Assembly: GCF_038967635.1 (NCBI RefSeq)
Contig: NZ_CP152413.1
Span: forward strand, 682,001-746,000
Source of the DNA: Bradyrhizobium sp. B124
Lineage (GTDB): Bacteria; Pseudomonadota; Alphaproteobacteria; Rhizobiales; Xanthobacteraceae
Length of the DNA stretch: 64,000 bases
Reading direction: 5' to 3'
Part shown: positions 1-64,000 of the stretch, piece by piece
Layout: each line of letters begins with the position of its first letter
Position numbering within the stretch: position 1 is the stretch's first letter
Notes under the pieces: model-generated
The model's input: the letters and a program-made list of their open reading frames with translations, nothing else
Database searches by the model: none
Told to the model about the DNA's origin: nothing
Translations under genes and position numbers: made by a program

Positions 1-177
1 GGTATATTCGCGCAGCAGTTGCTCGGACTCGGTGTCGCGCAGCACCGGCGGGCCCTTCTGCTGGGCTCGCGCAGGGACGCCGGGACCAACGGCGAGTGCA
101 ACCGCGGTCAGCAATGCGGTGAGCTTGAACGCCGTCGGCTTGAGGGTCCTGGCACGAAGAGCGAGGCGGAACAGCAT
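1..177 (-). CDS. M48-family metalloprotease, N-terminal part (cut by window edge)
   Basis: Only the first 59 codons are present, reading off the left edge. The start ATG is at 177. The N-terminus is basic, followed by a hydrophobic stretch (residues about 18-30) and an A-R-A-Q-like signal peptidase I site near residue 38, so the product is exported. The mature start, with P-V-L-R-D-T-E and E-Q-L-L-R-E-Y, resembles the beginning of periplasmic M48 (BepA-like) metalloproteases of Bradyrhizobium, which act in outer-membrane protein quality control. The zinc motif HExxH would lie outside the window, so the family call rests on this short N-terminal resemblance. The aminotransferase gene at 404 is divergent, leaving a shared promoter region of about 225 bp. 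Confidence 0.6.
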   Translation of the reverse strand, partial: MLFRLALRARTLKPTAFKLTALLTAVALAVGPGVPARAQQKGPPVLRDTESEQLLREYT

Positions 178-403
178 GGGCGATCTATCGGCGATTTCTG
201 GCCGCGCGGCGGCAAAGTCCGGTTCCCGACCCGACCGGGGCAGGCGCGTGGCACAGTCTGTTGTTTTTGCAGTTCTTCTTCACGCGAACCGGGTATGCAC
301 TTGGCCTGAAAGCGTTATAAGGAGCCACCGAATGCGGCCAGTCTGGGGCGGTCGCCGGTATCGGAACCCGAACCCGGCAGCGGCCGTGCAATAGCAGAAA
401 TCC

Positions 404-1591
404 ATGCGTGAAGCGACAGCGAGAGACCGTGTGAGCAGCCTTTTGACAGCGTCCGGCCGGAGCGATGTTCCGCCGTTCATGGTGATGGACGTGATGGCGG
501 CTGCGGCGCGAATCGAGGCCGCGGGTGGCCATGTCATCCACATGGAGGTGGGGCAGCCCGCCGAGGGGGCGCCGAAGCCGGCGATCGCCGCCGCACAGGC
601 CGCGCTTGCCGGCGGGCGGATCGACTACACCTCGGCGCTCGGCATTCCCAGTCTGCGCGCGCGCATCGCCCGGTATTACCGCGACACGTATGGCTGCGCG
701 GTCGATGCCGAGCGCATCATCGTCACCACGGGCTCGTCGGGCGGGTTCATCCTGGCGTTTCTTGCGATGTTCGAGCCGGGCGACCGGGTCGCCGTCACCG
801 TGCCGGGCTATCCGCCTTATCGGCACATCCTGACCGCGCTCGGCTGCGAGCCGGTGCTGATCGAGACCTCAGGCGACACCCGCCACGCGCTGACCGGGGA
901 GGCGCTGCTGGCCGCCCATCGCAAGGCGCCGCTGAAGGGCGTGCTGGTCGGCAGCCCGGCGAACCCGACCGGCACGATGATGTCGCGCGAGGCGCTGTCG
1001 AGCCTGATGGCCGCCGCCGACAGCGCGGGCATCCGCTTCATCTCCGACGAGATCTATCACGGCCTCGACTACGCATTTCCTGCGGTGACGGCGGCGGAGC
1101 TGTCGCCGAACGCGCTCGTGATCAACTCGTTCTCGAAGTACTTCTGCATGACCGGCTGGCGCGTCGGCTGGATGGTGGTGCCCGATGTGCTGGTGCGGCC
1201 GATCGAGCGGCTGCAGCAGAACCTGTCGATCTCGGTGCCGACCTTGTCGCAGATCGCCGCCGAAGCGGCCTTCGAGGGCCGCGAGGAGATGGAAGCGATC
1301 AAGCGCGGCTATCAGGAGAACCGCCGCATCCTGATCGAAGGCCTGCCCAAGGCCGGGCTGACCAAGTTCCTGCCCGCCGACGGCGCGTTCTATCTCTACG
1401 CCGACGTCTCCGACTTCACCTCCGACAGCTTCGCCTTCGCCAGCGAAATGCTCGAGAAGGCGCATGTCGCAGCGACCCCGGGCGTCGATTTCGATCCGAT
1501 CCACGGCCGCGCCTTCATCCGATTTTCCTATGCCCGTTCCGCGGCGGAGATGCAGGAAGCAGTTGCGCGGATCGCGCATTGGCTTAAATAG
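404..1591 (+). CDS. PLP-dependent aminotransferase, class I/II
   Basis: The 395-residue product has the fold-type I aminotransferase layout. An N-terminal E-V-G-Q-P segment is followed by the cofactor glycine/serine region T-G-S-S-G-G-F near residue 110, the N-P-T-G motif near 190, D-E-I-Y-H near 215 and the Schiff-base lysine in S-F-S-K-Y-F-C-M-T-G-W-R near 245. A C-terminal arginine in the F-I-R-F-S-Y context would bind the substrate carboxylate. The substrate cannot be read from sequence; the family includes aspartate and aromatic aminotransferases. The ATG at 404 gives the longest product, but GTG at 432 is a possible alternative start because conserved sequence only begins around residue 22. 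It is divergent from the M48 gene and is followed by dctA, so a role in amino-acid or organic-acid use is possible but not shown. Confidence 0.85.
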   Translation: MREATARDRVSSLLTASGRSDVPPFMVMDVMAAAARIEAAGGHVIHMEVGQPAEGAPKPAIAAAQAALAGGRIDYTSALGIPSLRARIARYYRDTYGCAVDAERIIVTTGSSGGFILAFLAMFEPGDRVAVTVPGYPPYRHILTALGCEPVLIETSGDTRHALTGEALLAAHRKAPLKGVLVGSPANPTGTMMSREALSSLMAAADSAGIRFISDEIYHGLDYAFPAVTAAELSPNALVINSFSKYFCMTGWRVGWMVVPDVLVRPIERLQQNLSISVPTLSQIAAEAAFEGREEMEAIKRGYQENRRILIEGLPKAGLTKFLPADGAFYLYADVSDFTSDSFAFASEMLEKAHVAATPGVDFDPIHGRAFIRFSYARSAAEMQEAVARIAHWLK

Positions 1592-1776
1592 CCCGCAATC
1601 TTCAAGAGCCCTCGGTCTTGTCGGTTAGATCGGTTTCGCAAGCGCTGGCCCCGGTTTCGGCGGAGCAGCACGCGACAGATCGCCGCGGATAAACGGCAGG
1701 GCCGACACAGTTCCATTTGACTTGAACGGCCAAGTTGATCTTGGCTATTTCCGCCATTTCTGAGGGGGAGTGACAC

Positions 1777-3111
1777 ATGGCAGCGGCAACCGTTGCCACG
1801 GCTTCACCGGCGTCTGCCGGTAGCAAGCCGTGGTACAAGATTCTCTACGTCCAGGTTCTGATCGCGATCGTGCTCGGCGCGCTGGTCGGCTGGTTGTGGC
1901 CCAGCATTGCCACCAACGAGTGGATCAAGGCGCTCGGCGACGGCTTCATCAAGCTGATCAAGATGGTGATCGCGCCGATCATCTTCTGCACCGTGGTGTC
2001 CGGCATCGCCCACATCCAGGATGCCAAGAAGGTCGGCCGCATCGGCGTCAAGGCGCTGGTCTATTTCGAGGTCGTCTCGACCTTCGCGCTGGTGATCGGA
2101 TTGCTCATCGGCAACATCGTCAAGCCGGGCGCGGGCTTCGGCAATGCGGCGGCGAACGCGCAGGCGGTTGCCGGCTATGCCAAGCAGGCGGAGGCGCAGA
2201 AGAGCGTCGACTTCGTGCTGCACATCATTCCGGACACCGTCGTCGGCGCATTCGCGCAGGGCGAGATCCTGCAGGTGCTGCTGTTCTCGGTGCTGTTCGG
2301 CTTTGCGATCATGGGCCTCGGTGAACGCGGCCACACCATCCGCTCGTTCATCGACGACGCCGCGCATGCGGTGTTCGGCGTGATCTCGATCGTGATGCGG
2401 GCGGCGCCGATCGGTGCGTTCGGCGCGATGGCCTTCACCATCGGCAAGTTCGGCACCGGCGCGATCCTCAATCTGATGGGGCTGATCGCGACGTTCTATC
2501 TGACGGCCGCGCTGTTCGTCCTCGTGGTGCTCGGCATCATCGCGCGGATCGCCGGGTTCTCGATCTTCAGGTTCCTGGCCTACATCAAGGATGAACTCCT
2601 GATCGTGCTCGGCACCTCGTCCTCCGAGAGCGCGCTGCCGTCATTGATGGAGAAGCTCGAACGTCTCGGCTGCTCGAAGTCGGTGGTCGGTCTCGTGGTG
2701 CCCACGGGCTATTCGTTCAACCTCGACGGCACCAACATCTACATGACGCTGGCGACGTTGTTCATCGCGCAGGCGTTGGGCTACGACCTCTCGTTCAGCC
2801 AGCAGCTCACGATCCTGGTGGTGGCGATGCTGACTTCGAAGGGCGCCTCCGGCATCACCGGCGCGGGCTTCATCACGCTGGCGGCAACGCTTGCGGTGGT
2901 CGATCCGCGGCTGGTGCCGGGCATGGCGATCGTGCTCGGCATCGACAAGTTCATGAGCGAGTGCCGCGCACTGACCAATCTGTGCGGCAACGGCGTCGCC
3001 TGCGTGATCGTCGCCTGGTGGGAGGGCGAGCTCGACCGCGACAAGCTCAATGCCAACCTTTCCCGGCAGATCGACCCGACCGACATGGAGACCGCGCTGA
3101 CGACGGACTAG
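1777..3111 (+). CDS. dctA: C4-dicarboxylate/proton (sodium) symporter of the DctA/DAACS family
   Basis: The product (444 residues) is an inner-membrane carrier that imports succinate, fumarate and malate, the carbon sources that legume hosts supply to rhizobia. After a short Ala/Ser-rich N-terminus comes [13 protein letters not shown], typical of DctA. Family motifs follow: [14 protein letters not shown] in TM2, a serine-rich re-entrant loop [10 protein letters not shown], then N-L-D-G-T in the transport core and a second loop around S-K-G-A-S-G-I-T-G. Length is normal. GGGGGAG lies just before the ATG as ribosome-binding site. I looked for a sigma-54 promoter, expected for DctB/DctD control, and found none with correct spacing. 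No dctBD genes are adjacent. A palindromic repeat starts at the stop codon. Confidence 0.92.
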
Positions 3112-3159
3112 AGCATGATCCGGAAAAGTGTGAAGCGGTTTTCCGAGAAGATCATGCTC
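3111..3159. repeat. GAGCATGATC-type palindromic intergenic repeat
   Basis: The 10-nt outer arms GAGCATGATC and GATCATGCTC enclose inner arms CGGAAAA and TTTTCCG, giving a nested hairpin of about 49 nt. I recognise this as a repeat found very often between genes in Bradyrhizobium and Rhodopseudomonas. Its first base is the last base of the dctA stop codon TAG. It may act as a 3'-end stabiliser or weak terminator for dctA, but there is no clear T-run. Confidence 0.75.
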
Positions 3160-3214
3160 AAACAAGAATCCAAGGCGCGATGAGGACTCAGCGCGCTTTG
3201 GTTCGCGTCAGCGG

Positions 3215-4447
3215 TCAGAACCGGTCCAGCCGATACGGCGAGGTGTCCACCGAGGATGCCTCGCCGTTCATCGTTTCGGCCAGCACCCGTGCCGTCGCCG
3301 GGCCGAGCGTAAAGCCCTGATGGCCGTGACCGAAATTCACCCATAGCCCGCGATGGCGCAGCGCAGTCCCGAGCACCGGCAGCATGTCGGTGGTGCAGGG
3401 GCGGGTGCCGAACCAGGGCTCGGGCTCGACGCGGCTGCCGATCTCGATCAGCTCGCGTGCGGCCGCTTCGGCGTAACCAAGCTGGATCGGTGTCGCCGGC
3501 GCATCGGGGCTGGTCAGCTCCGCGCCGGTCGTGATGCGAATCCCCTTGGCCATCGGCGCCATCGCATATCCATTCGCGGTGTCGACCAGCGGCAGGTCGA
3601 GCGAGCGGCCGCCCTGATAGTGCATATGGTAGCCGCGCTTGCGCACCAGCGGAATCCGGTAGCCGAACTTGCGCAGCAATTGCGGTGACCACGGCCCGAG
3701 CGTGACCACGACGTGGGCGGCATCGATCCGGCCGCCAGCGGTGTCGACCGACCAGCCGGTGGCGGTCTCCGTCAACGTCTGCGCATCGCCGCGAAGCAGC
3801 GTGCCGCCGAGACGCTCGAACAATCCGGCATAGGCCGAGACCAGACCGCCGGGGTCCGACACGGTCCACGGCCCGAGCCAGTGAATGGCGCCGGGCAGGT
3901 CGTCGCGCAGCATTGGCTCGGCCCTGGCGAGCTCGCTGCCGTCAAGCACGCGAAACTGCACGCCGAAGTCACGCTGGTTCTCTTCGGCGACTGCGATCGC
4001 CTGCTCCAGGGCCGCCGGGTCGCGATGCAGCAGGCGATAGCCGGCGCGGCGGATCAGATTGTCGGCATGCGCATCGCGGATCAGCGTGTCGTGCTCCGCC
4101 GTCGCGTAGGCGATCAGGCGCGCCCAGGCGATGGTGGCTTCGCGGTGCCGCTCGGGCGTCGAGTTCCACCAATAGCGCAGCAGCGGACCGGCGTGCTGCG
4201 GCAACGAGGCCAGGCGATAGCGTACGTCGTTGGTGCGCCCCATCGCGATCCTGGCGAGCGTGGCCGGATCGCGCGGCATCGGATAGGGCCGCACCGCCTC
4301 GCTCTGAATGATACCGGCATTGCCGTAGCTGGTTTCGCGGCCCGGTTCCTTGCGGTCGACGAGCGTCACCGACCAGCCGCGGCGTTGCAGGTGCAGCGCC
4401 GTGCTGACGCCCACCATGCCGCCGCCAAGAACGATCGCGCTTTGCAT
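3215..4447 (-). CDS. DadA-like D-amino-acid dehydrogenase / FAD-dependent DAO-family oxidoreductase
   Basis: This 410-residue protein begins with the FAD-binding dinucleotide fold (V-L-G-G-G-M-V-G-V-S-T-A close to the N-terminus, ending at the acidic residue of V-D-R-K). E-T-S-Y-G-N-A-G follows, typical of DadA proteins. A C-terminal G-T-R-P-C-T-T-D-M-L-P segment and H-G-H-Q-G-F-T-L-G-P close the FAD site. DadA-type enzymes oxidise D-amino acids to 2-oxo acids and pass electrons to the respiratory chain. Substrate range cannot be judged here, and sarcosine- or proline-type amine oxidation by a relative is possible. The gene lies alone on the reverse strand, convergent with dctA and about 100 bp downstream of the rne terminator hairpin. 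Confidence 0.85.
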   Translation of the reverse strand: MQSAIVLGGGMVGVSTALHLQRRGWSVTLVDRKEPGRETSYGNAGIIQSEAVRPYPMPRDPATLARIAMGRTNDVRYRLASLPQHAGPLLRYWWNSTPERHREATIAWARLIAYATAEHDTLIRDAHADNLIRRAGYRLLHRDPAALEQAIAVAEENQRDFGVQFRVLDGSELARAEPMLRDDLPGAIHWLGPWTVSDPGGLVSAYAGLFERLGGTLLRGDAQTLTETATGWSVDTAGGRIDAAHVVVTLGPWSPQLLRKFGYRIPLVRKRGYHMHYQGGRSLDLPLVDTANGYAMAPMAKGIRITTGAELTSPDAPATPIQLGYAEAAARELIEIGSRVEPEPWFGTRPCTTDMLPVLGTALRHRGLWVNFGHGHQGFTLGPATARVLAETMNGEASSVDTSPYRLDRF

Positions 4448-4510
4448 TGGGATCCGTCTCCGTCAGGCTCCGTCACGCCGGTGTCTGACGAACGGATGGC
4501 CTGTCCAACA

Positions 4511-4538
4511 AAAACGCCCGGCGTGAACCGGGCGTTTT
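4511..4538 (-). terminator. Rho-independent terminator of rne
   Basis: A perfect 11-bp stem (AAAACGCCCGG with CCGGGCGTTTT) encloses a 6-nt loop. It sits 16 nt after the rne stop on the reverse strand and is followed in that direction by a T-rich tract (TTTTTGTT). Because the stem has A and T ends, it could also act on forward transcripts. Confidence 0.85.
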
Positions 4539-4553
4539 GACTTTCAGGTGGCG

Positions 4554-7500
4554 CTAGTTGCCGCCGCCGCCGAAGCGGCGCGACCACCAGCCCTTGCGGG
4601 CCGGAGCCTCGGCCGTGGCGGCATCCGCTGCGGCCTGCTGGGCAGAGGCTGCGGGTTCAGGGGCGGGGGCAGGTTCCTCCGCCGGGCTCTGAGCCAGCGC
4701 CGGTGTTGTCTCGGGTTGCGGGCTCGACGCGAAGCTGACCTTTTCGCGCACCGTCGAGCGGCGCCGCTGCGCGCGGTCGCTTTCGGCCGTGTCCTCGGCG
4801 GCAGGTGTTGCAACGGGTTCGGGCTCGGGCTCGGGTGCCGCGATCGCCTCAACCGGCGCGGCCTCGATCGGCTGCCATTCCGCCGGCTGGGCAAACAACT
4901 CGGGCTGCGCGAGCGAGGGGGCCGGCTCCGCGTCGTGGCTATCGAAATCGGCAACCGCGTCCGTGGCTTCAGGTGCTGCCACCGGGCTCAGCTCATCGGA
5001 GATCGATCCGGCGAGACCGTCATCCGGTCCACCAGTGCCGCGCCGGCGGCGGCCGCCACGGCGCCCGCGGCGCCGCGGGCGGCGATCGCCATTGCCGGCC
5101 TGGTCGTCGCGGGCAGCGCCCTGCGCTTCGTCGCCTTCGTCCTCATCGCCTTCGGCTTCGCCCGCGGCAACCACCTCGGTGCCATCGGGCAGGACATGCA
5201 TCAGATCGCCGTCCTCGCGCGGCGGCGGAGCGCCTTCGCGCGCTTCGCTGCCACCACGGCCGCGGCGCCGACGGCGGCGCTTGCGGCGCTGGCCGTCGCC
5301 TTCGCCCTCCGCGGCGCCTGCTTCCTCGCCGGCCGCCCGGTCGTCGACGAGCCCTTCGGTCTCGTCGGTCTCGATCTCGGCTTCGTATTCGAACAGTTCT
5401 TCCTCGTCATCCGGTTCATCGACCTGCGCCGGCGCAGCGGCAGCTTGCGCGGCAAGCAGCGCCTTGGCGGCTTCGAGCGTATGCACCTGCTCGCCGCGAT
5501 CGATGATGTAGGATTGCTGGCCGTGCACCGTGGCGTCGGCGACGACCGACAGCGAGACTCGGAAGGATTCCTCGAGGTCGCGCAGATGGCCACGCTTGTG
5601 GTTGAGCACGTAGAGCGCGACGTCGGTGCGGGTGCGGACCACCAGATTGTGGGTCGCGCCCTTCATCAGGATTTCCTCGATGCCGCGCAGCAGCTGCAGC
5701 GCCACCGACGAGACCGAACGGACGTGGCCGCTTCCGCCGCATTGCGGGCAGGGCTCGGTCGAGCTCTCCAGCACGCTGGCGCGGATGCGCTGGCGCGACA
5801 TCTCCAGGAGGCCGAAATGCGAGATGCGGCCGACCTGGATCCGTGCACGGTCCTGGCGCAGGCAGTCCGACAGCTTGCGCTCGACCGCGCGGTTGTTGCG
5901 CTTCTCGTCCATGTCGATGAAGTCGATGACGATCAGGCCCGCGAGGTCGCGCAAACGCAATTGACGCGCGACTTCTTCCGCGGCTTCCAGATTGGTCTTG
6001 AGCGCGGTGTCCTCGATATGGTGCTCGCGCGTGGCGCGGCCGGAGTTGACGTCGATCGAGACCAGCGCCTCGGTCTGGTTGATTACGATGTAGCCGCCGG
6101 AGCGCAACTGCACGGTCGGCGAGAACATCGCATCGAGCTGGCTTTCGACGCCCATGCGCGAGAACAGCGGCTGGCCGTCGCGATATTGCTTCACCGCGCG
6201 CACATTGGCCGGCATCAGCATCTTCATGAAGTCGCGCGCTTCACGGTAGCCGGCTTCGCCCGCCACCTGAATCTCGTCGATCTCCTTGTTGTAGAGGTCG
6301 CGCAGCGAACGCTTGATCAGCGAGCCTTCCTCGTAGACCAGGGTCGGCGCCTGCGACTTCAGGGTCAGGTCGCGCACCGTCTCCCACATCCGGATCAGGT
6401 ACTCGAAGTCGCGCTTGATCTCCGGCTTGCTGCGGGAGGCGCCGGCGGTGCGCAGGATGATCCCCATGCCCTCGGGCACGTCGAGGTCCTGCACCACTTC
6501 CTTCAGCCGCGAGCGGTCCTGGGCGGAGGTGATCTTGCGGCTGATGCCGCCGCCACGCGCGGTGTTGGGCATCAGCACGGCATAACGGCCGGCGAGCGAC
6601 AGATAGGTGGTCAGCGCGGCGCCCTTGTTGCCGCGCTCTTCCTTGACGACCTGCACCAGCATCACCTGCCGGCGCTTGATCACTTCCTGGATCTTGTACT
6701 GGCGACGGGGGCGGAACGCGCGCTCCGGAACCTCCTCGAGCACATCGTCGCCGCCGACGGACTCGACGACATCCTCTTCCTCGCCTTCCTCGCCGTCATC
6801 CTCGTCATCGTCTTCGCCGGCATCGTCGCCATGCCGAGCCTCGGGCGCGGCTCCGTCCGCAAGCGTTGCGTATTCGGCGACGGCGTGCTCATCGGCCGCG
6901 GCGTGAACGTCGTCGGCAGCGACATGCGGCGCGTCGTCGGCATGCGCGGCGTTTTCCGCGACCTGCTCCTCATGGGCTCGCTCGGGCTCATGATTGACCT
7001 CGGCGGTCTCGACGAATTCCGGCGCCGCTGACGCAACGGAGGCTTCGACCACCGCGACGACGGGGTCGGATGGCGCGTCGGCGGCCGGCGCCTCGCTGGT
7101 TACGGGGGCGTAGTCGTGATCGTGGTCATGGTGGTCATGATCGTGATCATTGTGGCCATGATCGTGGTGGCCATGGTCATGGTGATGCTCATGATCGTGA
7201 TCATGGTGGTGCTCATGGTCGGCGTGATGCGCGTGATCATGCGCCTCATGCTCGTGACCCTCATAGGCGGCCACGCCGTGCTCGTGATACCCGGCATCAT
7301 GTTCATCGTGCCCGGCATCGACGGGATGTTCGTGAGCCTCGGCTGCCGGCAGCGCCTGAGCGGCGCCTGCACCCTCGATCACCTCGCTCTGGACACGGTC
7401 GCCATGGCCGCGGCGGCGGGCATTGCGATGGCGCGACCGGCGGCGATGGCCGCGGTTCTCGTGCTCTTCCTCGGCCTCGCGATGGGCGCGCTCGTCGGCT

Positions 7501-7772
7501 TCGATCAGCGCCTGACGGTCGGCGACCGGGATCTGGTAGTAGTCGGGATGGATTTCGCTGAAGGCGAGGAAGCCGTGACGGTTGCCGCCATACTCGATGA
7601 AGGCAGCCTGCAGCGACGGCTCTACGCGCGTGACCTTGGCGAGGTAAATGTTGCCGCGCAGTTGCTTGCGCTGGGCGGTCTCGAAATCAAACTCTTCGAC
7701 GCGATTGCCACGGACCACGACGACCCGGGTTTCTTCCGGGTGGGTGGCATCGATCAACATCTTGTTGGGCAT
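4554..7772 (-). CDS. rne: Ribonuclease E (RNase E/G family) with His/Asp-rich S1-domain insert
   Basis: This is the 1072-residue endoribonuclease that starts most mRNA decay and rRNA/tRNA processing and scaffolds the degradosome. The S1-like RNA-binding domain starts near residue 38 (G-N-I-Y-L-A-K-V-T-R-V-E-P-S-L-Q-A-A-F) and is interrupted by a long insert, about residues 95-335, as in other alphaproteobacterial RNase E proteins. The S1 domain resumes at K-I-Q-E-V-I-K-R. Catalytic aspartates are seen in S-I-D-V-N-S-G and V-I-D-F-I-D-M, and the Zn-link cysteines in C-P-Q-C-G-G (about residue 673). The C-terminal third is acidic and then arginine-rich, fitting an unstructured RNA- and protein-binding scaffold. 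Within the insert, residues 147-220 are nearly all His, Asp and Glu. The gene is single, with its own terminator at 4511, and divergent from amiC. Confidence 0.95.
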   Translation of the reverse strand: MPNKMLIDATHPEETRVVVVRGNRVEEFDFETAQRKQLRGNIYLAKVTRVEPSLQAAFIEYGGNRHGFLAFSEIHPDYYQIPVADRQALIEADERAHREAEEEHENRGHRRRSRHRNARRRGHGDRVQSEVIEGAGAAQALPAAEAHEHPVDAGHDEHDAGYHEHGVAAYEGHEHEAHDHAHHADHEHHHDHDHEHHHDHGHHDHGHNDHDHDHHDHDHDYAPVTSEAPAADAPSDPVVAVVEASVASAAPEFVETAEVNHEPERAHEEQVAENAAHADDAPHVAADDVHAAADEHAVAEYATLADGAAPEARHGDDAGEDDDEDDGEEGEEEDVVESVGGDDVLEEVPERAFRPRRQYKIQEVIKRRQVMLVQVVKEERGNKGAALTTYLSLAGRYAVLMPNTARGGGISRKITSAQDRSRLKEVVQDLDVPEGMGIILRTAGASRSKPEIKRDFEYLIRMWETVRDLTLKSQAPTLVYEEGSLIKRSLRDLYNKEIDEIQVAGEAGYREARDFMKMLMPANVRAVKQYRDGQPLFSRMGVESQLDAMFSPTVQLRSGGYIVINQTEALVSIDVNSGRATREHHIEDTALKTNLEAAEEVARQLRLRDLAGLIVIDFIDMDEKRNNRAVERKLSDCLRQDRARIQVGRISHFGLLEMSRQRIRASVLESSTEPCPQCGGSGHVRSVSSVALQLLRGIEEILMKGATHNLVVRTRTDVALYVLNHKRGHLRDLEESFRVSLSVVADATVHGQQSYIIDRGEQVHTLEAAKALLAAQAAAAPAQVDEPDDEEELFEYEAEIETDETEGLVDDRAAGEEAGAAEGEGDGQRRKRRRRRRGRGGSEAREGAPPPREDGDLMHVLPDGTEVVAAGEAEGDEDEGDEAQGAARDDQAGNGDRRPRRRGRRGGRRRRGTGGPDDGLAGSISDELSPVAAPEATDAVADFDSHDAEPAPSLAQPELFAQPAEWQPIEAAPVEAIAAPEPEPEPVATPAAEDTAESDRAQRRRSTVREKVSFASSPQPETTPALAQSPAEEPAPAPEPAASAQQAAADAATAEAPARKGWWSRRFGGGGN
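7113..7334 (-). repeat. Low-complexity CAT/GAT codon tract encoding a His-Asp-rich segment of RNase E
   Basis: These 222 bp encode RNase E residues 147-220, where about 32 of 74 residues are histidine and most others are Asp, Glu, Ala or Gly. In DNA it reads on the forward strand as short ATGATC/ATGGTC repeats. It is in frame, so it is a coding repeat and not an intergenic one. Such tracts change length easily by slippage. Confidence 0.85.
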
Positions 7773-8477
7773 TTTGGAGCTCTTGACGGCGGCGGGCGCG
7801 GATCATGGCAGGCGCAAATTGCGCCGCCCGGTGACGCGACGGTCCACCTGATTCGGGGGTGAGGGGAAGGCCAAAACGCGTCTCGCGGCGCAGCGCCGGA
7901 CGGGAACCCACCGGGATGATGCGACGGGCGAAGTTTTCACCTCGCGTCAGCGCGATCATTCGGGGGATCCTGGTCGGCAATGCAGTCTGGCGCATTAAGC
8001 GTCGGCCCGTCTAAACATGTTGGCGGCGAAAATTACCGCCGTATCCTTTGCTGAAAGCCCCGCCTGGCGCCGAAGCGCCTGCCGGCCATCGCATATCGAG
8101 GCCCCAAGGGACCGGATAATCAGTTATGCCTTGTCTCAAACCGTCCCTCTGGCGAGGGAGTGTGTCTGGGACCGGACGCCGCTCGGGCTTGAATCCGCCT
8201 CTCCGTGTCAGCCGCGCGCGGCGCTGGCTGGGGAGGGACCGGAAAAACACGGCGGGATCTTCGATTCGGAAGGTTCCACCGTTGCACCGAGAGGCTGAAC
8301 GCGACACAACCGGGAGTACTAGCCGTCAGCATTCCGTACATACGTGGATTGCCCGCCGCGTGCAAGGGAAGCGTCACGCCGCCGCAACACTCGGCTCTTT
8401 TCGCCCGCGCGTCATTAGGGTGCGATTAACCGTGTGGTTCTAATGCGGTAAGAAGCAGCTGGGAGGCTCCGAATCGG
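7773..8477. other. 705-bp intergenic region between rne and amiC, presumed long rne leader
   Basis: No convincing ORF is seen in either strand: the open frames are short and lack ribosome-binding sites or recognisable residues. Divergent promoters for rne and amiC must lie here. Long, self-regulating 5' leaders of rne mRNA are well documented in enterobacteria; whether this leader behaves in that way is inference. I see short GC-rich inverted repeats but no named RNA family. Confidence 0.4.
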
Positions 8478-9803
8478 GTGGAGAACCGCGCAAAACACCT
8501 TGTTTTCTTGGGATGCGGGCTGTTGTGCGCTGCAGCATTGGCGCTTGGCGTGGCCAGCGCCCCGAGCGCGGCCGAGGGACCACCGGACGGCCAGCCGGCG
8601 CCGGCCGCTAGTGCCCCCGCCGCCAGCGCGCCGAATTTCCCGATCGCATCCGGCGCCAGGCTTGCCGGCGACGACAGGCAGACCCGATTCATCCTCGATC
8701 TCGACCGCAAGATCGAATTTCGCGCCTTCCCGCTGGCCGACCCTTACCGTGTCGTGGTCGATATCCCGCAGGTCAATTTCCAGCTCGCTGCCGGCACCGG
8801 CTCGGCGGCGCGGGGATTGGTGAAGGCGTTCCGCTATGGCCTCGTGATGCCCGGCGGCTCCCGCATCGTGTTCGACATGACCGGCCCGGTGAAGATCGCC
8901 AATTCCTATGTGCTCGATGCCGCCAACGGTCAGCCACCGCGGCTGGTGCTGGATTTCGAGCAGGTCGATCGCACCAGCTTCGTGCAGTCGCTCGCGCCGG
9001 AGAGCCGGCCCGAATTGAAGTCGTCGATTTCCGAAGCCACCACGGCGACCATTCCGGCCGTCACCACGGCGGCGCTGCCGCCGGTTGCGGCCACCGACTC
9101 GCGCCCGCTGATCGTGATCGATCCGGGGCATGGCGGCATCGACAACGGCACCCAGTCCGGCGACCAGACCGAGAAAAACCTGGTGCTGGGCTTTGGCCTC
9201 GCTTTGCGCGACCGGATCGAGAAGTCGGGCAAATATCGGGTAGTTATGACCCGGTCCGACGACACCTTCATCCCGCTCAACGACCGAGTGAAGATCGCCC
9301 GCTCGCAATCCGCGGCGCTGTTTGTCTCGATCCACGCCGATGCCTTGCCGCGCCGCGAGGGCGACGCCCAGGGCGCTACGATCTACACCGTGTCGGACAA
9401 GGCGTCCGACGCCGAGGCCGAGCGGCTGGCGGAAGCGGAGAACAAGGCCGACGCGATCGCCGGCGTGAACCTGACCGACGAGCCGACCGAGGTCGCCGAC
9501 ATCCTGATCGACCTCGCGCAGCGCGAGACCAAGACCTTCTCCAACCGTTTCGCTCGTCTGCTGATGGACGAGATGAAGTCCACGGTGCGGATGCACAAGC
9601 ATCCGCTGAAATCGGCCGGCTTCCGGGTGCTGAAGGCGCCCGACGTGCCGTCCGTTCTGGTGGAGATCGGCTATGTCTCCAACAAGGGCGACCTCGAGCA
9701 TCTGGTCTCCGAGAACTGGCGCAACAAGGCCGTCGGATCGATGGTCCAGGCGATCGACATGTTCTTCTCGAAACGGCTAGCAACCGCCGGACCGGCAAAG
9801 TGA
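8478..9803 (+). CDS. amiC: Periplasmic N-acetylmuramoyl-L-alanine amidase (AMIN + Amidase_3)
   Basis: This zinc amidase of 441 residues removes stem peptides from peptidoglycan, mainly during daughter-cell separation. It starts with GTG at 8478, 12 nt after a GGGAGG ribosome-binding site. A signal peptide with hydrophobic core (residues about 9-27) precedes an Ala/Pro-rich linker. An AMIN-type targeting domain (about 55-175) includes F-I-L-D-L-D-R-K-I-E-F-R. The catalytic domain starts near residue 210 with V-I-D-P-G-H-G-G and has the second zinc histidine in S-I-H-A-D and the catalytic glutamate in L-V-E-I-G-Y near the C-terminus. The helix insert that keeps AmiC-type enzymes closed until an EnvC-like activator binds appears present between these. 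mrcA lies directly downstream. Confidence 0.92.
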   Translation: MENRAKHLVFLGCGLLCAAALALGVASAPSAAEGPPDGQPAPAASAPAASAPNFPIASGARLAGDDRQTRFILDLDRKIEFRAFPLADPYRVVVDIPQVNFQLAAGTGSAARGLVKAFRYGLVMPGGSRIVFDMTGPVKIANSYVLDAANGQPPRLVLDFEQVDRTSFVQSLAPESRPELKSSISEATTATIPAVTTAALPPVAATDSRPLIVIDPGHGGIDNGTQSGDQTEKNLVLGFGLALRDRIEKSGKYRVVMTRSDDTFIPLNDRVKIARSQSAALFVSIHADALPRREGDAQGATIYTVSDKASDAEAERLAEAENKADAIAGVNLTDEPTEVADILIDLAQRETKTFSNRFARLLMDEMKSTVRMHKHPLKSAGFRVLKAPDVPSVLVEIGYVSNKGDLEHLVSENWRNKAVGSMVQAIDMFFSKRLATAGPAK

Positions 9804-10082
9804 AATTGGCCGCCTGAAAAGCCGGGGCCGTTGCCCGGAAGCCCTAGTTTGGCCACAGCGGCGACGTTATAGACAAAGGACCGCAGGTCCGCAGAATCGA
9901 CCATATTGTCCGGCGGCTCTTGTATATTCGCGTGCGCAAGGCGGCTCGCTGGGCCAAGGCTTTGATGTAAAGGCCTCGATGCAAAGGCCTCGCTATGTGA
10001 GCCTTCGTTGTGTGAGGCTTCGCACTTTTGGACAGGCGCTTCTGACGATTGGGCGCCGGAGGGTAGGAACGGAACGTCGATA

Positions 10083-12584
10083 ATGCGCCTGCTCGTGCGG
10101 TTCATGGGTTTCTTGTTCGCCGCCGGAACCGTCGTGTTCCTGGTCGGTGTCGCCGCCGTCGCTGGCGCCATCTGGCATTTCTCCAAGGATCTGCCCGACT
10201 ACTCGCAGCTCCAGGACTACGAGCCGCCCGTGATGACCCGCGTGCACGCCGCCGACGGCGCGCTGCTCGGCGAATACTCCAAGGAGCGCCGGCTTTATTT
10301 GCCGATCCAGGCGGTGCCGAAGCTCGTGATCAACGCGTTCCTCGCCGCCGAAGACAAGAACTTCTACGAGCACGGCGGCATCGACTATCAGGGCATGGCG
10401 CGCGCGGCGATCCTCTACGCGCAGAACTACGGCTCCAACCGCCGCCCGCAGGGTGCGTCGACCATTACCCAGCAGGTCGCCAAGAACTTCCTGCTGACGA
10501 ACGAGGTCTCGTTCGCGCGCAAGATCAAGGAAGCCTTGCTGGCGATGCGCATCGAGCGCGCCTATTCGAAGGACCGCATCCTCGAGCTCTATCTGAACGA
10601 GATCTATCTCGGGCTCGGTGCCTACGGCATCGCGGCGGCGTCGCTGGTTTATTTCGACAAGTCGGTCAACGAGCTGACGATCGCGGAAGCGTCCTATCTC
10701 GCCTCGCTGCCGAAAGCGCCGGCCGCGCTGCATCCGGTCCGCAACCGTGACCGCGCGATCGAGCGCCGCAACTATGTGATCGACCGCCTGCTGGAGAACG
10801 GCTGGATCAAGCAGGCCGACGCCGACAAGGCGCGCAAGGACCCGCTCAACGTCACCAGCCGCTCGAACGGCGCGCACATCTTCGCCGGCGAATATTTCGC
10901 CGAGGAAGTCCGCCGCGACATCTTCGAGCGCTACGGCGAGAAGAAGCTGTACGAGGGTGGCCTGTCGGTCCGCACCACGCTGGATCCCAAGATCCAGGTG
11001 ATGGCGCGCAAGACCATGGTCGCCGGCCTCGTCAACTACGATGAGGCACAGGGCTGGCGCGGCGCACTGCACAAGCTCGACGTCTCCGGCGACTGGGGCG
11101 TCAAGCTTGCCGACGTCAAATCGCTCTCCGACATCTCGCCGTGGCGGATGGCGGTGGTGCTGGAGACCAGCGATCAATCGGCGCGGATCGGCTTCCAGCC
11201 GGGCCGCGAGCTCGGCGGCGCGGTCAGCAAGGAGCGGCAGACCGGCATCATCACGATAGACGGCGTGCGCTGGGCCAAGAGCAAAGGCAAGGCGCCGACG
11301 GCGGTCTCGCAGGTGCTGCAGCCCGGCGATGTGATCTATGCCGACCCGCTGGTGACCAAGGAAGGCACTACGGTCGAAGGCCAGTATCGCCTGCGGCAAT
11401 TGCCCGAAGTGTCGGGCGCCATGGTGGCGATGGATCCGTGGACCGGCCGCGTGCTCGCGATGGTCGGCGGCTTCTCGTTCGACCAGAGCCAGTTCAACCG
11501 CGCGACGCAGGCCTACCGGCAGCCCGGCTCGTCGTTCAAGCCGATCGTGTATTCGTCGGCGCTGGACAATGGCTACACGCCGTCGACCACGGTGATCGAT
11601 GCGCCGATCGAGATCGATCAGGGGCAGGGCGCCGGCGTGTGGCGTCCGGAAAACTATTCGACCGGCAAGTATTACGGTCCGACCACGCTGCGCAACGCGC
11701 TACAGCGCTCGCTCAACACCGTGACGGTGCGGCTTGCGCAGGACATCGGCATGCCGCTGGTCGGCGAGTATGCAAAACGCTTCGGCGTCTATGACGAACT
11801 GCCGAACTATCTGTCGTATGCGCTGGGTGCTGGCGAAACGACCGTCATGCGCATGGTCACGGCGTATTCGATGTTCGCCAATGGCGGACGTCGCGTGAAG
11901 CCGACGCTGATCGATCGCATCCAGGACCGCTACGGCCATACCATCTTCAAGCACGACACCCGCGAATGCCGCGGCTGCGACGCGCCGGGCGGCTGGAAGA
12001 GCCAGCCGGAGCCGCAGCTCGTCGACCGCCGCGAGCAGGTGCTGGATCCGATGACCGCCTACCAGATCACCGAGATGATGGAAGGCGTGGTCCAGCGCGG
12101 CACCGCGACCGTCGTCAAGGAGGTCGGCAAGCCGATCGCCGGCAAGACCGGCACCACCAATGACGAGAAGGACGTCTGGTTCGTCGGCTTCTCGCCGGAT
12201 CTCGCGGTCGGCGTCTATATGGGCTACGACAAGCCGCGCAATCTCGGCCGTACAGCTACCGGCGGTCACGTGGCGGCGCCGATCGCCCGCGACTTCCTCA
12301 AGCTTGCGCTCGCCGACAAGCCGCCGACCCCGTTCAAGGTCCCGGCCGGCATCAAGCTGATCCGCGTCGACGCCAAGACCGGCATGCGGGCCGGCCCGGG
12401 CGATGGCGGCAACACCATCCTCGAAGCCTTCAAGCCGGGCACCGCGCCGCCGGACAACTACTCGGTCATCGGTGTCGCCGACGCCGACGGCCGCAGCCCT
12501 GCGCCCGGCCCACAGCCGTCGCAAGGTGGTGGGCAGCCGGACGGCGGCTTCTTCATGCGGCCGGGAACCGGGGGGCTGTACTAG
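10083..12584 (+). CDS. mrcA: Penicillin-binding protein 1A (bifunctional transglycosylase/transpeptidase)
   Basis: The 833-residue inner-membrane enzyme polymerises glycan strands and cross-links them. The start chosen at 10083 gives M-R-L-L-V-R-F followed directly by one TM anchor (about residues 8-28); an upstream in-frame ATG at 10008 would add a non-hydrophobic 25-residue leader and is less likely. Glycosyltransferase motifs are E-D-K-N-F-Y-E-H-G-G-I, G-A-S-T-I-T-Q-Q-V and the K-E-A-L-L-A-M-R-I-E block. Transpeptidase motifs are S-S-F-K (catalytic Ser, near residue 480), S-L-N and K-T-G-T. An OB-like insert lies between the two, as in class A PBP1a. The tail is Pro/Gly-rich. The stop codon overlaps a palindromic repeat. 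The order amiC-mrcA-prfB is common in Rhizobiales. Confidence 0.94.
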   Translation: MRLLVRFMGFLFAAGTVVFLVGVAAVAGAIWHFSKDLPDYSQLQDYEPPVMTRVHAADGALLGEYSKERRLYLPIQAVPKLVINAFLAAEDKNFYEHGGIDYQGMARAAILYAQNYGSNRRPQGASTITQQVAKNFLLTNEVSFARKIKEALLAMRIERAYSKDRILELYLNEIYLGLGAYGIAAASLVYFDKSVNELTIAEASYLASLPKAPAALHPVRNRDRAIERRNYVIDRLLENGWIKQADADKARKDPLNVTSRSNGAHIFAGEYFAEEVRRDIFERYGEKKLYEGGLSVRTTLDPKIQVMARKTMVAGLVNYDEAQGWRGALHKLDVSGDWGVKLADVKSLSDISPWRMAVVLETSDQSARIGFQPGRELGGAVSKERQTGIITIDGVRWAKSKGKAPTAVSQVLQPGDVIYADPLVTKEGTTVEGQYRLRQLPEVSGAMVAMDPWTGRVLAMVGGFSFDQSQFNRATQAYRQPGSSFKPIVYSSALDNGYTPSTTVIDAPIEIDQGQGAGVWRPENYSTGKYYGPTTLRNALQRSLNTVTVRLAQDIGMPLVGEYAKRFGVYDELPNYLSYALGAGETTVMRMVTAYSMFANGGRRVKPTLIDRIQDRYGHTIFKHDTRECRGCDAPGGWKSQPEPQLVDRREQVLDPMTAYQITEMMEGVVQRGTATVVKEVGKPIAGKTGTTNDEKDVWFVGFSPDLAVGVYMGYDKPRNLGRTATGGHVAAPIARDFLKLALADKPPTPFKVPAGIKLIRVDAKTGMRAGPGDGGNTILEAFKPGTAPPDNYSVIGVADADGRSPAPGPQPSQGGGQPDGGFFMRPGTGGLY

Positions 12585-12686
12585 AGCGTTTTCAAGCGAA
12601 GTGGATGCCGGTTCGCGTGAAGAAAACGCGTCAAAACAAAAACCTAGAGCCCCGTTCCGATCCAATCGGAACGGAAATGGCTCTAG
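12582..12686. repeat. Composite GAGCGTTTTC-type repeat with two hairpins
   Basis: It starts exactly with the mrcA stop codon TAG. The first part has arms GCGTTTTC and GAAAACGC around a conserved core containing GCGAAGTGGATGCCGGTTCGC. The second part is a strong hairpin with CTAGAGCC and GGCTCTAG outer arms and CGTTCCGAT / ATCGGAACG inner arms. The same architecture, with a different second hairpin, follows the gene ending at 28171. Confidence 0.8.
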
Positions 12687-12792
12687 CGGCTGGCCGATCC
12701 AAATCGCCGGGATAGCGCGGCCAAGCCGATTGCGCTTTGCCGCGCCGGTCGCTACATCCCCGGCAAGCTTTTTCACCAACACCTGAAAGACC

Positions 12793-13924
12793 ATGCGCGC
12801 GGAAATCGAACGCCTTGTTGAAGAGATCAAGCAGTCAGTCGGGCTGCTGAGGAGGCATCTTTGACGTCGAACAATCGACGGCACGCCTCGCTGAGCTGAA
12901 CAAGCTCGCTGAAGACCCCAATCTCTGGAACGATCCCCAGAAGGCCCAGCGGCTGATGCAGGAACGTACCTCGCTGGAGGACGCGCTCTCTGGCATCGGC
13001 AAGGTCGAGCGCGAGCTCGAGGACAACATCGGCATGATCGAGCTCGGCGAGGCCGAGAACGATGCGGCCGTGGTCGCCGAGGCCGAGAAGGCGCTCAAGG
13101 ACCTCAAGAAGGAAGTCGCCCGGCGCGAGCTGGAAGCGCTGCTCTCTGGCGAGGCCGACAAGTTCGATTCCTATCTCGAAGTCCATGCCGGCGCCGGCGG
13201 CACCGAGAGCCAGGACTGGGCGCAGATGCTGCTGCGCATGTACACGCGCTGGGCGGAGAAGCACGGCTTCAAGATCGAGTTCCTCGAGGAGTCCCAGGGC
13301 GAAGAGGCCGGCATCAAGTCCGCCACCATCCAGATCTCCGGCCACAACGCCTATGGCTGGCTGAAGACCGAGGCCGGCGTGCATCGCCTGGTGCGCATCT
13401 CGCCATTCGATTCCAACGCGCGGCGGCACACTTCGTTTTCGTCGGTGCAGATTTTCCCCGTGATCGACGACAGCATCAAGATCGAGATCAAGGAGTCCGA
13501 TGTCCGCACCGACACCATGCGGTCGGGCGGCGCCGGCGGTCAGCACGTCAACAAGACCGAGTCGGCGGTGCGCCTGACGCACATTCCGACCGGCATCGCG
13601 GTGGTCTGCCAGGCCGGCCGCTCCCAGCACAAGAACCGGGCGCAGGCGTGGGACATGCTGCGCGCGCGGCTCTACGAGATGGAGCTGAAAAAGCGCGAGG
13701 AGCAGGCCGCCGCCGACCAGGCCGCCAAGACCGAGATCGGCTGGGGTCACCAGATCCGCTCTTACGTCTTGCAGCCCTACCAGATGGTGAAGGACCTGCG
13801 CACCGGTGTGCAGACCTCCGACACCTCGGGGGTGCTCGACGGCGACCTCGATGAATTCATGGCGGCGACCTTGGCGCAGCGTGCCTTCGGCACCGGCCCC
13901 GGCTCCGTCGAGGATGTGGATTAG
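12793..13924 (+). CDS. prfB: Peptide chain release factor 2, expressed by programmed +1 frameshift
   Basis: RF2 recognises UGA and UAA and releases the finished peptide on the ribosome. The first 23 codons run from ATG 12793 to an in-frame TGA at 12862-12864. A +1 shift then continues from GAC at 12863 and reads 353 codons to the stop at 13922-13924, for a total of 376 residues. The shift region matches the classical prfB signal: an internal Shine-Dalgarno AGGAGG, then CAT CTT TGA C. After the shift come D-V-E-Q, the [16 protein letters not shown] segment, the specificity region with S-P-F-D, and the catalytic G-G-Q motif in [11 protein letters not shown]. Length and domains are normal. A caller that ignores the shift would start it at 12956. 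Confidence 0.96.
12849..12865 (+). promoter_or_regulatory. Programmed +1 ribosomal frameshift site of prfB
   Basis: The signal is an internal Shine-Dalgarno AGGAGG, three bases (CAT), the slippery CTT and then TGAC. Low RF2 slows termination at the poor stop TGA-C, the tRNA on CTT slips by one base and reading continues, so RF2 controls its own synthesis. This mechanism is experimentally established for E. coli prfB; here it is inferred from the matching sequence. Confidence 0.95.
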
Positions 13925-13927
13925 CCC

Positions 13928-14797
13928 ATGCCGCGCGTCGCTTTCATCGGATTGGGACGCATGGGCCACGGCATGGCCGGCCGTTACCTCGATGCCGGCT
14001 TCACCGTCGCGGTGTGGAACCGGAGCAAGGCCAAGGCCGAGGATTTGATCGCGCGCGGCGCGCTGTGGGCGACCTCGCCGGAGGACGCCGCGATCGATGC
14101 CGATGCCGTCGTGACCATGGTCGCTGACGACGAGGCATCGCGCGCGGTCTGGCTGACCCGGGACGGCGCCGCCGCCACCATGAAGGCCGGCACGCTCGCG
14201 ATCGAGTGCTCCACGGTTTCGTATCAGCACACGCTGGATATGGCGCGCGAGCTCAACAGCCGCGGCCTGATCTACATCGATTGTCCGGTCACCGGGCTCC
14301 CCGAAGCGGCGGCCGCGGGCAAGCTGACGCTGCTGGTGGGCGCAGATGCCGCTGATCTCGACAAGGCACGGCCGTTCCTCGCGCCGATCGGCAGCACGAT
14401 CCGCCATTTCGGCGCAGTCGGCACCGGCACCGTGTTCAAGCTGATCAACAATCTGATCGGCGCGGTGCAGATCGCAAGCCTCGCCGAGGGCGTTGCGATC
14501 GCCGAGCAGGCCGGCCTCGACATGCAATTGGTCGCCGAGGCGCTGGCGACCGGCGCGATCGCGAGCCCGCAGATCATCCGCCACAGCAAGCGGATGATCG
14601 ACCGCAACTTCACCGGCGCATCCTTCACGGCGGCGCTGCGCCACAAGGATGCCGACTACGCCGTGCGGCTTGCCGAGACGCTGCTGCCCGGCGTGCCCGT
14701 GAGCCGTGCCGCGCTCACCGCCTACGACAAGGCCAAGGCCCACGCGCCCGATGGCGACGAAGGCCAGATGATCGAGATCGTGTCGCGGCCGAAATAG
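13928..14797 (+). CDS. NAD(P)-dependent beta-hydroxyacid dehydrogenase (3-hydroxyisobutyrate dehydrogenase-like)
   Basis: The 289-residue product starts with a Rossmann motif, G-L-G-R-M-G-H-G-M-A, close to the N-terminus. A D-C-P-V-T-G-L-P-E-A-A-A-A-G motif near residue 120 corresponds to the D-A-P-V-S-G-G substrate loop. The likely catalytic lysine lies in G-T-V-F-K-L-I-N-N near residue 175. The family reduces or oxidises short beta-hydroxyacids or succinic semialdehyde-like compounds in the cytoplasm; the exact substrate is not predictable. It begins 4 bp after the prfB stop and could be co-transcribed with it. The EamA gene follows about 84 bp later. Confidence 0.85.
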   Translation: MPRVAFIGLGRMGHGMAGRYLDAGFTVAVWNRSKAKAEDLIARGALWATSPEDAAIDADAVVTMVADDEASRAVWLTRDGAAATMKAGTLAIECSTVSYQHTLDMARELNSRGLIYIDCPVTGLPEAAAAGKLTLLVGADAADLDKARPFLAPIGSTIRHFGAVGTGTVFKLINNLIGAVQIASLAEGVAIAEQAGLDMQLVAEALATGAIASPQIIRHSKRMIDRNFTGASFTAALRHKDADYAVRLAETLLPGVPVSRAALTAYDKAKAHAPDGDEGQMIEIVSRPK

Positions 14798-14881
14798 GCA
14801 AAGCCGCCATTCACGGAAATCGGGTGGCCATCGCCGCCGCGCCCGGCTAGGCATCTGCGCCAGCGCAGATGAGTGCCCGCC

Positions 14882-15817
14882 ATGCCTTCCGCCGACAACA
14901 GGATCGATCGCCGCGACTGGGGGCTGCTCGGCTTTCTGTCGGTGCTGTGGGGCGGCTCGTTCTTCTTCAACGGCGTGATCCTGCGCGAATTGCCGCCGCT
15001 GACGCTGGTGCTGCTGCGCGTCGTGCTCGGGGCGCTCATCCTGCTGCCGCTGCTGCGAGCCCGGAAGATCGAGTTTCCGCGTGGCCTGGCAGGCTGGGCG
15101 CCGTTCGCCGCGATGGGGCTGTTCAACAACGCACTGCCGTTCTCGCTGATCGTGTTCGGGCAGACCTATATTCCGAGCGGGCTGGCCTCGATCCTCAATG
15201 CGACGACGCCGCTGTTTGCGGTGGTCGTGATGGCGGTGGCCGGCGAGGAGCGGCTGCAGGCGCGCCGCGTGGCGGGCGTTGTGGTCGGGCTGATCGGGGT
15301 CGCGATCCTGCATGGTGATGCACTCGGCTTCGAGAGCAGGCAGGGCATCGGCATCCTGCTGTGCCTCGCCGGCGCCTTCAGCTACGGCATCGCAGCGCTG
15401 GTCGGGCGGCGGCTGCCACAGCGCGTGCCGCCGCTGGGCACGGCGACCTTCCAGATGATGGCCTCCAGCGTGATGATGGCGTTCGTCGCCGGTGTGGCCG
15501 AACGACCCTGGCTGTTGCCGATGCCGCATCTGACCACGTTGCTTGCCGTGCTCGGGCTCGCGGCGCTGTCGACGGCGCTGGCCTATATCGTGTTCTTTCA
15601 GATCTTGCAGCGCTCCGGCGCGACCAATGTGATGCTGGTGACGCTGCTGCTCCCGGTCACCGCGATGCTGCTCGGATTCTTCGTCCTCGGCGAGCCGGTC
15701 GCGCCGCGCGAGGTGATCGGTGCGCTCGTGATCGCCAGCGCGCTGCTCCTGATCGACGGGCGCGTCTTGGCCTGGTTCAGCCGCGCGCCTGTTTCCACGC
15801 CGCATACCAGCCGGTGA
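14882..15817 (+). CDS. EamA/DMT-family ten-TM exporter
   Basis: This is an inner-membrane protein of 311 residues with ten hydrophobic segments in two homologous halves, the usual layout of the drug/metabolite transporter superfamily. The first half has W-G-G-S-F-F-F-N-G and the second has a repeat-like G-I-L-L-C-L-A-G-A-F-S-Y-G-I and A-Y-I-V-F-F-Q-I-L-Q-R-S-G-A-T-N. ATG 14882 is preferred; GTG at 14873 would add only three residues. Substrates of close relatives are mostly unknown small metabolites such as amino acids. The last 41 bp overlap the end of the convergent carbamoyltransferase gene. Confidence 0.85.
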   Translation: MPSADNRIDRRDWGLLGFLSVLWGGSFFFNGVILRELPPLTLVLLRVVLGALILLPLLRARKIEFPRGLAGWAPFAAMGLFNNALPFSLIVFGQTYIPSGLASILNATTPLFAVVVMAVAGEERLQARRVAGVVVGLIGVAILHGDALGFESRQGIGILLCLAGAFSYGIAALVGRRLPQRVPPLGTATFQMMASSVMMAFVAGVAERPWLLPMPHLTTLLAVLGLAALSTALAYIVFFQILQRSGATNVMLVTLLLPVTAMLLGFFVLGEPVAPREVIGALVIASALLLIDGRVLAWFSRAPVSTPHTSR

Positions 15818-17930
15818 AGCGGCCGCTGTCGCGCTCGCCGCCGTGCCAGGCGGCGTAGGCGGTGCCGTCGTCGGCGACCAGCACCACGGCATCAAGCCCT
15901 TTGGAGCGGCGCAGCGTGTCCATCGCCTGCGCCGGTGTCTGCGCAATCGGGCCCGCGACATTGAACGACGTGTTGACCGACATCTCGACGCCGATATGGC
16001 GGCCGAGCGCCTTCAGATAGGCGTAGGTGAGGGGATCGTCGGCCTCGCGCACGATCTGGATGCGGCCGGTGCCATCGGCATGCACCACGGCGGGAATCTT
16101 CGCGCGCGCCTCCGGCTTCGAATGCGCCGTGAGCACCATGTAGTTGTAGGCGTTGTAGTCGTCGTCGGACGCGCCATCTTCCAGCTCGAAATAGTCGCGC
16201 GCGGCCTGCAGCGTCGCCATCGGCGCCAGCGGCCGGATCGCCTCGCGATACTTGACGCGCTCGTTGAGCCGCTCGCGCACCTCGGGGTCGCAGGGATTGG
16301 CGAGGATCGAGCGATGGCCGAGCGCACGCGGCCCGGTCTCGGCCGCGCCTTGATAGATCGCGATCACGCCGCCTTGCGCCACCATGCTGGCCATCAGATC
16401 GGCAACCGCATCGCGTCCTTCCGATGTCGCGACATTGCCGATCTCGGTGGAGGCGACATCGTCGGCGTGCAGCGCCGCGGTGATGTCGGCGTTCGAGGGC
16501 GGCAGGCCGCAATAGAAGGCGTGCGACAGCGGCGCACCGCGCGCCGCGCCCGCCATATGCGCGAACAGCCAGGCCGCGCCGATCGGCACGCCGGGATCGC
16601 CGGGCACCGGCGGCACCCACATATGCAGCCGGGTCTTGCGCTGCTGCACGCGTTCGAACCACGCCTCGTCAAAGTGCTCGAGCAGCCGCATGTTGCCGAG
16701 CGCGTTCAGCGCCACGCCGCCGGTCAGCACCAAACGGTCGGTGCCGGTTTTGCGCAGGAGATGGTCGATGACATGGATCATCGCGTCCTCGAACACCAAT
16801 TGCGTGGCGGCCGCCTTGTCGACGCGGTCCTTGGTGTCGGTGCGGTGATTGATGTCCTCGACGCGCAGCACGGCGTCGGGATTCCAGAGCTGGTCGGGCC
16901 GCAGCGGCGGGCCGAGAATATCGATCAGCGGCTGATGATAGGGGGTGTCGGCGGGGTCGGCGTACCAATTGGCCATCGCGCGATTGAGCTGCACGCTGCC
17001 ATTGGGCCCGAGCTGCAGCACCGCCTTCAGGCGCTGATAATAGGGATTGGTGGCGCGGTTCATGTCGCCCCAGGCGGCGGCGCCCATGTAGCGGCCCTCG
17101 CTGGAGAGCCAGGTCCAGCCGCCCTGGCTCGACGAGATCACGGTGTAGAAGGCGCCGAGCGAATCGAACAGGCTCTCATTGCAATAGAGCCGCTTCATCT
17201 CGCCGTTCTCGGCGACATAGAGCGAAATCGAGCCGACGTCGCCGGTGCCGTCGAGCACCGCAATCGCGACACGCTCGCGCACATCGGCGAACGGCGATGC
17301 GGTGAACGAGTACCAGGCGTGATTGTCATGATGCGGCATGCAGATCAGCGGCAGCTGTTCGCCAAGCCCGTACATCCTGCCGAGCCTGCGCGAGATACGC
17401 CGCACCTGGTCCATCTGGCGCAGGTTGATCGCCGGCGCGATCGGCGCGCGCAGCAATTTGATGCTGGCCGGCGCTTCCTCGAGCGAAGTGCGGATCAGCA
17501 TCGCCAGCAGCGCCGGATAGTCCCACGTGGTGACGAAAGCCGCGATGTCGCCGACGTCGCGGCCCATCCGCTGCAACACCTTGCGCATGTCGTCGAGTGC
17601 GTGTTGCGGAAACTCGTTGGTGTGTTTGTTTCCGGAAAAGCGCTCTTCCTCGTTGTTGACGATCAGGCGCGGTCCGTCCTTCTGGGTGACCTCGACCAGC
17701 GCGACGCCGGTGTTGTGCGTGCCGGGGCAGGCGAGGCCGGCGATGTAGACGGTCTCTCCGCGCTGCAGCCTTTCGCGGATCGAAGCGATCGTGCGCTGCG
17801 CGAACTCACCGTTGGCCTTGTGCAGGCCACGCTTCGCCAACGCACGTTCGCTGAGGCGGCGTGTGATCTCATAGCCCGCGGCGGCAATACGCGGATGCCG
17901 CGGACCGGTACGAATGTCCGGTTTACGCAA
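15777..17930 (-). CDS. NodU/CmcH-family O-carbamoyltransferase
   Basis: The protein (717 residues) has both halves of the family. The N-terminal Kae1-like domain includes Y-I-A-G-L-A-C-P-G-T-H-N-T-G-V-A-L, the E-E-E-R-F-S-G-N-K-H motif and H-D-N-H-A near residue 200. The YrdC-like C-terminal domain starts near residue 470 and holds G-P-R-A-L-G-H-R-S-I-L-A and R-E-A-I-R-P-L-A. Such enzymes use carbamoyl phosphate and ATP to carbamoylate a hydroxyl group; NodU decorates Nod factors and CmcH modifies cephamycin. It has a roughly 65-residue extension before the conserved start. No nod genes are near, so a polysaccharide or secondary metabolite is a better guess than a Nod factor. The gene ends inside the convergent EamA gene, a 41-bp tail overlap. 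Confidence 0.85.
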   Translation of the reverse strand: MRKPDIRTGPRHPRIAAAGYEITRRLSERALAKRGLHKANGEFAQRTIASIRERLQRGETVYIAGLACPGTHNTGVALVEVTQKDGPRLIVNNEEERFSGNKHTNEFPQHALDDMRKVLQRMGRDVGDIAAFVTTWDYPALLAMLIRTSLEEAPASIKLLRAPIAPAINLRQMDQVRRISRRLGRMYGLGEQLPLICMPHHDNHAWYSFTASPFADVRERVAIAVLDGTGDVGSISLYVAENGEMKRLYCNESLFDSLGAFYTVISSSQGGWTWLSSEGRYMGAAAWGDMNRATNPYYQRLKAVLQLGPNGSVQLNRAMANWYADPADTPYHQPLIDILGPPLRPDQLWNPDAVLRVEDINHRTDTKDRVDKAAATQLVFEDAMIHVIDHLLRKTGTDRLVLTGGVALNALGNMRLLEHFDEAWFERVQQRKTRLHMWVPPVPGDPGVPIGAAWLFAHMAGAARGAPLSHAFYCGLPPSNADITAALHADDVASTEIGNVATSEGRDAVADLMASMVAQGGVIAIYQGAAETGPRALGHRSILANPCDPEVRERLNERVKYREAIRPLAPMATLQAARDYFELEDGASDDDYNAYNYMVLTAHSKPEARAKIPAVVHADGTGRIQIVREADDPLTYAYLKALGRHIGVEMSVNTSFNVAGPIAQTPAQAMDTLRRSKGLDAVVLVADDGTAYAAWHGGERDSGRFTGWYAAWKQARG

Positions 17931-18089
17931 TCAGAACGCCTCGACTCGTGATCCCCAGATCGACTTCAATCATAAATAGCGCCAGGCAACAATGCCGTTT
18001 CGCCCAACGGAAAAACCCAGCGCTTGCCAGCACATGCGTCTCTTGCGAGACTTGCCGTCAAAACTACGACAAAAATCGGGGAGAAAACG

Positions 18090-19325
18090 ATGCCGGCTCG
18101 TTCTGGATATATTGGCGCGATCGTGGCCTTCGCAAGTGCCGCATTGATCACGACCTCGGCCACCGCGCAGAAGAAATACGACCCCGGCGCAAGTGATGGC
18201 GAAATCAAGATCGGCAACATCATGCCGTATAGCGGCCCGGCGTCGTCCTACGGCGTGATCGGCAAGACCGAGGCCGCGTTCTTCAGGATGATCAACGAGC
18301 AGGGCGGCATCAATGGCCGCAAGATCAATTTCATCAGCTACGACGATGCCTATTCGCCGCCGAAGGCGATCGAGCAGGCGCGCAAGCTGGTCGAGAGCGA
18401 CGAGGTGCTGCTGATCTTTCAGGCACTCGGCACGCCGTCGAATTCGGCAATCATGAAATACATGAACGCCAAGAAGGTGCCGCAATTGTTCGTCGCCTCC
18501 GGCGGCACCAAATTCGGCGACCCCAAGAACTTCCCCTGGACGATGGGCTTTCAGCCCAACTACCAGAGCGAGGGGCGCATCTATGCGAAATACATTCGCG
18601 ACAAATTCCCCGATAGCAAGATCGCGGTGTTCTGGCAGAATGACGACGCAGGCAAGGATCAATTCAAGGGCCTGAAGGACGGCCTCGGCGACAAGGCGGG
18701 CATGATCATCGCCGACAAGTCCTACGAGGTCTCCGATCCCTCGATCGATTCGCAGATCGTCGCGCTGCACGATTCCGGCGCCGACATCTTCTTTTCCTGG
18801 GCGGCGCCGAAGGGATCGGCGCAGGCGATCCGGAAGGTGGGAGAGCTCGGCTGGAAGCCGAAGTTCTTCCTCGCCAACACCGCGACCACGGTCGCCTCGG
18901 TGCTGAAGCCGGCGGGGCTCGAATATGCCAAAGGCATCATCTCGACCCAATACCTGAAGGATCCGACCGACCCAACCTGGGACAAGGACCCCGCGGTCGT
19001 GAAGTGGCGCGGCTTCATGGACAAATACTATCCTGACGGGGACAAGGCCAATTTCAACAACGTCTATGGCTATGTGCAGTCGGAGGCCATGGTGCAGGTG
19101 CTGAAGCAATGCGGCGACAATCTCACGCGCGAGAACGTCATGAAGCAGGCGGCCAGCCTGAAGAACTTCCACTCCGACCTGATGCTACCGGGCATCATGG
19201 TCAACACCTCGCCCGACGACTACTACCCGATCGAGCAGATGCAATTGATGCGGTTCAACGGCGAGGCCTGGGAACTGTTCGGCGACGTCATCACGGGTGA
19301 AGTCGGGCACGACGCGACGCGGTAG
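18090..19325 (+). CDS. Periplasmic binding protein of a branched-chain amino acid-type ABC transporter (LivK-like)
   Basis: The mature protein would capture a small ligand in the periplasm and deliver it to a Liv-type importer. I chose ATG 18090, preceded by GGGGAGAAAACG, because it gives a proper signal peptide (hydrophobic residues about 7-25, cleavage near A-T-A-Q-K). The protein is 411 residues. Family features are I-K-I-G-N-I-M-P-Y-S-G-P-A-S near the mature start, E-Q-G-G-I-N-G-R-K-I-N, and A-R-K-L-V-E-S-D-E-V-L-L. No permease or ATPase genes are adjacent, so this is an orphan binding protein, which is very common in Bradyrhizobium. The ligand could be an amino acid, aromatic acid or urea-like compound. 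Confidence 0.9.
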   Translation: MPARSGYIGAIVAFASAALITTSATAQKKYDPGASDGEIKIGNIMPYSGPASSYGVIGKTEAAFFRMINEQGGINGRKINFISYDDAYSPPKAIEQARKLVESDEVLLIFQALGTPSNSAIMKYMNAKKVPQLFVASGGTKFGDPKNFPWTMGFQPNYQSEGRIYAKYIRDKFPDSKIAVFWQNDDAGKDQFKGLKDGLGDKAGMIIADKSYEVSDPSIDSQIVALHDSGADIFFSWAAPKGSAQAIRKVGELGWKPKFFLANTATTVASVLKPAGLEYAKGIISTQYLKDPTDPTWDKDPAVVKWRGFMDKYYPDGDKANFNNVYGYVQSEAMVQVLKQCGDNLTRENVMKQAASLKNFHSDLMLPGIMVNTSPDDYYPIEQMQLMRFNGEAWELFGDVITGEVGHDATR

Positions 19326-19370
19326 GCGGTTGGGGGTCATGAAGGCGTTGCCGGTGCAGCAAACACTGCT

Positions 19371-19655
19371 GTCGTCCCGGCGAAAGCCAGGACCCATAAC
19401 CACCGCATGTGATTGTGAGAGGGATTGGGGCCCCAGCGTCGCGCAGCAATGACCATTTGGGGTAATGGGTCCTGGCTTTCGCTAGGACGACGCGGAGTGT
19501 GTGGCGCGGCCTACATCCCGATCGTCGTCCCTGCGAAGGCAGGGACCCATAACCACAGGCTCGTGTTGTTGAAGAGGGCTGTGGCTCCAGCATCGTTCAA
19601 CAATTGCCTTCGGTGGTTATGGGTCCCGGCCTGCGCCGGGACGACAACTGAGTTT
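19371..19655. repeat. Two tandem copies of a palindromic GTCGTCCC...ATAACCAC intergenic element
   Basis: Four related arms occur here: 19371-19407 and 19521-19559 read GTCGTCCC-(GCGAA)-GGACCCATAACCAC, while 19462-19493 and 19609-19655 are the inverted forms. Each pair closes one large hairpin, and the two hairpins have similar loops (a shared CAGC-TCG-CA-CAAT pattern). This is therefore a roughly 130-bp palindromic element present twice in the same orientation. The stop codon and last codons of the reverse gene ending at 19617 lie in the final arm. Confidence 0.75.
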
Positions 19656-20981
19656 CTTGCACCACTTGTGAGTTACACATCCACGGCGTGCTGCACTATC
19701 CACCGGGATTTTCTCCGGCCGGCGGGCGCGTAGCGCCATGCCGCCGGCGACGCCGACGCCGATCACGTACATCCAGCCCTCGTGAAAATCGGACAGATGC
19801 GAGTTGAGCAGCGAGCTCGTGATGTTCTGCACGACGATGGCGAGCCCGATCCAGCTCACGAGATCGCGGCCGGCGAACAGCCTGACATGGCTGGTCCACA
19901 TCGTGTACAGCAGCAGAGTGCCGATCAGCCCCCACTGGATCGCGACATTGAAGGTCTGGTTGTGCGGGTTGTTGATCACCTCAGCGTTTAGGCCAGTTTG
20001 TCCGGCGGCATCCTGCGTGAACATGTGCCTGATCGCACCGGTGCCGTGTCCGAGCAGCGGCGCCTCGGTGATGAATTTGACCGACTTCCGCCAATAGGTC
20101 AGGCGCTGCGCGGTGGAGGCGATCCCGGACGTATCGTGGGCGCGATACTCGATGCCGACGTCGGCGATGCGATGGCGCAGATAGGGTGACGTCGTCCACA
20201 CCAGCAGGCTCGCCAGCGCGACAGCGGCGAACAGCAGCCGCGTGGCGCGGCGGGACAGATGCAGCGAGGCGAACAGGATCAGCAAGACCGGCATGGTAAC
20301 CAGCGCGGTCCGGGCCGAGACGACGTAGAGCATGTTGACGACGAACAGCAGGATCAGCGCGATGGCGCCGGCCGCGATGCGCCATTGCCGGGCCCGCAGC
20401 GCCGTCAACGCCGGCAGCATCAGCGCGAAGGCGCACAGCGCGAATTCCTGGCTCTGGTCGAGGTAGTTCTTGACCGGCACGCCGTCGGAGGCGGTGTGCG
20501 CGAGCTTGAGCTGTGGCAGCGCCAGCACGATCCAGGACAGGATCATCAGCAGTGTGCATGACACCAGGAAAGCCAGGAACACCGAGAGCCCGCGCTGTGA
20601 GCGCTGGAAATAGCCGAGCAGGAACGGCAGCAGCAGCAGCTTGCCGAGTGGCTTGATGCCTTGCAGCCGTTCGGCCCAGCCGGCCTCCGACCATGCCATG
20701 CCGAGCACGGCGAGCGCGACCAGCGCGACCGGCAATGCAAAGGCCGGCTGCGCGAGGTCGAGAATGAACTGCTCCCAGTCGATGGTCGGGATTACAGTGA
20801 CAAGCCACAGCAGCATGAAGACGGCAAGCGCCGTCGTCGACCATGGTAGCGAAGCCGCGGCGAGTGCGATCAGGGTATCGGTCGTGCGGACATAGGCGAT
20901 TGAGCCGGACCAGGCACGGACGCGGTCGTGCCATCGCGTTGGCTCGACGGCGCCGTCGAGCGTGTGCGACTCGGTGATCAT
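19617..20981 (-). CDS. O-antigen ligase / Wzy-like polysaccharide membrane protein
   Basis: This is a polytopic inner-membrane protein of 454 residues with ten or more hydrophobic segments and a long periplasmic loop containing H-G-T-G and N-N-P-H-N-Q-T, as in the WaaL/Wzy (O-Ag_ligase) family. Such proteins move or polymerise lipid-linked glycans on the periplasmic side. ATG 20981 is preferred; it leaves 7 bp after the upstream gene. The open frame continues upstream to a TTG at 21023 that would overlap that gene. The last about ten residues (R-P-G-A-G-R-D-P) come from the intergenic repeat. It is the last gene of the five-gene polysaccharide operon. Confidence 0.82.
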   Translation of the reverse strand: MITESHTLDGAVEPTRWHDRVRAWSGSIAYVRTTDTLIALAAASLPWSTTALAVFMLLWLVTVIPTIDWEQFILDLAQPAFALPVALVALAVLGMAWSEAGWAERLQGIKPLGKLLLLPFLLGYFQRSQRGLSVFLAFLVSCTLLMILSWIVLALPQLKLAHTASDGVPVKNYLDQSQEFALCAFALMLPALTALRARQWRIAAGAIALILLFVVNMLYVVSARTALVTMPVLLILFASLHLSRRATRLLFAAVALASLLVWTTSPYLRHRIADVGIEYRAHDTSGIASTAQRLTYWRKSVKFITEAPLLGHGTGAIRHMFTQDAAGQTGLNAEVINNPHNQTFNVAIQWGLIGTLLLYTMWTSHVRLFAGRDLVSWIGLAIVVQNITSSLLNSHLSDFHEGWMYVIGVGVAGGMALRARRPEKIPVDSAARRGCVTHKWCKKLSCRPGAGRDP

Positions 20982-20988
20982 GATCGGC

Positions 20989-22401
20989 TTACACGGCGGC
21001 GCCGTTGAATGCGGCGATCGCAACAGGCGGCGCCGGTACGTTGGCCACGGCTTCCGCGACGACCCGATGCGACAGCAGGTCGCGCGCCTGGGTGTGGTGG
21101 CCGAAGCGCTCGGCGAGCTCGGTCCGGCGCGCGCGGATTTTGTTCCGCCATTGCTCCTGCTCAGCCAGGACCCGGGTAACCGAGGCGCCGATGGACTCGA
21201 TCGAGAACGGGTCGAAATAATCGGCGAGCTCGCCCGCGACCTCGCGGAACACGGCGATGTCCGAGCACAGCACCGGCGTGTTGGCGGCCAGCGCCTCGAT
21301 GATCGGGACGCCGAAGCCTTCGGCGAGGCTCGGCATGATCAGGCCATGGGAATCGGCAATAAGCGCCGCCTTCTCGTGCTCCTCGACATAGCCGGAAAAG
21401 CGGACGTTGGGCGGTGCATTGCGAGTCAGGCTGGGGGCGCCGGTGTAACCGATCACGACGAGGTCGGCCTGGGGCAGGTTGCGGAACGAGCGGATGACCG
21501 CGGCGAGGTTCTTGCGCGGCTCGGCGGAGACGATCACGACGAAGTACGGCCGTCCGCTCGGCGCAGCCGCCGAAAGCGCCGGTGCATCGAACCTGGTCCG
21601 GGGATAGACCACCCGCGCCGGCAGATGCGCGAACTGCGGAAGCAAGGCGCGGAACCGGCCCAGGCTGTAATGCGAGACGAAGGCGAGCTCGTCGGCCTGC
21701 TGCAGGCTGGTGAACAGGCGCGACAGGAACAGCCGGGTTGCGACGTCGCTGAGCTTGAGGTCGGTGAGCGGCAACAGGTCGTGCACGACGCAGATCACCT
21801 TGGCGCCGCGCTTGCGCTGGATCGCGACCCGCGTCGGCGTATCGACGAGGATGACGTCGTAGCCGCGCGCATCGACCCGCGGCGGCGGCAGCCGCAGCAA
21901 CGCCGAGGTGTCCTGATAGCTGTAGAAGCCGGGTTCGAGCAGGAAGTCGCCGAACAGCTTGAGATGGCGCAGGTCGGTCGGGATGTATTCGAGGCCGTCG
22001 GCATGGTTCTCGATCAGGCTGACGCCGGCCGGCAGCAAATGGACCGCGCGCAGGAAGCTGACGGCGAATTCCAGCGAGGTCGCGGCGCGAAGCTTGCCGC
22101 GGCACCAGTCGACGGTGCGGCGCAGGCCGCCGCTGCTGCGCATGACGGGCGCATTCATGTCGGCCTCGTCGAGGAAGCGGTAGAGCGCGAGCAGCTCGAT
22201 CAGTCGCGACCCGTCGGGCAGCAGCCTTGTGCGCTGCTGGCGCTGGCGCAGCTTGCGATAGCGGCGGGTGGTCTCGACCAGCAAGGTCAGCTCGTGGCCG
22301 TCGCCGGCCAGCGAGCGGATCAGTTCACGCGTGAAATGGAAGATGCCACGCTTGTGGTTGGGTTCGCCGAGCGCCTCGCTGACGACCAGGATCTTTGTCA
22401 T
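20989..22401 (-). CDS. Glycosyltransferase family 4-like (GT-B fold)
   Basis: This 470-residue cytosolic or membrane-associated glycosyltransferase starts with K-I-L-V-V-S-E-A-L-G. The C-terminal nucleotide-sugar domain carries V-S-A-E-P-R-K-N-L near residue 285 and the classical E-G-F-G-V-P-I-I-E-A-L-A-A-N-T-P-V near residue 365, where the first Glu contacts the sugar nucleotide. The start at 22401 overlaps the stop of the ATPase gene by 4 bp (ATGA), meaning translational coupling. It probably adds a sugar to the glycan that the neighbouring ABC exporter carries. Sugar and linkage cannot be read. Confidence 0.87.
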   Translation of the reverse strand: MTKILVVSEALGEPNHKRGIFHFTRELIRSLAGDGHELTLLVETTRRYRKLRQRQQRTRLLPDGSRLIELLALYRFLDEADMNAPVMRSSGGLRRTVDWCRGKLRAATSLEFAVSFLRAVHLLPAGVSLIENHADGLEYIPTDLRHLKLFGDFLLEPGFYSYQDTSALLRLPPPRVDARGYDVILVDTPTRVAIQRKRGAKVICVVHDLLPLTDLKLSDVATRLFLSRLFTSLQQADELAFVSHYSLGRFRALLPQFAHLPARVVYPRTRFDAPALSAAAPSGRPYFVVIVSAEPRKNLAAVIRSFRNLPQADLVVIGYTGAPSLTRNAPPNVRFSGYVEEHEKAALIADSHGLIMPSLAEGFGVPIIEALAANTPVLCSDIAVFREVAGELADYFDPFSIESIGASVTRVLAEQEQWRNKIRARRTELAERFGHHTQARDLLSHRVVAEAVANVPAPPVAIAAFNGAAV

Positions 22402-23138
22402 GCGGTTATTTCTCTGAGCTCGGGGTGATGCGGGACGGGCGGATCCAGCGCAACGGTGCTGGTGATGCGGCCGTGATCGAGATTGACAATGCGGTTGCAG
22501 GTCCGGCGCAGCAGCCCCTGGTCGTGCGAGGCGATGATCACGATTGCCGCGGCCTCGACCATCTTGCGCAGCCGCTGCTCGGCCTTGGCCGAGAAATTCT
22601 CGTCGACCACGCTGAGCCATTCGTCGAGCAGCAGGATGTCGGCGGGAAACGCGGTCGCGGTCGCGAACAGTACGCGCATCAGCATGCCCGACGAGAACAT
22701 GCGCAGCGGCAGCCGCTGCATGCGTTCTTCCAGCTCCGTGAACGCCCAGATCTCGTCCAGGATCGCCGGCGTCGGCTTGCGGCCGGATATCCGTAGCAGC
22801 AGGTTGATATTGTCCGCGGCGACGAAATCGAGATTGACGCCGGCGCCGAGGCCAAGCAGCGGCACGATGTTGCCGGAAATCTGCACCTCGCCGCTGGTTG
22901 CCGGAAACACGCCGGCGATCAGCCGCAGCAAAGTGGACTTGCCGGAGCCGTTCGGCCCGGCGAGGCCGATGCGGGCGCCGGCCTTCGCCTCGATCGAGAT
23001 GTTGTCGATCGCGCGGATGGTGCGCATCTCGCTGGTCTGGCGGAACAGGCGGCCGAGCAGGCGGCGCTTCAGCGAAAAGTCGTAGGCGCCGTACAGCGGA
23101 TAATCGAGGCAGACGTCGCGGAGGTCGATGCTTGCCAT
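22398..23138 (-). CDS. ATPase of an ABC-type polysaccharide exporter (Wzt/KpsT/TagH-like)
   Basis: The product (246 residues) is the nucleotide-binding subunit that powers export of a glycan across the inner membrane. An N-terminal Y-P-L-Y-G-A and K-R-R-L-L are typical of this subfamily. Walker A is G-P-N-G-S-G-K-S-T near residue 63. The signature F-S-S-G-M is a degenerate form usual for polysaccharide exporters. Walker B is I-L-L-L-D-E-W-L, with the switch histidine in S-H-D. The protein stops after the nucleotide-binding domain, so it lacks the carbohydrate-binding C-terminal domain of long Wzt proteins. It starts 4 bp after the permease fusion gene. Confidence 0.9.
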   Translation of the reverse strand: MASIDLRDVCLDYPLYGAYDFSLKRRLLGRLFRQTSEMRTIRAIDNISIEAKAGARIGLAGPNGSGKSTLLRLIAGVFPATSGEVQISGNIVPLLGLGAGVNLDFVAADNINLLLRISGRKPTPAILDEIWAFTELEERMQRLPLRMFSSGMLMRVLFATATAFPADILLLDEWLSVVDENFSAKAEQRLRKMVEAAAIVIIASHDQGLLRRTCNRIVNLDHGRITSTVALDPPVPHHPELREITA

Positions 23139-23142
23139 GTTG

Positions 23143-25104
23143 CTAGATCCAGAATGCCGCTTTGCGCAATTGAGCGACCGTCACGGTCGCGGCGACCGCG
23201 AGCGCAGCAAGGCAGGCCAGCACGTAGATCACGCTCGGCATCGCGACATGGCCCGATGCCAGCGGGTCGCGCCAGACCGCGAACAGATGGGTCAGCGGAT
23301 TGAGCCGCATCACCGTGGAGCCGCGATCGATCATCTCAGGCGTCCAGATGATCGGCGAAGCCAGGAAGGCCAGGGTCAGCGAGGACTCGATGATCGGCTT
23401 GATGTCCCGGTAGCGTGTCGCCAGCGCGCCGAGCACGAGGCTGACGCCGAGCGCGCAGATGACGAACAGCACGAGGCCGGGCAGGGCGGCGATCGCGCCG
23501 CCGACGTCCCGCGGCGTCAGCGCGAGCCACAGGATCAGCGGCACGACTGCGTTGTGGGCCGCGAACAGCGCCTGGCGGAAGGTACATTGCAGCAGGAAGA
23601 TCACCGGCGGCAGCGCGCGATCCTTGATCAGGCTGGCCGAGCCCTGCAGGGCGGTGGTGGCGTCGAGCACGACGCTGTTGAGGAAGGTCCAGGCGGTGAG
23701 GCTCGCCGCCAGCATCGGCAGCCGCGCCACCGCGCTGGCGTTGGAGAGTTGGCCGATGACCGAGCCGAGCACGGCCACCATGATCGCCATCTGGATCGAC
23801 ATCCAAAAGGGTCCAAGGAGGGAGCGGACGTAGCGATGGCGGACGTCTGACCAGGCCAGCGCTGCAGCGATCTGAATCGCGCCGACGAGACCGGCCGTTC
23901 GGGGGCGCAGGGCTGGGGCTAGTGACCCTGCGTCCTTTGCGGCTGCCTCTTCAGTAACGACTTTGCGGTACACCGTCTCCACTCCCTCCTTGAAGGCTGA
24001 TGTCGAGTATTTCGTGATCGCGCGATGCCGCGCGGCCTGCCCCATGCGGCGGCGCCGCTCGGGATCGTTGATCAGCGTCTCGATGGCGTCGGCGAGGGCT
24101 GTGGGATCGCCGGGCGGCACCGTGATGGCCTCGAGGCCGTCGCGGGCGACGTGCGGAACGCCGGTGTTGAGCGCGGTGTTGACGATCGGGCGGCTCGCCG
24201 CCATCGCCTCGAGCTGGGCCAGCCCGAAGGTCTCGGCATTGGTCACCGATGGCATTACGAAGACGTCGGCGATGCGCATCAGCTTGACGCGTTCGCTCTC
24301 GGACACCGAGCCGAGCAGTCGGACGCGGTCCTGCAGGCCGTAGTCGCGGATCAGCTGCTCGAGATGGCCGCGCTCACGGCCCTCGCCGACGATCCAGACC
24401 TCGAAATTGCGGGCGTGGGCGGCGTGCACCAGCACGTCAAAACCCTTGTAGGGCACCAGCCGGCCGCAGGCGAGGACGAGGCGGCCGCGCGCGTTGACGT
24501 CGTCGGCTTGCGCGGCGGGCCGATCATACTTCTCGACATCGACACCGAAGGGAACGGCGTGGCACTTGTCGGCAAATTCCTGCAGCAGCGGCGCGGTTTC
24601 GATCAGCACCGGATCGGAGACGATGATCGCGGCGGCGCGGCGCAAGGTCCGCCGCATCATCGGCTCGACCAGAAAGCGCAAGGCCGCGTGCGAGACGATA
24701 TCGGCGTGCCAGTGCACCACCAGCGGACGCGCGCGGCCGAGCCCGAATGCGAACACCAGGTCGGCGAGCGGGAAGGGCGCGTGCAGCGCCAGCAGATCGT
24801 GCTCGGCGATGCGGCGCCACAGCCGCCACGGATAGGTCGGCGCCGCCGGCAGCGACAGCACGTCGCCGAACGAATGCACGCGCTCGACCGCAACGTCATT
24901 GACCACGATCTGCCGCTCGCCGCCGGCGCGCGAGCAGACCAGCACGGCGGCGTCGAACGTGTCCCTCAGGGAGGCACAGACGTCGCGGATCACGGTCAGC
25001 GTGCCGCCGAACAGATCGGGGTAGTAGACCTTGAAGATATGAAGCACCGACGGACGCCGGGCCGGCGCGTTCAGACCAATCATGGGCGGCTCGATCCGGA
25101 TCAT
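23143..25104 (-). CDS. Glycosyltransferase-ABC-2 permease fusion for polysaccharide export
   Basis: One open frame of 653 codons joins two proteins that are normally separate. Residues about 18-385 form a GT4 glycosyltransferase: H-I-F-K-V-Y-Y-P near the start, G-R-L-V-P-Y-K-G near 220, and T-F-G-L-A-Q-L-E-A-M-A near 300. After a linker of about 28 residues, residues 414-653 form a full Wzm/KpsM-type permease that begins with W-S-D-V-R-H-R-Y-V-R-S-L-L-G-P-F-W and has six hydrophobic segments ending in K-A-A-F-W-I. The ATPase gene follows 4 bp later. The permease part has no methionine before its conserved start, so separate translation is unlikely. The gene's ATG overlaps the preceding small gene by 4 bp. 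I infer that the final sugar transfer and export are physically linked. Confidence 0.85.
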   Translation of the reverse strand: MIRIEPPMIGLNAPARRPSVLHIFKVYYPDLFGGTLTVIRDVCASLRDTFDAAVLVCSRAGGERQIVVNDVAVERVHSFGDVLSLPAAPTYPWRLWRRIAEHDLLALHAPFPLADLVFAFGLGRARPLVVHWHADIVSHAALRFLVEPMMRRTLRRAAAIIVSDPVLIETAPLLQEFADKCHAVPFGVDVEKYDRPAAQADDVNARGRLVLACGRLVPYKGFDVLVHAAHARNFEVWIVGEGRERGHLEQLIRDYGLQDRVRLLGSVSESERVKLMRIADVFVMPSVTNAETFGLAQLEAMAASRPIVNTALNTGVPHVARDGLEAITVPPGDPTALADAIETLINDPERRRRMGQAARHRAITKYSTSAFKEGVETVYRKVVTEEAAAKDAGSLAPALRPRTAGLVGAIQIAAALAWSDVRHRYVRSLLGPFWMSIQMAIMVAVLGSVIGQLSNASAVARLPMLAASLTAWTFLNSVVLDATTALQGSASLIKDRALPPVIFLLQCTFRQALFAAHNAVVPLILWLALTPRDVGGAIAALPGLVLFVICALGVSLVLGALATRYRDIKPIIESSLTLAFLASPIIWTPEMIDRGSTVMRLNPLTHLFAVWRDPLASGHVAMPSVIYVLACLAALAVAATVTVAQLRKAAFWI

Positions 25105-25286
25105 GCAACGAACAGGGCGACAACGAACGGCAGCGCCAGCGCGGCGGCGAACACCAGCGAGCGCAGCAGCGCCGGAAACACCGGCTCGATCGGGCCGCAG
25201 GCGGCCTGCGGCGTGAAACGGAGTGTGGTGGCGAACCGAATGGGTTCGCGTGGCGAACCGGGGTCGTGGGCCGAACGAAGAGACAT
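25101..25286 (-). CDS. Small single-TM membrane protein, first gene of the polysaccharide operon
   Basis: The 61-residue product is mostly polar and basic at first, then has one hydrophobic helix covering its last about 22 residues (L-L-R-S-L-V-F-A-A-A-L-A-L-P-F-V-V). Its TGA overlaps the ATG of the fusion gene by 4 bp, which is the main reason to believe it is translated. I chose the start M-S-L-R-S at 25286. The frame stays open up to 25379, but that longer start lies inside the palindromic operator. I do not recognise a family. It could be a leader peptide for coupling or a small accessory subunit of the exporter. Confidence 0.5.
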   Translation of the reverse strand: MSLRSAHDPGSPREPIRFATTLRFTPQAACGPIEPVFPALLRSLVFAAALALPFVVALFVA

Positions 25287-25321
25287 TGCGTCGGATTCCC
25301 TGCTGAATGGATTCTGGATAC

Positions 25322-25377
25322 GTGGGAATATTTCACACGTCAATGGGGTCGGGCTAAAATGTGGGATTATGTCCCAC
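25322..25377. promoter_or_regulatory. Palindromic operator module 1 (two sites, 39 bp apart)
   Basis: Site A at 25322-25338 reads GTGGGAATATTTCACAC and site B at 25361-25377 reads GTGGGATTATGTCCCAC. Each is a 17-bp dyad of form GTGGGA-N5-TCnCAC, and B is perfect. The module lies 36 bp upstream of the small membrane-protein gene that starts the reverse polysaccharide operon. The same pair with the same spacing recurs at 25978-26033. Confidence 0.75.
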
Positions 25378-25472
25378 ATGTGGCGGTAGACAACTTTTTT
25401 GACAGGGGGCGCATGGCGGGCGATCGCGCCGTGACGGCGCGAGGCGAGCGGGGCGGGAGTGCTAGCGAGACG

Positions 25473-25907
25473 TCAGGCCGGCTCGGCCGTGCTGCCCGTC
25501 GTCGATGGCTGCAACTGGCGCCTGATGGCGGGGATGTCGAAATGGATCCGCTCGGGCAGCATCGCGGCTGCGGGCCGCTGCAGATCCTGCTCGATGACGA
25601 CGCGCTTGCCGCCATCCGATGTCAGCGCGATCGAGATCGAGTTCGCCCGCGGCTCGGCGGTGAGGCCGGCATGCGCGCGGCTGGCATATTCGCCGGCGCG
25701 CAGGCCGCCGAAACCGAAGGCGAGCAGGCGGCCATAGATGTACAGCGCCAGCAGATCGGTTTCGCCGAAGCGGCGCGGCGAACCGGGCGCCACGCCCGGC
25801 AGGCAGGGATAGCCGCCCGCCATCACCGTCGACACGAACTCCTCGTAGGGAACCTGGGCGATCCGGCAGGCTTCCGCGATCGCAAGGTCGAATCAGGCAG
25901 GCGCCAT
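25473..25907 (-). pseudogene. Small hypothetical gene with an in-frame TGA at codon 5 (or restarted at GTG 25835)
   Basis: From ATG 25907 the frame reads M-A-P-A, then TGA (25893-25895), then continues as F-D-L-A-I-A-E-A-C-R-I without another stop for about 140 codons to 25473. The sequence after the stop looks like real protein (A-L-Y-I-Y-G-R-L-L-A-F-G-F-G-G-L-R-A-G-E-Y), with normal codon use. Translation could restart at GTG 25835, giving 120 residues, although its GAGGAG is too close (3 nt). The middle resembles a small MerR-like or winged DNA-binding module, but I do not recognise a named family. It lies between the two operator modules. Confidence 0.5.
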
Positions 25908-25977
25908 GGAGCGGTCCGTAGGGATATCGGCGCCCGCAGGCCGCGCCGTGTCCGGAGGTTACTTTTGTTTCCCATAA

Positions 25978-26033
25978 GTGGGAAAATGTCACACGTCAAG
26001 CAAGGTGGGCAAAACGGTGGGATTGTGTCCCAC
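25978..26033. promoter_or_regulatory. Palindromic operator module 2 (two sites, 39 bp apart)
   Basis: Site A at 25978-25994 reads GTGGGAAAATGTCACAC and site B at 26017-26033 reads GTGGGATTGTGTCCCAC. Spacing and orientation are the same as in module 1, and bases between the sites are partly conserved (GTCAA after site A, GGGC-AAAA before site B). An extra dyad, TTTCCCA-TAAG-TGGGAAA, overlaps site A at 25968-25985. Site B ends 24 bp before the ATG of the DUF6502-like gene, so binding would block or shape its transcription start. Confidence 0.75.
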
Positions 26034-26057
26034 GCGGCGGACGGCTAAAAGTTAGGC

Positions 26058-26933
26058 ATGAATGCCAAGCCCCCGAAGCCGAAACCGGGATCGTCCGCGC
26101 CGATCGCCGCCGCGAAGCTGCACGCGCCGCTGGCGCGGATGCTGCGCCCGCTGGTGCGGCTTTGCGTCCGCGGCGGCATGACATTTCCGGCGCTGACCCA
26201 GCTGCTGCGCGAGCTCTATGTCAACGTCGCCGAGCACGACTTCGCGCTCGAGGGCAAGGAGCAGACCGACAGCCGCGTCAGCCTCTTGACCGGCATCCAC
26301 CGCAAGGAGGTCGCGCGGCTGCGCGGCGCGGGCGCGCCGGTCAATGCGGTGCCGGCGACGCTGTCGCGCACCAGCGCAATCATCGCGCGCTGGCTGGCCG
26401 CGCCCGAATTCACCGACACGAAGGGCGATCCGCTGCCGTTGCCGCGCACCGCCGATGGCGGCGCGCCGTCGTTCGAGACGCTGGTCGAATCGATCACCAA
26501 GGATGTGCGGCCGCGCGCGGTGCTTGACGAATGGCTCGACCGCAAGCTCGTCACGATCAATGATCGCGACGAGATCATGCTGGTCGAGGAGGCCTTCGTC
26601 CCGCATGGCGACGACGATCGCAAATGGCACTATCTCGGCCGTAACCTGCACGACCATGTCGCGGCTGCCGAGATGAACGTGTCGTCGGCGACGCCGCGCT
26701 TCCTCGAACGCGCGGTGCATTACGACGGGCTGTCGGCCAAACTGGCAAAACGGCTCGAGGGCCGTTCGCGCGAGCTCGCGATGGAGGCGTTGAAGGTCGC
26801 CAACCGCGAGGCCAACCGCGCCTTGGCCAAGGACAAGGGCGGCGACTACCGCTGGAATTTCGGCATCTACATCTATCGCGAGGGCCCCGACGGTCCGGTC
26901 GATGACGATGCCGACGAAGGCGGTGCGGCATGA
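26058..26933 (+). CDS. DUF6502-like protein with a putative helix-turn-helix
   Basis: This 291-residue cytosolic protein has no signal peptide. After a Pro/Lys-rich N-terminus, residues about 20-100 are conserved-looking: L-V-R-L-C-V-R-G-G-M-T-F-P-A-L, then S-R-V-S-L-L-T-G-I-H-R-K-E-V-A-R-L-R-G, which reads like a helix-turn-helix with a recognition helix at the second half. This matches my memory of the uncharacterised DUF6502 family. The remainder is mixed alpha/beta with F-L-E-R-A-V-H-Y-D-G-L near residue 220. The stop overlaps the DUF5666-like gene by 4 bp, so the pair is co-translated. Operator module 2 is directly upstream. A DNA-binding, possibly self-regulating role is my inference. 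Confidence 0.65.
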   Translation: MNAKPPKPKPGSSAPIAAAKLHAPLARMLRPLVRLCVRGGMTFPALTQLLRELYVNVAEHDFALEGKEQTDSRVSLLTGIHRKEVARLRGAGAPVNAVPATLSRTSAIIARWLAAPEFTDTKGDPLPLPRTADGGAPSFETLVESITKDVRPRAVLDEWLDRKLVTINDRDEIMLVEEAFVPHGDDDRKWHYLGRNLHDHVAAAEMNVSSATPRFLERAVHYDGLSAKLAKRLEGRSRELAMEALKVANREANRALAKDKGGDYRWNFGIYIYREGPDGPVDDDADEGGAA

Positions 26934-28171
26934 AAGGCCCGCCGGTCATTTCCCGCCGCGCGCTGCTGATCGGCTTCTGGCTCGCCGGAACTTCGCTCGC
27001 GGGCGCGCAGGTCAAGAAGCGCGGCAACGATCAGGGCATCGGCGGCACCGGGATCACCGGCTCCGACCAGGGCATCGGTGGCACCGGCATTGTCGGCGTG
27101 ATCCAGCGGTTCGGCTCGATCTACGTCAATGGCGAGCGCGTCGCTTATGCGGCCGACGTTCCGGTGCGGATCGACGGCGAGGCGGCGAATGCCAAAGCGC
27201 TGCGGATCGGCCAGCTCGCGCGCGTGGTCGCAGAGCGCGATGCCGGCGGCACGCTGTCGACCAAGCGCATCGATGTCGCGAGCGAAGTGACCGGACCGGT
27301 CGAGCAGATGAAATCGGGCGAGCTGACGGTGCTCGGCCAGAAGGTCGCCTGGAGCGGCCGCGAGAGCTGGCTGAAGGTCGGCGCGCACGTCGCCGTGTTC
27401 GGGCTGCGCCGCACCGATGGCATCGTCGTCGCTAGCCTGGTGCAGGAGCGCCATGACGCTGCGATGCGCGTCGCAGGACCGCTCGAGCGCGACCGCGACG
27501 GAGCGTTCCGGATCGGCGAGCTCAAGCTCAGCGGCGTCGATGCGGCTTTGGCCGGTCAGCGCGTGCAGGCCGAAGGCCACGTCGCGCAGGGTGTGATGCA
27601 GGTCTCGCGCAGCCGCGCCGACGACTTCTCCGATCTCACCGGCGCGAAGCGACTCCTGATCGAGGCCTATGTGCGGCGGGTCGGCAATGACCTGCAGCTC
27701 GGCGCCGGCTTCGTCGCGCGCGACCACTCGCGCTTTTCGCCGCCGGCCGATACGCGCGTGGTCGTCAACGCGCAGCTGTCGGGGACGCGCGAGCTGCGGG
27801 TCGAGTCGGTGCACTCGGTCACCAGATTCCCGGGCTCCTCGGTGAAGAGCCCCGGCACGCCGGGCCGTGGGTCCGGCGGTGGCGGTTCCGGGCCGGGACA
27901 TGGATCCGGACCGGGTGGGCGCGGTGCGCCTGGTGGCGGCGGCCCCGGTGGCAGCCCGGGCGGGCCGTCTGGTGCGCCCGGCGGCGGGCCACCAGGTGGT
28001 GGCGGTCCTGCGCCCGATCCCCTCAATGGCGGAACGACCGGCCCGGGTCCTGGCGGCTTCGGCTCACCCGGCGGACCATTCGGTCCCGGTGGTGGTGGTC
28101 CATTCGGACCCGGCGGCGGATTCGGAGGCGGCGGGCCGCCCGGCGGCATGGGCGGCGGTGGCCGCCGCTAA
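26930..28171 (+). CDS. Exported DUF5666-like protein with Gly/Pro-rich tail
   Basis: The product (413 residues) starts with a Tat-like signal, S-R-R-A-L-L-I-G-F, ending near A-G-A-Q. Two copies of D-Q-G-I-G-G-T-G-I follow (residues about 34-54), then small beta domains of the DUF5666 type: I-Q-R-F-G-S-I-Y-V-N-G-E-R near 58, and again with G-E-L-T-V-L-G-Q-K-V near 128. These are OB-like modules of unknown function. From about residue 303 to the end the sequence is almost only Gly, Pro, Ser and Phe (a flexible, low-complexity tail). The ATG overlaps the preceding gene by 4 bp. The stop codon TAA is the first triplet of a palindromic repeat. Confidence 0.68.
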   Translation: MKGPPVISRRALLIGFWLAGTSLAGAQVKKRGNDQGIGGTGITGSDQGIGGTGIVGVIQRFGSIYVNGERVAYAADVPVRIDGEAANAKALRIGQLARVVAERDAGGTLSTKRIDVASEVTGPVEQMKSGELTVLGQKVAWSGRESWLKVGAHVAVFGLRRTDGIVVASLVQERHDAAMRVAGPLERDRDGAFRIGELKLSGVDAALAGQRVQAEGHVAQGVMQVSRSRADDFSDLTGAKRLLIEAYVRRVGNDLQLGAGFVARDHSRFSPPADTRVVVNAQLSGTRELRVESVHSVTRFPGSSVKSPGTPGRGSGGGGSGPGHGSGPGGRGAPGGGGPGGSPGGPSGAPGGGPPGGGGPAPDPLNGGTTGPGPGGFGSPGGPFGPGGGGPFGPGGGFGGGGPPGGMGGGGRR

Positions 28172-28269
28172 AGCGTTTTCGAGCGAAGTGGACGCCGGTT
28201 CGCTTGAAGAAAACGCGTCAAGACAAAAAATGGAGCATCGGTGCTGATGCCATCAGAACCGATGCTCCA
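28169..28269. repeat. Composite GCGTTTTC-type repeat with two hairpins (second copy)
   Basis: It starts exactly with the stop codon TAA of the gene before it. Arms GCGTTTTC and GAAAACGC enclose GCGAAGTGGACGCCGGTTCGC, nearly the same as in the copy at 12582. The second hairpin differs: TGGAGCATCGGT pairs with ACCGATGCTCCA, a perfect 12-bp stem. It is preceded by an A-run, so it could terminate reverse transcripts as well. Confidence 0.8.
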
Positions 28270-28339
28270 AGCCACAAACGAGATCGGCGCAAGCGAGGCC
28301 GCTTGCGCCGATGTTCAGATCAATCGTTGCGAGATTGAG

Positions 28340-29704
28340 CTAGCCCGCGCTGAGCCGGACGCCGGCGCGGAGGAATTTCTGCGGATCGACCGCTTCGCCG
28401 TCGATGCGGGTCTCATAGTGCAGATGCGGACCGGTGGAGCGGCCGGTCGAACCGACCGCGCCGATCACCTGGCCGATCTTGACGTACTCACCGACCTTGA
28501 CGCCGATCTCGGAGAGATGGCCGTAGCGGGTCGAGAGGCCATTGCCGTGATCGACCTCGACCATGCGGCCGTAGCCGCCGGCCCAGCCTGCCGACACCAC
28601 CTTGCCGTTGGCGGTGACGCGCACCGGATCGCCCTGCGCGGCGCGGAAGTCGAGCCCGGTGTGCATCGCCGGACGGCCGAGGAAGGGATCGGAGCGAACG
28701 CCGAAGCCGCTGGTGAATTCGACCTCGCCGACGACGGGCTTGCGGTATGGCACCAGCGCCAGCGTCTGGTTCAGGCGCTGCATCTGCGCGCGGTTGATGT
28801 TGATGCGGTAAAGCTGACGCTCGAACGCGCCGGCGTCGGGCGTGAGCTTCACCGGCACATAGGGGCCGCCCATGCCGGAGCGCGGCGTCGCGGCTTCGAG
28901 CTGCGCCATGTTGAGGCCGAGATCGGAGATCACGCCGCGCATCCGGCGCACCCGCGATTCGATACCGTCCTCGACCGAGGAGAGTGCTGCGACCTGGCGC
29001 CGCTCGACCTGGTCGAGCGAGGTCTGCAGACGGACCAGAACGTTGTCGACGCCCAACCTGTCGAAGCCTTGGGCCTTGGCGAACTGATTCGGCTGCGCCT
29101 TGGCGATCAGCGGCGCGCGCGATTCCAGCCGCGCCTCGCGATCCGGCGGCGCCACGAAGATCACGGTGTCGCTGATCGGGGAGGGCTTGGGCGTACCGGA
29201 TGACGGCGCGGCGTCGGCGCGGCCCTGCGGCTTGATCGATCCGGTGGTCGCAACATCAGGCATCGCGCCGAGCGCGGTGGCGCGCGATTCCAGCGCCGAT
29301 TGCCGCTTCATGATCTGGTCGAGCTTCTGGTCGAACTGCTCTTGATCGAGCAGCTGGCGGCTGGTGGTGCGGTCGACCTTGGCGCGCAGCTCCGAGATGC
29401 GGTCCTCATAGGCGTATTGCATCTCGGCCTGGCGCGCGATCAGCCGGGTCAGGACGTCGTCACGAAACGCAAAATACGTCGCGGTCGCCGCCGACCACAT
29501 GCCGAGCAGGACGACCGTGCCGACCGCGATCCAGAACACCACCGGTCCGAACCGGACCTGCTTGCCGGCATGAACCAGCGTATAGCCCTCGCCGGAGGCA
29601 GCCGCGGCAGCTGCGGCATGCTGGGCCACCGGACGGCGTGCCGGCGACCGGCCATGGTCCTGCGGATGATGGTGTTTCTGGTGATGACCGGACCGGCTCG
29701 ACAT
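28340..29704 (-). CDS. M23-family (LytM-type) peptidoglycan peptidase, membrane-anchored
   Basis: The protein has 454 residues: a His/Pro-rich cytosolic N-terminus, one TM helix (about residues 55-78), a coiled-coil-prone region (about 85-300 with many Gln, Glu and Arg) and a C-terminal LytM domain. Zinc ligands are seen in the H-T-G-L-D motif (His and Asp) and the H-L-H-Y-E motif near residue 425. M23 enzymes cut peptide cross-links, or, when inactive, activate amidases such as AmiC; here the ligands are intact. ATG 29704 (M-S-S-R-S-G-H-H) is preferred over an ATG 69 bp upstream because conserved sequence begins there and the longer start overlaps the promoter region. Transcribed alone. Confidence 0.9.
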   Translation of the reverse strand: MSSRSGHHQKHHHPQDHGRSPARRPVAQHAAAAAAASGEGYTLVHAGKQVRFGPVVFWIAVGTVVLLGMWSAATATYFAFRDDVLTRLIARQAEMQYAYEDRISELRAKVDRTTSRQLLDQEQFDQKLDQIMKRQSALESRATALGAMPDVATTGSIKPQGRADAAPSSGTPKPSPISDTVIFVAPPDREARLESRAPLIAKAQPNQFAKAQGFDRLGVDNVLVRLQTSLDQVERRQVAALSSVEDGIESRVRRMRGVISDLGLNMAQLEAATPRSGMGGPYVPVKLTPDAGAFERQLYRININRAQMQRLNQTLALVPYRKPVVGEVEFTSGFGVRSDPFLGRPAMHTGLDFRAAQGDPVRVTANGKVVSAGWAGGYGRMVEVDHGNGLSTRYGHLSEIGVKVGEYVKIGQVIGAVGSTGRSTGPHLHYETRIDGEAVDPQKFLRAGVRLSAG

Positions 29705-29803
29705 CGGTACTCCCGCGGCCGGTCGGACCAAGCTCCGTACGGCTAATTTGCGGGGCCGATTTGAGCTCGCCATGGTTAATTTTCAGGAAACGGAACCCTC
29801 CGG

Positions 29804-30562
29804 TCAGAGCGATCGGGCGGCCTCCAACACCGCTTCGGCATGGCCGTCGACCTTCACATGGCGCCAGATCCGGGCGACTTTTCCACTGGAATCGACCAGA
29901 ACCGTGGTGCGAATAATTCCCATGAAGGTCCTGCCATACATGGATTTTTCGCCCCAGGCGCCATACGCCTCCAGCATCTGATGGGCCGGGTCCGAGACCA
30001 GCGGCACGGACAGCTGGTGTTTGTTTCGAAATGACTCCTGCGCCTTAACCGTATCGGCGGAAATGCCGACCACCTCGGCACCTGAAGCCGCGAACTCATT
30101 CTTGAGCCGGGTGAAGTCGATCGCCTCCCTGGTGCAGCCGGGGGTGTCGGCGCGGGGATAGAAGAACAGCACCAGCTTCTTGCCGGCAAAATCCCGCAGT
30201 GAAACGCTGCCTCCGCCGTCGCGCGGCAGATCGAATCCAGGTGCCGCGGCGCCCTCAGTGAGTGTGACGGCGGACGACTTGGTCACGGTCGCGGTCGGCT
30301 CAGCCTTTAACGGTTTCGATGCGGCCTTGTGCGAGGCTTTGCCTTGAACACCCGTTGCGGCCTTTGTGGTGGTCTTGGCCTTCGCCTTGGTTGCTTTCTT
30401 GGTTGCTTTCTTGGTTGCTTTCTTGGCCACGGCCTTCTTCGCAACCGTTGTGCGGGTTTTCATCGCGGACTTCCCAGTGCTTGCGCTTGCGGCGCGCGCA
30501 ACCTTTGTTGCGACCCGCTTTCCGGTTGTGTTGGAGGATTTCTTGCGCGTTTTCTTGGACAT
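29804..30562 (-). CDS. bcp: Bcp-type thiol peroxidase with histone-H1-like N-terminal tail
   Basis: The 252-residue product reduces hydrogen peroxide or organic peroxides with thiol reductants. Residues 1-100 form a very basic tail rich in Lys, Ala and Thr, like histone H1 or bacterial Hc1-type proteins. The peroxiredoxin domain (about 103-252) has Y-P-R-A-D-T-P-G-C-T near residue 143. That Cys is the only cysteine in the protein: the resolving Cys found five residues later in E. coli Bcp is Ile here, so this is a one-Cys type. ATG 30562 has a GGAAGG ribosome-binding site. The tail may hold the enzyme on DNA or on nucleoid; that is inference. The DNA for the tail includes a perfect 3 x 12-bp tandem repeat. 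Confidence 0.88.
   Translation of the reverse strand: MSKKTRKKSSNTTGKRVATKVARAASASTGKSAMKTRTTVAKKAVAKKATKKATKKATKAKAKTTTKAATGVQGKASHKAASKPLKAEPTATVTKSSAVTLTEGAAAPGFDLPRDGGGSVSLRDFAGKKLVLFFYPRADTPGCTREAIDFTRLKNEFAASGAEVVGISADTVKAQESFRNKHQLSVPLVSDPAHQMLEAYGAWGEKSMYGRTFMGIIRTTVLVDSSGKVARIWRHVKVDGHAEAVLEAARSL
30387..30422 (-). repeat. Three perfect 12-bp tandem repeats in the bcp tail
   Basis: The unit TTGGTTGCTTTC occurs three times in a row and codes for the repeated K-K-A-T block of the Lys-rich tail. It is in frame, so copy changes would only lengthen or shorten the tail. Confidence 0.9.
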
Positions 30563-30870
30563 ACGCCTTCCTTTCGTCGCTTTCCGAAGCTCAACCATTG
30601 GGGTATTGCGGGTCTCATTCGCAGCGGCCGGATTCGCATCGGCCGCTGGGCAAGTTTGATGGCCACGGAGTATGGTGACAAGGAATTCGACGCGTTACCC
30701 GTCCGCTTGCTGAATTGGCTTTCGATTGGTTGGTTTGGTCCGTTCCGGGGCCATCGGCGAGCAACATGATTAGGCGAGGATAGGCGGCGATGCCGGCAAG
30801 GGAGCGCTCGATAACAGTCGACGGGCGCCCCGATGGCGGTGATCAGCTTCGCCGTCAGCACCGAGAGGCA

Positions 30871-33800
30871 ATGGCAAGGAACACGTCGCCGCAGGGTCCA
30901 AATCCGCGCGCCGGGACCGACTTCTCGCAACGGGAAGACGACGCCGCGTGGGACGAGCAGGATGAGGCGGCGGGCAACCGTGCGCGGCAATTGCTGGCGC
31001 GTTCCAACACCAACCTGCATCGTTTCACCGATTTCTGCTCCGGCATGCAGCGCTGGCTGCATGGCGAGCGCTGGATTCGGCGCATCGGACTGGTGCTCGT
31101 GGTGCTGGTCGTGATGTTCGCGACCTGCTTCGGCGCATTGTGGTGGCGGCTCGGCGCCGGTCCGATCAATCTCGATTTGGCGACGCCATGGCTTGCCGCG
31201 GCGATCGAGGAGAATATCGGTCACGGCAACACGGTTGAGGTCGGCGGAACGCAGATCGAGCGCGCCGGCCGGGTCAGGATCGCGGTGCGCATCCGTGACA
31301 TCATCGTCCGCGACCGCGACCACGCGGTCGTTGCCAGCGCGCCGAAAGCCGAAGTGCGCTTGTCCGGAACGGCATTGCTGATGGGCCAGTTGCGGGCGGA
31401 GAGCCTCAATCTGGTCGATGCGGAACTGTCGGTGCGCATCACCCCCGACGGCAATGTCACGGTCTCCGCCGGCGACACCGCAAAGCCGCTCGCCACCGGC
31501 GTTGCATCCAAGCGGGATGCTGGGCTGCCGCCGACATTCCCGCGGCCGGCGACCGCTGCGCCGCCGCCGCCGGTTGCCTTGCCTCCAGTTGCCTTGCCTC
31601 CGGTTGCCTCCGGGCCCGCGGCGGCCGCACCCGATTCGGCCCAGAGCGGGCTGCTCGCCGGCCTCGACTGGCTCGACAGCCTCAGCATGACCGGCCTCGA
31701 CGGTCAGAACCTCAACGAGATCGGCCTGAAGAACGGCAATCTCGTCGTCGACGACCAGCAGCGCGGCAACAAATGGAGCTTTGAGAATATCAGCCTGAGC
31801 CTGCGGCGCCCGAGCGGCGGCGGGGTTGCGCTCAGCTTCGGCGAGGACGGCGCAAAGCCCTGGTCGGTGCGCGTCCTGGTTGGACCGCAGCAGAATGGCG
31901 TGCGCTCGGTCGACGTCAAGGCCGACAAGGTTTCCACCCGCAACATCCTGCTCGCGATGCGGACCAAGGATCTCACCTACACCGCCGACCTGCCGCTGTC
32001 GGGCGAGATGAAGGGCGAACTCGGCCGCGACGGCCTGCCGACCTATTTCCGCGGCAAGATCAATGTCGGTGCCGGCAACATCATCGACACCGACACGCCC
32101 GACTACCCGATGCCGGTCGATTCGGCCGAGATGAGCGTCGAATGGGATTCGGGGCGCCGCGTGCTGCTGGCGCCGATCAAGATCGTCTCGGGCGCCAACC
32201 GCATCACGCTGCTCGGCCATCTCGAGCCGCCGAACGACAACGTCACCGATTGGCAGGCGGGCCTGTCCGGCGGCACCATCGTGCTCGCCGGCGCCGACAA
32301 GAATGAACCGCCGCTGATCTTCAATCGCATCAATGTCGGCTTCCGGTTCGATACCGAGAAGAAGCGGGTGCTGCTGACTCAGGCCGATATCAGCAATGGC
32401 GAGATCGGTGTCGCCGGTACCGGCAGCATCGACTATTCCGGCGAGCCGCGGCTGCAACTCGGCTTCGCCGGCACCCCGATGTCGGCCTCCGCGCTGAAGC
32501 GGATGTGGCCGATCATCATCGTGCCCGAGGTGCGCGAATGGGTGCTCGAGCGGATCGACCGCGGCACGCTGCAGCGCATCGACGTCGGCGTCAACTCGCC
32601 GGTACATAATCTGTCGCGCAAGGGACCGCCGATCCCGGATGACGGCCTCTCGGTCAACATCGTCGCTTCGGGTGTAACGGTGCGTCCGGTGGATCAGATG
32701 CCCGCGGTGCATGACGCGGATCTGAAAGCGAGGGTGACCGGCCGCACCGCGACCGTGACCATCAACCAGGGCATCGCCGACACGCCGGCCGGCCGCAAGA
32801 TCACGCTGTCGGATTTCAGCTTCGAGGTGCCGGACATGGCGCCGAAGCCGTCGCCGTCGAAGGTCAAGTTCCGGGTCGACTGTCCGGTGCCGGCCGCCGC
32901 CGAAATCCTCGCATCCGACCGGCTCAGCGATCTCTCCGGTCCGCCGATCGATCCCAACGCCAGCAAGGGCAACGTCACGGCCACGATCAATCTCGGCATG
33001 CCGGTGACGGGCGGGCTAACCAAGGCGGACACGCAATATTCCGTCACCGCAGACATCTCCGGCGTTGCCGTCGACAAGCTGGTCATGAACCAGAAGCTCG
33101 AGGCCAACACGCTGAAGGTGATTGCGAGCAACGCCGGCTTCCAGGTCAAGGGCGACGTCAAGATCAACGGGCAGGCGGCCTCGCTCGACTACCGCAAGCC
33201 GGCCGACGGCGATGCCGACGTCAAGCTGCAGGCGACGCTGGACGACGCGAGCCGCGCACGGCTCGGGCTTGATCTCGGCCCCGCGGTGTCAGGCGCGATC
33301 CCGATCAAGCTGAGCGGCAAGATCGGCAGTGGCGACAATCCCACCACCAAGATGGGCGTCGAGGCCGACCTGACCCAGCTCAAGCTCGACAACATCCTGC
33401 CGGGCTGGGTCAAGGCGCAGGGCAGGGCCGGCAAGGCGACCTTCAACGTGGTGCCGAAGGGGCAGTCGACGCGCTTCGAGGACATCTCGATCGAAGGCAG
33501 CGGCGTCTCGATCAAGGGCGCGCTCGAGGTCGACCAGAACGGCGACCTGATGAATGCGAACTTCCCGACCTATGCGCCGTCGGACGGCGACAAGACATCG
33601 CTGCGGGCCGATCGCGGTCCCGACGGCGTGATCAAGGTGACGATGCGCGGCGACGTGTTCGATGGCCGCGGCTTCCTGAAATCGGCGATCTCCGGCCGCG
33701 ATAGCGATCCCAAGAGCAAGACCAAGACCACCGATTTCGATGTCGATCTGAAGCTCGGCGCGGTGGCCGGGTTCAACGGCGAGGCGCTGCGCGGTGTCGA

Positions 33801-34509
33801 CGCCAAGATCTCGCGGCGCAACGGGTTCTTCAAGGCGTTCACGCTGAGCGGCAGGGTCGGCCGCGATACCCCCGTCAGCGTCGATATGCGCGGCCGCCAG
33901 CAGGGCCGCGAGGTGATCTACCTGCAAACCGGCGACGCCGGCGCGTTCCTGCGCTTCATCGACACCTATTCGAAGGTGGTCGGCGGCCAGCTCACGCTGG
34001 CGATGGAGCCGCCGATCCCCGAGCCGAGCCCGAGGGAAGGACTCATCAACATCACCGGCTTCTCGGTGAAGGGCGAAACGCAGCTCGACCGCGCCGTCGC
34101 CGGCGGGCCGGTCAGCACCCAGAACGGCATCGGGTTCGACGCGCTGCGCGCCGAGTTCACGCGCCAGAGCGGCCAGCTTTCGATCCGCAACGGCGTGGTG
34201 AAGGGGCCGAGCATCGGCGCAACCATCGAAGGCAGCATCGACTATCTCGGCAATCAGGTGCGGATGAACGGCACCTTCATTCCGATGTACGGCTTGAACA
34301 ACATGTTCGGCCAGATCCCGTTCTTCGGGATTTTCCTCGGCGCCGGCAGCAATGAAGGTCTGATCGGCGTGACCTATGAAGTGGTCGGCACGCCGAGCCA
34401 GCCGGTGCTGCGCGTCAACCCGATCTCGGCATTGGCGCCCGGCCTGACGCGAAAGATCTTCGAGTTCAAGCAATACGGCCCGAACGATCTGCCGACGACG
34501 AACAATTAG
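30871..34509 (+). CDS. Large AsmA-like / DUF3971 (YhdP-type) envelope protein
   Basis: The product (1212 residues) has a cytosolic N-terminus of about 70 residues, one TM helix (V-L-V-V-L-V-V-M-F-A region, about residues 72-95) and a very long periplasmic part made of beta-rich repeats. It has an N-terminal AsmA-like segment, a Pro-rich linker (about 230-260) and a C-terminal AsmA_2/DUF3971 type region ending in P-S-Q-P-V-L-R-V-N-P. Proteins such as YhdP form bridge-like tubes that carry phospholipid between inner and outer membranes; this is established for E. coli relatives and inferred here. ATG 30871 follows GAGAGGC and gives M-A-R-N-T-S-P. An upstream ATG at 30790 is less likely. Divergent from bcp. 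Confidence 0.82.
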   Translation: MARNTSPQGPNPRAGTDFSQREDDAAWDEQDEAAGNRARQLLARSNTNLHRFTDFCSGMQRWLHGERWIRRIGLVLVVLVVMFATCFGALWWRLGAGPINLDLATPWLAAAIEENIGHGNTVEVGGTQIERAGRVRIAVRIRDIIVRDRDHAVVASAPKAEVRLSGTALLMGQLRAESLNLVDAELSVRITPDGNVTVSAGDTAKPLATGVASKRDAGLPPTFPRPATAAPPPPVALPPVALPPVASGPAAAAPDSAQSGLLAGLDWLDSLSMTGLDGQNLNEIGLKNGNLVVDDQQRGNKWSFENISLSLRRPSGGGVALSFGEDGAKPWSVRVLVGPQQNGVRSVDVKADKVSTRNILLAMRTKDLTYTADLPLSGEMKGELGRDGLPTYFRGKINVGAGNIIDTDTPDYPMPVDSAEMSVEWDSGRRVLLAPIKIVSGANRITLLGHLEPPNDNVTDWQAGLSGGTIVLAGADKNEPPLIFNRINVGFRFDTEKKRVLLTQADISNGEIGVAGTGSIDYSGEPRLQLGFAGTPMSASALKRMWPIIIVPEVREWVLERIDRGTLQRIDVGVNSPVHNLSRKGPPIPDDGLSVNIVASGVTVRPVDQMPAVHDADLKARVTGRTATVTINQGIADTPAGRKITLSDFSFEVPDMAPKPSPSKVKFRVDCPVPAAAEILASDRLSDLSGPPIDPNASKGNVTATINLGMPVTGGLTKADTQYSVTADISGVAVDKLVMNQKLEANTLKVIASNAGFQVKGDVKINGQAASLDYRKPADGDADVKLQATLDDASRARLGLDLGPAVSGAIPIKLSGKIGSGDNPTTKMGVEADLTQLKLDNILPGWVKAQGRAGKATFNVVPKGQSTRFEDISIEGSGVSIKGALEVDQNGDLMNANFPTYAPSDGDKTSLRADRGPDGVIKVTMRGDVFDGRGFLKSAISGRDSDPKSKTKTTDFDVDLKLGAVAGFNGEALRGVDAKISRRNGFFKAFTLSGRVGRDTPVSVDMRGRQQGREVIYLQTGDAGAFLRFIDTYSKVVGGQLTLAMEPPIPEPSPREGLINITGFSVKGETQLDRAVAGGPVSTQNGIGFDALRAEFTRQSGQLSIRNGVVKGPSIGATIEGSIDYLGNQVRMNGTFIPMYGLNNMFGQIPFFGIFLGAGSNEGLIGVTYEVVGTPSQPVLRVNPISALAPGLTRKIFEFKQYGPNDLPTTNN

Positions 34510-34731
34510 CGCGTCAGCAGATTCCCTCGGCGGCAGCCGAGGGCCCGGACGAGATTGCCGGACCTAACCGACCGGATCATCCATCGTGACGAGTGTGAGG
34601 CCGCAGTGGACGTGCGGTCGATTGTCGCACGCCCGTAACAGTCCACCCGCAGATTGCGCGCGCCGGCCGCCGCCATGGCGGGCGGCTACGCCCCTCGTTT
34701 TCTGAGAAAATCTTACATTGGGAGAAAAGCA

Positions 34732-36486
34732 ATGATCGCCAAAGGATTGCGCCCGCCTGTGGGGCTTCCGCTGTCTCGGCCGGTTTTTGCGTTGACGCTG
34801 CTCGCCTCCACGGCGCTCGCCAGCAGTCTTGCGCACGCCGACGGCGACGACGTTCATTTCCGGCCCGGTCATCTGTTGTTGAGCCGTGCGGTGTTCGTCA
34901 ACAACGCCGTCACCATCACGCCCGGCGTGACACAATTGCCGCCGAACTGCGTGTCGCCCAATTGCGTGACCGCCACGGCGGACGGCACCTATCCCACGGT
35001 GTTCAACAACGACGGGGTCGACGGCTCGTTCGGCCTGACTGCGAAGATCCTGCTCGACGAACTGCGTCTCGACGGCAGACATGTGCAGTCGCTCGAGGTG
35101 CCGAACAGCGCCCAGCGCGGCATCTCCCAAAACAAGGACCAGATGGTCACCAGCTTCTCGTCAAAATCCGAGCTGGCGCTCAATCTGTCGCTCGATCATC
35201 GCAGCGTGACCTTCATGGGCTATCTCGCTCCGATCGGCGCCATCGACGTATCGAACTCCAACACCCCTGACGTCATCGATCCGACCAACCCGGTGCCCGG
35301 CACCTATTATCGCCTGGTCGCTGAAGTCGACGAGAACGGTCGCTTCCACTTCACCAAGGTGAACGGCTATAGCGGCAACAACGGCCGCGCTGCGGTGTTC
35401 AACGATCGGCATGGCGCCGGTGTGTTCTACACCGCCGGCAACGCGGGCAATGGCGGCAACCCGCAGCCCGCCGGGGTCATCACGGGCGCCGGCATGCAGA
35501 TCGCGCGAGAGGCCGACGCGCCGCTCGCTCGCCAGGCGGATCCGGGCGGACCTTTCCCGCTCGGCAGCTTCAACATCACGGAGCTCGGCCAGAAGGCCGA
35601 CAAGATCGGCAAGGACACTAATTTCCGCGGTCTCACCGTGTTCAACAACGTGATCTACACGACCAAGGGCAGCGGCGGTAACGGCATCAACACCGTCTAC
35701 TTCATCGACACCACCGGCAACGCCGCCAACGGCAGCCCGAAGGCGTGCCCGAATGGAGTCGGCCTGCCGGTTCCGTCTGCGTCGCTGCCGACGACGCAGA
35801 TCTTCTACGATGGCTCGAAGTTGGCGGGGCAGGGCGTCACGCCGTATAACATGTGCGTGCTGAGCGGTTTCCCGACTGCGCTCAAGAGCACGACCGCGTT
35901 CCCGTTCGGCATCTGGTTCGCCGACGCGAACACGCTCTACGTCGCCGACGAAGGCAACGGCACCGCGACGTTCGACCCGGCATCGAACAGCTATACCGCT
36001 GCCAAGGCGCAGACATCAGCCGGATTGCAGAAGTGGGTGTTCGACAGCACGGCCGGCGCGTGGAAGCAGGCCTACACCTTGCAGGCGGGACTTGACCTCG
36101 GTGTCCCCTACACGGTGCAGGGCTATCCAACCGGCAACAATGCCGCGACCGGCAAGCCGTGGTCGCCGGCGACCGACGGGCTGCGCAACATCACCGGCCG
36201 GGTCAATCGCGACGGCAGCGTGTCGATCTGGGCGATCACCTCCACGGTGAGCGGCAGCGGCGACCAGGGTGCCGATCCGAACAAGCTCGTGATGATCACG
36301 GACAAGCTTTCCGCGGCGACGCTGCCGGCCGGCGAGCGTTTTGTCACGCTGCGGACCGCGAACTCTGGCGAGGCGCTGCGCGGCGTGTCGTTCACGCCGG
36401 GCACCGGCGATGGCCGTGAAGAGGCCCATGACCGCGGCTCCTGCGGCCGCGACCACCGCGGCGACGATTGCCGCGACATCGACTGA
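34732..36486 (+). CDS. Secreted protein of unknown function, propeller-like
   Basis: The 584-residue product has a long signal peptide (residues 1-36, cleavage near L-A-H-A-D). ATG 34732 has GGGAGAAAAGC before it. The mature protein begins with D-D-V-H-F-R-P-G-H-L-L-L-S-R and is rich in Asn, Gly and Thr. Segments such as G-L-T-V-F-N-N-V-I-Y, F-P-F-G-I-W-F-A-D-A-N-T-L-Y-V-A-D-E-G and I-T-G-R-V-N-R-D-G-S-V-S-I-W look like blades of a beta-propeller of the NHL or esterase-like phytase type. Four cysteines occur in two short pairs (P-N-C-V-S-P-N-C-V), which may form disulfides. The C-terminus is short, charged and Asp/Arg-rich. No catalytic site is recognised. It stands alone and is followed by a strong hairpin. 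Confidence 0.7.
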   Translation: MIAKGLRPPVGLPLSRPVFALTLLASTALASSLAHADGDDVHFRPGHLLLSRAVFVNNAVTITPGVTQLPPNCVSPNCVTATADGTYPTVFNNDGVDGSFGLTAKILLDELRLDGRHVQSLEVPNSAQRGISQNKDQMVTSFSSKSELALNLSLDHRSVTFMGYLAPIGAIDVSNSNTPDVIDPTNPVPGTYYRLVAEVDENGRFHFTKVNGYSGNNGRAAVFNDRHGAGVFYTAGNAGNGGNPQPAGVITGAGMQIAREADAPLARQADPGGPFPLGSFNITELGQKADKIGKDTNFRGLTVFNNVIYTTKGSGGNGINTVYFIDTTGNAANGSPKACPNGVGLPVPSASLPTTQIFYDGSKLAGQGVTPYNMCVLSGFPTALKSTTAFPFGIWFADANTLYVADEGNGTATFDPASNSYTAAKAQTSAGLQKWVFDSTAGAWKQAYTLQAGLDLGVPYTVQGYPTGNNAATGKPWSPATDGLRNITGRVNRDGSVSIWAITSTVSGSGDQGADPNKLVMITDKLSAATLPAGERFVTLRTANSGEALRGVSFTPGTGDGREEAHDRGSCGRDHRGDDCRDID

Positions 36487-36506
36487 GCGAAAGACATCGT
36501 AGCCTT

Positions 36507-36540
36507 CGGCCTCTCCCCATGTGCCTGTGGGGAGAGGCCG
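36507..36540 (+). terminator. Strong hairpin after the secreted-protein gene
   Basis: A perfect 12-bp stem, CGGCCTCTCCCC with GGGGAGAGGCCG, has a 10-nt loop and lies 20 bp after the stop. No T-run follows, so it may be a rho-dependent end or a 3' stabiliser, not a classical intrinsic terminator. Confidence 0.55.
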
Positions 36541-36569
36541 TCGACTAGCCAAATTCATGAGCCCTCGGC

Positions 36570-36612
36570 TCAGCGCCGCAGCGCCGGCACCACCAGGAAC
36601 GGGATCAGTCCG
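36570..36612. repeat. 43-bp duplicate of the end of the MFS gene
   Basis: This segment matches 37842-37884, the last codons and stop of the MFS transporter gene, at 41 of 43 positions and in the same orientation. The two copies are 1272 bp apart and bracket two small orphan genes. It has no coding role here. It looks like the scar of a duplication or insertion. Confidence 0.8.
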
Positions 36613-36630
36613 GCGGACCCGCTTCAGATA

Positions 36631-37176
36631 TCAGGGCTGAGTTGATTCCGGACCAATACCGGGAAGGCGGCACTCACGGGCCCCGAACTCGTTTTTGAAG
36701 CACTTTGTACCATCATGAATGGCTACGTGTTTTGCGAAAAATTCTTTGGACCAGTCGCGCATGTCGGCCTTCTGGATTGCTTCCAACATGATCCCGCGCT
36801 GAGGATCGTCTCGAAGCGTTCCGAGAACGATTCCCCGCCCGACGCCAATGTGAGCGCAGCTATTGGTGTACACGAATAGCTTGAGATACTTGGCATCGAT
36901 TGATCCCTTGATCACTCGATCCACTCGCGCTTTCATTAGTGTGATAGTTGAGAAAGTACTGTCATGCGCGTAGCTCACATTATCCGTTGCGTCATAGATG
37001 GTCGCTTCGATGACAGCCGGTGCGTCGATGTCGGTCGGGACATGCTCGAAGAGGATGCCTATTAATGATGCTGGCGTACCCGGCAACACACAGGCCACTG
37101 CGCTAGTGCAAGCAGCGCAATATGCAATCAAACAGACAGCCCATGTACGCATATCGGCAAGCCAGTTGTTGATCAT
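36631..37176 (-). CDS. Exported hypothetical protein
   Basis: The protein of 181 residues starts with a signal-like hydrophobic stretch (about residues 10-29) with cysteines near the predicted cleavage (A-A-C-T-S-A-V-A-C), so it may be a lipoprotein or simply exported. Mature features are I-E-A-T-I-Y-D-A-T, V-D-R-V-I-K-G-S and a second cysteine pair. The pattern D-R-V-I-K-G-x with a following F-V-Y-T-N-S-C resembles small TIMP- or netrin-like beta-barrels that occur in exported proteins, but this is a weak guess. Base composition is clearly less GC-rich than in neighbours, fitting recent acquisition. It lies in the 1.27-kb block between the duplicated MFS tails. Confidence 0.6.
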   Translation of the reverse strand: MINNWLADMRTWAVCLIAYCAACTSAVACVLPGTPASLIGILFEHVPTDIDAPAVIEATIYDATDNVSYAHDSTFSTITLMKARVDRVIKGSIDAKYLKLFVYTNSCAHIGVGRGIVLGTLRDDPQRGIMLEAIQKADMRDWSKEFFAKHVAIHDGTKCFKNEFGARECRLPGIGPESTQP

Positions 37177-37308
37177 CGCGCGACGATGCCAATTCTCTGC
37201 AATGTCGGCAACGGGTCAACTACGGGCGCGGCGTCTCGGAAAATTTTAGCTGAGGGGTTTACGGGCGTTTCAGTTGAGCGCCGTAGAACAGCAACCCGGG
37301 AGGACGCT

Positions 37309-37713
37309 ATGCAGGCTCTTGTCTGGAACATCCTTATCGGCGCGCCGCTCGTCGGTTCGCTCATCCTGTTCGTCTTTCTGATGTACCTGCCTGGCATTGC
37401 TCCCCGCTACGCTCTGCCGACAGCGCTCGGACTCGTGGCCATAGCTCTCGCAATCGCGGCCATGCGCAACCGCCTGACGATCGGGTCGTGGACTCGGACG
37501 GTCACGCCGGCGCAGCGCCAACTGATGGACGCTCGCATCAGGCGATCCACAGAACTCCGCCCGGTGCTGTTCGTCGCTCTCCTCCCGGTCGTGTTCGTCT
37601 TGGTCAGCTTAGGATACGGCAAGGGAGCAGTCATGATTGCATCGCTTATTTGCGGCGTAATCTTCGCGTGGTGCAGTCTTTACCTGTACAGGCTTTCGCG
37701 CAGGTCGAGCTAG
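37309..37713 (+). CDS. Small four-TM membrane protein, unknown function
   Basis: ATG 37309 follows GGGAGGACGCT and yields 134 residues. There are four hydrophobic segments at about residues 8-28, 34-50, 82-100 and 104-122, with a polar, basic loop (R-N-R-L to R-R-S-T-E-L-R) between TM2 and TM3. No family is recognised. It lies in the same inserted-looking block as the reverse gene before it, with which it is divergent. An intrinsic terminator for the convergent MFS gene follows. Confidence 0.65.
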   Translation: MQALVWNILIGAPLVGSLILFVFLMYLPGIAPRYALPTALGLVAIALAIAAMRNRLTIGSWTRTVTPAQRQLMDARIRRSTELRPVLFVALLPVVFVLVSLGYGKGAVMIASLICGVIFAWCSLYLYRLSRRSS

Positions 37714-37756
37714 CTAACACCGGCCCGAGGTCCGCCACGGGTCACAAGGCGACAAT

Positions 37757-37800
37757 AAAAAGCCCGGACGCGCTGTGTACATCCGACGGCGCGTCCGGGC
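37757..37800 (-). terminator. Rho-independent terminator of the MFS gene
   Basis: A perfect 12-bp stem (GCCCGGACGCGC with GCGCGTCCGGGC) has a 15-nt loop. Read on the reverse strand it is followed directly by a run of five T, and it lies about 42 bp after the MFS stop. Confidence 0.85.
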
Positions 37801-37841
37801 ATGAACCGGCGTAGTTCGCGCTATGAAGCCAATAACCTTCG

Positions 37842-39095
37842 TCAGCGCCGCAGCGCCGGTACCACCAGGAACGGGATCAGGCCGAGCACCACGTTGACGA
37901 GCGCGAAGGCGATCAGCGGATTGTAGCTGTGGGTCCAGTCATGGATCAGGCCGCCGCCCCAGGAGCCGAGCGCCGAGCCGAGGCCGCTGCCGATCATGAT
38001 CGTCCCGTAGATCGTGCCGACGCGCTCGCCGCGGAAGATTTTCAGCGCGGTCGCGGTGATCAGCGGGCCGCGCGAGCCGATCATGCTGCCGAAGCAGGTC
38101 ACAAATCCGGTCAGCAGCCAGTAGTTCGGATACCACTGCAACAGCCAGAGCAGGATGATGCCGAGGATCGAGACGCCGTAGCTGAACAGCACCGAGGGCC
38201 GGCGGCCGATGATGCCGTCGAGCGTGGACACGCCGAGCATGCCGACGAACAGCGCGACGCCGGAGAAGCCCCAAGCGGTCGCGGCCTGCAGCGGCGGGAA
38301 GCCGACATCGATCAGGTAGGCGACGATCTGCGCCGTGAGGGCATACATCGCAATCGCGGTGAAGAAGAAGGTCGAGAACAGCGCCCAGAAGGCGTGATGG
38401 CGCATCGCGGCAAGCAACGTCCAGCCTTCTTCGGCGAGGCCGGCTTGCGCCTTCCTGACGATGTGCGGCGATCCGCCGGCGAGCAGCCGCCACGGCAGGA
38501 AGACGAGCGGGACAAGCAGGCAGAGCGCACTGACGCCGAACACCTGATAGGCCTCGCGCCAGCCGATCCGGTCGATCAGCACCTGCGACAGCGGCAGCAG
38601 CACCAGGAGGCCCGCGCCGGTCGCCGAATACATGACGGCCATCGCGGTCGGCAGTCGCGGCCCGAACCAGCGGCCGAGCAGGATCGAGTTCGAGACGTTA
38701 CCAATCAAGGCGGTGCCGAAGCCGACGCAGAGGCCGACGCTGAGCTGGAATTGCCAGAGCGCTTGCGCGCGTGAGGCGATCAGGAATGCGCAACCGAGCA
38801 GCGACAGGCCGAGCGCATAGACCACGCGCGGACCCGAGCGATCGAACAGGCGTCCGACCAGGGGCGCGGTGAGGCCGCTGGCGAGCCAGGTCAGCGAATA
38901 GACCGACACGACGGAGGCGCGGTCCCAGCCGAAATTTTCCGAGATCGGTTTGAGAAAGACCGTGAAGCTGTCGCTAAGGCCGCGTCCGAGCACCGACAGC
39001 ACGAAGCAGAGCGCGAGCACGTTCAGTGCGACGCGCGACTGTTTCGCCGGCGTTGCAAGCGTGTCGTTCGGCGGCGTGTTTTGGTCCATCGACAA
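37842..39095 (-). CDS. Major facilitator superfamily transporter
   Basis: This 417-residue inner-membrane carrier has about twelve hydrophobic segments. The motif between TM2 and TM3 is G-R-L-F-D-R-S-G-P-R-V-V, the usual MFS motif A. A matching loop between TM8 and TM9 reads G-I-I-G-R-R-P-S. F-G-W-D-R-A-S-V-V-S-V-Y near TM1 is typical of the monocarboxylate/oxalate-formate antiporter-like group, so a carboxylate is a reasonable guess as substrate. The N-terminal tail is short and polar. The gene has its own terminator, and its last 43 bp are duplicated 1.27 kb away. tyrS is 50 bp upstream in the same direction. Confidence 0.87.
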   Translation of the reverse strand: MSMDQNTPPNDTLATPAKQSRVALNVLALCFVLSVLGRGLSDSFTVFLKPISENFGWDRASVVSVYSLTWLASGLTAPLVGRLFDRSGPRVVYALGLSLLGCAFLIASRAQALWQFQLSVGLCVGFGTALIGNVSNSILLGRWFGPRLPTAMAVMYSATGAGLLVLLPLSQVLIDRIGWREAYQVFGVSALCLLVPLVFLPWRLLAGGSPHIVRKAQAGLAEEGWTLLAAMRHHAFWALFSTFFFTAIAMYALTAQIVAYLIDVGFPPLQAATAWGFSGVALFVGMLGVSTLDGIIGRRPSVLFSYGVSILGIILLWLLQWYPNYWLLTGFVTCFGSMIGSRGPLITATALKIFRGERVGTIYGTIMIGSGLGSALGSWGGGLIHDWTHSYNPLIAFALVNVVLGLIPFLVVPALRR

Positions 39096-39145
39096 GGAGG
39101 GAGCGCGCTTTCGGCACCCCCTGCAACCGACAAATACGAATGCGC

Positions 39146-40399
39146 CTATGCAGGCTTCAGCAGGACGTGGCGCTTCTTGCCGAGCGACAACTTGACGACG
39201 CCTTCCGGCGTCAGATTGGCCGGCGTCAGCAGCATCTTCTCGTCAGTGACGGCCACGTCGTTGACGCGCAGGCCGCCGCCCTTGATCTGCCGGCGTGCTT
39301 CGCCGTTGGACGCGACGAGCTCGGCCTTGACGAAGGCGGCGAGCACGCCGACGCCGGCTTCGAATTCGCCGCGCGGAATTTCCACGGTCGGCAAGGTTTC
39401 CGCCAGCGCGCCTTCCTCGAAGGTGCGGCGCGCGGTCTCGGCAGCCTCGTTCGCCGCATCGCGGCCATGGAGCAGGGCGGTTGCCTCGGTCGCCAGCACC
39501 TTCTTGGCTTCGTTGATCTCGCTGCCACCGAGCGCTGCAAGCTTGCCGATCTCGCTCATCGGCAGGATCGTGAACAGCTTGAGGAATTTGACGACGTCGG
39601 CATCCTCGACGTTGCGCCAGTACTGCCAGAAATCATACGGCGAGAACTGGTCGGCGTTGAGCCACACCGCGCCCTTGGCGGTCTTGCCCATCTTGTCGCC
39701 GGAAGCGGTGGTCAGCAGCGGCGTGGTCAGCGCGTACAGTTGCGGCGAGCCCATGCGGCGGCCGAGATCGACGCCGTTGACGATGTTGCCCCACTGGTCG
39801 GAGCCGCCCATCTGCAGGCGGCAGCCGGCACGGCGCGACAGCTCGACGAAGTCGTAGGCCTGGCAGACCATGTAGTTGAATTCGATGAAGCTCATCTCCT
39901 GCTCGCGCTCGAGCCGGAGCCGCACCGAATCCATCGTCAGCATGCGATTGACCGAGAAGTGCCGGCCGATGTCGCGCAGCATCTCGATCCAGTTCAATTT
40001 GGTCAGCCACTCGGCGTTATCGAGCATGATGGCATCGGAAGGCCCGTCGCCGTAGCGCAGCACCTTGGCGAACACGCCGCGGATGCTCGCCTTGTTGGAT
40101 TCAATCTCCGCGACGGTGCGCATCGCGCGCGTCTCGTCCTTGCCGGAGGGGTCGCCGACCATCGTGGTGCCGCCGCCCATCAATGTTATCGGCTTGTTGC
40201 CGCTCTGTTGCAGCCAGTACAGCATCATCATGGTGAGGAAGTTGCCGATGTGCAGCGACGGCGCGGTGCAGTCGTAGCCGACATAGGCGGTCGCCTCGCC
40301 CTTCGCGGCGAGCGCGTCGAGGCCCTCGAAATCGGAGCACTGGTGGACGAAGCCGCGTTCCTGTAGAGTGTTCAGGAAATCCGATTTAAATGCAGTCAT
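39146..40399 (-). CDS. tyrS: Tyrosyl-tRNA synthetase
   Basis: The 417-residue class I synthetase charges tRNA-Tyr. The Rossmann core has [15 protein letters not shown], in which H-I-G-N is the HIGH motif, near residue 45. The tyrosine pocket is seen in [10 protein letters not shown] near residue 190, and K-M-G-K-T (near 235) is the KMSKS loop. The C-terminal S4-like RNA-binding domain contains [13 protein letters not shown] and V-N-D. Length is normal for the bacterial TyrRS type with an S4 tail. The gene is divergent from anmK, an arrangement common in Bradyrhizobium relatives. Confidence 0.96.
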
Positions 40400-40552
40400 T
40401 TGTCGGCGAGCCAGATCATTCTTGTTTTACGGTTTTTGCATCTATTTGCGGAACCCTGACGCTTGAGGCTGCCGCAGGCGGACGCGCAGTGGCATTATAG
40501 GATGTACTTGTTTGAGACAAGCCGGGGGGTTCCCGGCTGGGGCGCTTCCAAG

Positions 40553-41656
40553 ATGATGTTAACGGCACTCGGTCTGATGAGCGGGACCTCGCTCGACGGG
40601 GTCGACGTGGCACTGATCGAGACCGATGGCCGCCAGATCAAGGCCTTCGGACCTACGGGCTATCGACCCTATACCGACAGCGAGCGCAGCCTGCTGCGCC
40701 AGGCGCTGACCGAGGCCGTTCATCTGTCGCGGCGCGACGCCAGGCCGGGGATCCTGCGGCAGGCCGAGCAGGCCGTCACGACAGCCCATGCCGAGGCGGT
40801 CGCCAGCTTCACGGCGCAGACCCGGATCTCCGCCCAGGACATCGATATCGTCGGGTTCCATGGCCAGACCGTGCTGCATCGCCCGGAGCGGAAGTTGACG
40901 GTGCAGATCGGCGATGCCCTGGCGCTCGCCAAAGCGATCCACATTCCGGTGATGCATGATTTCCGTGCCGCCGACGTCGAGGCCGGCGGGCAGGGCGCGC
41001 CGCTCGTGCCGGTCTACCACCGCGCGCTGGCGCAATCGCTGAACCGCGAGGGGCCGATCGTCGTGGTCAATATCGGCGGCGTCTCCAACATCACCTATAT
41101 CGACGGTACGGATACGCTGATCGCCTGCGACACCGGGCCCGGCAACGCGCTGCTCGACGACTTCATGTTCCGCCAGATGCATCAGCCGTTCGACACCGCC
41201 GGCAAGTTCGCCGCGCTGGGCAAACCGGACGAAGCCTGGATCGCACAGGCGCTCAGGCTGCCCTTCTTCTCGGTTCCGCCGCCGAAATCGCTCGACCGCA
41301 ACGACTTTGCCAGCCTGAAGCTCGGTGCCGTGGCGCCGGCCGATGGCGCGGCGACGCTGACCGCTTTCACGGCGGCTGCGATCGCCCGCGTGGTGCCGCT
41401 GCTGCCGAAACGCCCCAAGAGCTGGATCATCTGCGGCGGCGGCGCCTCCAACCTCACCATGATGAGGATGCTGCGCGAGCGCCTGGCACCGGCAACCGTC
41501 GAGCCCGCCGAGGCGCTCGGCTGGGCGGCGGATGCGATCGAGGCGCAAGCCTTCGGCTTCCTGGCCGCGCGCGGCATGAAGGGGCTGCCGCTGAGCTACC
41601 CCGCCACCACGGGGGTGCCGATCCCGATGACCGGGGGCATCATCGCGCGACCGTGA
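40553..41656 (+). CDS. anmK: Anhydro-N-acetylmuramic acid kinase
   Basis: The enzyme (367 residues) phosphorylates and opens 1,6-anhydro-MurNAc from peptidoglycan turnover, giving MurNAc-6-phosphate for recycling. The start at ATG 40553 (or 40556) puts the conserved A-L-G-L-M-S-G-T-S-L-D-G-V-D phosphate loop close to the N-terminus; upstream in-frame starts add non-conserved sequence. Further motifs are G-F-H-G-Q-T-V-L-H, D-F-R-A-A-D (catalytic Asp), A-G-G-Q-G-A-P-L-V-P, N-I-G-G-V-S-N-I-T, and C-D-T-G-P-G-N-A-L-L-D. The C-terminus ends with the usual T-G-V-P-x-P-M-T-G-G. With AmiC, PBP1A and the M23 enzyme it makes this window rich in cell-wall functions. Confidence 0.94.
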   Translation: MMLTALGLMSGTSLDGVDVALIETDGRQIKAFGPTGYRPYTDSERSLLRQALTEAVHLSRRDARPGILRQAEQAVTTAHAEAVASFTAQTRISAQDIDIVGFHGQTVLHRPERKLTVQIGDALALAKAIHIPVMHDFRAADVEAGGQGAPLVPVYHRALAQSLNREGPIVVVNIGGVSNITYIDGTDTLIACDTGPGNALLDDFMFRQMHQPFDTAGKFAALGKPDEAWIAQALRLPFFSVPPPKSLDRNDFASLKLGAVAPADGAATLTAFTAAAIARVVPLLPKRPKSWIICGGGASNLTMMRMLRERLAPATVEPAEALGWAADAIEAQAFGFLAARGMKGLPLSYPATTGVPIPMTGGIIARP

Positions 41657-41658
41657 TT

Positions 41659-41725
41659 TAGATGCAAATGCATCTACCTTGACAGTTCCATGCCGCAGCA
41701 TTTAATTCGATGCAGTTGCATTGAA
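41659..41725 (+). promoter_or_regulatory. Promoter of the GST-SMR pair between two palindromic operators
   Basis: A good sigma-70 promoter is visible: TTGACA at 41679-41684, a 16-bp gap and TTTAAT at 41701-41706. It is framed by two related dyads: TAGATGCA-AA-TGCATCTA at 41659-41676, just upstream of -35, and TTCGATGCA-GT-TGCATTGAA at 41706-41725, just after -10. Such a pair of ATGCA-N2-TGCAT sites would suit a dimeric MarR- or TetR-type repressor. The regulator gene is not evident nearby. Confidence 0.75.
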
Positions 41726-41738
41726 CACGAGGTTCGTC

Positions 41739-42416
41739 ATGGCCGCCCTGAAGCTGATCAGCCACAAGCTCTGTCCCTATGTGCAACGCGCGGTGATCGC
41801 GCTGCACGAGAAGGGCGTGCCGTTCGAGCGGATCGACATCGATCTCGCCAACAAGCCGGACTGGTTCCTGAAGATCTCGCCGCTCGGCAAGGTGCCGGTG
41901 CTGGTCGTGACCGGTGACGACGGCAAGGAGGTCGCGCTGTTCGAGAGCAACGTGATCTGCGAGTACATCGAGGAGACGCAAGGCGGCGCGAAGCTGCATC
42001 CCGAGAACGCGCTGACGCGCGCCGAGCATCGCGCCTGGATGGAGTTCGGCTCGGCCATTCTCGGCGATCTCTGGGGGCTCGAGACTGCGAGCGATGCCGC
42101 GACCTTCGAGAGCAAGCGGCAGGCGGTCGCGGCAAAGTTCGCGCGCGTGGAGGCTGCGCTCGGCGCGGGTCCGTTCTTCGCGGGCGACAGGTTCAGCCTG
42201 GTGGATGCGGTGTTCGCGCCGGTCTTCCGCTATTTCGATCTGTTCGACCAACTGACCGATCTTGCCGTGTTCACCCACACGCCAAAAGTTCGCGCGTGGC
42301 GTAGTGCGCTGGCGCAGCGGCCGAGCGTGCGCAGCGCCGTTTCACCTGATTATCCCGCGCTGCTGCATGCGTTCCTGGTCGGCCACCGCGCGCACATGCT
42401 GAAGCTTGCCGCGTAA
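41739..42416 (+). CDS. Glutathione S-transferase family protein
   Basis: The 225-residue cytosolic protein has an N-terminal thioredoxin-like domain with S-H-K-L-C-P-Y-V-Q-R near residue 10; the Cys in this C-P-Y position marks omega- or zeta-like GSTs that act more as thiol transferases than as conjugating enzymes. Glutathione-contact residues are seen in G-K-V-P-V-L and F-E-S-N-V-I-C-E-Y. The alpha-helical C-terminal domain spans about 95-215. ATG 41739 gives M-A-A-L-K-L-I-S-H. The SMR gene follows 3 bp after the stop, so the two are an operon behind a regulated promoter, suggesting a response to a toxic compound. Confidence 0.88.
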   Translation: MAALKLISHKLCPYVQRAVIALHEKGVPFERIDIDLANKPDWFLKISPLGKVPVLVVTGDDGKEVALFESNVICEYIEETQGGAKLHPENALTRAEHRAWMEFGSAILGDLWGLETASDAATFESKRQAVAAKFARVEAALGAGPFFAGDRFSLVDAVFAPVFRYFDLFDQLTDLAVFTHTPKVRAWRSALAQRPSVRSAVSPDYPALLHAFLVGHRAHMLKLAA

Positions 42417-42419
42417 GCC

Positions 42420-42749
42420 ATGTCGCACTCCATTGCGTGGATCGCGCTGGTCGTCGCCGGTCTTCTCGACGTCGGCTGGGCCATCTCGATGAAATATGCC
42501 GAAGGCTATACGCGCCTCGGCTGGACGCTGGTCTCGCTGCTGCTGCTGGCCGCGTTCGTGTTCCTGCTCGGGCGCGCGTTGCAGGTGCTCGGCGTCGGCG
42601 TCGCCTACACGGTATGGACCGGCATCGGCGCGGTCGGCACGCTGACCATGGGCGTGCTGCTGTTCAACGAAGCCCTGAACCCGATGAAGGTCGCCGGGAT
42701 CGCGTTCGTGCTGGTCGGCATCGCCGCGCTGAAATTCGCGCCGGAGTAA
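42420..42749 (+). CDS. Small multidrug resistance (SMR) transporter, SugE/Gdx-like
   Basis: The product is a 109-residue four-TM protein that works as a dimer. The TM3-TM4 sequence A-Y-T-V-W-T-G-I-G-A-V-G-T matches SugE/Gdx proteins, which export guanidinium or quaternary ammonium ions. The membrane-embedded acidic residue of TM1, a glutamate in almost all characterised SMR proteins (G-L-L-E-V), is aspartate here (G-L-L-D-V). Position W-A-I-S-M-K-Y follows as usual. The start ATG is 3 bp after the GST stop. A large cruciform repeat lies directly after the stop and probably ends the transcript. Confidence 0.87.
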   Translation: MSHSIAWIALVVAGLLDVGWAISMKYAEGYTRLGWTLVSLLLLAAFVFLLGRALQVLGVGVAYTVWTGIGAVGTLTMGVLLFNEALNPMKVAGIAFVLVGIAALKFAPE

Positions 42750-42753
42750 ATCC

Positions 42754-42842
42754 GTAGCCCGGATGGAGCGACGCGCAATCCGGGATCAGTTGTGCCACTC
42801 GTGAGAGCTGTCCCGGATTTCGCTGCGCTCCATCCGGGCTAC
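42754..42842. repeat. TAGCCCGGATGGAGC-type cruciform repeat between convergent genes
   Basis: Perfect 16-nt arms, GTAGCCCGGATGGAGC and GCTCCATCCGGGCTAC, lie at the ends, with inner arms around ATCCGGGA and TCCCGGAT. The element fills the whole gap between the SMR gene (ends 42749) and the reverse hydrolase gene (ends 42852), so it is likely the shared transcription end of both. This repeat type is widespread in several proteobacteria. Confidence 0.8.
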
Positions 42843-42851
42843 AAGATCGGC

Positions 42852-43499
42852 TCAGCGCACGTTGGCGAGGCGCATGTCGAGATAGCCGGTCACCGTCTCC
42901 ATCAGCGGCTCGAGCTTGCCGTCGAAGAAATGGTTGGCGCCGGGGATGACCTGCTGGTCGATCACGATGCCCTTCTGGGTCTTCAGCTTTTCGACCAGCG
43001 TGTTGACGTCCTTGGGCGGCACCACGGCATCCTTGTCGCCGTGCACGATCAGGCCCGACGACGGGCAGGGCGCGAGGAACGAGAAGTCGTAGAGATTGGC
43101 GGGCGGCGCGATCGAGATGAAGCCCTCGACCTCGGGCCGGCGCATCAAAAGCTGCATGCCGATCCATGCGCCGAACGAGAAGCCTGCAACCCAGCAGGCG
43201 CGCGCCTCCGGATTGATCGCCTGCGCCCAGTCGAGCGCGCTCGCGGCATCGGACAATTCGCCGGTGCCGTGATCGAACGAGCCCTGGCTGCGGCCGACGC
43301 CACGGAAGTTGAAGCGCAGCACCGAGAAGCCGCGATGCGCGAACGCGTAATAGCACTGGTAGACGATCTGGTGGTTCATCGTGCCGTGGAACTGCGGATG
43401 CGGATGCAGGATCATCGCAATCGGCGCGTTCTTCTGCTTGGCCGGGTGATAGCGGCCTTCGAGACGGCCAGCAGGGCCGGTGAAAATGACTTCAGGCAT
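42852..43499 (-). CDS. Alpha/beta hydrolase (dienelactone-hydrolase-like serine hydrolase)
   Basis: The product (215 residues) has the alpha/beta hydrolase core: an early oxyanion loop H-P-H-P near residue 31, F-N-F-R-G-V-G-R-S near 62, a nucleophile elbow G-F-S-F-G-A-W near 103 with the catalytic Ser, an Asp in H-G-D-K-D near 155 and His in G-A-N-H-F near 187. It fits small cytosolic esterases with the H-P-H-P motif; substrates are unknown. ATG 43499 follows AAGGGAAC. The gene commonly sits beside the suf operon in Bradyrhizobium relatives, as it does here, divergent from the nifS-like gene. Confidence 0.85.
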   Translation of the reverse strand: MPEVIFTGPAGRLEGRYHPAKQKNAPIAMILHPHPQFHGTMNHQIVYQCYYAFAHRGFSVLRFNFRGVGRSQGSFDHGTGELSDAASALDWAQAINPEARACWVAGFSFGAWIGMQLLMRRPEVEGFISIAPPANLYDFSFLAPCPSSGLIVHGDKDAVVPPKDVNTLVEKLKTQKGIVIDQQVIPGANHFFDGKLEPLMETVTGYLDMRLANVR

Positions 43500-43973
43500 T
43501 GTGTTCCCTTGATTGACGCGTTCCCTTGATTGACGTCGATCAATCAACCGGTTGGAGCCATCTTCGGCGACGGGCGCGAGCAGAGCGGCTCATGATGAAA
43601 TCAGCGCAGGCACCGCCGGGCGGCACGCTGGAAGGCCTTCTAGCATGACGCAAGGGGCAAAAATCAAGGAAATTGTGCCGCTTGGCAGAGGCTAATCGGC
43701 TCCGTGACGCACGCGTAGCCGGCGCGTCGGCGGCGATCCGGATCGACACATCGAATTGCTCGTTGGCTACCTGAAGTTTTGGTTTGTCATATTGCTATCG
43801 CGCGCGGGGCGCGGCGCAAGGAAACTGCGAATGTCTTGCCAGGCAACACGATGGGACTCCCGGCAGGCGTGAAAAATCTCTGGCATCGGTGACTCTGATC
43901 TGGTCTCGCTGCCCGACTGTCGCTATGTCGCAGTGGAAGGCCGCAACCACGATGGTTGCCGCGGACAAGTTCG
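43500..43973. other. Intergenic region between the hydrolase and the suf operon
   Basis: 474 bp without a credible gene. At its left end a 17-bp unit (GTTCCCTTGATTGACGC/T) is repeated twice in tandem at 43503-43536. Overlapping its second copy, TTGA-CGTCGA-TCAA at 43530-43543 is a dyad of the FNR/FixK type. The remainder must hold the suf operon promoter, but I see no convincing iron-responsive (Irr or IscR-type) box by eye. Confidence 0.5.
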
Positions 43974-45131
43974 ATGGCCGATCGCGTCTATCTCGACTGG
44001 AATGCCACCACACCGCTTCGCCGGGAGGCGAAGGCGGCAATGGCTGCGGCATGGGAATTGAGCGGCAATCCGTCCTCGGTGCACAGCGAGGGACGCCGCG
44101 CGCGCCGGCTGGTCGAGGATGCCCGCAATGCGGTCGCGAATGCGATCGGCGGCCGGCCGCAGGACGTCGTGTTTCTCTCCGGCGGGACCGAAGCCAATGC
44201 GCTCGCACTGACGCCGGGATTGCGCCGCGGTGCGGTCGCGCCGGTCAGCCGGCTGTTGGTGTCCGCGATCGAGCATGCGTCTGTCCTCGCGGGCGGACGG
44301 TTCGCGCGTGAGGCGACCCTCGCGATCAATGTCACGCGCGCCGGGGTGATCGATCTCGATCATCTGCGCGCGCTGCTGGCCGACGGTGCGCCCGCGCTGG
44401 TCTCGGTGATGCTGGCGAACAACGAGACTGGCGCCATCCAGCCGGTGGCTGACGTCGCCGAGATCGTCCACGCGGCCGGTGGCCTGCTGCATGTCGATGC
44501 GATCCAGGCGTTCGGAAAGATCCCGTTCGATCTCGCCTCGACCCAGGCCGATCTCGTGACGCTGTCGGCGCACAAGATCGGTGGACCGAAGGGCGCAGGC
44601 GCACTGGTGCTTGCCGAAGGTGTCGAAGGGCTGGAGGCGTTCCTGCGCGGCGGCGGGCAGGAGCTCGGGCGACGGGCAGGGACCGAGAACGTCGCAGGGA
44701 TTGCCGGCTTTGGTGCGGCCGCGAAGGCCGCGATGGTGGCGCTGAAGGCGGACGCCGCCCGCGTCAGGGGGCTGCGCGATCGGCTCGAGCATGGGCTGCG
44801 GCAGACGCCGGACGTGCAGGTCTTCTCCGATGACGTGAAACGGTTGCCGAATACCATTCTGTTCACTGCGCCCGGCATGAAGGCCGAAACGGCGGTCATC
44901 GGATTCGACCTGGCGGGGGTAGCGGTCTCCTCCGGTTCCGCTTGCTCGTCGGGCAAGGTCCAGCCGTCACACGTCTTGGAGGCAATGGGATACCGTCCGG
45001 AGGTGTCCCAGGGAGCGGTGCGGCTCAGTATTGGCTGGTCTACCACGGAGACAGACGTGGATTTGACCCTCAAGGCTTGGCGAAAGCTCGCCGATACCTT
45101 AGTTAAGGGAGAGCGACGAAACACAGCTTGA
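43974..45131 (+). CDS. Cysteine desulfurase, NifS/IscS type
   Basis: This PLP enzyme (385 residues) takes sulfur from cysteine for Fe-S cluster building. It starts Y-L-D-W-N-A-T-T-P. The PLP lysine lies in L-S-A-H-K-I-G-G-P-K-G-A-G near residue 198, preceded by E-A-N-A-L and D-A-I-Q-A-F-G-K. The catalytic cysteine is in S-S-G-S-A-C-S-S-G near residue 325, on the long flexible loop that marks group I enzymes, unlike the SufS later in the same operon. ATG 43974 is preferred over an in-frame TTG 18 bp upstream. It is the first gene of the suf cluster; sufB follows after about 96 bp, where an additional promoter is possible. Confidence 0.9.
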   Translation: MADRVYLDWNATTPLRREAKAAMAAAWELSGNPSSVHSEGRRARRLVEDARNAVANAIGGRPQDVVFLSGGTEANALALTPGLRRGAVAPVSRLLVSAIEHASVLAGGRFAREATLAINVTRAGVIDLDHLRALLADGAPALVSVMLANNETGAIQPVADVAEIVHAAGGLLHVDAIQAFGKIPFDLASTQADLVTLSAHKIGGPKGAGALVLAEGVEGLEAFLRGGGQELGRRAGTENVAGIAGFGAAAKAAMVALKADAARVRGLRDRLEHGLRQTPDVQVFSDDVKRLPNTILFTAPGMKAETAVIGFDLAGVAVSSGSACSSGKVQPSHVLEAMGYRPEVSQGAVRLSIGWSTTETDVDLTLKAWRKLADTLVKGERRNTA

Positions 45132-45227
45132 ACAGTTCTAAGCGGGTGATTTCGTCTTCAAAGCATCGTAAGAGACTTCGGAACTTGAGATCCACCGCGG
45201 TCCTTGAAACCGCGAGCGGAGGATTGA

Positions 45228-46724
45228 ATGCCTGCTGTACAAGAGACGGTCGAGCGCGTCCGGCGCATCGACGTCGACCAGTATCGTTATGGATTTGAGA
45301 CGCTGATCGAGTCCGACAAGGCCCCGAAAGGCCTGTCGGAAGACACCGTCCGCTTCATCTCGGCAAAGAAGAATGAACCGGCCTGGATGCTGGAATGGCG
45401 TCTGGAGGCGTATCGCCGCTGGCTGACCATGACCGAGCCGACCTGGGCGCGCGTCAACTATCCGAAGATCGACTATCAGGATCTTTATTATTACTCGGCG
45501 CCGAAGCCGAAGAAGACGCTGTCCTCGATCGACGAGATCGATCCGGAAATCCTCAAGACCTATGAGAAGCTCGGCATCCCGCTCCGCGAAGTCGCCGTTC
45601 TCGAGGGCGTCGAGCCGCCGCCCGGCGGCCCGCCGTCGGCCAATCGCAAGATCGCGGTCGATGCCGTGTTCGATTCGGTGTCGGTCGCGACCACCTTCCA
45701 GAAGGAGCTGAAGGCGGCCGGCGTGATCTTCATGCCGATCTCGGAGGCGATCCGCGAGCATCCCGAGCTGGTGCAGAAATATCTCGGCACCGTCGTGCCG
45801 ACCTCGGACAATTACTTCGCGACGCTCAACTCGGCGGTGTTCTCCGACGGCTCGTTCGTCTACGTGCCGCCGGGCGTCCGCTGCCCGATGGAGCTGTCGA
45901 CCTATTTCCGCATCAACGAGCGCAACACCGGCCAGTTCGAGCGCACGCTGATCATCGCCGACAAGGGCTCCTACGTCTCCTATCTCGAAGGCTGCACCGC
46001 GCCGCAGCGCGATGAGAACCAGCTGCACGCCGCCGTGGTCGAGCTCGTCACGCTCGATGACGCCGAGATCAAGTATTCGACAGTGCAGAACTGGTACCCC
46101 GGCAATTCGGAAGGCAAGGGCGGCATCTACAATTTCGTCACCAAGCGTGGCGACTGCCGCGGCAAGAATTCCAAGATCTCCTGGACCCAGGTCGAGACCG
46201 GTTCGGCGATCACCTGGAAGTACCCGAGCTGCATCCTGCGCGGCGACAATTCGAGCGGCGAGTTCTACTCGATCGCGATCTCGAACGGTTTCCAGCAGGT
46301 CGACTCCGGCACCAAGATGATCCACCTCGGCAAGAACACGTCGAGCCGGATCATCTCCAAGGGCATCGCCGCCGGCAAGTCGCAGAACACCTATCGCGGC
46401 CTCGTCAGCGCGCATCGCAAAGCCACCGGCGCGCGCAACTACACCGCCTGCGACTCGCTGCTGATCGGCGACAAATGCGGTGCGCACACCGTGCCCTATG
46501 TCGAGGCCAAGAATTCCTCGGCGACGTTCGAGCATGAGGCGACGACGTCGAAGATTTCCGAGGACGTGCTGTTCTACTGCATCCAGCGCGGGCTCTCGCA
46601 GGAAGAAGCCGTCGGCCTCGTCGTCAACGGTTTCGTGAAGGACGTGCTGCAGCAACTGCCGATGGAGTTCGCGGTGGAAGCGCAGAAGCTGATCTCGATC
46701 AGCCTTGAAGGTTCGGTTGGCTAA
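45228..46724 (+). CDS. sufB: Fe-S cluster scaffold subunit SufB
   Basis: The 498-residue protein is the core subunit of the SufBC2D scaffold, where the cluster is assembled. The start has GGAGGAT before it. N-terminal [12 protein letters not shown] and W-A-R-V-N-Y-P, central [18 protein letters not shown] and S-Y-L-E-G-C-T-A-P, and C-terminal [11 protein letters not shown] with S-A-T-F-E-H-E-A are all standard SufB. The Cys in the last block corresponds to the sulfur-accepting region of E. coli SufB. Length is normal. sufC follows after 58 bp. Confidence 0.96.
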
Positions 46725-46782
46725 TCCATCCCGCTGACGGCGCGGCCGACGCGCCTTGCGGATGATGCTCAGGAAAAATCAG

Positions 46783-47535
46783 ATGTCTCTGCTTGAAGTG
46801 AAAGATCTGCAGGTTCGTGTCGAGGAGCGTGAGATCCTCCACGGGCTGTCGCTCACGGTGAACCCGGGCGAGGTGCACGCGATCATGGGGCCGAACGGCT
46901 CCGGCAAGTCGACGCTCTCCCACGTCATCGCCGGCAAGCCCGGTTATGAAGTCACCGGCGGCCAGATCCTGTACAAGGGCGAGGACCTGCTGGAGATGGC
47001 GCCCAACGAGCGCGCCGCCAAGGGCGTGTTCCTGGCGTTCCAGTATCCGGTCGAGATCCCCGGCGTGACCACCTGGAACTTCCTGCACGCGGCGCTCAAC
47101 GCCCAGCGCAAGGCGCGCGGCGAGGACGAGATCTCGTCGCCGGCCTTCCTCAGGAAGGTCCGCGAAGTGGCGAAGTCGCTGAACATCCCGCAGGACATGC
47201 TGAAGCGCGGTGTCAATGTCGGCTTCTCCGGCGGTGAGAAGAAGCGCAACGAGATTCTGCAGATGGCGCTGTTCGAGCCGGCCGTCTGCATCCTCGACGA
47301 AATGGATTCCGGCCTCGACATCGACGCGCTGCGGATCGCCGCCGACGGCGTCAATGCACTGCGCTCGCCGGAGCGCGCGATGGTCGTCATCACCCACTAT
47401 CAGCGGCTGCTCAACTACATCGTGCCCGATTTCGTGCACGTGATGTCGAAGGGCCGGGTGGTGAAGAGCGGCGGCAAGGAACTGGCGCTGGAGCTGGAAG
47501 AGTCCGGTTACGCGCAGTTCGAAGACGCTGCCTGA
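46783..47535 (+). CDS. sufC: Fe-S assembly ATPase SufC
   Basis: The product (250 residues) is the ABC-type ATPase that changes the shape of the SufBCD scaffold; it is not a transporter. Walker A is G-P-N-G-S-G-K-S-T near residue 37, the signature F-S-G-G-E-K-K-R-N-E, Walker B C-I-L-D-E-M-D-S-G-L-D, and the switch histidine in I-T-H-Y-Q-R. These details (E-K-K-R, D-E-x-D-S-G-L-D) are specific for SufC. ATG 46783 is chosen because conserved M-S-L-L-E-V-K-D-L starts there with AGGAAAAATC before it; in-frame ATGs at 46756 and 46759 are less likely. Confidence 0.95.
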   Translation: MSLLEVKDLQVRVEEREILHGLSLTVNPGEVHAIMGPNGSGKSTLSHVIAGKPGYEVTGGQILYKGEDLLEMAPNERAAKGVFLAFQYPVEIPGVTTWNFLHAALNAQRKARGEDEISSPAFLRKVREVAKSLNIPQDMLKRGVNVGFSGGEKKRNEILQMALFEPAVCILDEMDSGLDIDALRIAADGVNALRSPERAMVVITHYQRLLNYIVPDFVHVMSKGRVVKSGGKELALELEESGYAQFEDAA

Positions 47536-47552
47536 CAAATGCGGGTTCTCAG

Positions 47553-48875
47553 ATGAACGTTGTTGCAAAGACCGAGACCGGGCGGGCCCTGGGCGATGTG
47601 TTCGCCGTCGCGCGCGACCGTCTGCCGGGCAAGGGCAAGATCGCCGATCAGCGCCGCGAGGCGTTCGAGGCCTATGAACGATCAGGCCTGCCGCATCGCC
47701 GGATCGAGGATTGGAAATACACCGACCTGCGCGCGCTGATGCAAGAGGTGCTGCCGCTGGCCCCTGCGCCGGATGCGGCAGCCCTGGGGCTTGCCGCTGC
47801 TGCGGTCAAGCTGCGGGCGATCGACGGCGTGCGCCGCCTGGTGCTGGTCGATGGCGCGTTCGCCTCCGACCTCTCCGATCTCGGTAATCTTGATAAGGGT
47901 CTGAGCATCCGCCCGCTGCGCGAGGTGCTCGACGCCGGCGAGGACGCGCTTTCCGCACAGGCCTTTGCGTCAGACACGTCCAATCCGATGATCGCGCTGA
48001 ACGGCGCGATGGCGACCGATGGCGTCGTCATCGACGTCGCCAACGGTACGGTGCTGGCCCAGCCGCTGCACATCGTGCACGTCGCATCCGGCGCGACGCC
48101 GGCTGCGATGTTCACGCGCTCGCTGCTCCGGCTCGGCCGCGATACCGGCGTGACGCTGGTGGAGAGCTATCTCGCCGGCGAGGGCGCCAAGGCCTACCAG
48201 ACCCATGATGGGCTGATCGTCGCGATCGGGGACAATGCCCGGCTCGATCATGTGCGTCTGGTCGAAGACAGCGTTGATGCCTTCAACATTTCCTCGGCGA
48301 CCGTGACGCTCGGCGCGCACGCCCATTTCAACACGTTCGGTCTGACCTCGGGCGGTCATGTCAGCCGCTATCAGCTGACGGTCACCTGCGCCGGCGAAGG
48401 CTCCAATGTCGAGACCAACGGCGTCAATCTGATCAACGGCAAGCAGCACGCCGACACCACGCTGTTCATGGATCACGCGGTGCCGCATTGCGCGAGCCGC
48501 GAGATCTTCCGGGCCGTCGTCGACGACCGCGCCCATTCCGTATTCCAGGGCCGCATCATCGTCCGTCCCGACGCCCAGAAGACCGACGCCAAGATGATGA
48601 CGCGGGCGCTGCTGCTGTCCGACGACGCGGAAGCCGACAACAAGCCGGAGCTCGAGATCTTCGCCGACGACGTCACCTGCGGTCACGGTGCGACCACCGG
48701 TGCGCTCGACGAGAGCCTGCTGTTCTACATGCGCGCCCGCGGACTGCCCGAGAAGGAAGCGCAGGCGCTTCTGATCCAGGCCTTTGTCGGCGAGGCGATC
48801 GAGACGATTGCCAGCGACGCGTTGCGCGAGGTCGCAATTGCCACCGCGCAGCGTTGGCTTCAGGCGAGGGCGTGA
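47553..48875 (+). CDS. sufD: Fe-S assembly scaffold subunit SufD
   Basis: The 440-residue partner of SufB has an N-terminal helical part with L-P-H-R-R-I-E-D-W-K-Y-T-D-L-R near residue 45 and the beta-helix core from about 150. The C-terminal block H-C-A-S-R-E-I-F-R-A-V, V-F-Q-G-R-I and C-G-H-G-A-T-T-G-A-L-D-E-S-L-L-F-Y-M-R-A-R-G is typical SufD and includes the conserved H near the cluster site. It starts 17 bp after sufC and its stop is 2 bp before the sufS ATG, so the genes are one transcript. Confidence 0.94.
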   Translation: MNVVAKTETGRALGDVFAVARDRLPGKGKIADQRREAFEAYERSGLPHRRIEDWKYTDLRALMQEVLPLAPAPDAAALGLAAAAVKLRAIDGVRRLVLVDGAFASDLSDLGNLDKGLSIRPLREVLDAGEDALSAQAFASDTSNPMIALNGAMATDGVVIDVANGTVLAQPLHIVHVASGATPAAMFTRSLLRLGRDTGVTLVESYLAGEGAKAYQTHDGLIVAIGDNARLDHVRLVEDSVDAFNISSATVTLGAHAHFNTFGLTSGGHVSRYQLTVTCAGEGSNVETNGVNLINGKQHADTTLFMDHAVPHCASREIFRAVVDDRAHSVFQGRIIVRPDAQKTDAKMMTRALLLSDDAEADNKPELEIFADDVTCGHGATTGALDESLLFYMRARGLPEKEAQALLIQAFVGEAIETIASDALREVAIATAQRWLQARA

Positions 48876-48877
48876 GC

Positions 48878-50119
48878 ATGCACAAGGCGGTCGCCAACGG
48901 TTCTTACGACGTCGCCCTGGTGCGGCAGGATTTCCCGGCGCTCGCCATGCAGATCTACGGCAAGCCGCTGGTCTATCTCGATAACGCGGCCTCGGCGCAG
49001 AAGCCGAATGCGGTGCTCGACCGCATGACCGAGGCCTACAAGAGCGAATACGCCAACGTGCATCGCGGCCTGCATTACCTCGCCAATGCCGCGACGGAGG
49101 CCTATGAGGGCGCCCGCGGCAAGGTCGCGCAGTTCATCAACGCCCGCCGCACTGAAGAGATCGTCTTCACCCGCAACGTCACCGAGGCGATCAACCTGGT
49201 GGCATCGTCCTGGGGTGGAGTGAACATCAAGGAGGGCGACGAGATCGTCCTCTCGATCATGGAGCACCACTCCAACATCGTGCCGTGGCACTTCCTCAGG
49301 GAGCGCCATGGTGCAGTGATCAAGTGGGCGCCGGTCGACGACGACGGCAACTTCCTGATCGAGGAGTTCGAGAAACTCCTGAGCCCGCGCACCAAGATCG
49401 TCGCGATCACCCAGATGTCGAACGCCCTCGGCACCCTGGTTCCGGTCAAGGAGGTGGTCCGGCTGGCGCACGCCCGCGGCATTCCGGTGCTGGTGGACGG
49501 CGCGCAGGGCGCGGTGCATCTGCCAATCGACGTCCAGGACCTCGATTGCGATTTCTACGCCTTTACCGGCCACAAGGTGTACGGGCCGACCGGCATCGGT
49601 GCGCTGTACGCCAAGCACGAGCATCTGGTGGCGATGCGGCCGTTCAACGGCGGCGGCGAGATGATCCGTGAAGTGGCCAAGGACTGGGTCACCTATGGCG
49701 ATCCGCCGCACAAGTTCGAGGCCGGGACGCCGCCGATCGTCGAGGCGATCGGGCTCGGTGCTGCGATCGACTACGTCAATTCGATCGGCAAGGAGCGTAT
49801 CGCCGCGCATGAGCATGAGTTGCTGACTTACGCGCAGGACCGCTTGCGCGAGATCAACTCGCTGCGCGTGATCGGAACCGCCCGCAACAAGGGTCCGGTG
49901 ATCTCGTTCGAGATGAAGGGCGCGCATCCCCACGATGTCGCGACCGTGATCGACCGGCAGGGTATTGCGGTGCGTGCCGGCACCCATTGCGTGATGCCGC
50001 TTTTAGAGCGGTTCAACGTCACGGCCACCTGCCGCGCATCCTTCGGGATGTATAATACAAGGGAAGAAGTCGACCATCTGGCGCAAGCGCTGATCAAGGC
50101 GCGGGAATTGTTCGCATGA
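48878..50119 (+). CDS. sufS: Cysteine desulfurase SufS
   Basis: The 413-residue group II cysteine desulfurase supplies sulfur to SufBCD. It begins around Y-L-D-N-A-A-S-A-Q-K-P near residue 30. The PLP histidine lies in E-H-H-S-N-I-V-P-W, the Schiff-base Lys in T-G-H-K-V-Y-G-P-T-G near residue 230, and the catalytic Cys in R-A-G-T-H-C-V-M-P near 370. Such SufS enzymes usually need SufE or SufU to accept sulfur, and neither gene is in this cluster. ATG 48878 follows the sufD stop directly. The stop overlaps sufT by 4 bp. Confidence 0.95.
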   Translation: MHKAVANGSYDVALVRQDFPALAMQIYGKPLVYLDNAASAQKPNAVLDRMTEAYKSEYANVHRGLHYLANAATEAYEGARGKVAQFINARRTEEIVFTRNVTEAINLVASSWGGVNIKEGDEIVLSIMEHHSNIVPWHFLRERHGAVIKWAPVDDDGNFLIEEFEKLLSPRTKIVAITQMSNALGTLVPVKEVVRLAHARGIPVLVDGAQGAVHLPIDVQDLDCDFYAFTGHKVYGPTGIGALYAKHEHLVAMRPFNGGGEMIREVAKDWVTYGDPPHKFEAGTPPIVEAIGLGAAIDYVNSIGKERIAAHEHELLTYAQDRLREINSLRVIGTARNKGPVISFEMKGAHPHDVATVIDRQGIAVRAGTHCVMPLLERFNVTATCRASFGMYNTREEVDHLAQALIKARELFA

Positions 50120-50487
50120 CCGATACAGCCGAAGTCAAGACGGCCACCATGGAAACCACCTCGGCTCTGCCGGCGGAGGAGACCGAGCGCATGAGCGGCG
50201 AGATCGTCGCGGCGCTGAAGACGGTGTTCGACCCGGAAATCCCGGCCGACATCTACGAGCTCGGCCTGATCTACAAGGTCGATCTCAAGGATGACCGCTC
50301 GGTCGACATCCTGATGACGTTGACCACCCCGAACTGCCCGGCCGCCGGCGAGTTGCCGCAGATGGTTGAGAACGCGGTTGCCAGCGTCCCCGGCGTCGGC
50401 GTCGTCAGCGTCAACCTGGTGTGGGATCCGGCCTGGACGCCGGACCGGATGTCGGATGAGGCGCGCCTCGTCCTCAATATGTGGTGA
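50116..50487 (+). CDS. sufT: SUF-associated MIP18/DUF59 protein (SufT)
   Basis: The 123-residue protein has the MIP18 (DUF59) fold: F-D-P-E-I-P-A-D-I-Y-E-L-G-L-I-Y near residue 39, then T-L-T-T-P-N-C-P-A-A with one conserved Cys near residue 76, and V-W-D-P-A-W-T-P-D-R-M-S near the C-terminus. SufT proteins help Fe-S maturation under high demand, possibly as carriers. The N-terminal about 25 residues are a Thr/Glu-rich non-conserved leader. Start overlaps the sufS stop (ATGA), so it is translationally coupled. Confidence 0.9.
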   Translation: MTDTAEVKTATMETTSALPAEETERMSGEIVAALKTVFDPEIPADIYELGLIYKVDLKDDRSVDILMTLTTPNCPAAGELPQMVENAVASVPGVGVVSVNLVWDPAWTPDRMSDEARLVLNMW

Positions 50488-50542
50488 TGCGTTAGAGGAT
50501 TGAGCCTAAGCTCGAGATTGAATTGCCGCTGGGACTGACCAC

Positions 50543-50941
50543 ATGAGTGACATGACACAAGCCGCACCGACCCCAGCCAAGCCGAAGCGACCGCGCCCGC
50601 AGGTCATGAGACTGACCGATGCCGCGGCGGAGCGGATTACCGAGCTGACCCAGCGCGCCGATTCCGAGATCGTCGGCCTGCGCGTCGGTATCAAGAACGG
50701 CGGCTGCGCCGGACAGTCCTACACCGTCGAATACGCCCATGAGATCCGTCCGACCGACGAAGTGGTCGAGGACAAGGGCGTGAAGATCCTGGTCGATCCG
50801 AAGGCCGTGCTGTTCCTGCTTGGCACCGAGATGGACTACGTGGCCGACAGGATGCAGGCCCAGTTCGTGTTCAACAACCCGAACCAGGTCTCCGCCTGCG
50901 GTTGCGGCGAATCGGTGCAGCTCAAGCCGGCGACGGTCTGA
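50543..50941 (+). CDS. sufA: A-type Fe-S carrier (SufA/IscA/ErpA)
   Basis: The product (132 residues) carries assembled clusters to target proteins. After a Lys/Pro-rich leader of about 20 residues, the core runs from M-R-L-T-D-A-A-A. All three cluster-binding cysteines are visible: one in N-G-G-C-A-G (near residue 55) and two in S-A-C-G-C-G-E-S near the C-terminus. It is the last gene of the suf cluster, 55 bp after sufT. Confidence 0.92.
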   Translation: MSDMTQAAPTPAKPKRPRPQVMRLTDAAAERITELTQRADSEIVGLRVGIKNGGCAGQSYTVEYAHEIRPTDEVVEDKGVKILVDPKAVLFLLGTEMDYVADRMQAQFVFNNPNQVSACGCGESVQLKPATV

Positions 50942-51091
50942 TCGCCGCTGCGCCCTCGCGAGCGCACAATCGCGCTCGCGTTTTGGATCCTATACCCACC
51001 ATCGTTGCATGTTGACGCCGTCGTCGACCATACTGCGCTGCCAACAGGCTGCGGCTGGCGCGTTTGCCTGCGCTGGAACAATGGTGGGCAT

Positions 51092-51553
51092 ATGGACCGC
51101 GAATTCCTGACCGACCTGTTCGCCGATTTCGGCCCGGTCACGCTGCGCCGGATGTTCTCCGGCTACGGCATCTCCGCTGACGGCACCAATTTCGCGCTTG
51201 CGCTGCGCGCCGGGCTCTACTTCCGCGCCGATGAGGAGACCATCCCGCGATTCGAGGCCGAAGGCTGCGGGCCGTTCCAGTACCAGACGCGCGCCAAGAC
51301 GGTGACGGTGAACTCGTACTGGCAACTGCCGGCGCGGCTGTTCGATGATGCCGAGGAGCTCGCGGTCTGGGCGCGTTCTGCCCTCGGCGCCGCCCAGCGC
51401 GCCGCGCTGCGCAAGCGGCCGAGGAAACGACCGGCCGCGCCGAAGTCGAAGACGCCGGTGAAGAAGGCAGCTGCAAAGAAGGCAGCGGGAAAGAAGACGC
51501 CGGCGCCGAAGCCGAGCACAAAACCGTCTTCAGCTTCGAAGAAGCGCGTGTAA
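51092..51553 (+). CDS. TfoX/Sxy N-terminal domain protein with Lys/Ala-rich tail
   Basis: ATG 51092 gives 153 residues. The first about 95 are a TfoX-N domain: L-F-A-D-F-G-P-V-T-L-R-R-M-F-S-G-Y-G, then F-A-L-A-L-R-A-G-L-Y-F-R-A-D and F-Q-Y-Q-T-R-A-K. In Haemophilus and Vibrio, Sxy/TfoX steers competence genes, but single-domain copies like this are common in rhizobia and their role is unknown. From residue 110 on, the protein is a repeat-like K-K-A-A-A-K-K-A-A-G tail, similar to the tail of the Bcp protein in this window and able to bind nucleic acid by charge. It is convergent with the diguanylate cyclase gene. Confidence 0.82.
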   Translation: MDREFLTDLFADFGPVTLRRMFSGYGISADGTNFALALRAGLYFRADEETIPRFEAEGCGPFQYQTRAKTVTVNSYWQLPARLFDDAEELAVWARSALGAAQRAALRKRPRKRPAAPKSKTPVKKAAAKKAAGKKTPAPKPSTKPSSASKKRV

Positions 51554-51598
51554 TCCTGAGCGGCGCGGATTACGCGCGTCCCAAGGCACGTTCAGGGT

Positions 51599-52699
51599 TC
51601 ACGCCACCCGAGTCTGGGTCTCGGCGCTGTATTCCGGATCGGCTTCGCAGATCACGCGGTTGCGGCCGGCGCGCTTGGCGCCGTAGAGGCAGGCATCGGC
51701 GCGCTCGATCAGGGAGTCGGTGTCGTCGGCCGGCTTCAGTATGGAGACGCCGACCGAGATCGTGACACGGCCGAGGATCTCGCCGGTCGACTTCTTCTTC
51801 AGTTCCTTGGCCATCACGGCGCGGCGGATGTGGTCGGCAACCGTCAGCGCCTGGCGCAACGCGGTGTTGGGCAGCACCACCGCGAATTCCTCGCCGCCGT
51901 AGCGGGCGGTGATGTCCTGGCCCTTGATGGTCTGCTTCAGCGTTTGTGCCACCAGCCGCAGCACCTGATCGCCGGTGAGATGGCCGTAGGAGTCGTTGAA
52001 CGACTTGAAGTGATCGATGTCGAACATCAGGAGCGACAGCGGCTCGCCGCTGGCAAGCGCGGCCTGCACCGCCATGTCGATCGAGCGGTCGAAATATTTC
52101 CGGTTGCCGAGGCCGGTGAGCGGATCGGTCAGGCTCTCGGCGCGGATCGCCTCGAGGCTGTGCTGCAGATCGCTGATCTCCGACTTCGACAGCGCAAGCC
52201 GGTTCTCCAATGCCTGATTGGTCTCGCGCATCTCGCGCGTCGATTTGGCCAGCCCCTCGACGATGGTCTTGATCTGGTCGCGGGTGGTCGCGGTCGAGAG
52301 CCGGTCGCTGGCACCGACGAGGCTCGCGTCGTAGGTCGCGGACACGCCGAGCGCATCGGTGATCAGCCGCATGACGGCGTCGATCTCGCCGATGACGCGC
52401 GCGCCGACCTTGTCGATGCGGTCCGAGGTCTTGATGTGCGAAAGGTAGGTTTCGTAGATCTGCTCGAGATCGGATTCAGAGAGCTTGCCGCTGCGCGCCA
52501 GCGTCTCGTTGATGACCTTGTTGAGCGGTGCGTTGTATCCGGTCGCGTAGACGTACCAGATTTCGTAGTTGCGCGGCACGGCGGTCTGGCGAAGCGAGCG
52601 GATCTGGCCAAGCGCGACTTCGGCAAAGGCCAAAGTACGTTCGTGTTCGTCCAGCAGCTTGACCACTGTCACGTCCTCAATACACGCAATGCCGGTCAT
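51599..52699 (-). CDS. Diguanylate cyclase (GGDEF)
   Basis: The 366-residue cytosolic protein makes cyclic di-GMP. The N-terminal about 190 residues are helical with a coiled-coil segment (E-N-R-L-A-L-S-K-S-E-I-S-D-L-Q) and no TM helix or named sensor. The GGDEF domain begins at L-T-D-P-L-T-G-L-G-N-R, with F-D-I-D-H-F-K near 235 and the active loop R-Y-G-G-E-E-F. The inhibitory I-site five residues earlier reads K-G-Q-D in place of R-x-x-D, so product inhibition is probably weaker. ATG 52699 is chosen; an in-frame TTG lies 12 bp upstream. It is transcribed alone. Confidence 0.9.
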   Translation of the reverse strand: MTGIACIEDVTVVKLLDEHERTLAFAEVALGQIRSLRQTAVPRNYEIWYVYATGYNAPLNKVINETLARSGKLSESDLEQIYETYLSHIKTSDRIDKVGARVIGEIDAVMRLITDALGVSATYDASLVGASDRLSTATTRDQIKTIVEGLAKSTREMRETNQALENRLALSKSEISDLQHSLEAIRAESLTDPLTGLGNRKYFDRSIDMAVQAALASGEPLSLLMFDIDHFKSFNDSYGHLTGDQVLRLVAQTLKQTIKGQDITARYGGEEFAVVLPNTALRQALTVADHIRRAVMAKELKKKSTGEILGRVTISVGVSILKPADDTDSLIERADACLYGAKRAGRNRVICEADPEYSAETQTRVA

Positions 52700-52981
52700 G
52701 CCCGGCAGCAATGACTAAATTATTGGCGCGAGGGTACGGGACGAGAATGAAGGCAAGGTAAATAGTGGAACTACGGGGATTTCGCCGCGACTAATGTCGT
52801 ACGAGCTCGATTCCGTCGCGGGTCGAGCTCGGCTTTCGCGAGCGATTCGCTTAATCGCCATTGTGTCGCGAAACTGAGCGCATTTGCTTCAAACGCGAGC
52901 GATCAGCGCGAGCGTCGGTCGCCGGCGACGATACAGACTCCGCAGGATACCGCCGCTGGTGCGGCGGCATCGGAGCCGGTC

Positions 52982-54475
52982 TTAGGCGCGTGCGCGCACA
53001 GGTCGCAGCAGGAAGGCGGGCAGGTGCGAATGATCGGCGGGCTCGTGGTCCACCTCGCGCTGCGGCCGGCGTGGCTCGGCGCGCCCGATCGACGGCACGT
53101 GCGACGGGGTGGCCTGGGGCGAAGAGTTGCGGCCATGGCGCGGTTCGCGCTCCGGCTTGGCTGCACGCTCCTGGCGGGGTTCCTGGTCCTGACGCGGCTC
53201 ACGTTCACCGTGACGCGCCTCGCGTTCACCCTGACGCGGTTCGCGTTCACGTCGCGGCTTGCGGCCGCCACGGGCACCATCGCGCGAGCCTTCGCGGCTG
53301 CGCGAGCGGCGCGGCGCACCGTCCTCGTCGGAGGCCTCGCTGTGAACGGTGTAGTCGCCCTCGGCGCGCGGGATCGGCTGGCCGATCAGCTTCTCGATCG
53401 CCGTCATCGACTTGCTATCGAGCGAGGTGACGATGGAGATCGCGGTACCGGTGCGTCCGGCGCGGCCGGTGCGGCCGATGCGGTGGACGTAATCGTCGGG
53501 GTGGTGCGGCACGTCGAAATTGAAGACGTGGCTCACCGCGGGAATGTCGAGACCGCGGGCGGCGACGTCGGAGGCGACGAGCAGCGGAATCTCGCCCTTG
53601 CGGAATTGATCCAGCGCCGCGGTGCGGGCGGACTGATCCATATCGCCGTGGAGGGCGCCGACACTGAAGCCGTGCTTCTGGAGTGATTTGTGAAGGACGG
53701 CGACCTCGCGCTTGCGATTGCAGAAGATAATCGCGTTGTTGAGATCCTTGGCGTCGCGCAGCAGGCGGCGGAGGGTCTCGCGCTTGTCATGCGCCTCGCG
53801 ACCGGCCGGGACCTGCAATTGCGTGACGGTGACGGCGGTGGTTGCGGGTTTGGAGACTTCGATCCGCGCAGGATTGTGCAGGAAGGCCTCGGTGATGCGG
53901 CTGATCTCCGGGGGCATCGTCGCGGTGAAGAACAGGGTCTGCCGCGTGAACGGGACGAGCTTGCAGATGCGTTCGATGTCGGGAATGAAGCCCATGTCGA
54001 GCATGCGGTCGGCTTCATCGATCACCAGCAGCTCGACGCCGGTGAGCAGCAATCCGCCGCGTTCGGTATGGTCGAGCAGGCGGCCGGGCGTTGCGATCAG
54101 GACGTCGACGCCGCGCATCAGCTTGGTGTCCTGGTCGCCGAACGAGACGCCGCCGATCAGCAGCGCCACGTTCAATTTCTGACCGGCGCCGTATTTGTCG
54201 AACTGCTCCTTCACCTGCGCGGCAAGCTCGCGGGTCGGCTCGAGGATCAGGGTGCGCGGCATGCGTGCCCGCGCGCGGCCCTTCTCGAGGAGGGTGAGCA
54301 TCGGGAGAACGAAGGCAGCGGTCTTGCCGGTGCCGGTCTGGGCAATGCCGAGGACGTCGCGCCGGGCGAGGACGTGCGGGATTGCCTGTTCCTGGATGGG
54401 AGTGGGGGTGGTGTAACCGGTGGCCGCAACTGCGGCGAGGACCTTATCGGACAGGCCTAGATTGGAAAAAGACAT
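52982..54475 (-). CDS. DEAD-box RNA helicase, RhlE-like
   Basis: The protein (497 residues) remodels RNA, often in ribosome assembly or RNA decay. N-terminal F-S-N-L-G-L and the Q motif (T-P-T-P-I-Q) are followed by motif I A-Q-T-G-T-G-K-T, Ia P-T-R-E-L-A, Ib T-P-G-R-L-L-D, II D-E-A-D, III T-A-T and, in the second RecA domain, V-A-R-G-L-D-I-P (as A-A-R-G-L-D-I-P) and H-R-I-G-R-T-G-R. From about residue 380 the tail is unstructured, with a repeated E-R-E-P-R-Q/E-A-R-H-G pattern, useful for RNA binding or for RNase E contact. In cold-adapted or cold-shocked alphaproteobacteria such helicases join the degradosome. Confidence 0.93.
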   Translation of the reverse strand: MSFSNLGLSDKVLAAVAATGYTTPTPIQEQAIPHVLARRDVLGIAQTGTGKTAAFVLPMLTLLEKGRARARMPRTLILEPTRELAAQVKEQFDKYGAGQKLNVALLIGGVSFGDQDTKLMRGVDVLIATPGRLLDHTERGGLLLTGVELLVIDEADRMLDMGFIPDIERICKLVPFTRQTLFFTATMPPEISRITEAFLHNPARIEVSKPATTAVTVTQLQVPAGREAHDKRETLRRLLRDAKDLNNAIIFCNRKREVAVLHKSLQKHGFSVGALHGDMDQSARTAALDQFRKGEIPLLVASDVAARGLDIPAVSHVFNFDVPHHPDDYVHRIGRTGRAGRTGTAISIVTSLDSKSMTAIEKLIGQPIPRAEGDYTVHSEASDEDGAPRRSRSREGSRDGARGGRKPRREREPRQGEREARHGEREPRQDQEPRQERAAKPEREPRHGRNSSPQATPSHVPSIGRAEPRRPQREVDHEPADHSHLPAFLLRPVRARA

Positions 54476-54847
54476 TGAGCCTCTGGTCGAAACCGCCGTT
54501 CGGCATCGCAGGTAAAAGGCTGTCGCGTTCGGCCCCGAAACGGCTCGCTTTTCTATAAAGCTCGGGGGCTCTGGCTAACGCTGACGGACGGCAAACCTGA
54601 CGAATCGCGTTTCGATCCGAGGGCCGCGTTGCCCGCAACATAGGGGCGAAAGCGGTAAAGTCAATCTTGGAACCAGCCGATAGCCGAAAAAGCTTAATGT
54701 TTTCGCCAAAATAACCGTCGTTTCCGTCATTTGGCGGTCAAATGAATCACCGGCTCGCTATCTGACGGCGGGGCCTCGGTGAGGGGTGTTCGCGCTGCTT
54801 TTCCCCTTAAATCCGCCGCAGCCGGCCCCGCCGCGGGGCGGGCTGCC
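54476..54847. other. Intergenic region upstream of the helicase, with hairpin after the autotransporter gene
   Basis: 372 bp without a credible gene. The left part is presumably the helicase promoter and leader. At the right end, 54819-54845 forms an imperfect 11-bp stem (CAGCC and GGCTG outer pairs, GCCCC and GGGGC inner) just after the autotransporter stop, with no T-run, so it is at best a partial terminator. Confidence 0.45.
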
Positions 54848-57800
54848 CTACCAGGCATAACGGACCGCGCCTTTGCCGGCATAGGAGCGGGTCAGGCTGG
54901 AGAATTCGCCCTCGAAGCTTGCGAGCGCCGACCAGCCGTTGGCCCATTTCAGTTCGGCCGAGGCGGTGGTCAGGGCGGAGTCGGAGGCTTGCGCCGCGCC
55001 GCTCACGACGAAGCCCGCGCCGGGCAGGGCCTGGAAGGTCGCGGCGATGCTGCGGTCGGGGTTGAAATCATGCGACCAGGCGGCGCGGCCGCGTAGCGTC
55101 AGAACCGCATTGGAGAGCGCAAAGGATTTGTCGGCGCGCAGGCCGAGCTCGCTGCGGCTGTCGGTGATGCTCTTCGCGTTGTAGGCCAGCGCAAAGGTGT
55201 TGGCGCCGACGATGGCCTGCTCGGCGTAGCCCGGTAGCTGGAAGGTCGTGAACTGGCCGGCGGCATAGGGCGTGATGCCGACGCCGCCGATCCACCGCGC
55301 AACGAGGCGATAGCCGCCTTCGGCGCGGCCCGACCAGGCGTTGGCGTTGAATTCGGCGCGCAGGCGATCGAGACCCCCGACCGTCACGGTGCGGTCGGTG
55401 GTGACGTCCTGCCAGCCGTAGGCCAGCGCACCGGCGAGATACGCCGCGCCGACATTGCGCCGGACGAAGGCGCCGGCCTGAAACAGGTCGGAGCGGCCGC
55501 CGCCACCATTAGCGACGTTGAAATTGGTGCCGCCGCCGGCGAGCGCGAAGCCGGCGATGGTGTTTGGCGAGAAGCGATAGTCGGCGCCGACGGCGGTGCC
55601 GAACGCCTGGCTTGTGGTGTTGTTCGAGCCGAGTCCGGCGTTGCCGTCAGTGGTCTGTGAGCCGCCGTAGGCCGCCGCCCACACGCTCCAGCGTGGATCG
55701 TAGCTCTCGGCAATCGGCGCCTTGCGATAGATCGCGGCAGCGGCGTCGCTGGTCGAACGCCTGGCGGCATAGGCCAGCGAGTTGTCGTCAGCGTAGGGCG
55801 TGGCGCCGGCCGGCATCGCCGTCGCGCCGCGGCCGTCGATGAAGGGATCGAGCATCGTGCCCATGAACTGGTTCATGGCGTTGAAGGTGGTCTGCTGCGA
55901 TCCGGCGGCGGTCTCGCCGGAGAGCTGGGTCAGGCCGTTGAGGAGGTTGTCGCCCGACAGCTTGAAGATCGCGCTGAACGCGTTGGAGAGGTTGGCGCCG
56001 CCGAGCAGGCCGTTGTCGATCGCACCCGCGACTTTGCTGTGGTTGATGCTGGCGTTGGCCGGCAGGATCGGGGAGAGCAGGCCGGGATCGACCGACAGCA
56101 GCACGTCGTTGCCGACATAGCTCAGCACCGGATTACGGGCGAGGTTGTTGGCGAGTAGCAGGCTTGCCGAGCCGAACGTGCCGCTCAGCGTTCCCGCATT
56201 GACGATCGTGTAGGTGGTTTTCTTGCTGATCCGCTCGAGCGGATCGACGACGACGTTGCCGGCAAGGTTGGCGGTGCCGGTCACGATCGCCTTGTCGCTG
56301 ATCGTGTTGGTGATCTGCACCAGATAGGTTGCCGCCGCCGTCATGGTCAGGCTCGCCATGGTGATCGTGCCGGGCGAATTGCCGGGCGACAGCGTGCCGC
56401 TGATCGTCGCGTTGCCGATGGTGCCATTGCCGCCGAGCGTGCCGGTCGGACCGACCGTGACGCTGGCGTTCGGCATCGCGCCGTTGAGGATGAACGCGCT
56501 GTCGACGTTGACCATCCCGGCAAAGTTCGAGTTGTTGCCGGTGAAGCTCCAGTTCGAACCTGCAAGAACCCCAAAATTGGCGAAGCCAGTGCCGAGTTTC
56601 GACAGGTCGAAGTTCCCCGCGGTCGTGCCGCCGAACTGCACGATACTGGTCCCGCTGCCGACGATGCTGCCGTTGAACACGGCGCCGGACTGCACTTGCA
56701 GCACGTCGTTGGTGCCGCCGAACTGCACCGCGGTGCCACCGGTGCCGGTGATGGTGCCGTTGGCGATCAGCGTGGTGGTGCCGCCCGACGTCGTGATGCC
56801 GCTGGTGCCGGTGACGAAGGTGCCGGTGGTGATGAAGATGTTGCCTGGTGTCGAGCGCGAGGCGGATATGCCGATGCCCGTGCTTTGCACGCCGGCCAGC
56901 GCGTCGATCCTGATGTCGCCGAGCCCGTCGCGCTGGGCGAAGATGCCGTAGCTGCCAGCGGCGAGGCCGTTCGCAATGACATTGCCTTCCGCGCGTAGCG
57001 CCAGCGTTGCGGCGTTGTCGGCACCATGGGTAATGATGCCGCTGATGCCGATCGCCGCCGCGCTGGTCGAGGTGGCGCTCACGGTCCCCTTGGTGACGAG
57101 GTCGATGCCGCCGAGTCCCGCGGTGATGGTCGAGAACCTGGAAATGCCGCGGCTCAGCGTGATGCCGGTCGCGGCGCCGTCCGAGGTCGCGGTCACGTCG
57201 CCATTGGCATGAACGGTCATGGTGCCGGTGTTGATGTTGGTCGGAGCAAAGCTGGTGCTCGAGGCGCTGATTCCGGTGGCCGTGCCGCCGGCGCCGATCG
57301 CGGTGGCTGTTACGGCACCGTCGGCGGTCAGCCGCGTCGCGGCCAGATTGTATTGTCCCACGCTGATGCCGACGACGTTCGACGCGGTGTCGCTGATCGA
57401 CGTTGCCGTCACTGCGCCGTGCAGATTGAAGTCGACCGGGACCACGCCGGAGGCTCCGAGGGACGCTCCGGTCACATTTGCGACCTTGCCGGACGGCGTC
57501 ATGCCGGTGACCGTGATCGATCCGTTGACGTTCAGCGCCGCCGAGCCGTTGCTGGATGTGCTTCCCAATCCGGCGGCAAGGCCGGCGACGCTGCCACCGG
57601 CCGAAGCGGAGGTGGAGGTCCTGGTGTCGAAGGTTCCGGAGATATCGCCATTGAAGGTCGCGGTGTTGGTGCCGCTGGCACCAGAGAAACTGACCGACGC
57701 CAGGGCGCCGTAGTAAGCCGTGTCCGGGCCGTTTCCCTTGGCAATATTGCCGTCCACGACGAGGCTGTTGTTGGCGCCGCCGCCGGACACGGAGAGCGTC

Positions 57801-58699
57801 CCGCCCGTGATGCCGCGTGTCCGCACCGTGTTGGTGCCGGAGCCGTAGTTCAGCAGGCTGACGTTGCCGGTGACATCCTGATTGAGCTTCACCGTGAACG
57901 CATTGGTGTTGGCTGAATTACTGGCCAGGAGGTTGATACCGCCAAGGACGCTCGCATTGGTGGTGAGATCGACGGTGCCGATGCCAGCATTCTGAAGATA
58001 GATGCCGCCGATGATCGCGCCGTTGGTGGTGACAGAAAGATTGCGCGCAGTTTGGCTGCTCTGTCCCATCCGGGCGTAGATCGCGCCGCCGGCTTGGGTT
58101 GTATTGCCGGTCACCGCGCCTGTGGCGATCGTGACGTCGGATTGGCTGCCGCTGGCGTCGACGAAGATTCCTGTGCCGTTCGGGGCCAGGATCTGGCTGC
58201 CAACCGTGTTGATGTTGACGCTCCCCCCCGGTCCTGCGCTCGAGACACTGATGCCGGTGCCAGCCGTGACCGTGCCGGCGGTCTGCGTAATCGAGACCGG
58301 ACCGCTGCCATAAACATGGATCGCGTACCAGTTGGCGGTGACGTCGGCCGATCCCGTGTAGGTGATCGGGGCGCCGCTACCGAGAAGCTGGATGCCGTCG
58401 TACATCGATCCCGTAATGCCGGCAGGGTCGTTGTGATTGAACGTGATGCTGCCGGAGGCGCTTACGACCACGCCGCGGGAGTTGATCCCGGCGCCGGCGT
58501 TGACGTTCACGGTGAGATCGCCGTTGAAACTCGTGTTGAGCCCGCCGTCCGACGAATGCGCGGCGTCACAGACCACGTTCGCGGTGCCGACGCCCGAGCA
58601 GTAGATCGCCGCCTCGGCGGTGGAGGCCATCGCAATCAGTGAGGCCGAGCCGAGCAGCGCGCCGCGCCACATCGTCAGCTTGCCGCCGATGCCGATCAT
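54848..58699 (-). CDS. Large autotransporter (type Va secretion) with beta-helix passenger
   Basis: The product (1283 residues) is exported by the Sec path and then displays its own passenger outside. A signal peptide sits at about residues 10-31 (cleavage near A-E-A-A-I-Y). The passenger (about 32-1000) is rich in Gly, Thr, Asn, Ser and Val, with repeating short beta-strand motifs, as in a right-handed beta-helix. A motif like G-G-N-G-T-I-G-N-A and G-T-L-S-P-G-N-S-P-G-T-I marks the autotransporter core. The C-terminal about 280 residues are a beta-barrel ending in alternating hydrophobic residues and a final Trp. There are two cysteines near the mature start. ATG 58699 is chosen; an ATG at 58672 is possible. 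Function is probably adhesion, but no adhesin motif is seen. Confidence 0.87.
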   Translation of the reverse strand: MIGIGGKLTMWRGALLGSASLIAMASTAEAAIYCSGVGTANVVCDAAHSSDGGLNTSFNGDLTVNVNAGAGINSRGVVVSASGSITFNHNDPAGITGSMYDGIQLLGSGAPITYTGSADVTANWYAIHVYGSGPVSITQTAGTVTAGTGISVSSAGPGGSVNINTVGSQILAPNGTGIFVDASGSQSDVTIATGAVTGNTTQAGGAIYARMGQSSQTARNLSVTTNGAIIGGIYLQNAGIGTVDLTTNASVLGGINLLASNSANTNAFTVKLNQDVTGNVSLLNYGSGTNTVRTRGITGGTLSVSGGGANNSLVVDGNIAKGNGPDTAYYGALASVSFSGASGTNTATFNGDISGTFDTRTSTSASAGGSVAGLAAGLGSTSSNGSAALNVNGSITVTGMTPSGKVANVTGASLGASGVVPVDFNLHGAVTATSISDTASNVVGISVGQYNLAATRLTADGAVTATAIGAGGTATGISASSTSFAPTNINTGTMTVHANGDVTATSDGAATGITLSRGISRFSTITAGLGGIDLVTKGTVSATSTSAAAIGISGIITHGADNAATLALRAEGNVIANGLAAGSYGIFAQRDGLGDIRIDALAGVQSTGIGISASRSTPGNIFITTGTFVTGTSGITTSGGTTTLIANGTITGTGGTAVQFGGTNDVLQVQSGAVFNGSIVGSGTSIVQFGGTTAGNFDLSKLGTGFANFGVLAGSNWSFTGNNSNFAGMVNVDSAFILNGAMPNASVTVGPTGTLGGNGTIGNATISGTLSPGNSPGTITMASLTMTAAATYLVQITNTISDKAIVTGTANLAGNVVVDPLERISKKTTYTIVNAGTLSGTFGSASLLLANNLARNPVLSYVGNDVLLSVDPGLLSPILPANASINHSKVAGAIDNGLLGGANLSNAFSAIFKLSGDNLLNGLTQLSGETAAGSQQTTFNAMNQFMGTMLDPFIDGRGATAMPAGATPYADDNSLAYAARRSTSDAAAAIYRKAPIAESYDPRWSVWAAAYGGSQTTDGNAGLGSNNTTSQAFGTAVGADYRFSPNTIAGFALAGGGTNFNVANGGGGRSDLFQAGAFVRRNVGAAYLAGALAYGWQDVTTDRTVTVGGLDRLRAEFNANAWSGRAEGGYRLVARWIGGVGITPYAAGQFTTFQLPGYAEQAIVGANTFALAYNAKSITDSRSELGLRADKSFALSNAVLTLRGRAAWSHDFNPDRSIAATFQALPGAGFVVSGAAQASDSALTTASAELKWANGWSALASFEGEFSSLTRSYAGKGAVRYAW

Positions 58700-58880
58700 G
58701 ACCTTGCCCCACGCCCCATTGTATCTGCATGTTTCTCGCGCAACGGTCGTGTGCTGTCTTCTCAGTGCGCGCATACCGTCGATCCAAAGCGCACCTCCCG
58801 CAGAAATGAACGCAGGTGTGGCCGCTCGGCACCATGCTGCACCGGCAGCGCCAGATCGGCTCCAGCGCAGTGCCGTCGGC

Positions 58881-59717
58881 CTAGAGTCCCGCAGCCCGGT
58901 ACTCGCCCGGCGTCAGGCCCTCGGATGCGCTGAAGGTCCGGTAGAAAGTGGCGAGGCTGCCAAACCCGCAGGCGAGGGCGATATCGGCGATCGGCCGCGG
59001 CGGCTTTTCACAAAGCAGCCTGCGGCTCTCGCTCAAGCGCTGGGCCGGGACGGTTTGTGAGAAGCTCGCCCCGGTCGCTTCAAACAAAACGTGCAGGTAA
59101 CGGACCGAGACGCCGAGTATGTCGGCGACCATCCCTGGCGACAGCGCCGGCTTCGCGAGATGGTGGGTGATCAGGCGGCGCGCCAGGCTGAGCCGGCCGA
59201 CGCGCAGCGCCTGCTGGGCGCGGCGGCTGCCGGGCCTGATCGCGCCGCGCTCGATCAACGCGAGCTCCGCCACGATCTTGACCAGCGCAGGAATGCTCGC
59301 GGTGTCACCGGCCTCGGTGGCCTCCTTGAAATCGGCAAGACAGGCTTCGAGCAACCGCGCCCAGCCGCGATTGCTTGTCGTCGGAGAGCTCCGACGCGCA
59401 AGTGCGAGGGCTGCAGTCTGATCCACGCGCAGGTCCGCGGCATCGGCGGCAAGAGCGCGAGCCGGGCCGGTGGACGGCGTTTCCGGGCTGTGATCCTCAT
59501 GCTTGCTGCGCATCGTGCATGACCCCTCGCTCTGCATCAGAGCGCGCGTCGCCGGTAAGGAAATTGGCTGTGCCGAGCCCGGGCGAAGCGCCAGCGCGGT
59601 TCTGGCGAAATCGACGGAAATTATCTTCTCAATGCGCGCAGGCTGATCAATTCGGTCCAACGGACGCGGGATCGCGCCACGATCGGCCGGGTCGTCGGTT
59701 TGTCCCATGTCAGCCAT
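58881..59717 (-). CDS. AraC-family regulator without recognisable sensor domain
   Basis: ATG 59717 is preceded by GGAGG at ideal distance and gives 278 residues. The C-terminal about 115 residues are the AraC DNA-binding domain: L-A-R-R-L-I-T-H-H-L-A, L-S-P-G-M-V-A-D-I-L-G-V-S-V-R-Y-L-H (first helix-turn-helix) and I-A-D-I-A-L-A-C-G-F-G-S-L-A-T-F-Y-R-T-F (second). It is a clear paralogue of the regulator at 60634, from about E-L-A-L-I-E-R-G to the end, but its first about 120 residues are disordered-looking and lack the AraC-binding-2 sensor of that paralogue. A long dyad at 59756-59786 lies 39 bp before the start. The autotransporter gene follows 100 bp later in the same direction. Confidence 0.83.
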   Translation of the reverse strand: MADMGQTDDPADRGAIPRPLDRIDQPARIEKIISVDFARTALALRPGSAQPISLPATRALMQSEGSCTMRSKHEDHSPETPSTGPARALAADAADLRVDQTAALALARRSSPTTSNRGWARLLEACLADFKEATEAGDTASIPALVKIVAELALIERGAIRPGSRRAQQALRVGRLSLARRLITHHLAKPALSPGMVADILGVSVRYLHVLFEATGASFSQTVPAQRLSESRRLLCEKPPRPIADIALACGFGSLATFYRTFSASEGLTPGEYRAAGL

Positions 59718-59755
59718 TCGAGACGCCTCCAAAGGTCTTGCGATGCAATATCTTA

Positions 59756-59786
59756 TATTTCATATAATCGTGTAAAATATGAAATA
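59756..59786. promoter_or_regulatory. AT-rich perfect dyad upstream of the AraC gene
   Basis: Two perfect 10-nt arms, TATTTCATAT at 59756-59765 and ATATGAAATA at 59777-59786, flank an 11-bp spacer. The surrounding 60 bp are strongly AT-rich in an otherwise GC-rich region, as expected for a promoter plus operator. A dimeric regulator such as the TetR protein encoded at 59906 could bind here. Confidence 0.7.
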
Positions 59787-59905
59787 GGTAACATCATGCG
59801 TCAAAACTTATCCACGGCCCGGCGAGATGGTCCGGCCGGTCCTGATGATCGAAGTCGAGAGGGTCTTGCTGATCGGCGACGGTCGCGCGCGGGCCGTCGT
59901 GCGGA

Positions 59906-60520
59906 TTACTTCCGCTTCGGCATCACGGCGCAGCCGTAGAGCACCATCGCGCACATCTGGCGGTAGCGGGCCGAGAAGTCGTCACGGGCGATCGGCGGCA
60001 GCGCCTGGTTGACGGCACGTGCGCCGTCCGCAAGCGCCTGCGCAATCTGCGCTGGTTTGAACGCGCCGTTCAGCTTCAGCAGCCGTGCGGCCTGCAAGTC
60101 GATCACCAGTCTTTCCAGATCGGCCTGGAACGAGACGGCGGATTTGATCATCAAATCGCGGCAACGCTTGAAGGCCTCGGCATTGAGTTCGACGGTGTGC
60201 GGCGAATGGGTGAGGCGGCGCCGCGTCTCGCCGTAGCGGACGTCGAGAATCGTCGCGAAAATATCCAGCGCGCCGCCGCCCTTCGCCCGCACGGTGTGGC
60301 CGGCCTCCAGCGCGAGCGCCACGTCCTCGACGTGGCGCCAGGCGATGACGGCGCGAAACGCCTCTTCCTTGTTGCTGAAATAGTAATACAGCGCGCGCTG
60401 CGTGAAGCCGCAGACCTTGGCCAGCCCGACCATCGACAGCCCGCTATAGCCGTAGTCGAGAAAAGCCTGATTGACCTGCGCCAGCAGGTCAGGTCCAGGC
60501 TTGATCATCTTCTTCGACAT
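59906..60520 (-). CDS. TetR/AcrR-family regulator
   Basis: The 204-residue product is a one-domain-sensor repressor-type protein. ATG 60520 starts M-S-K-K-M-I-K-P-G-P; a longer open frame exists upstream but reads as non-protein-like sequence. The N-terminal DNA-binding part has A-F-L-D-Y-G-Y-S-G-L-S-M-V-G-L-A-K-V-C-G-F-T-Q-R-A-L-Y-Y-Y-F-S-N-K-E-E-A-F, the classic TetR helix-turn-helix (residues about 15-52). The rest is helical and forms the ligand and dimer domain; the ligand is unknown. It lies between two AraC paralogues in the same direction. Confidence 0.9.
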   Translation of the reverse strand: MSKKMIKPGPDLLAQVNQAFLDYGYSGLSMVGLAKVCGFTQRALYYYFSNKEEAFRAVIAWRHVEDVALALEAGHTVRAKGGGALDIFATILDVRYGETRRRLTHSPHTVELNAEAFKRCRDLMIKSAVSFQADLERLVIDLQAARLLKLNGAFKPAQIAQALADGARAVNQALPPIARDDFSARYRQMCAMVLYGCAVMPKRK

Positions 60521-60633
60521 CAGGATTCCGGGGACGAGGGACGGCGCGTGACGCCGGGAATCCCGATTACGGGCATCACGGCGCTTTAGCAACCCGCAAC
60601 TGCCCAGGGGTCCCGGCCGGTCCGGATCGACGC

Positions 60634-61587
60634 TCAGGCCACCCGTGCCCGGTAACCGCCCGGGGTCATCGATTCGGATGCATTGAAGAGGCGGTAGAAC
60701 GTCGCGAGGCTCTCGAAGCCGCAGGCAAACGCCACCTCGGCGATCGTCTGCCCGGACTGCTCGCGGAGCAGGCGGCGGCTTTGCGCGAGCCGAAGCGCGG
60801 TGACGGTCTCCGAGAAGGTCTTCTCCGTTTCCTCGAACAGGATGTGCAGGTGACGGACCGAGATGCCGAGCAGGCCGGCAATCAGGGTTGGCGACAGGGC
60901 CGCATTCGCGAGATGCCGCCGGATCAGGCGGCGGGCCAGCGACAGATGGGCGCATCGCAGGGCCTGCTGCGCGAGCCGGCTCTTTGGCCGCATGATGCCG
61001 CGCTCGATCAGCGCGATGTGGGCGAGCGCCTGCACCATCGGGGCCACGTCCGCCGCGGTGGCGTCATGGCCTTCGACGAGGTCGCGGAAGCAGGCTTCCA
61101 GCAGTGGCCGCAGCGCGGCCTCATCCTGCATGGGCCTCGGGACCAGTTCGCCGAGCTCCGCACCCGGCGGGACGATGTTCGTCACCGGGATCTTGATGAT
61201 GCGCAGATGGAAGCCGTCATCGTGCAGCGGGACGGTGCGATAGGGCAGGTCCGAATAGCTGGTCGCGAACATGCCGTCGCGCACCGCGAATTCATCGAGC
61301 CGCGCGCCGCCGAACCAACCGCCACCGCCGAGCTGCTGGTAGATGCACAGGCTGTCGCTGCGCGCGTCCGCGATGTCGCCGGCGCGTCGCTCGACGTGGT
61401 AGGGCGAGGCACGCAGCTCGACCAGCCCGGCATCGCCGAGCTGGCGCAGCGAGAACTCGCCGAAGAAGTGGCGGCGGTGCTCGGGTTCGAGTTCTGCGGT
61501 GACGCCGAACAACCCCTTGGCGCGCACCTCGCGCCAATAGTCGAAGCGATCGCGGGGATCGACTTGCTCAGTGGACCATGTGTACAC
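60634..61587 (-). CDS. AraC-family regulator with N-terminal AraC_binding_2-like domain
   Basis: I chose GTG 61587 as start because an AGGGG ribosome-binding site precedes it and conserved-looking sequence begins there (W-S-T-E-Q-V-D-P-R-D-R-F-D-Y-W-R-E-V). The product has 317 residues. The first about 190 resemble the sensor domain found in FeaR-like regulators (AraC_binding_2). The C-terminal domain holds two helix-turn-helix units: L-I-A-G-L-L-G-I-S-V-R-H-L-H and I-A-E-V-A-F-A-C-G-F-E-S-L-A-T-F-Y-R-L-F. It is paralogous to the regulator at 58881 over the last about 135 residues. The caspase-like gene is divergent, with 250 bp between. Confidence 0.87.
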   Translation of the reverse strand: MYTWSTEQVDPRDRFDYWREVRAKGLFGVTAELEPEHRRHFFGEFSLRQLGDAGLVELRASPYHVERRAGDIADARSDSLCIYQQLGGGGWFGGARLDEFAVRDGMFATSYSDLPYRTVPLHDDGFHLRIIKIPVTNIVPPGAELGELVPRPMQDEAALRPLLEACFRDLVEGHDATAADVAPMVQALAHIALIERGIMRPKSRLAQQALRCAHLSLARRLIRRHLANAALSPTLIAGLLGISVRHLHILFEETEKTFSETVTALRLAQSRRLLREQSGQTIAEVAFACGFESLATFYRLFNASESMTPGGYRARVA

Positions 61588-61837
61588 GGAAAAGCCCCTG
61601 GAATGCCCTTGGGACGTGCGGAGAGCTCGCGCCGGATGGAAGCCGGAATCTATCACGCGGGCCGTAAAAAGAAACTTGACCTGGAACGGACGGGACGCCC
61701 CATGGTGGCCGAGAGGGTCGCCATGGGGGCGGTCACGGCGGCCATCCGGCGTCGGCCTTGAACCGGCCAAACGGCTGATCCGACTATTAGGCGGCGGTCG
61801 CACGAGCGGCGCACTTGTCGTGCAGGCGGGAATTGGG

Positions 61838-63334
61838 ATGAAGAGCTGGCTTTCGAGACTTTCAGCGGCCCTGTTGGCGGTCGCCTTTGTCGCATCGGCG
61901 GCGCCCGCCCAGGCTGAAAAGCGCGTCGCGCTGGTGATCGGCAACAATGATTACAGGAACGTGCCCAAGCTGCAGAAGGCGGTCAACGACGCCCGCACCA
62001 TGGGCGACACGCTGAAGCAGCTCGGGTTCAACGTCATGGTGGCCGAGAATTTGAACCGGCAGGCATTCTCCGAGACGCTGCTCGCCTTCGACCGCGCCGT
62101 GGAACCCGGCGACACCGCGTTCTTCTTCTATGCCGGTCACGGCTTCGAGATCGCGGGCCAGAACTTCCTGCTGCCGACCGACGTGCCGGCCGCCACCGAA
62201 GGACAGGAGGAGCTGGTGCGCGACGCTTCGGTTCTCGCCGACCGCATCATCGAGCGGTTGCAGAACAAGAAGGCGCGGACCTCGATCCTGGTGTTCGACG
62301 CCTGCCGCAACAATCCGTTCGAGCGCGCCGGCACGCGCGCCGTTGCCGGCGGCGGTGGCCTCGCGCCGATGACGCAGCTGCCCGAAGGCGTGTTCTCGGT
62401 GTTTTCGGCGGGGCCGCGCCAGACCGCGCTCGACCGGCTGTCGAACGACGACGCCAATCCCAATTCGGTGTTCACGCGAACCTTTGCCAGGGAGTTGCTG
62501 CAGCCCGGTGAAAACCTGGTGCAGGTTGCCCAGCGTACGCGGCGCCTGGTCAGCGAGATGGCCGAGACCGTGAAGCACAAGCAGATCCCGGTTTATTTCG
62601 ACCAGATGGTCGATGACGTCTTCCTGAACGGGATCGCGAAGGGGCAGGCCGAGGCGGCCAAGCCGTCGGCTCCGCCGCAGCAGGTGGCCGCGCTGCCGCC
62701 GGTCTCGGTGCCGAAGCTGCCGAAGGACGATTCCATCAACGCGCCGATCGCGAGCTTCTCGCGGCACAATGGCGGCTGGACCGTCGTGTTCTCGATCGCC
62801 GATCCGACGCTCGGCATCTCCTGGCGGATCGGCGATAGCGGCGACTTCCGCGAAACCGGCTTCATGGACACGCTCGACCCGCGCACGCGCAAGCGGATGC
62901 CCAATCCATCGATCGAGCTGCCGGCCGACGCGCCGGCGGCCACGATCGAGCTTCGCTATGTCGATACGCAAGGCGAGATGCAGGGGCCGTTCCCGATCAA
63001 GTTCGATCCCGACGCAGCGCTGATCCGCGACCAGCGCAAGATCCTCGACATGACCGCGACGAGCTGGCTGTCGTTCCGCGAGTTCAACGGGCTGCTCGTC
63101 TACTACACCCACCTGATGTCGTATCGCTGCGCGATCCGCGAGGTGCGGATCGGCATCGACACCGCGGTGCCGGACAAGGTGTTGAAGATGCCGGCCTGCA
63201 ATTCGCGCGATCCGAGCGCAATCCCGTCCGATGCGCAGCCCTATCTGAAGCTCGCGCCGCAGACCAAATCGGTTTCGGTGGAGCTGACCTATCGCGACGG
63301 CAGCGTGTCGGAAATCAAGACGTTCAGGCGATAG
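61838..63334 (+). CDS. Exported caspase-like (peptidase C14/metacaspase type) protein
   Basis: The 498-residue product has a signal peptide (residues 1-27, cleavage near A-Q-A-E). The p20 caspase-like domain covers about residues 28-260: K-R-V-A-L-V-I-G-N-N-D-Y at the start, the catalytic His in F-Y-A-G-H-G-F-E-I near 108 and the catalytic Cys in F-D-A-C-R-N-N-P near 150. After a Pro-rich linker (about 280-310), the last about 190 residues form an all-beta-looking region of unknown family. The longer open frame starting at 61571 overlaps the divergent AraC gene and lacks a signal-like N-terminus. These proteins cut after Arg/Lys in many cases, and their bacterial roles are mostly unknown. Divergent from the AraC regulator. 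Confidence 0.9.
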   Translation: MKSWLSRLSAALLAVAFVASAAPAQAEKRVALVIGNNDYRNVPKLQKAVNDARTMGDTLKQLGFNVMVAENLNRQAFSETLLAFDRAVEPGDTAFFFYAGHGFEIAGQNFLLPTDVPAATEGQEELVRDASVLADRIIERLQNKKARTSILVFDACRNNPFERAGTRAVAGGGGLAPMTQLPEGVFSVFSAGPRQTALDRLSNDDANPNSVFTRTFARELLQPGENLVQVAQRTRRLVSEMAETVKHKQIPVYFDQMVDDVFLNGIAKGQAEAAKPSAPPQQVAALPPVSVPKLPKDDSINAPIASFSRHNGGWTVVFSIADPTLGISWRIGDSGDFRETGFMDTLDPRTRKRMPNPSIELPADAPAATIELRYVDTQGEMQGPFPIKFDPDAALIRDQRKILDMTATSWLSFREFNGLLVYYTHLMSYRCAIREVRIGIDTAVPDKVLKMPACNSRDPSAIPSDAQPYLKLAPQTKSVSVELTYRDGSVSEIKTFRR

Positions 63335-63406
63335 CCTTGCATCCTTGTCGTCCGATCCGCGTTACAATCGAGACCTGAGGGTCGAAGCAGCGGTAGGGAA
63401 GGCATC

Positions 63407-64000
63407 ATGGATGCAGGCAATCCGGCAGCGCAGAAAACGCGTCAGATGAAGGTGCGCTGCTGCGTTGTCGGCGGCGGGCCGGCCGGCATGATGCTCGGCT
63501 ATCTGCTCGGACGCGCCGGGATCGATGTCGTGGTGCTGGAGAAGCACGCCGATTTCTTCCGCGACTTCCGCGGCGACACCGTGCATCCATCGACCCTGCA
63601 GGTGATGGATGAGCTCGGTCTGATCGACGGCTTTCTGAAGCTGCCGCATCAGGACATCCAGAGGCTCGACGGCATGTTCGGCGGCACCTCGGTGCGGATC
63701 GCCGACCTCAGCCGCCTCAGCGTCAAATATCCTTTCATTGCGATGATGCCGCAGTGGGACTTCCTCAGTTTCCTGCGCGAGAGCGGCAAGCGGTTCTCCT
63801 CGCTGCAGGTTTTGATGAGCGCGGAGGCGACCGACCTGATCCGGCGCGGCGACGCTGTTGCGGGCGTCCGCGTGAAAACGCCTGATGGCCCGATCGAGAT
63901 CGAGGCGGATCTGACGATCGGCTGCGATGGCCGCCATTCGATCGTGCGCGAGCGCGCCGGGCTCGACGTCGAGGAGATCGGCGCGCCGATGGACGTGCTG
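63407..64000 (+). CDS. FAD-dependent monooxygenase (PHBH-like), N-terminal part, cut by window edge
   Basis: 198 codons are present, open to the right edge. The FAD-binding fold begins with C-C-V-V-G-G-G-P-A-G-M-M-L-G near residue 18 and ends at the acid in V-V-L-E-K-H. F-R-G-D-T-V-H-P-S-T follows near residue 57. D-L-T-I-G-C-D-G-R-H-S-I-V-R near residue 170 is the DG motif of class A flavoprotein monooxygenases. Such enzymes hydroxylate aromatic compounds with NAD(P)H and oxygen. ATG 63407 has AGGGAAGGC before it. It follows the caspase gene by 72 bp but its function looks unrelated. Confidence 0.9.
   Translation, partial: MDAGNPAAQKTRQMKVRCCVVGGGPAGMMLGYLLGRAGIDVVVLEKHADFFRDFRGDTVHPSTLQVMDELGLIDGFLKLPHQDIQRLDGMFGGTSVRIADLSRLSVKYPFIAMMPQWDFLSFLRESGKRFSSLQVLMSAEATDLIRRGDAVAGVRVKTPDGPIEIEADLTIGCDGRHSIVRERAGLDVEEIGAPMDVL

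Follow-up and report, generated by a model that had tools for sequence, protein, structure and literature searches.

The four 17-bp dyads found in a stretch of the Bradyrhizobium sp. B124 genome (contig NZ_CP152413.1, positions 682,001 to 746,000; the window in what follows, 64,000 nucleotides) are probably operators of the adjoining DUF6502 protein, which would be an autoregulator repressing itself and a polysaccharide export operon; its mRNA would be leaderless, and a second operator module would have arisen by local duplication. The sites, the geometry of the promoter boxes around them, their conservation and their linkage to DUF6502 genes were established by computation. Judged from sequence, we are dealing with a control element of an ordinary kind, but for a family without known function, DUF6502 most likely being an autoregulatory DNA-binding protein. 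The arrangement resembles the divergent autoregulated operators of dimeric helix-turn-helix (HTH) regulators, in which palindromic operators likewise lie over back-to-back promoters with the regulator gene on one side and the target operon on the other. It differs in that the proposed regulator comes from a Pfam family of unknown function and in that the regulator mRNA is predicted to be leaderless.

Dyads, predicted promoters and neighbouring genes

The sequence bears out the preliminary description as far as the positions of the four matching dyads are concerned (Table 1), and the same is true for their arrangement in two modules of the same orientation, 656 bp apart, in both of which site 1 and site 2 are separated by 39 bp (start to start). 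This distance had been likened to four helical turns, which is not quite right, as 39 bp correspond to 3.7 turns at 10.5 bp. The modules agree in 44 of 56 bases, and in the six flanking 20-base stretches that were compared agreement amounts to 1-8 bases of 20. Chance had been considered an unlikely source of the sites, and the counts point in the same direction: the pattern GTGGGA-N5-TCMCAC yielded six listed matches in the window, equivalent to four places because two perfect dyads are counted once per strand, against 0.02 expected, and none of 100 shuffles scored as high. In the whole genome (9,169,800-bp contig) the exact pattern is confined to the four places in the window, so that the random spread named beforehand as a counter-argument was not found.

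Table 1. Features of the window around the two dyad modules (positions refer to the window; the function of promoter boxes is predicted)
Feature	Position	Strand	Remarks
O-antigen-ligase-type protein	19617-21023	-	Profile match
GT4 glycosyltransferase	20989-22620 (open frame)	-	True start uncertain
ABC transporter ATPase	22398-23138	-	Same leftward operon; profile match
GT4 glycosyltransferase fused to ABC-2 export permease	23143-25104	-	Pfam-type profile match; distribution in genus
Small 61-aa protein, hydrophobic C-terminal stretch	25101-25286	-	First gene of leftward operon; ATG at 25286; 4-bp overlap with next gene
Module 1 leftward -10 box, TATCCA	25315-25320	-	17 bp from -35 box
Module 1 site 1	25322-25338	+	GTGGGA-N5-TCACAC; in -35/-10 spacer of leftward polysaccharide-operon promoter
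Module 1 leftward -35 box, TTGACG	25338-25343	-	Sequence
Module 1 site 2	25361-25377	+	GTGGGATTATGTCCCAC; identical in all 10 whole genomes of the same gene order
Short frame between modules	25473-25835	-	Relatives elsewhere
Module 2 leftward -10 box, TATGGG	25971-25976	-	Sequence
Module 2 site 1	25978-25994	+	GTGGGA-N5-TCACAC; inside spacer of leftward promoter
Module 2 leftward -35 box, TTGACG	25994-25999	-	Same in 52/54 genus modules
Module 2 site 2	26017-26033	+	GTGGGATTGTGTCCCAC; putative operator adjoining DUF6502
Module 2 rightward -35 box, TTGTGT	26023-26028	+	Within site 2
Rightward -10 box, TAAAAG	26046-26051	+	17 bp from -35 box, 6 nt before DUF6502 ATG; predicted start point
DUF6502 protein, 291 aa	26058-26933	+	Predicted HTH at residues 71-88; proposed DNA-binding regulator
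DUF5666 protein	26930-28171	+	4-bp overlap with DUF6502

Both modules carry, on the minus strand, a TTGACG-17 bp-(TATGGG or TATCCA) arrangement whose spacer is filled by site 1. When one module per genome is considered across the 54 Bradyrhizobium genomes with DUF6502, the rightward -35 box reads TTGTGT in 45, TTGTAT in eight and TTGTCT in one, while TACAAT is the commonest rightward -10 box (28/54). The operators overlap both predicted divergent promoters, the rightward -35 box being recognisable as TTGTNT in 54/54 and the leftward one as TTGACG in 52/54 modules. The distance from the rightward -10 box to the ATG is 6 nt in 51 modules, 5 nt in two and 7 nt in one. This geometry places the start point on the ATG itself and thus predicts a leaderless DUF6502 mRNA. 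Leaderless mRNAs exist in Bradyrhizobium, for which one report gives 192 start points mapped exactly at start codons (PMC4842269). Outside the genus, an in-frame start follows the site after 23-26 nt in 11 of the 16 loci with a site-2-like site. In named records from other genera (among them Methylobacterium, Bosea, Methylocapsa, Alsobacter, one Rhizobiales bacterium and Microvirga), an ATG, assigned by position and not by frame, lies 24-25 nt after the site in 12 of 13; in the Microvirga record no site-2-like site was seen.

We propose that a DUF6502 dimer binds GTGGGA-N5-TCCCAC, that one dimer would occupy the spacer of the leftward sigma-70-type promoter and that a second would cover the -35 box of the rightward DUF6502-DUF5666 promoter. 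With both promoters occupied, binding would shut both, resulting in autorepression as well as in repression of the operon, and some signal would release this repression. DUF6502 itself would be made from the leaderless mRNA, and DUF5666 is probably encoded on the same transcript. Among the leftward genes, the glycosyltransferase-permease fusion forms a single protein of 653 aa. The small protein encoded ahead of it has neither a Pfam match (searched as a longer, 92-aa frame) nor an NCBIfam match. A carbamoyltransferase gene is situated downstream of the polysaccharide genes (15777-17930, - strand).

Co-occurrence of the dyad and DUF6502 within and beyond the genus

Dyads, DUF6502 genes and the polysaccharide operon were counted in an identical set of 146 Bradyrhizobium genomes. 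DUF6502 is present in 54, and in each of these, the upstream DNA having been read in all, a perfect GTGGGATTGTNTCCCAC precedes its ATG. Site 1 is clear in 52, degenerate in one (G049) and one base short in another (G042). A strict two-site pattern matched 17 genomes only, mainly because site 1 reads GTGGGAAAATTTACCAC in most. Of the 146 genomes, 64 contain the exact dyad, namely all those with DUF6502 and 10 among the 92 that lack it, the latter with one match each; these stray dyads have other centre bases in the nine listed, G079 being the tenth. Within the 54 genomes, 64 of 66 exact dyads belong to modules (54 beside DUF6502 and 10 in module 1), and the other two reside in G002 and G038. 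The glycosyltransferase-permease fusion (E <= 1e-150) was found in 46 of the 146 genomes, all of them with DUF6502 on the same contig and near the module, and eight DUF6502 genomes gave no match for the fusion gene. An operon without DUF6502 was thus not found among the 146 genomes, and the converse, DUF6502 without the operon, does occur. A record titled Frankia sp. RB7 (JAUEPE010000003.1, L186) has a Bradyrhizobium-type DUF6502 locus and is possibly mislabelled or mixed.

The family set comprises 296 genomes, 11 of which have DUF6502 (10 belonging to Bradyrhizobium itself); in the order set it was detected in 37 of 397 genomes (35 above the cut-off) and in the phylum set in 21 of 398. Leaving aside the two sub-threshold order-set matches and those from the own genus, we obtained 50 outside-genus genes, some of which stem from sister strains. 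In the 300 bp upstream, 28 of these genes have a site with one mismatch or none (0 of 412 control windows), and the number rises to 33 when two mismatches are allowed (4 of 412). Such a close site is missing in 17 of the 50, some of which have altered dyads; nothing recognisable was seen at some of these 17 loci (L119, L120, L126, L257, L271). The preliminary description had made loss of the motif upstream of orthologues an argument against its proposal. What we find is linkage of the operator to the putative regulator gene across species, in 54/54 cases within the genus and in 33/50 outside. Its central idea, a single dimeric protein controlling both units with DUF6502 as the likely candidate, gains indirect support from this conservation and from the confinement of the motif in the genome, and we consider it likely. 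When up to three mismatches are allowed, at least one site is present in each of 67 Bradyrhizobium-type and 13 other named loci (80 in all), and 77 have at least two, against at least one site in 107 of 2831 control 200-bp windows elsewhere in the named loci, some of which may be module-1 copies.

A search for a wider regulon with at most one mismatch gave 12 places in the genome versus 22 for a reversed-pattern control and hence no excess. The 12 places are the four sites in the window, three inside tRNA genes and five others, among which conservation in relatives was looked at for C1:2671873 (L213, 1501-1517). Here, an IalB-type gene lies on one side of GTGGGCATATTTCCCAC and a 37-aa frame on the other, and the dyad is kept in 8/8 readable relatives with varying flanking bases (G049 matched too little to be read, and G118 is without such a locus). 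DNA of this locus is present in 10 of the 146 genomes, all of which have DUF6502, so that the comparison comprises no DUF6502-less genome. This dyad is a candidate further target and suggests, as far as sequence can tell, a small regulon around the cell envelope.

The DUF6502 protein and variation of its predicted recognition helix

The protein encoded in the window matches the Pfam DUF6502 profile (PF20112) over residues 22-274 with 101.7 bits, the curated cut-off being 27, and a database search scored 7997 candidates, of which 3979 are relatives at E <= 0.001. It matches no known regulator family (Pfam, E 0.001; NCBIfam, E 1), nor did sequence comparison reveal a convincing solved relative. 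In the AlphaFold model (90 sequences, mean pLDDT 79.5, pTM 0.62), helices 71-78 and 82-88 flank a conserved TDSRVSLLTGIHRKEV and form an HTH-like pair, and a winged-helix-like part is predicted at residues 139-175. Foldseek gave no match for this model at E <= 0.001. A wider look, covering Foldseek's top chains, yielded local HTH and winged-helix matches together with weak ones to full-length HetR; a search with the N-terminal domain by itself produced no helpful match. DeoR DNA-binding domains, the HTH of sigma factors and the winged helix of IclR have structural Z scores within the range of common arrangements, and no sequence relation to DUF6502 was found for them. The cyanobacterial HetR recognizes GGG-N5-CCC and the sites described here differ in being of the GGG-N7-CCC form. 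Peptidase_S48 (PF03574), which we take to be the HetR family, was unlisted when 20 DUF6502 proteins were run through hmmscan with E up to 10, a search whose filters drop most matches above E 0.1, and a PF03574 probe of the own genome gave no match, 14 controls being equally silent. Literature searches found nothing on HetR together with GTGGG and, for the motif, one unrelated chicken paper and nothing relevant; neither DUF6502 nor PF20112 is mentioned in the literature searched, the scope of which excluded most subscription papers. DUF5666 is named in four of the papers listed.

In the 50 outside-genus genes, residue 81 and its neighbours vary along with the dyad. An exact GGGA-N5-TCCC is present within 300 bp of 31 of the 38 H-type DUF6502 genes and of none of the 12 non-H genes. 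The latter go with GGGA-N6-TCCC (three TRK genes), GGGT-N5-(A/C)CCC (two QRK genes) or TGTG-N5-CACA (three TRR/QRR genes, L122 and L123 being QRR), and four genes (PRR, NRK, NRR and TKR) have none of those dyads. Exceptions among the H-type genes are L127, which has a GGGT/ACCC dyad, and L115, L271, L272, L275, L279 and L280 with half or altered sites or none. On a quick tree with six long-branched rows of unsure placement, the helix changed five times, the TGTG class appears in two places, and two independent pairs rest on well-supported branches, too few to reach significance. The link between helix and dyad is confounded by descent and is therefore consistent with a recognition code, not proof of one. 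Only tentatively, then, do we suggest that DUF6502 is an unrecognised transcription-factor family across Pseudomonadota with a HetR-like overall arrangement, that many of its members autoregulate a leaderless gene and that residues 81-83 (HRK, TRK, QRK or TRR/QRR) set the operator (GGGA-N5-TCCC, GGGA-N6-TCCC, GGGT-N5-ACCC or TGTG-N5-CACA, respectively).

Origin of the second module and alternative readings

Most DUF6502-containing Bradyrhizobium genomes have one module, located between DUF6502 and the small-protein gene or the polysaccharide operon; the notion that each unit has an operator copy of its own is thus not supported. The single-module state is presumably the older one. A gene order with an extra segment occurs in 10 of the 54 genomes, and the second module accompanies the segment in all ten. 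Selection by gene order alone, thus independently of the dyad, gave twelve named records, partly from the same strains, and all twelve contain module 1 with a perfect second dyad and a spacing of 38-40 bp; centre bases differ in three of them, the arms being kept. Behind module 2, five of the ten two-module genomes contain what seems to be left of the small-protein gene (40-52% identity). In the window such a remnant is weak, and the region 25473-25900 looks like duplication debris. Comparison with homologous frames of relatives shows an early stop in the frame between the modules, which may therefore be decaying. The module at 25322-25377 is a local duplication in one Bradyrhizobium clade, and the presence of two modules fits a tandem duplication after which different parts would have decayed.

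Given this origin, the identical 39-bp spacing, which had been read as a sign of co-operative binding, perhaps by DNA looping, probably reflects shared descent. Beside DUF6502 the spacing within the genus is 39 bp in 37 of 54 genomes, 38-42 bp in 45 (including those 37) and 27-30 bp in eight, one of the 54 values being a misassignment; outside the genus it varies from about 24 to 74 bp, the extremes resting on weaker sites. Among 29 distances, deduplicated by hand with one value per lineage as a matter of judgement, the values cluster at 27-30, 38-42, 49-50 and 59-61; further groups lie at 54-56 and 66-68, and a single value is 46. For a period of 10.5 bp these distances give R 0.39, with p about 0.015, and R is higher at 9.5-10 bp, which is no more than suggestive of a helical-phase preference. 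Co-operativity has some support: the second dyad of module 1 is perfect in 10/10 genomes and in the gene-order records, and in the ten sequences read no rightward -10 box was seen and site 2 covers no recognisable promoter box, suggesting that the leftward promoter needs both sites.

The same retention of site 2 could also mean that DUF6502 binds but mainly activates, or activates one side and represses the other, and arithmetic from the promoter boxes puts the centre of site 2 at about -60 relative to the leftward start, where activators commonly bind. We regard this as unlikely, since site 1 in a spacer and site 2 on a -35 box are typical repressor positions, and the rightward boxes are close to consensus and should need no activator help. 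That a site is conserved next to a gene does not by itself identify the protein that binds it, and an unlinked regulator might control both DUF6502-DUF5666 and the polysaccharide operon, with DUF6502 as a mere target; the further site by the IalB-type gene, kept in relatives, would agree with this. Such a regulator would, however, have to be gained and lost together with DUF6502 across classes, exact dyads are rare where DUF6502 is absent, and dyad variants go with variants of the DUF6502 helix, all of which makes this explanation improbable. Short GC-rich inverted repeats are common, and the one-mismatch matches inside tRNA genes could be taken as a hint of RNA hairpins, ends of repeat elements or chance palindromes. 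Each adjoining transcript is predicted to start downstream of the sites, though, their exact form is not repeated elsewhere in the genome and they are kept in other families and classes; we give this reading hardly any weight.

Repression by DUF6502 itself, the reading that we prefer, would give the DUF6502 family a function open to test, together with a binding site and with genes that it may control. In Bradyrhizobium the family would also be linked to an operon for polysaccharide export; surface polysaccharides are important for nodulation in this genus of plant symbionts. Helix and operator variants occurring in nature offer ready material for testing a recognition code. If DUF6502 binds these sites, a family of unexplained bacterial proteins is likely to consist of gene regulators.
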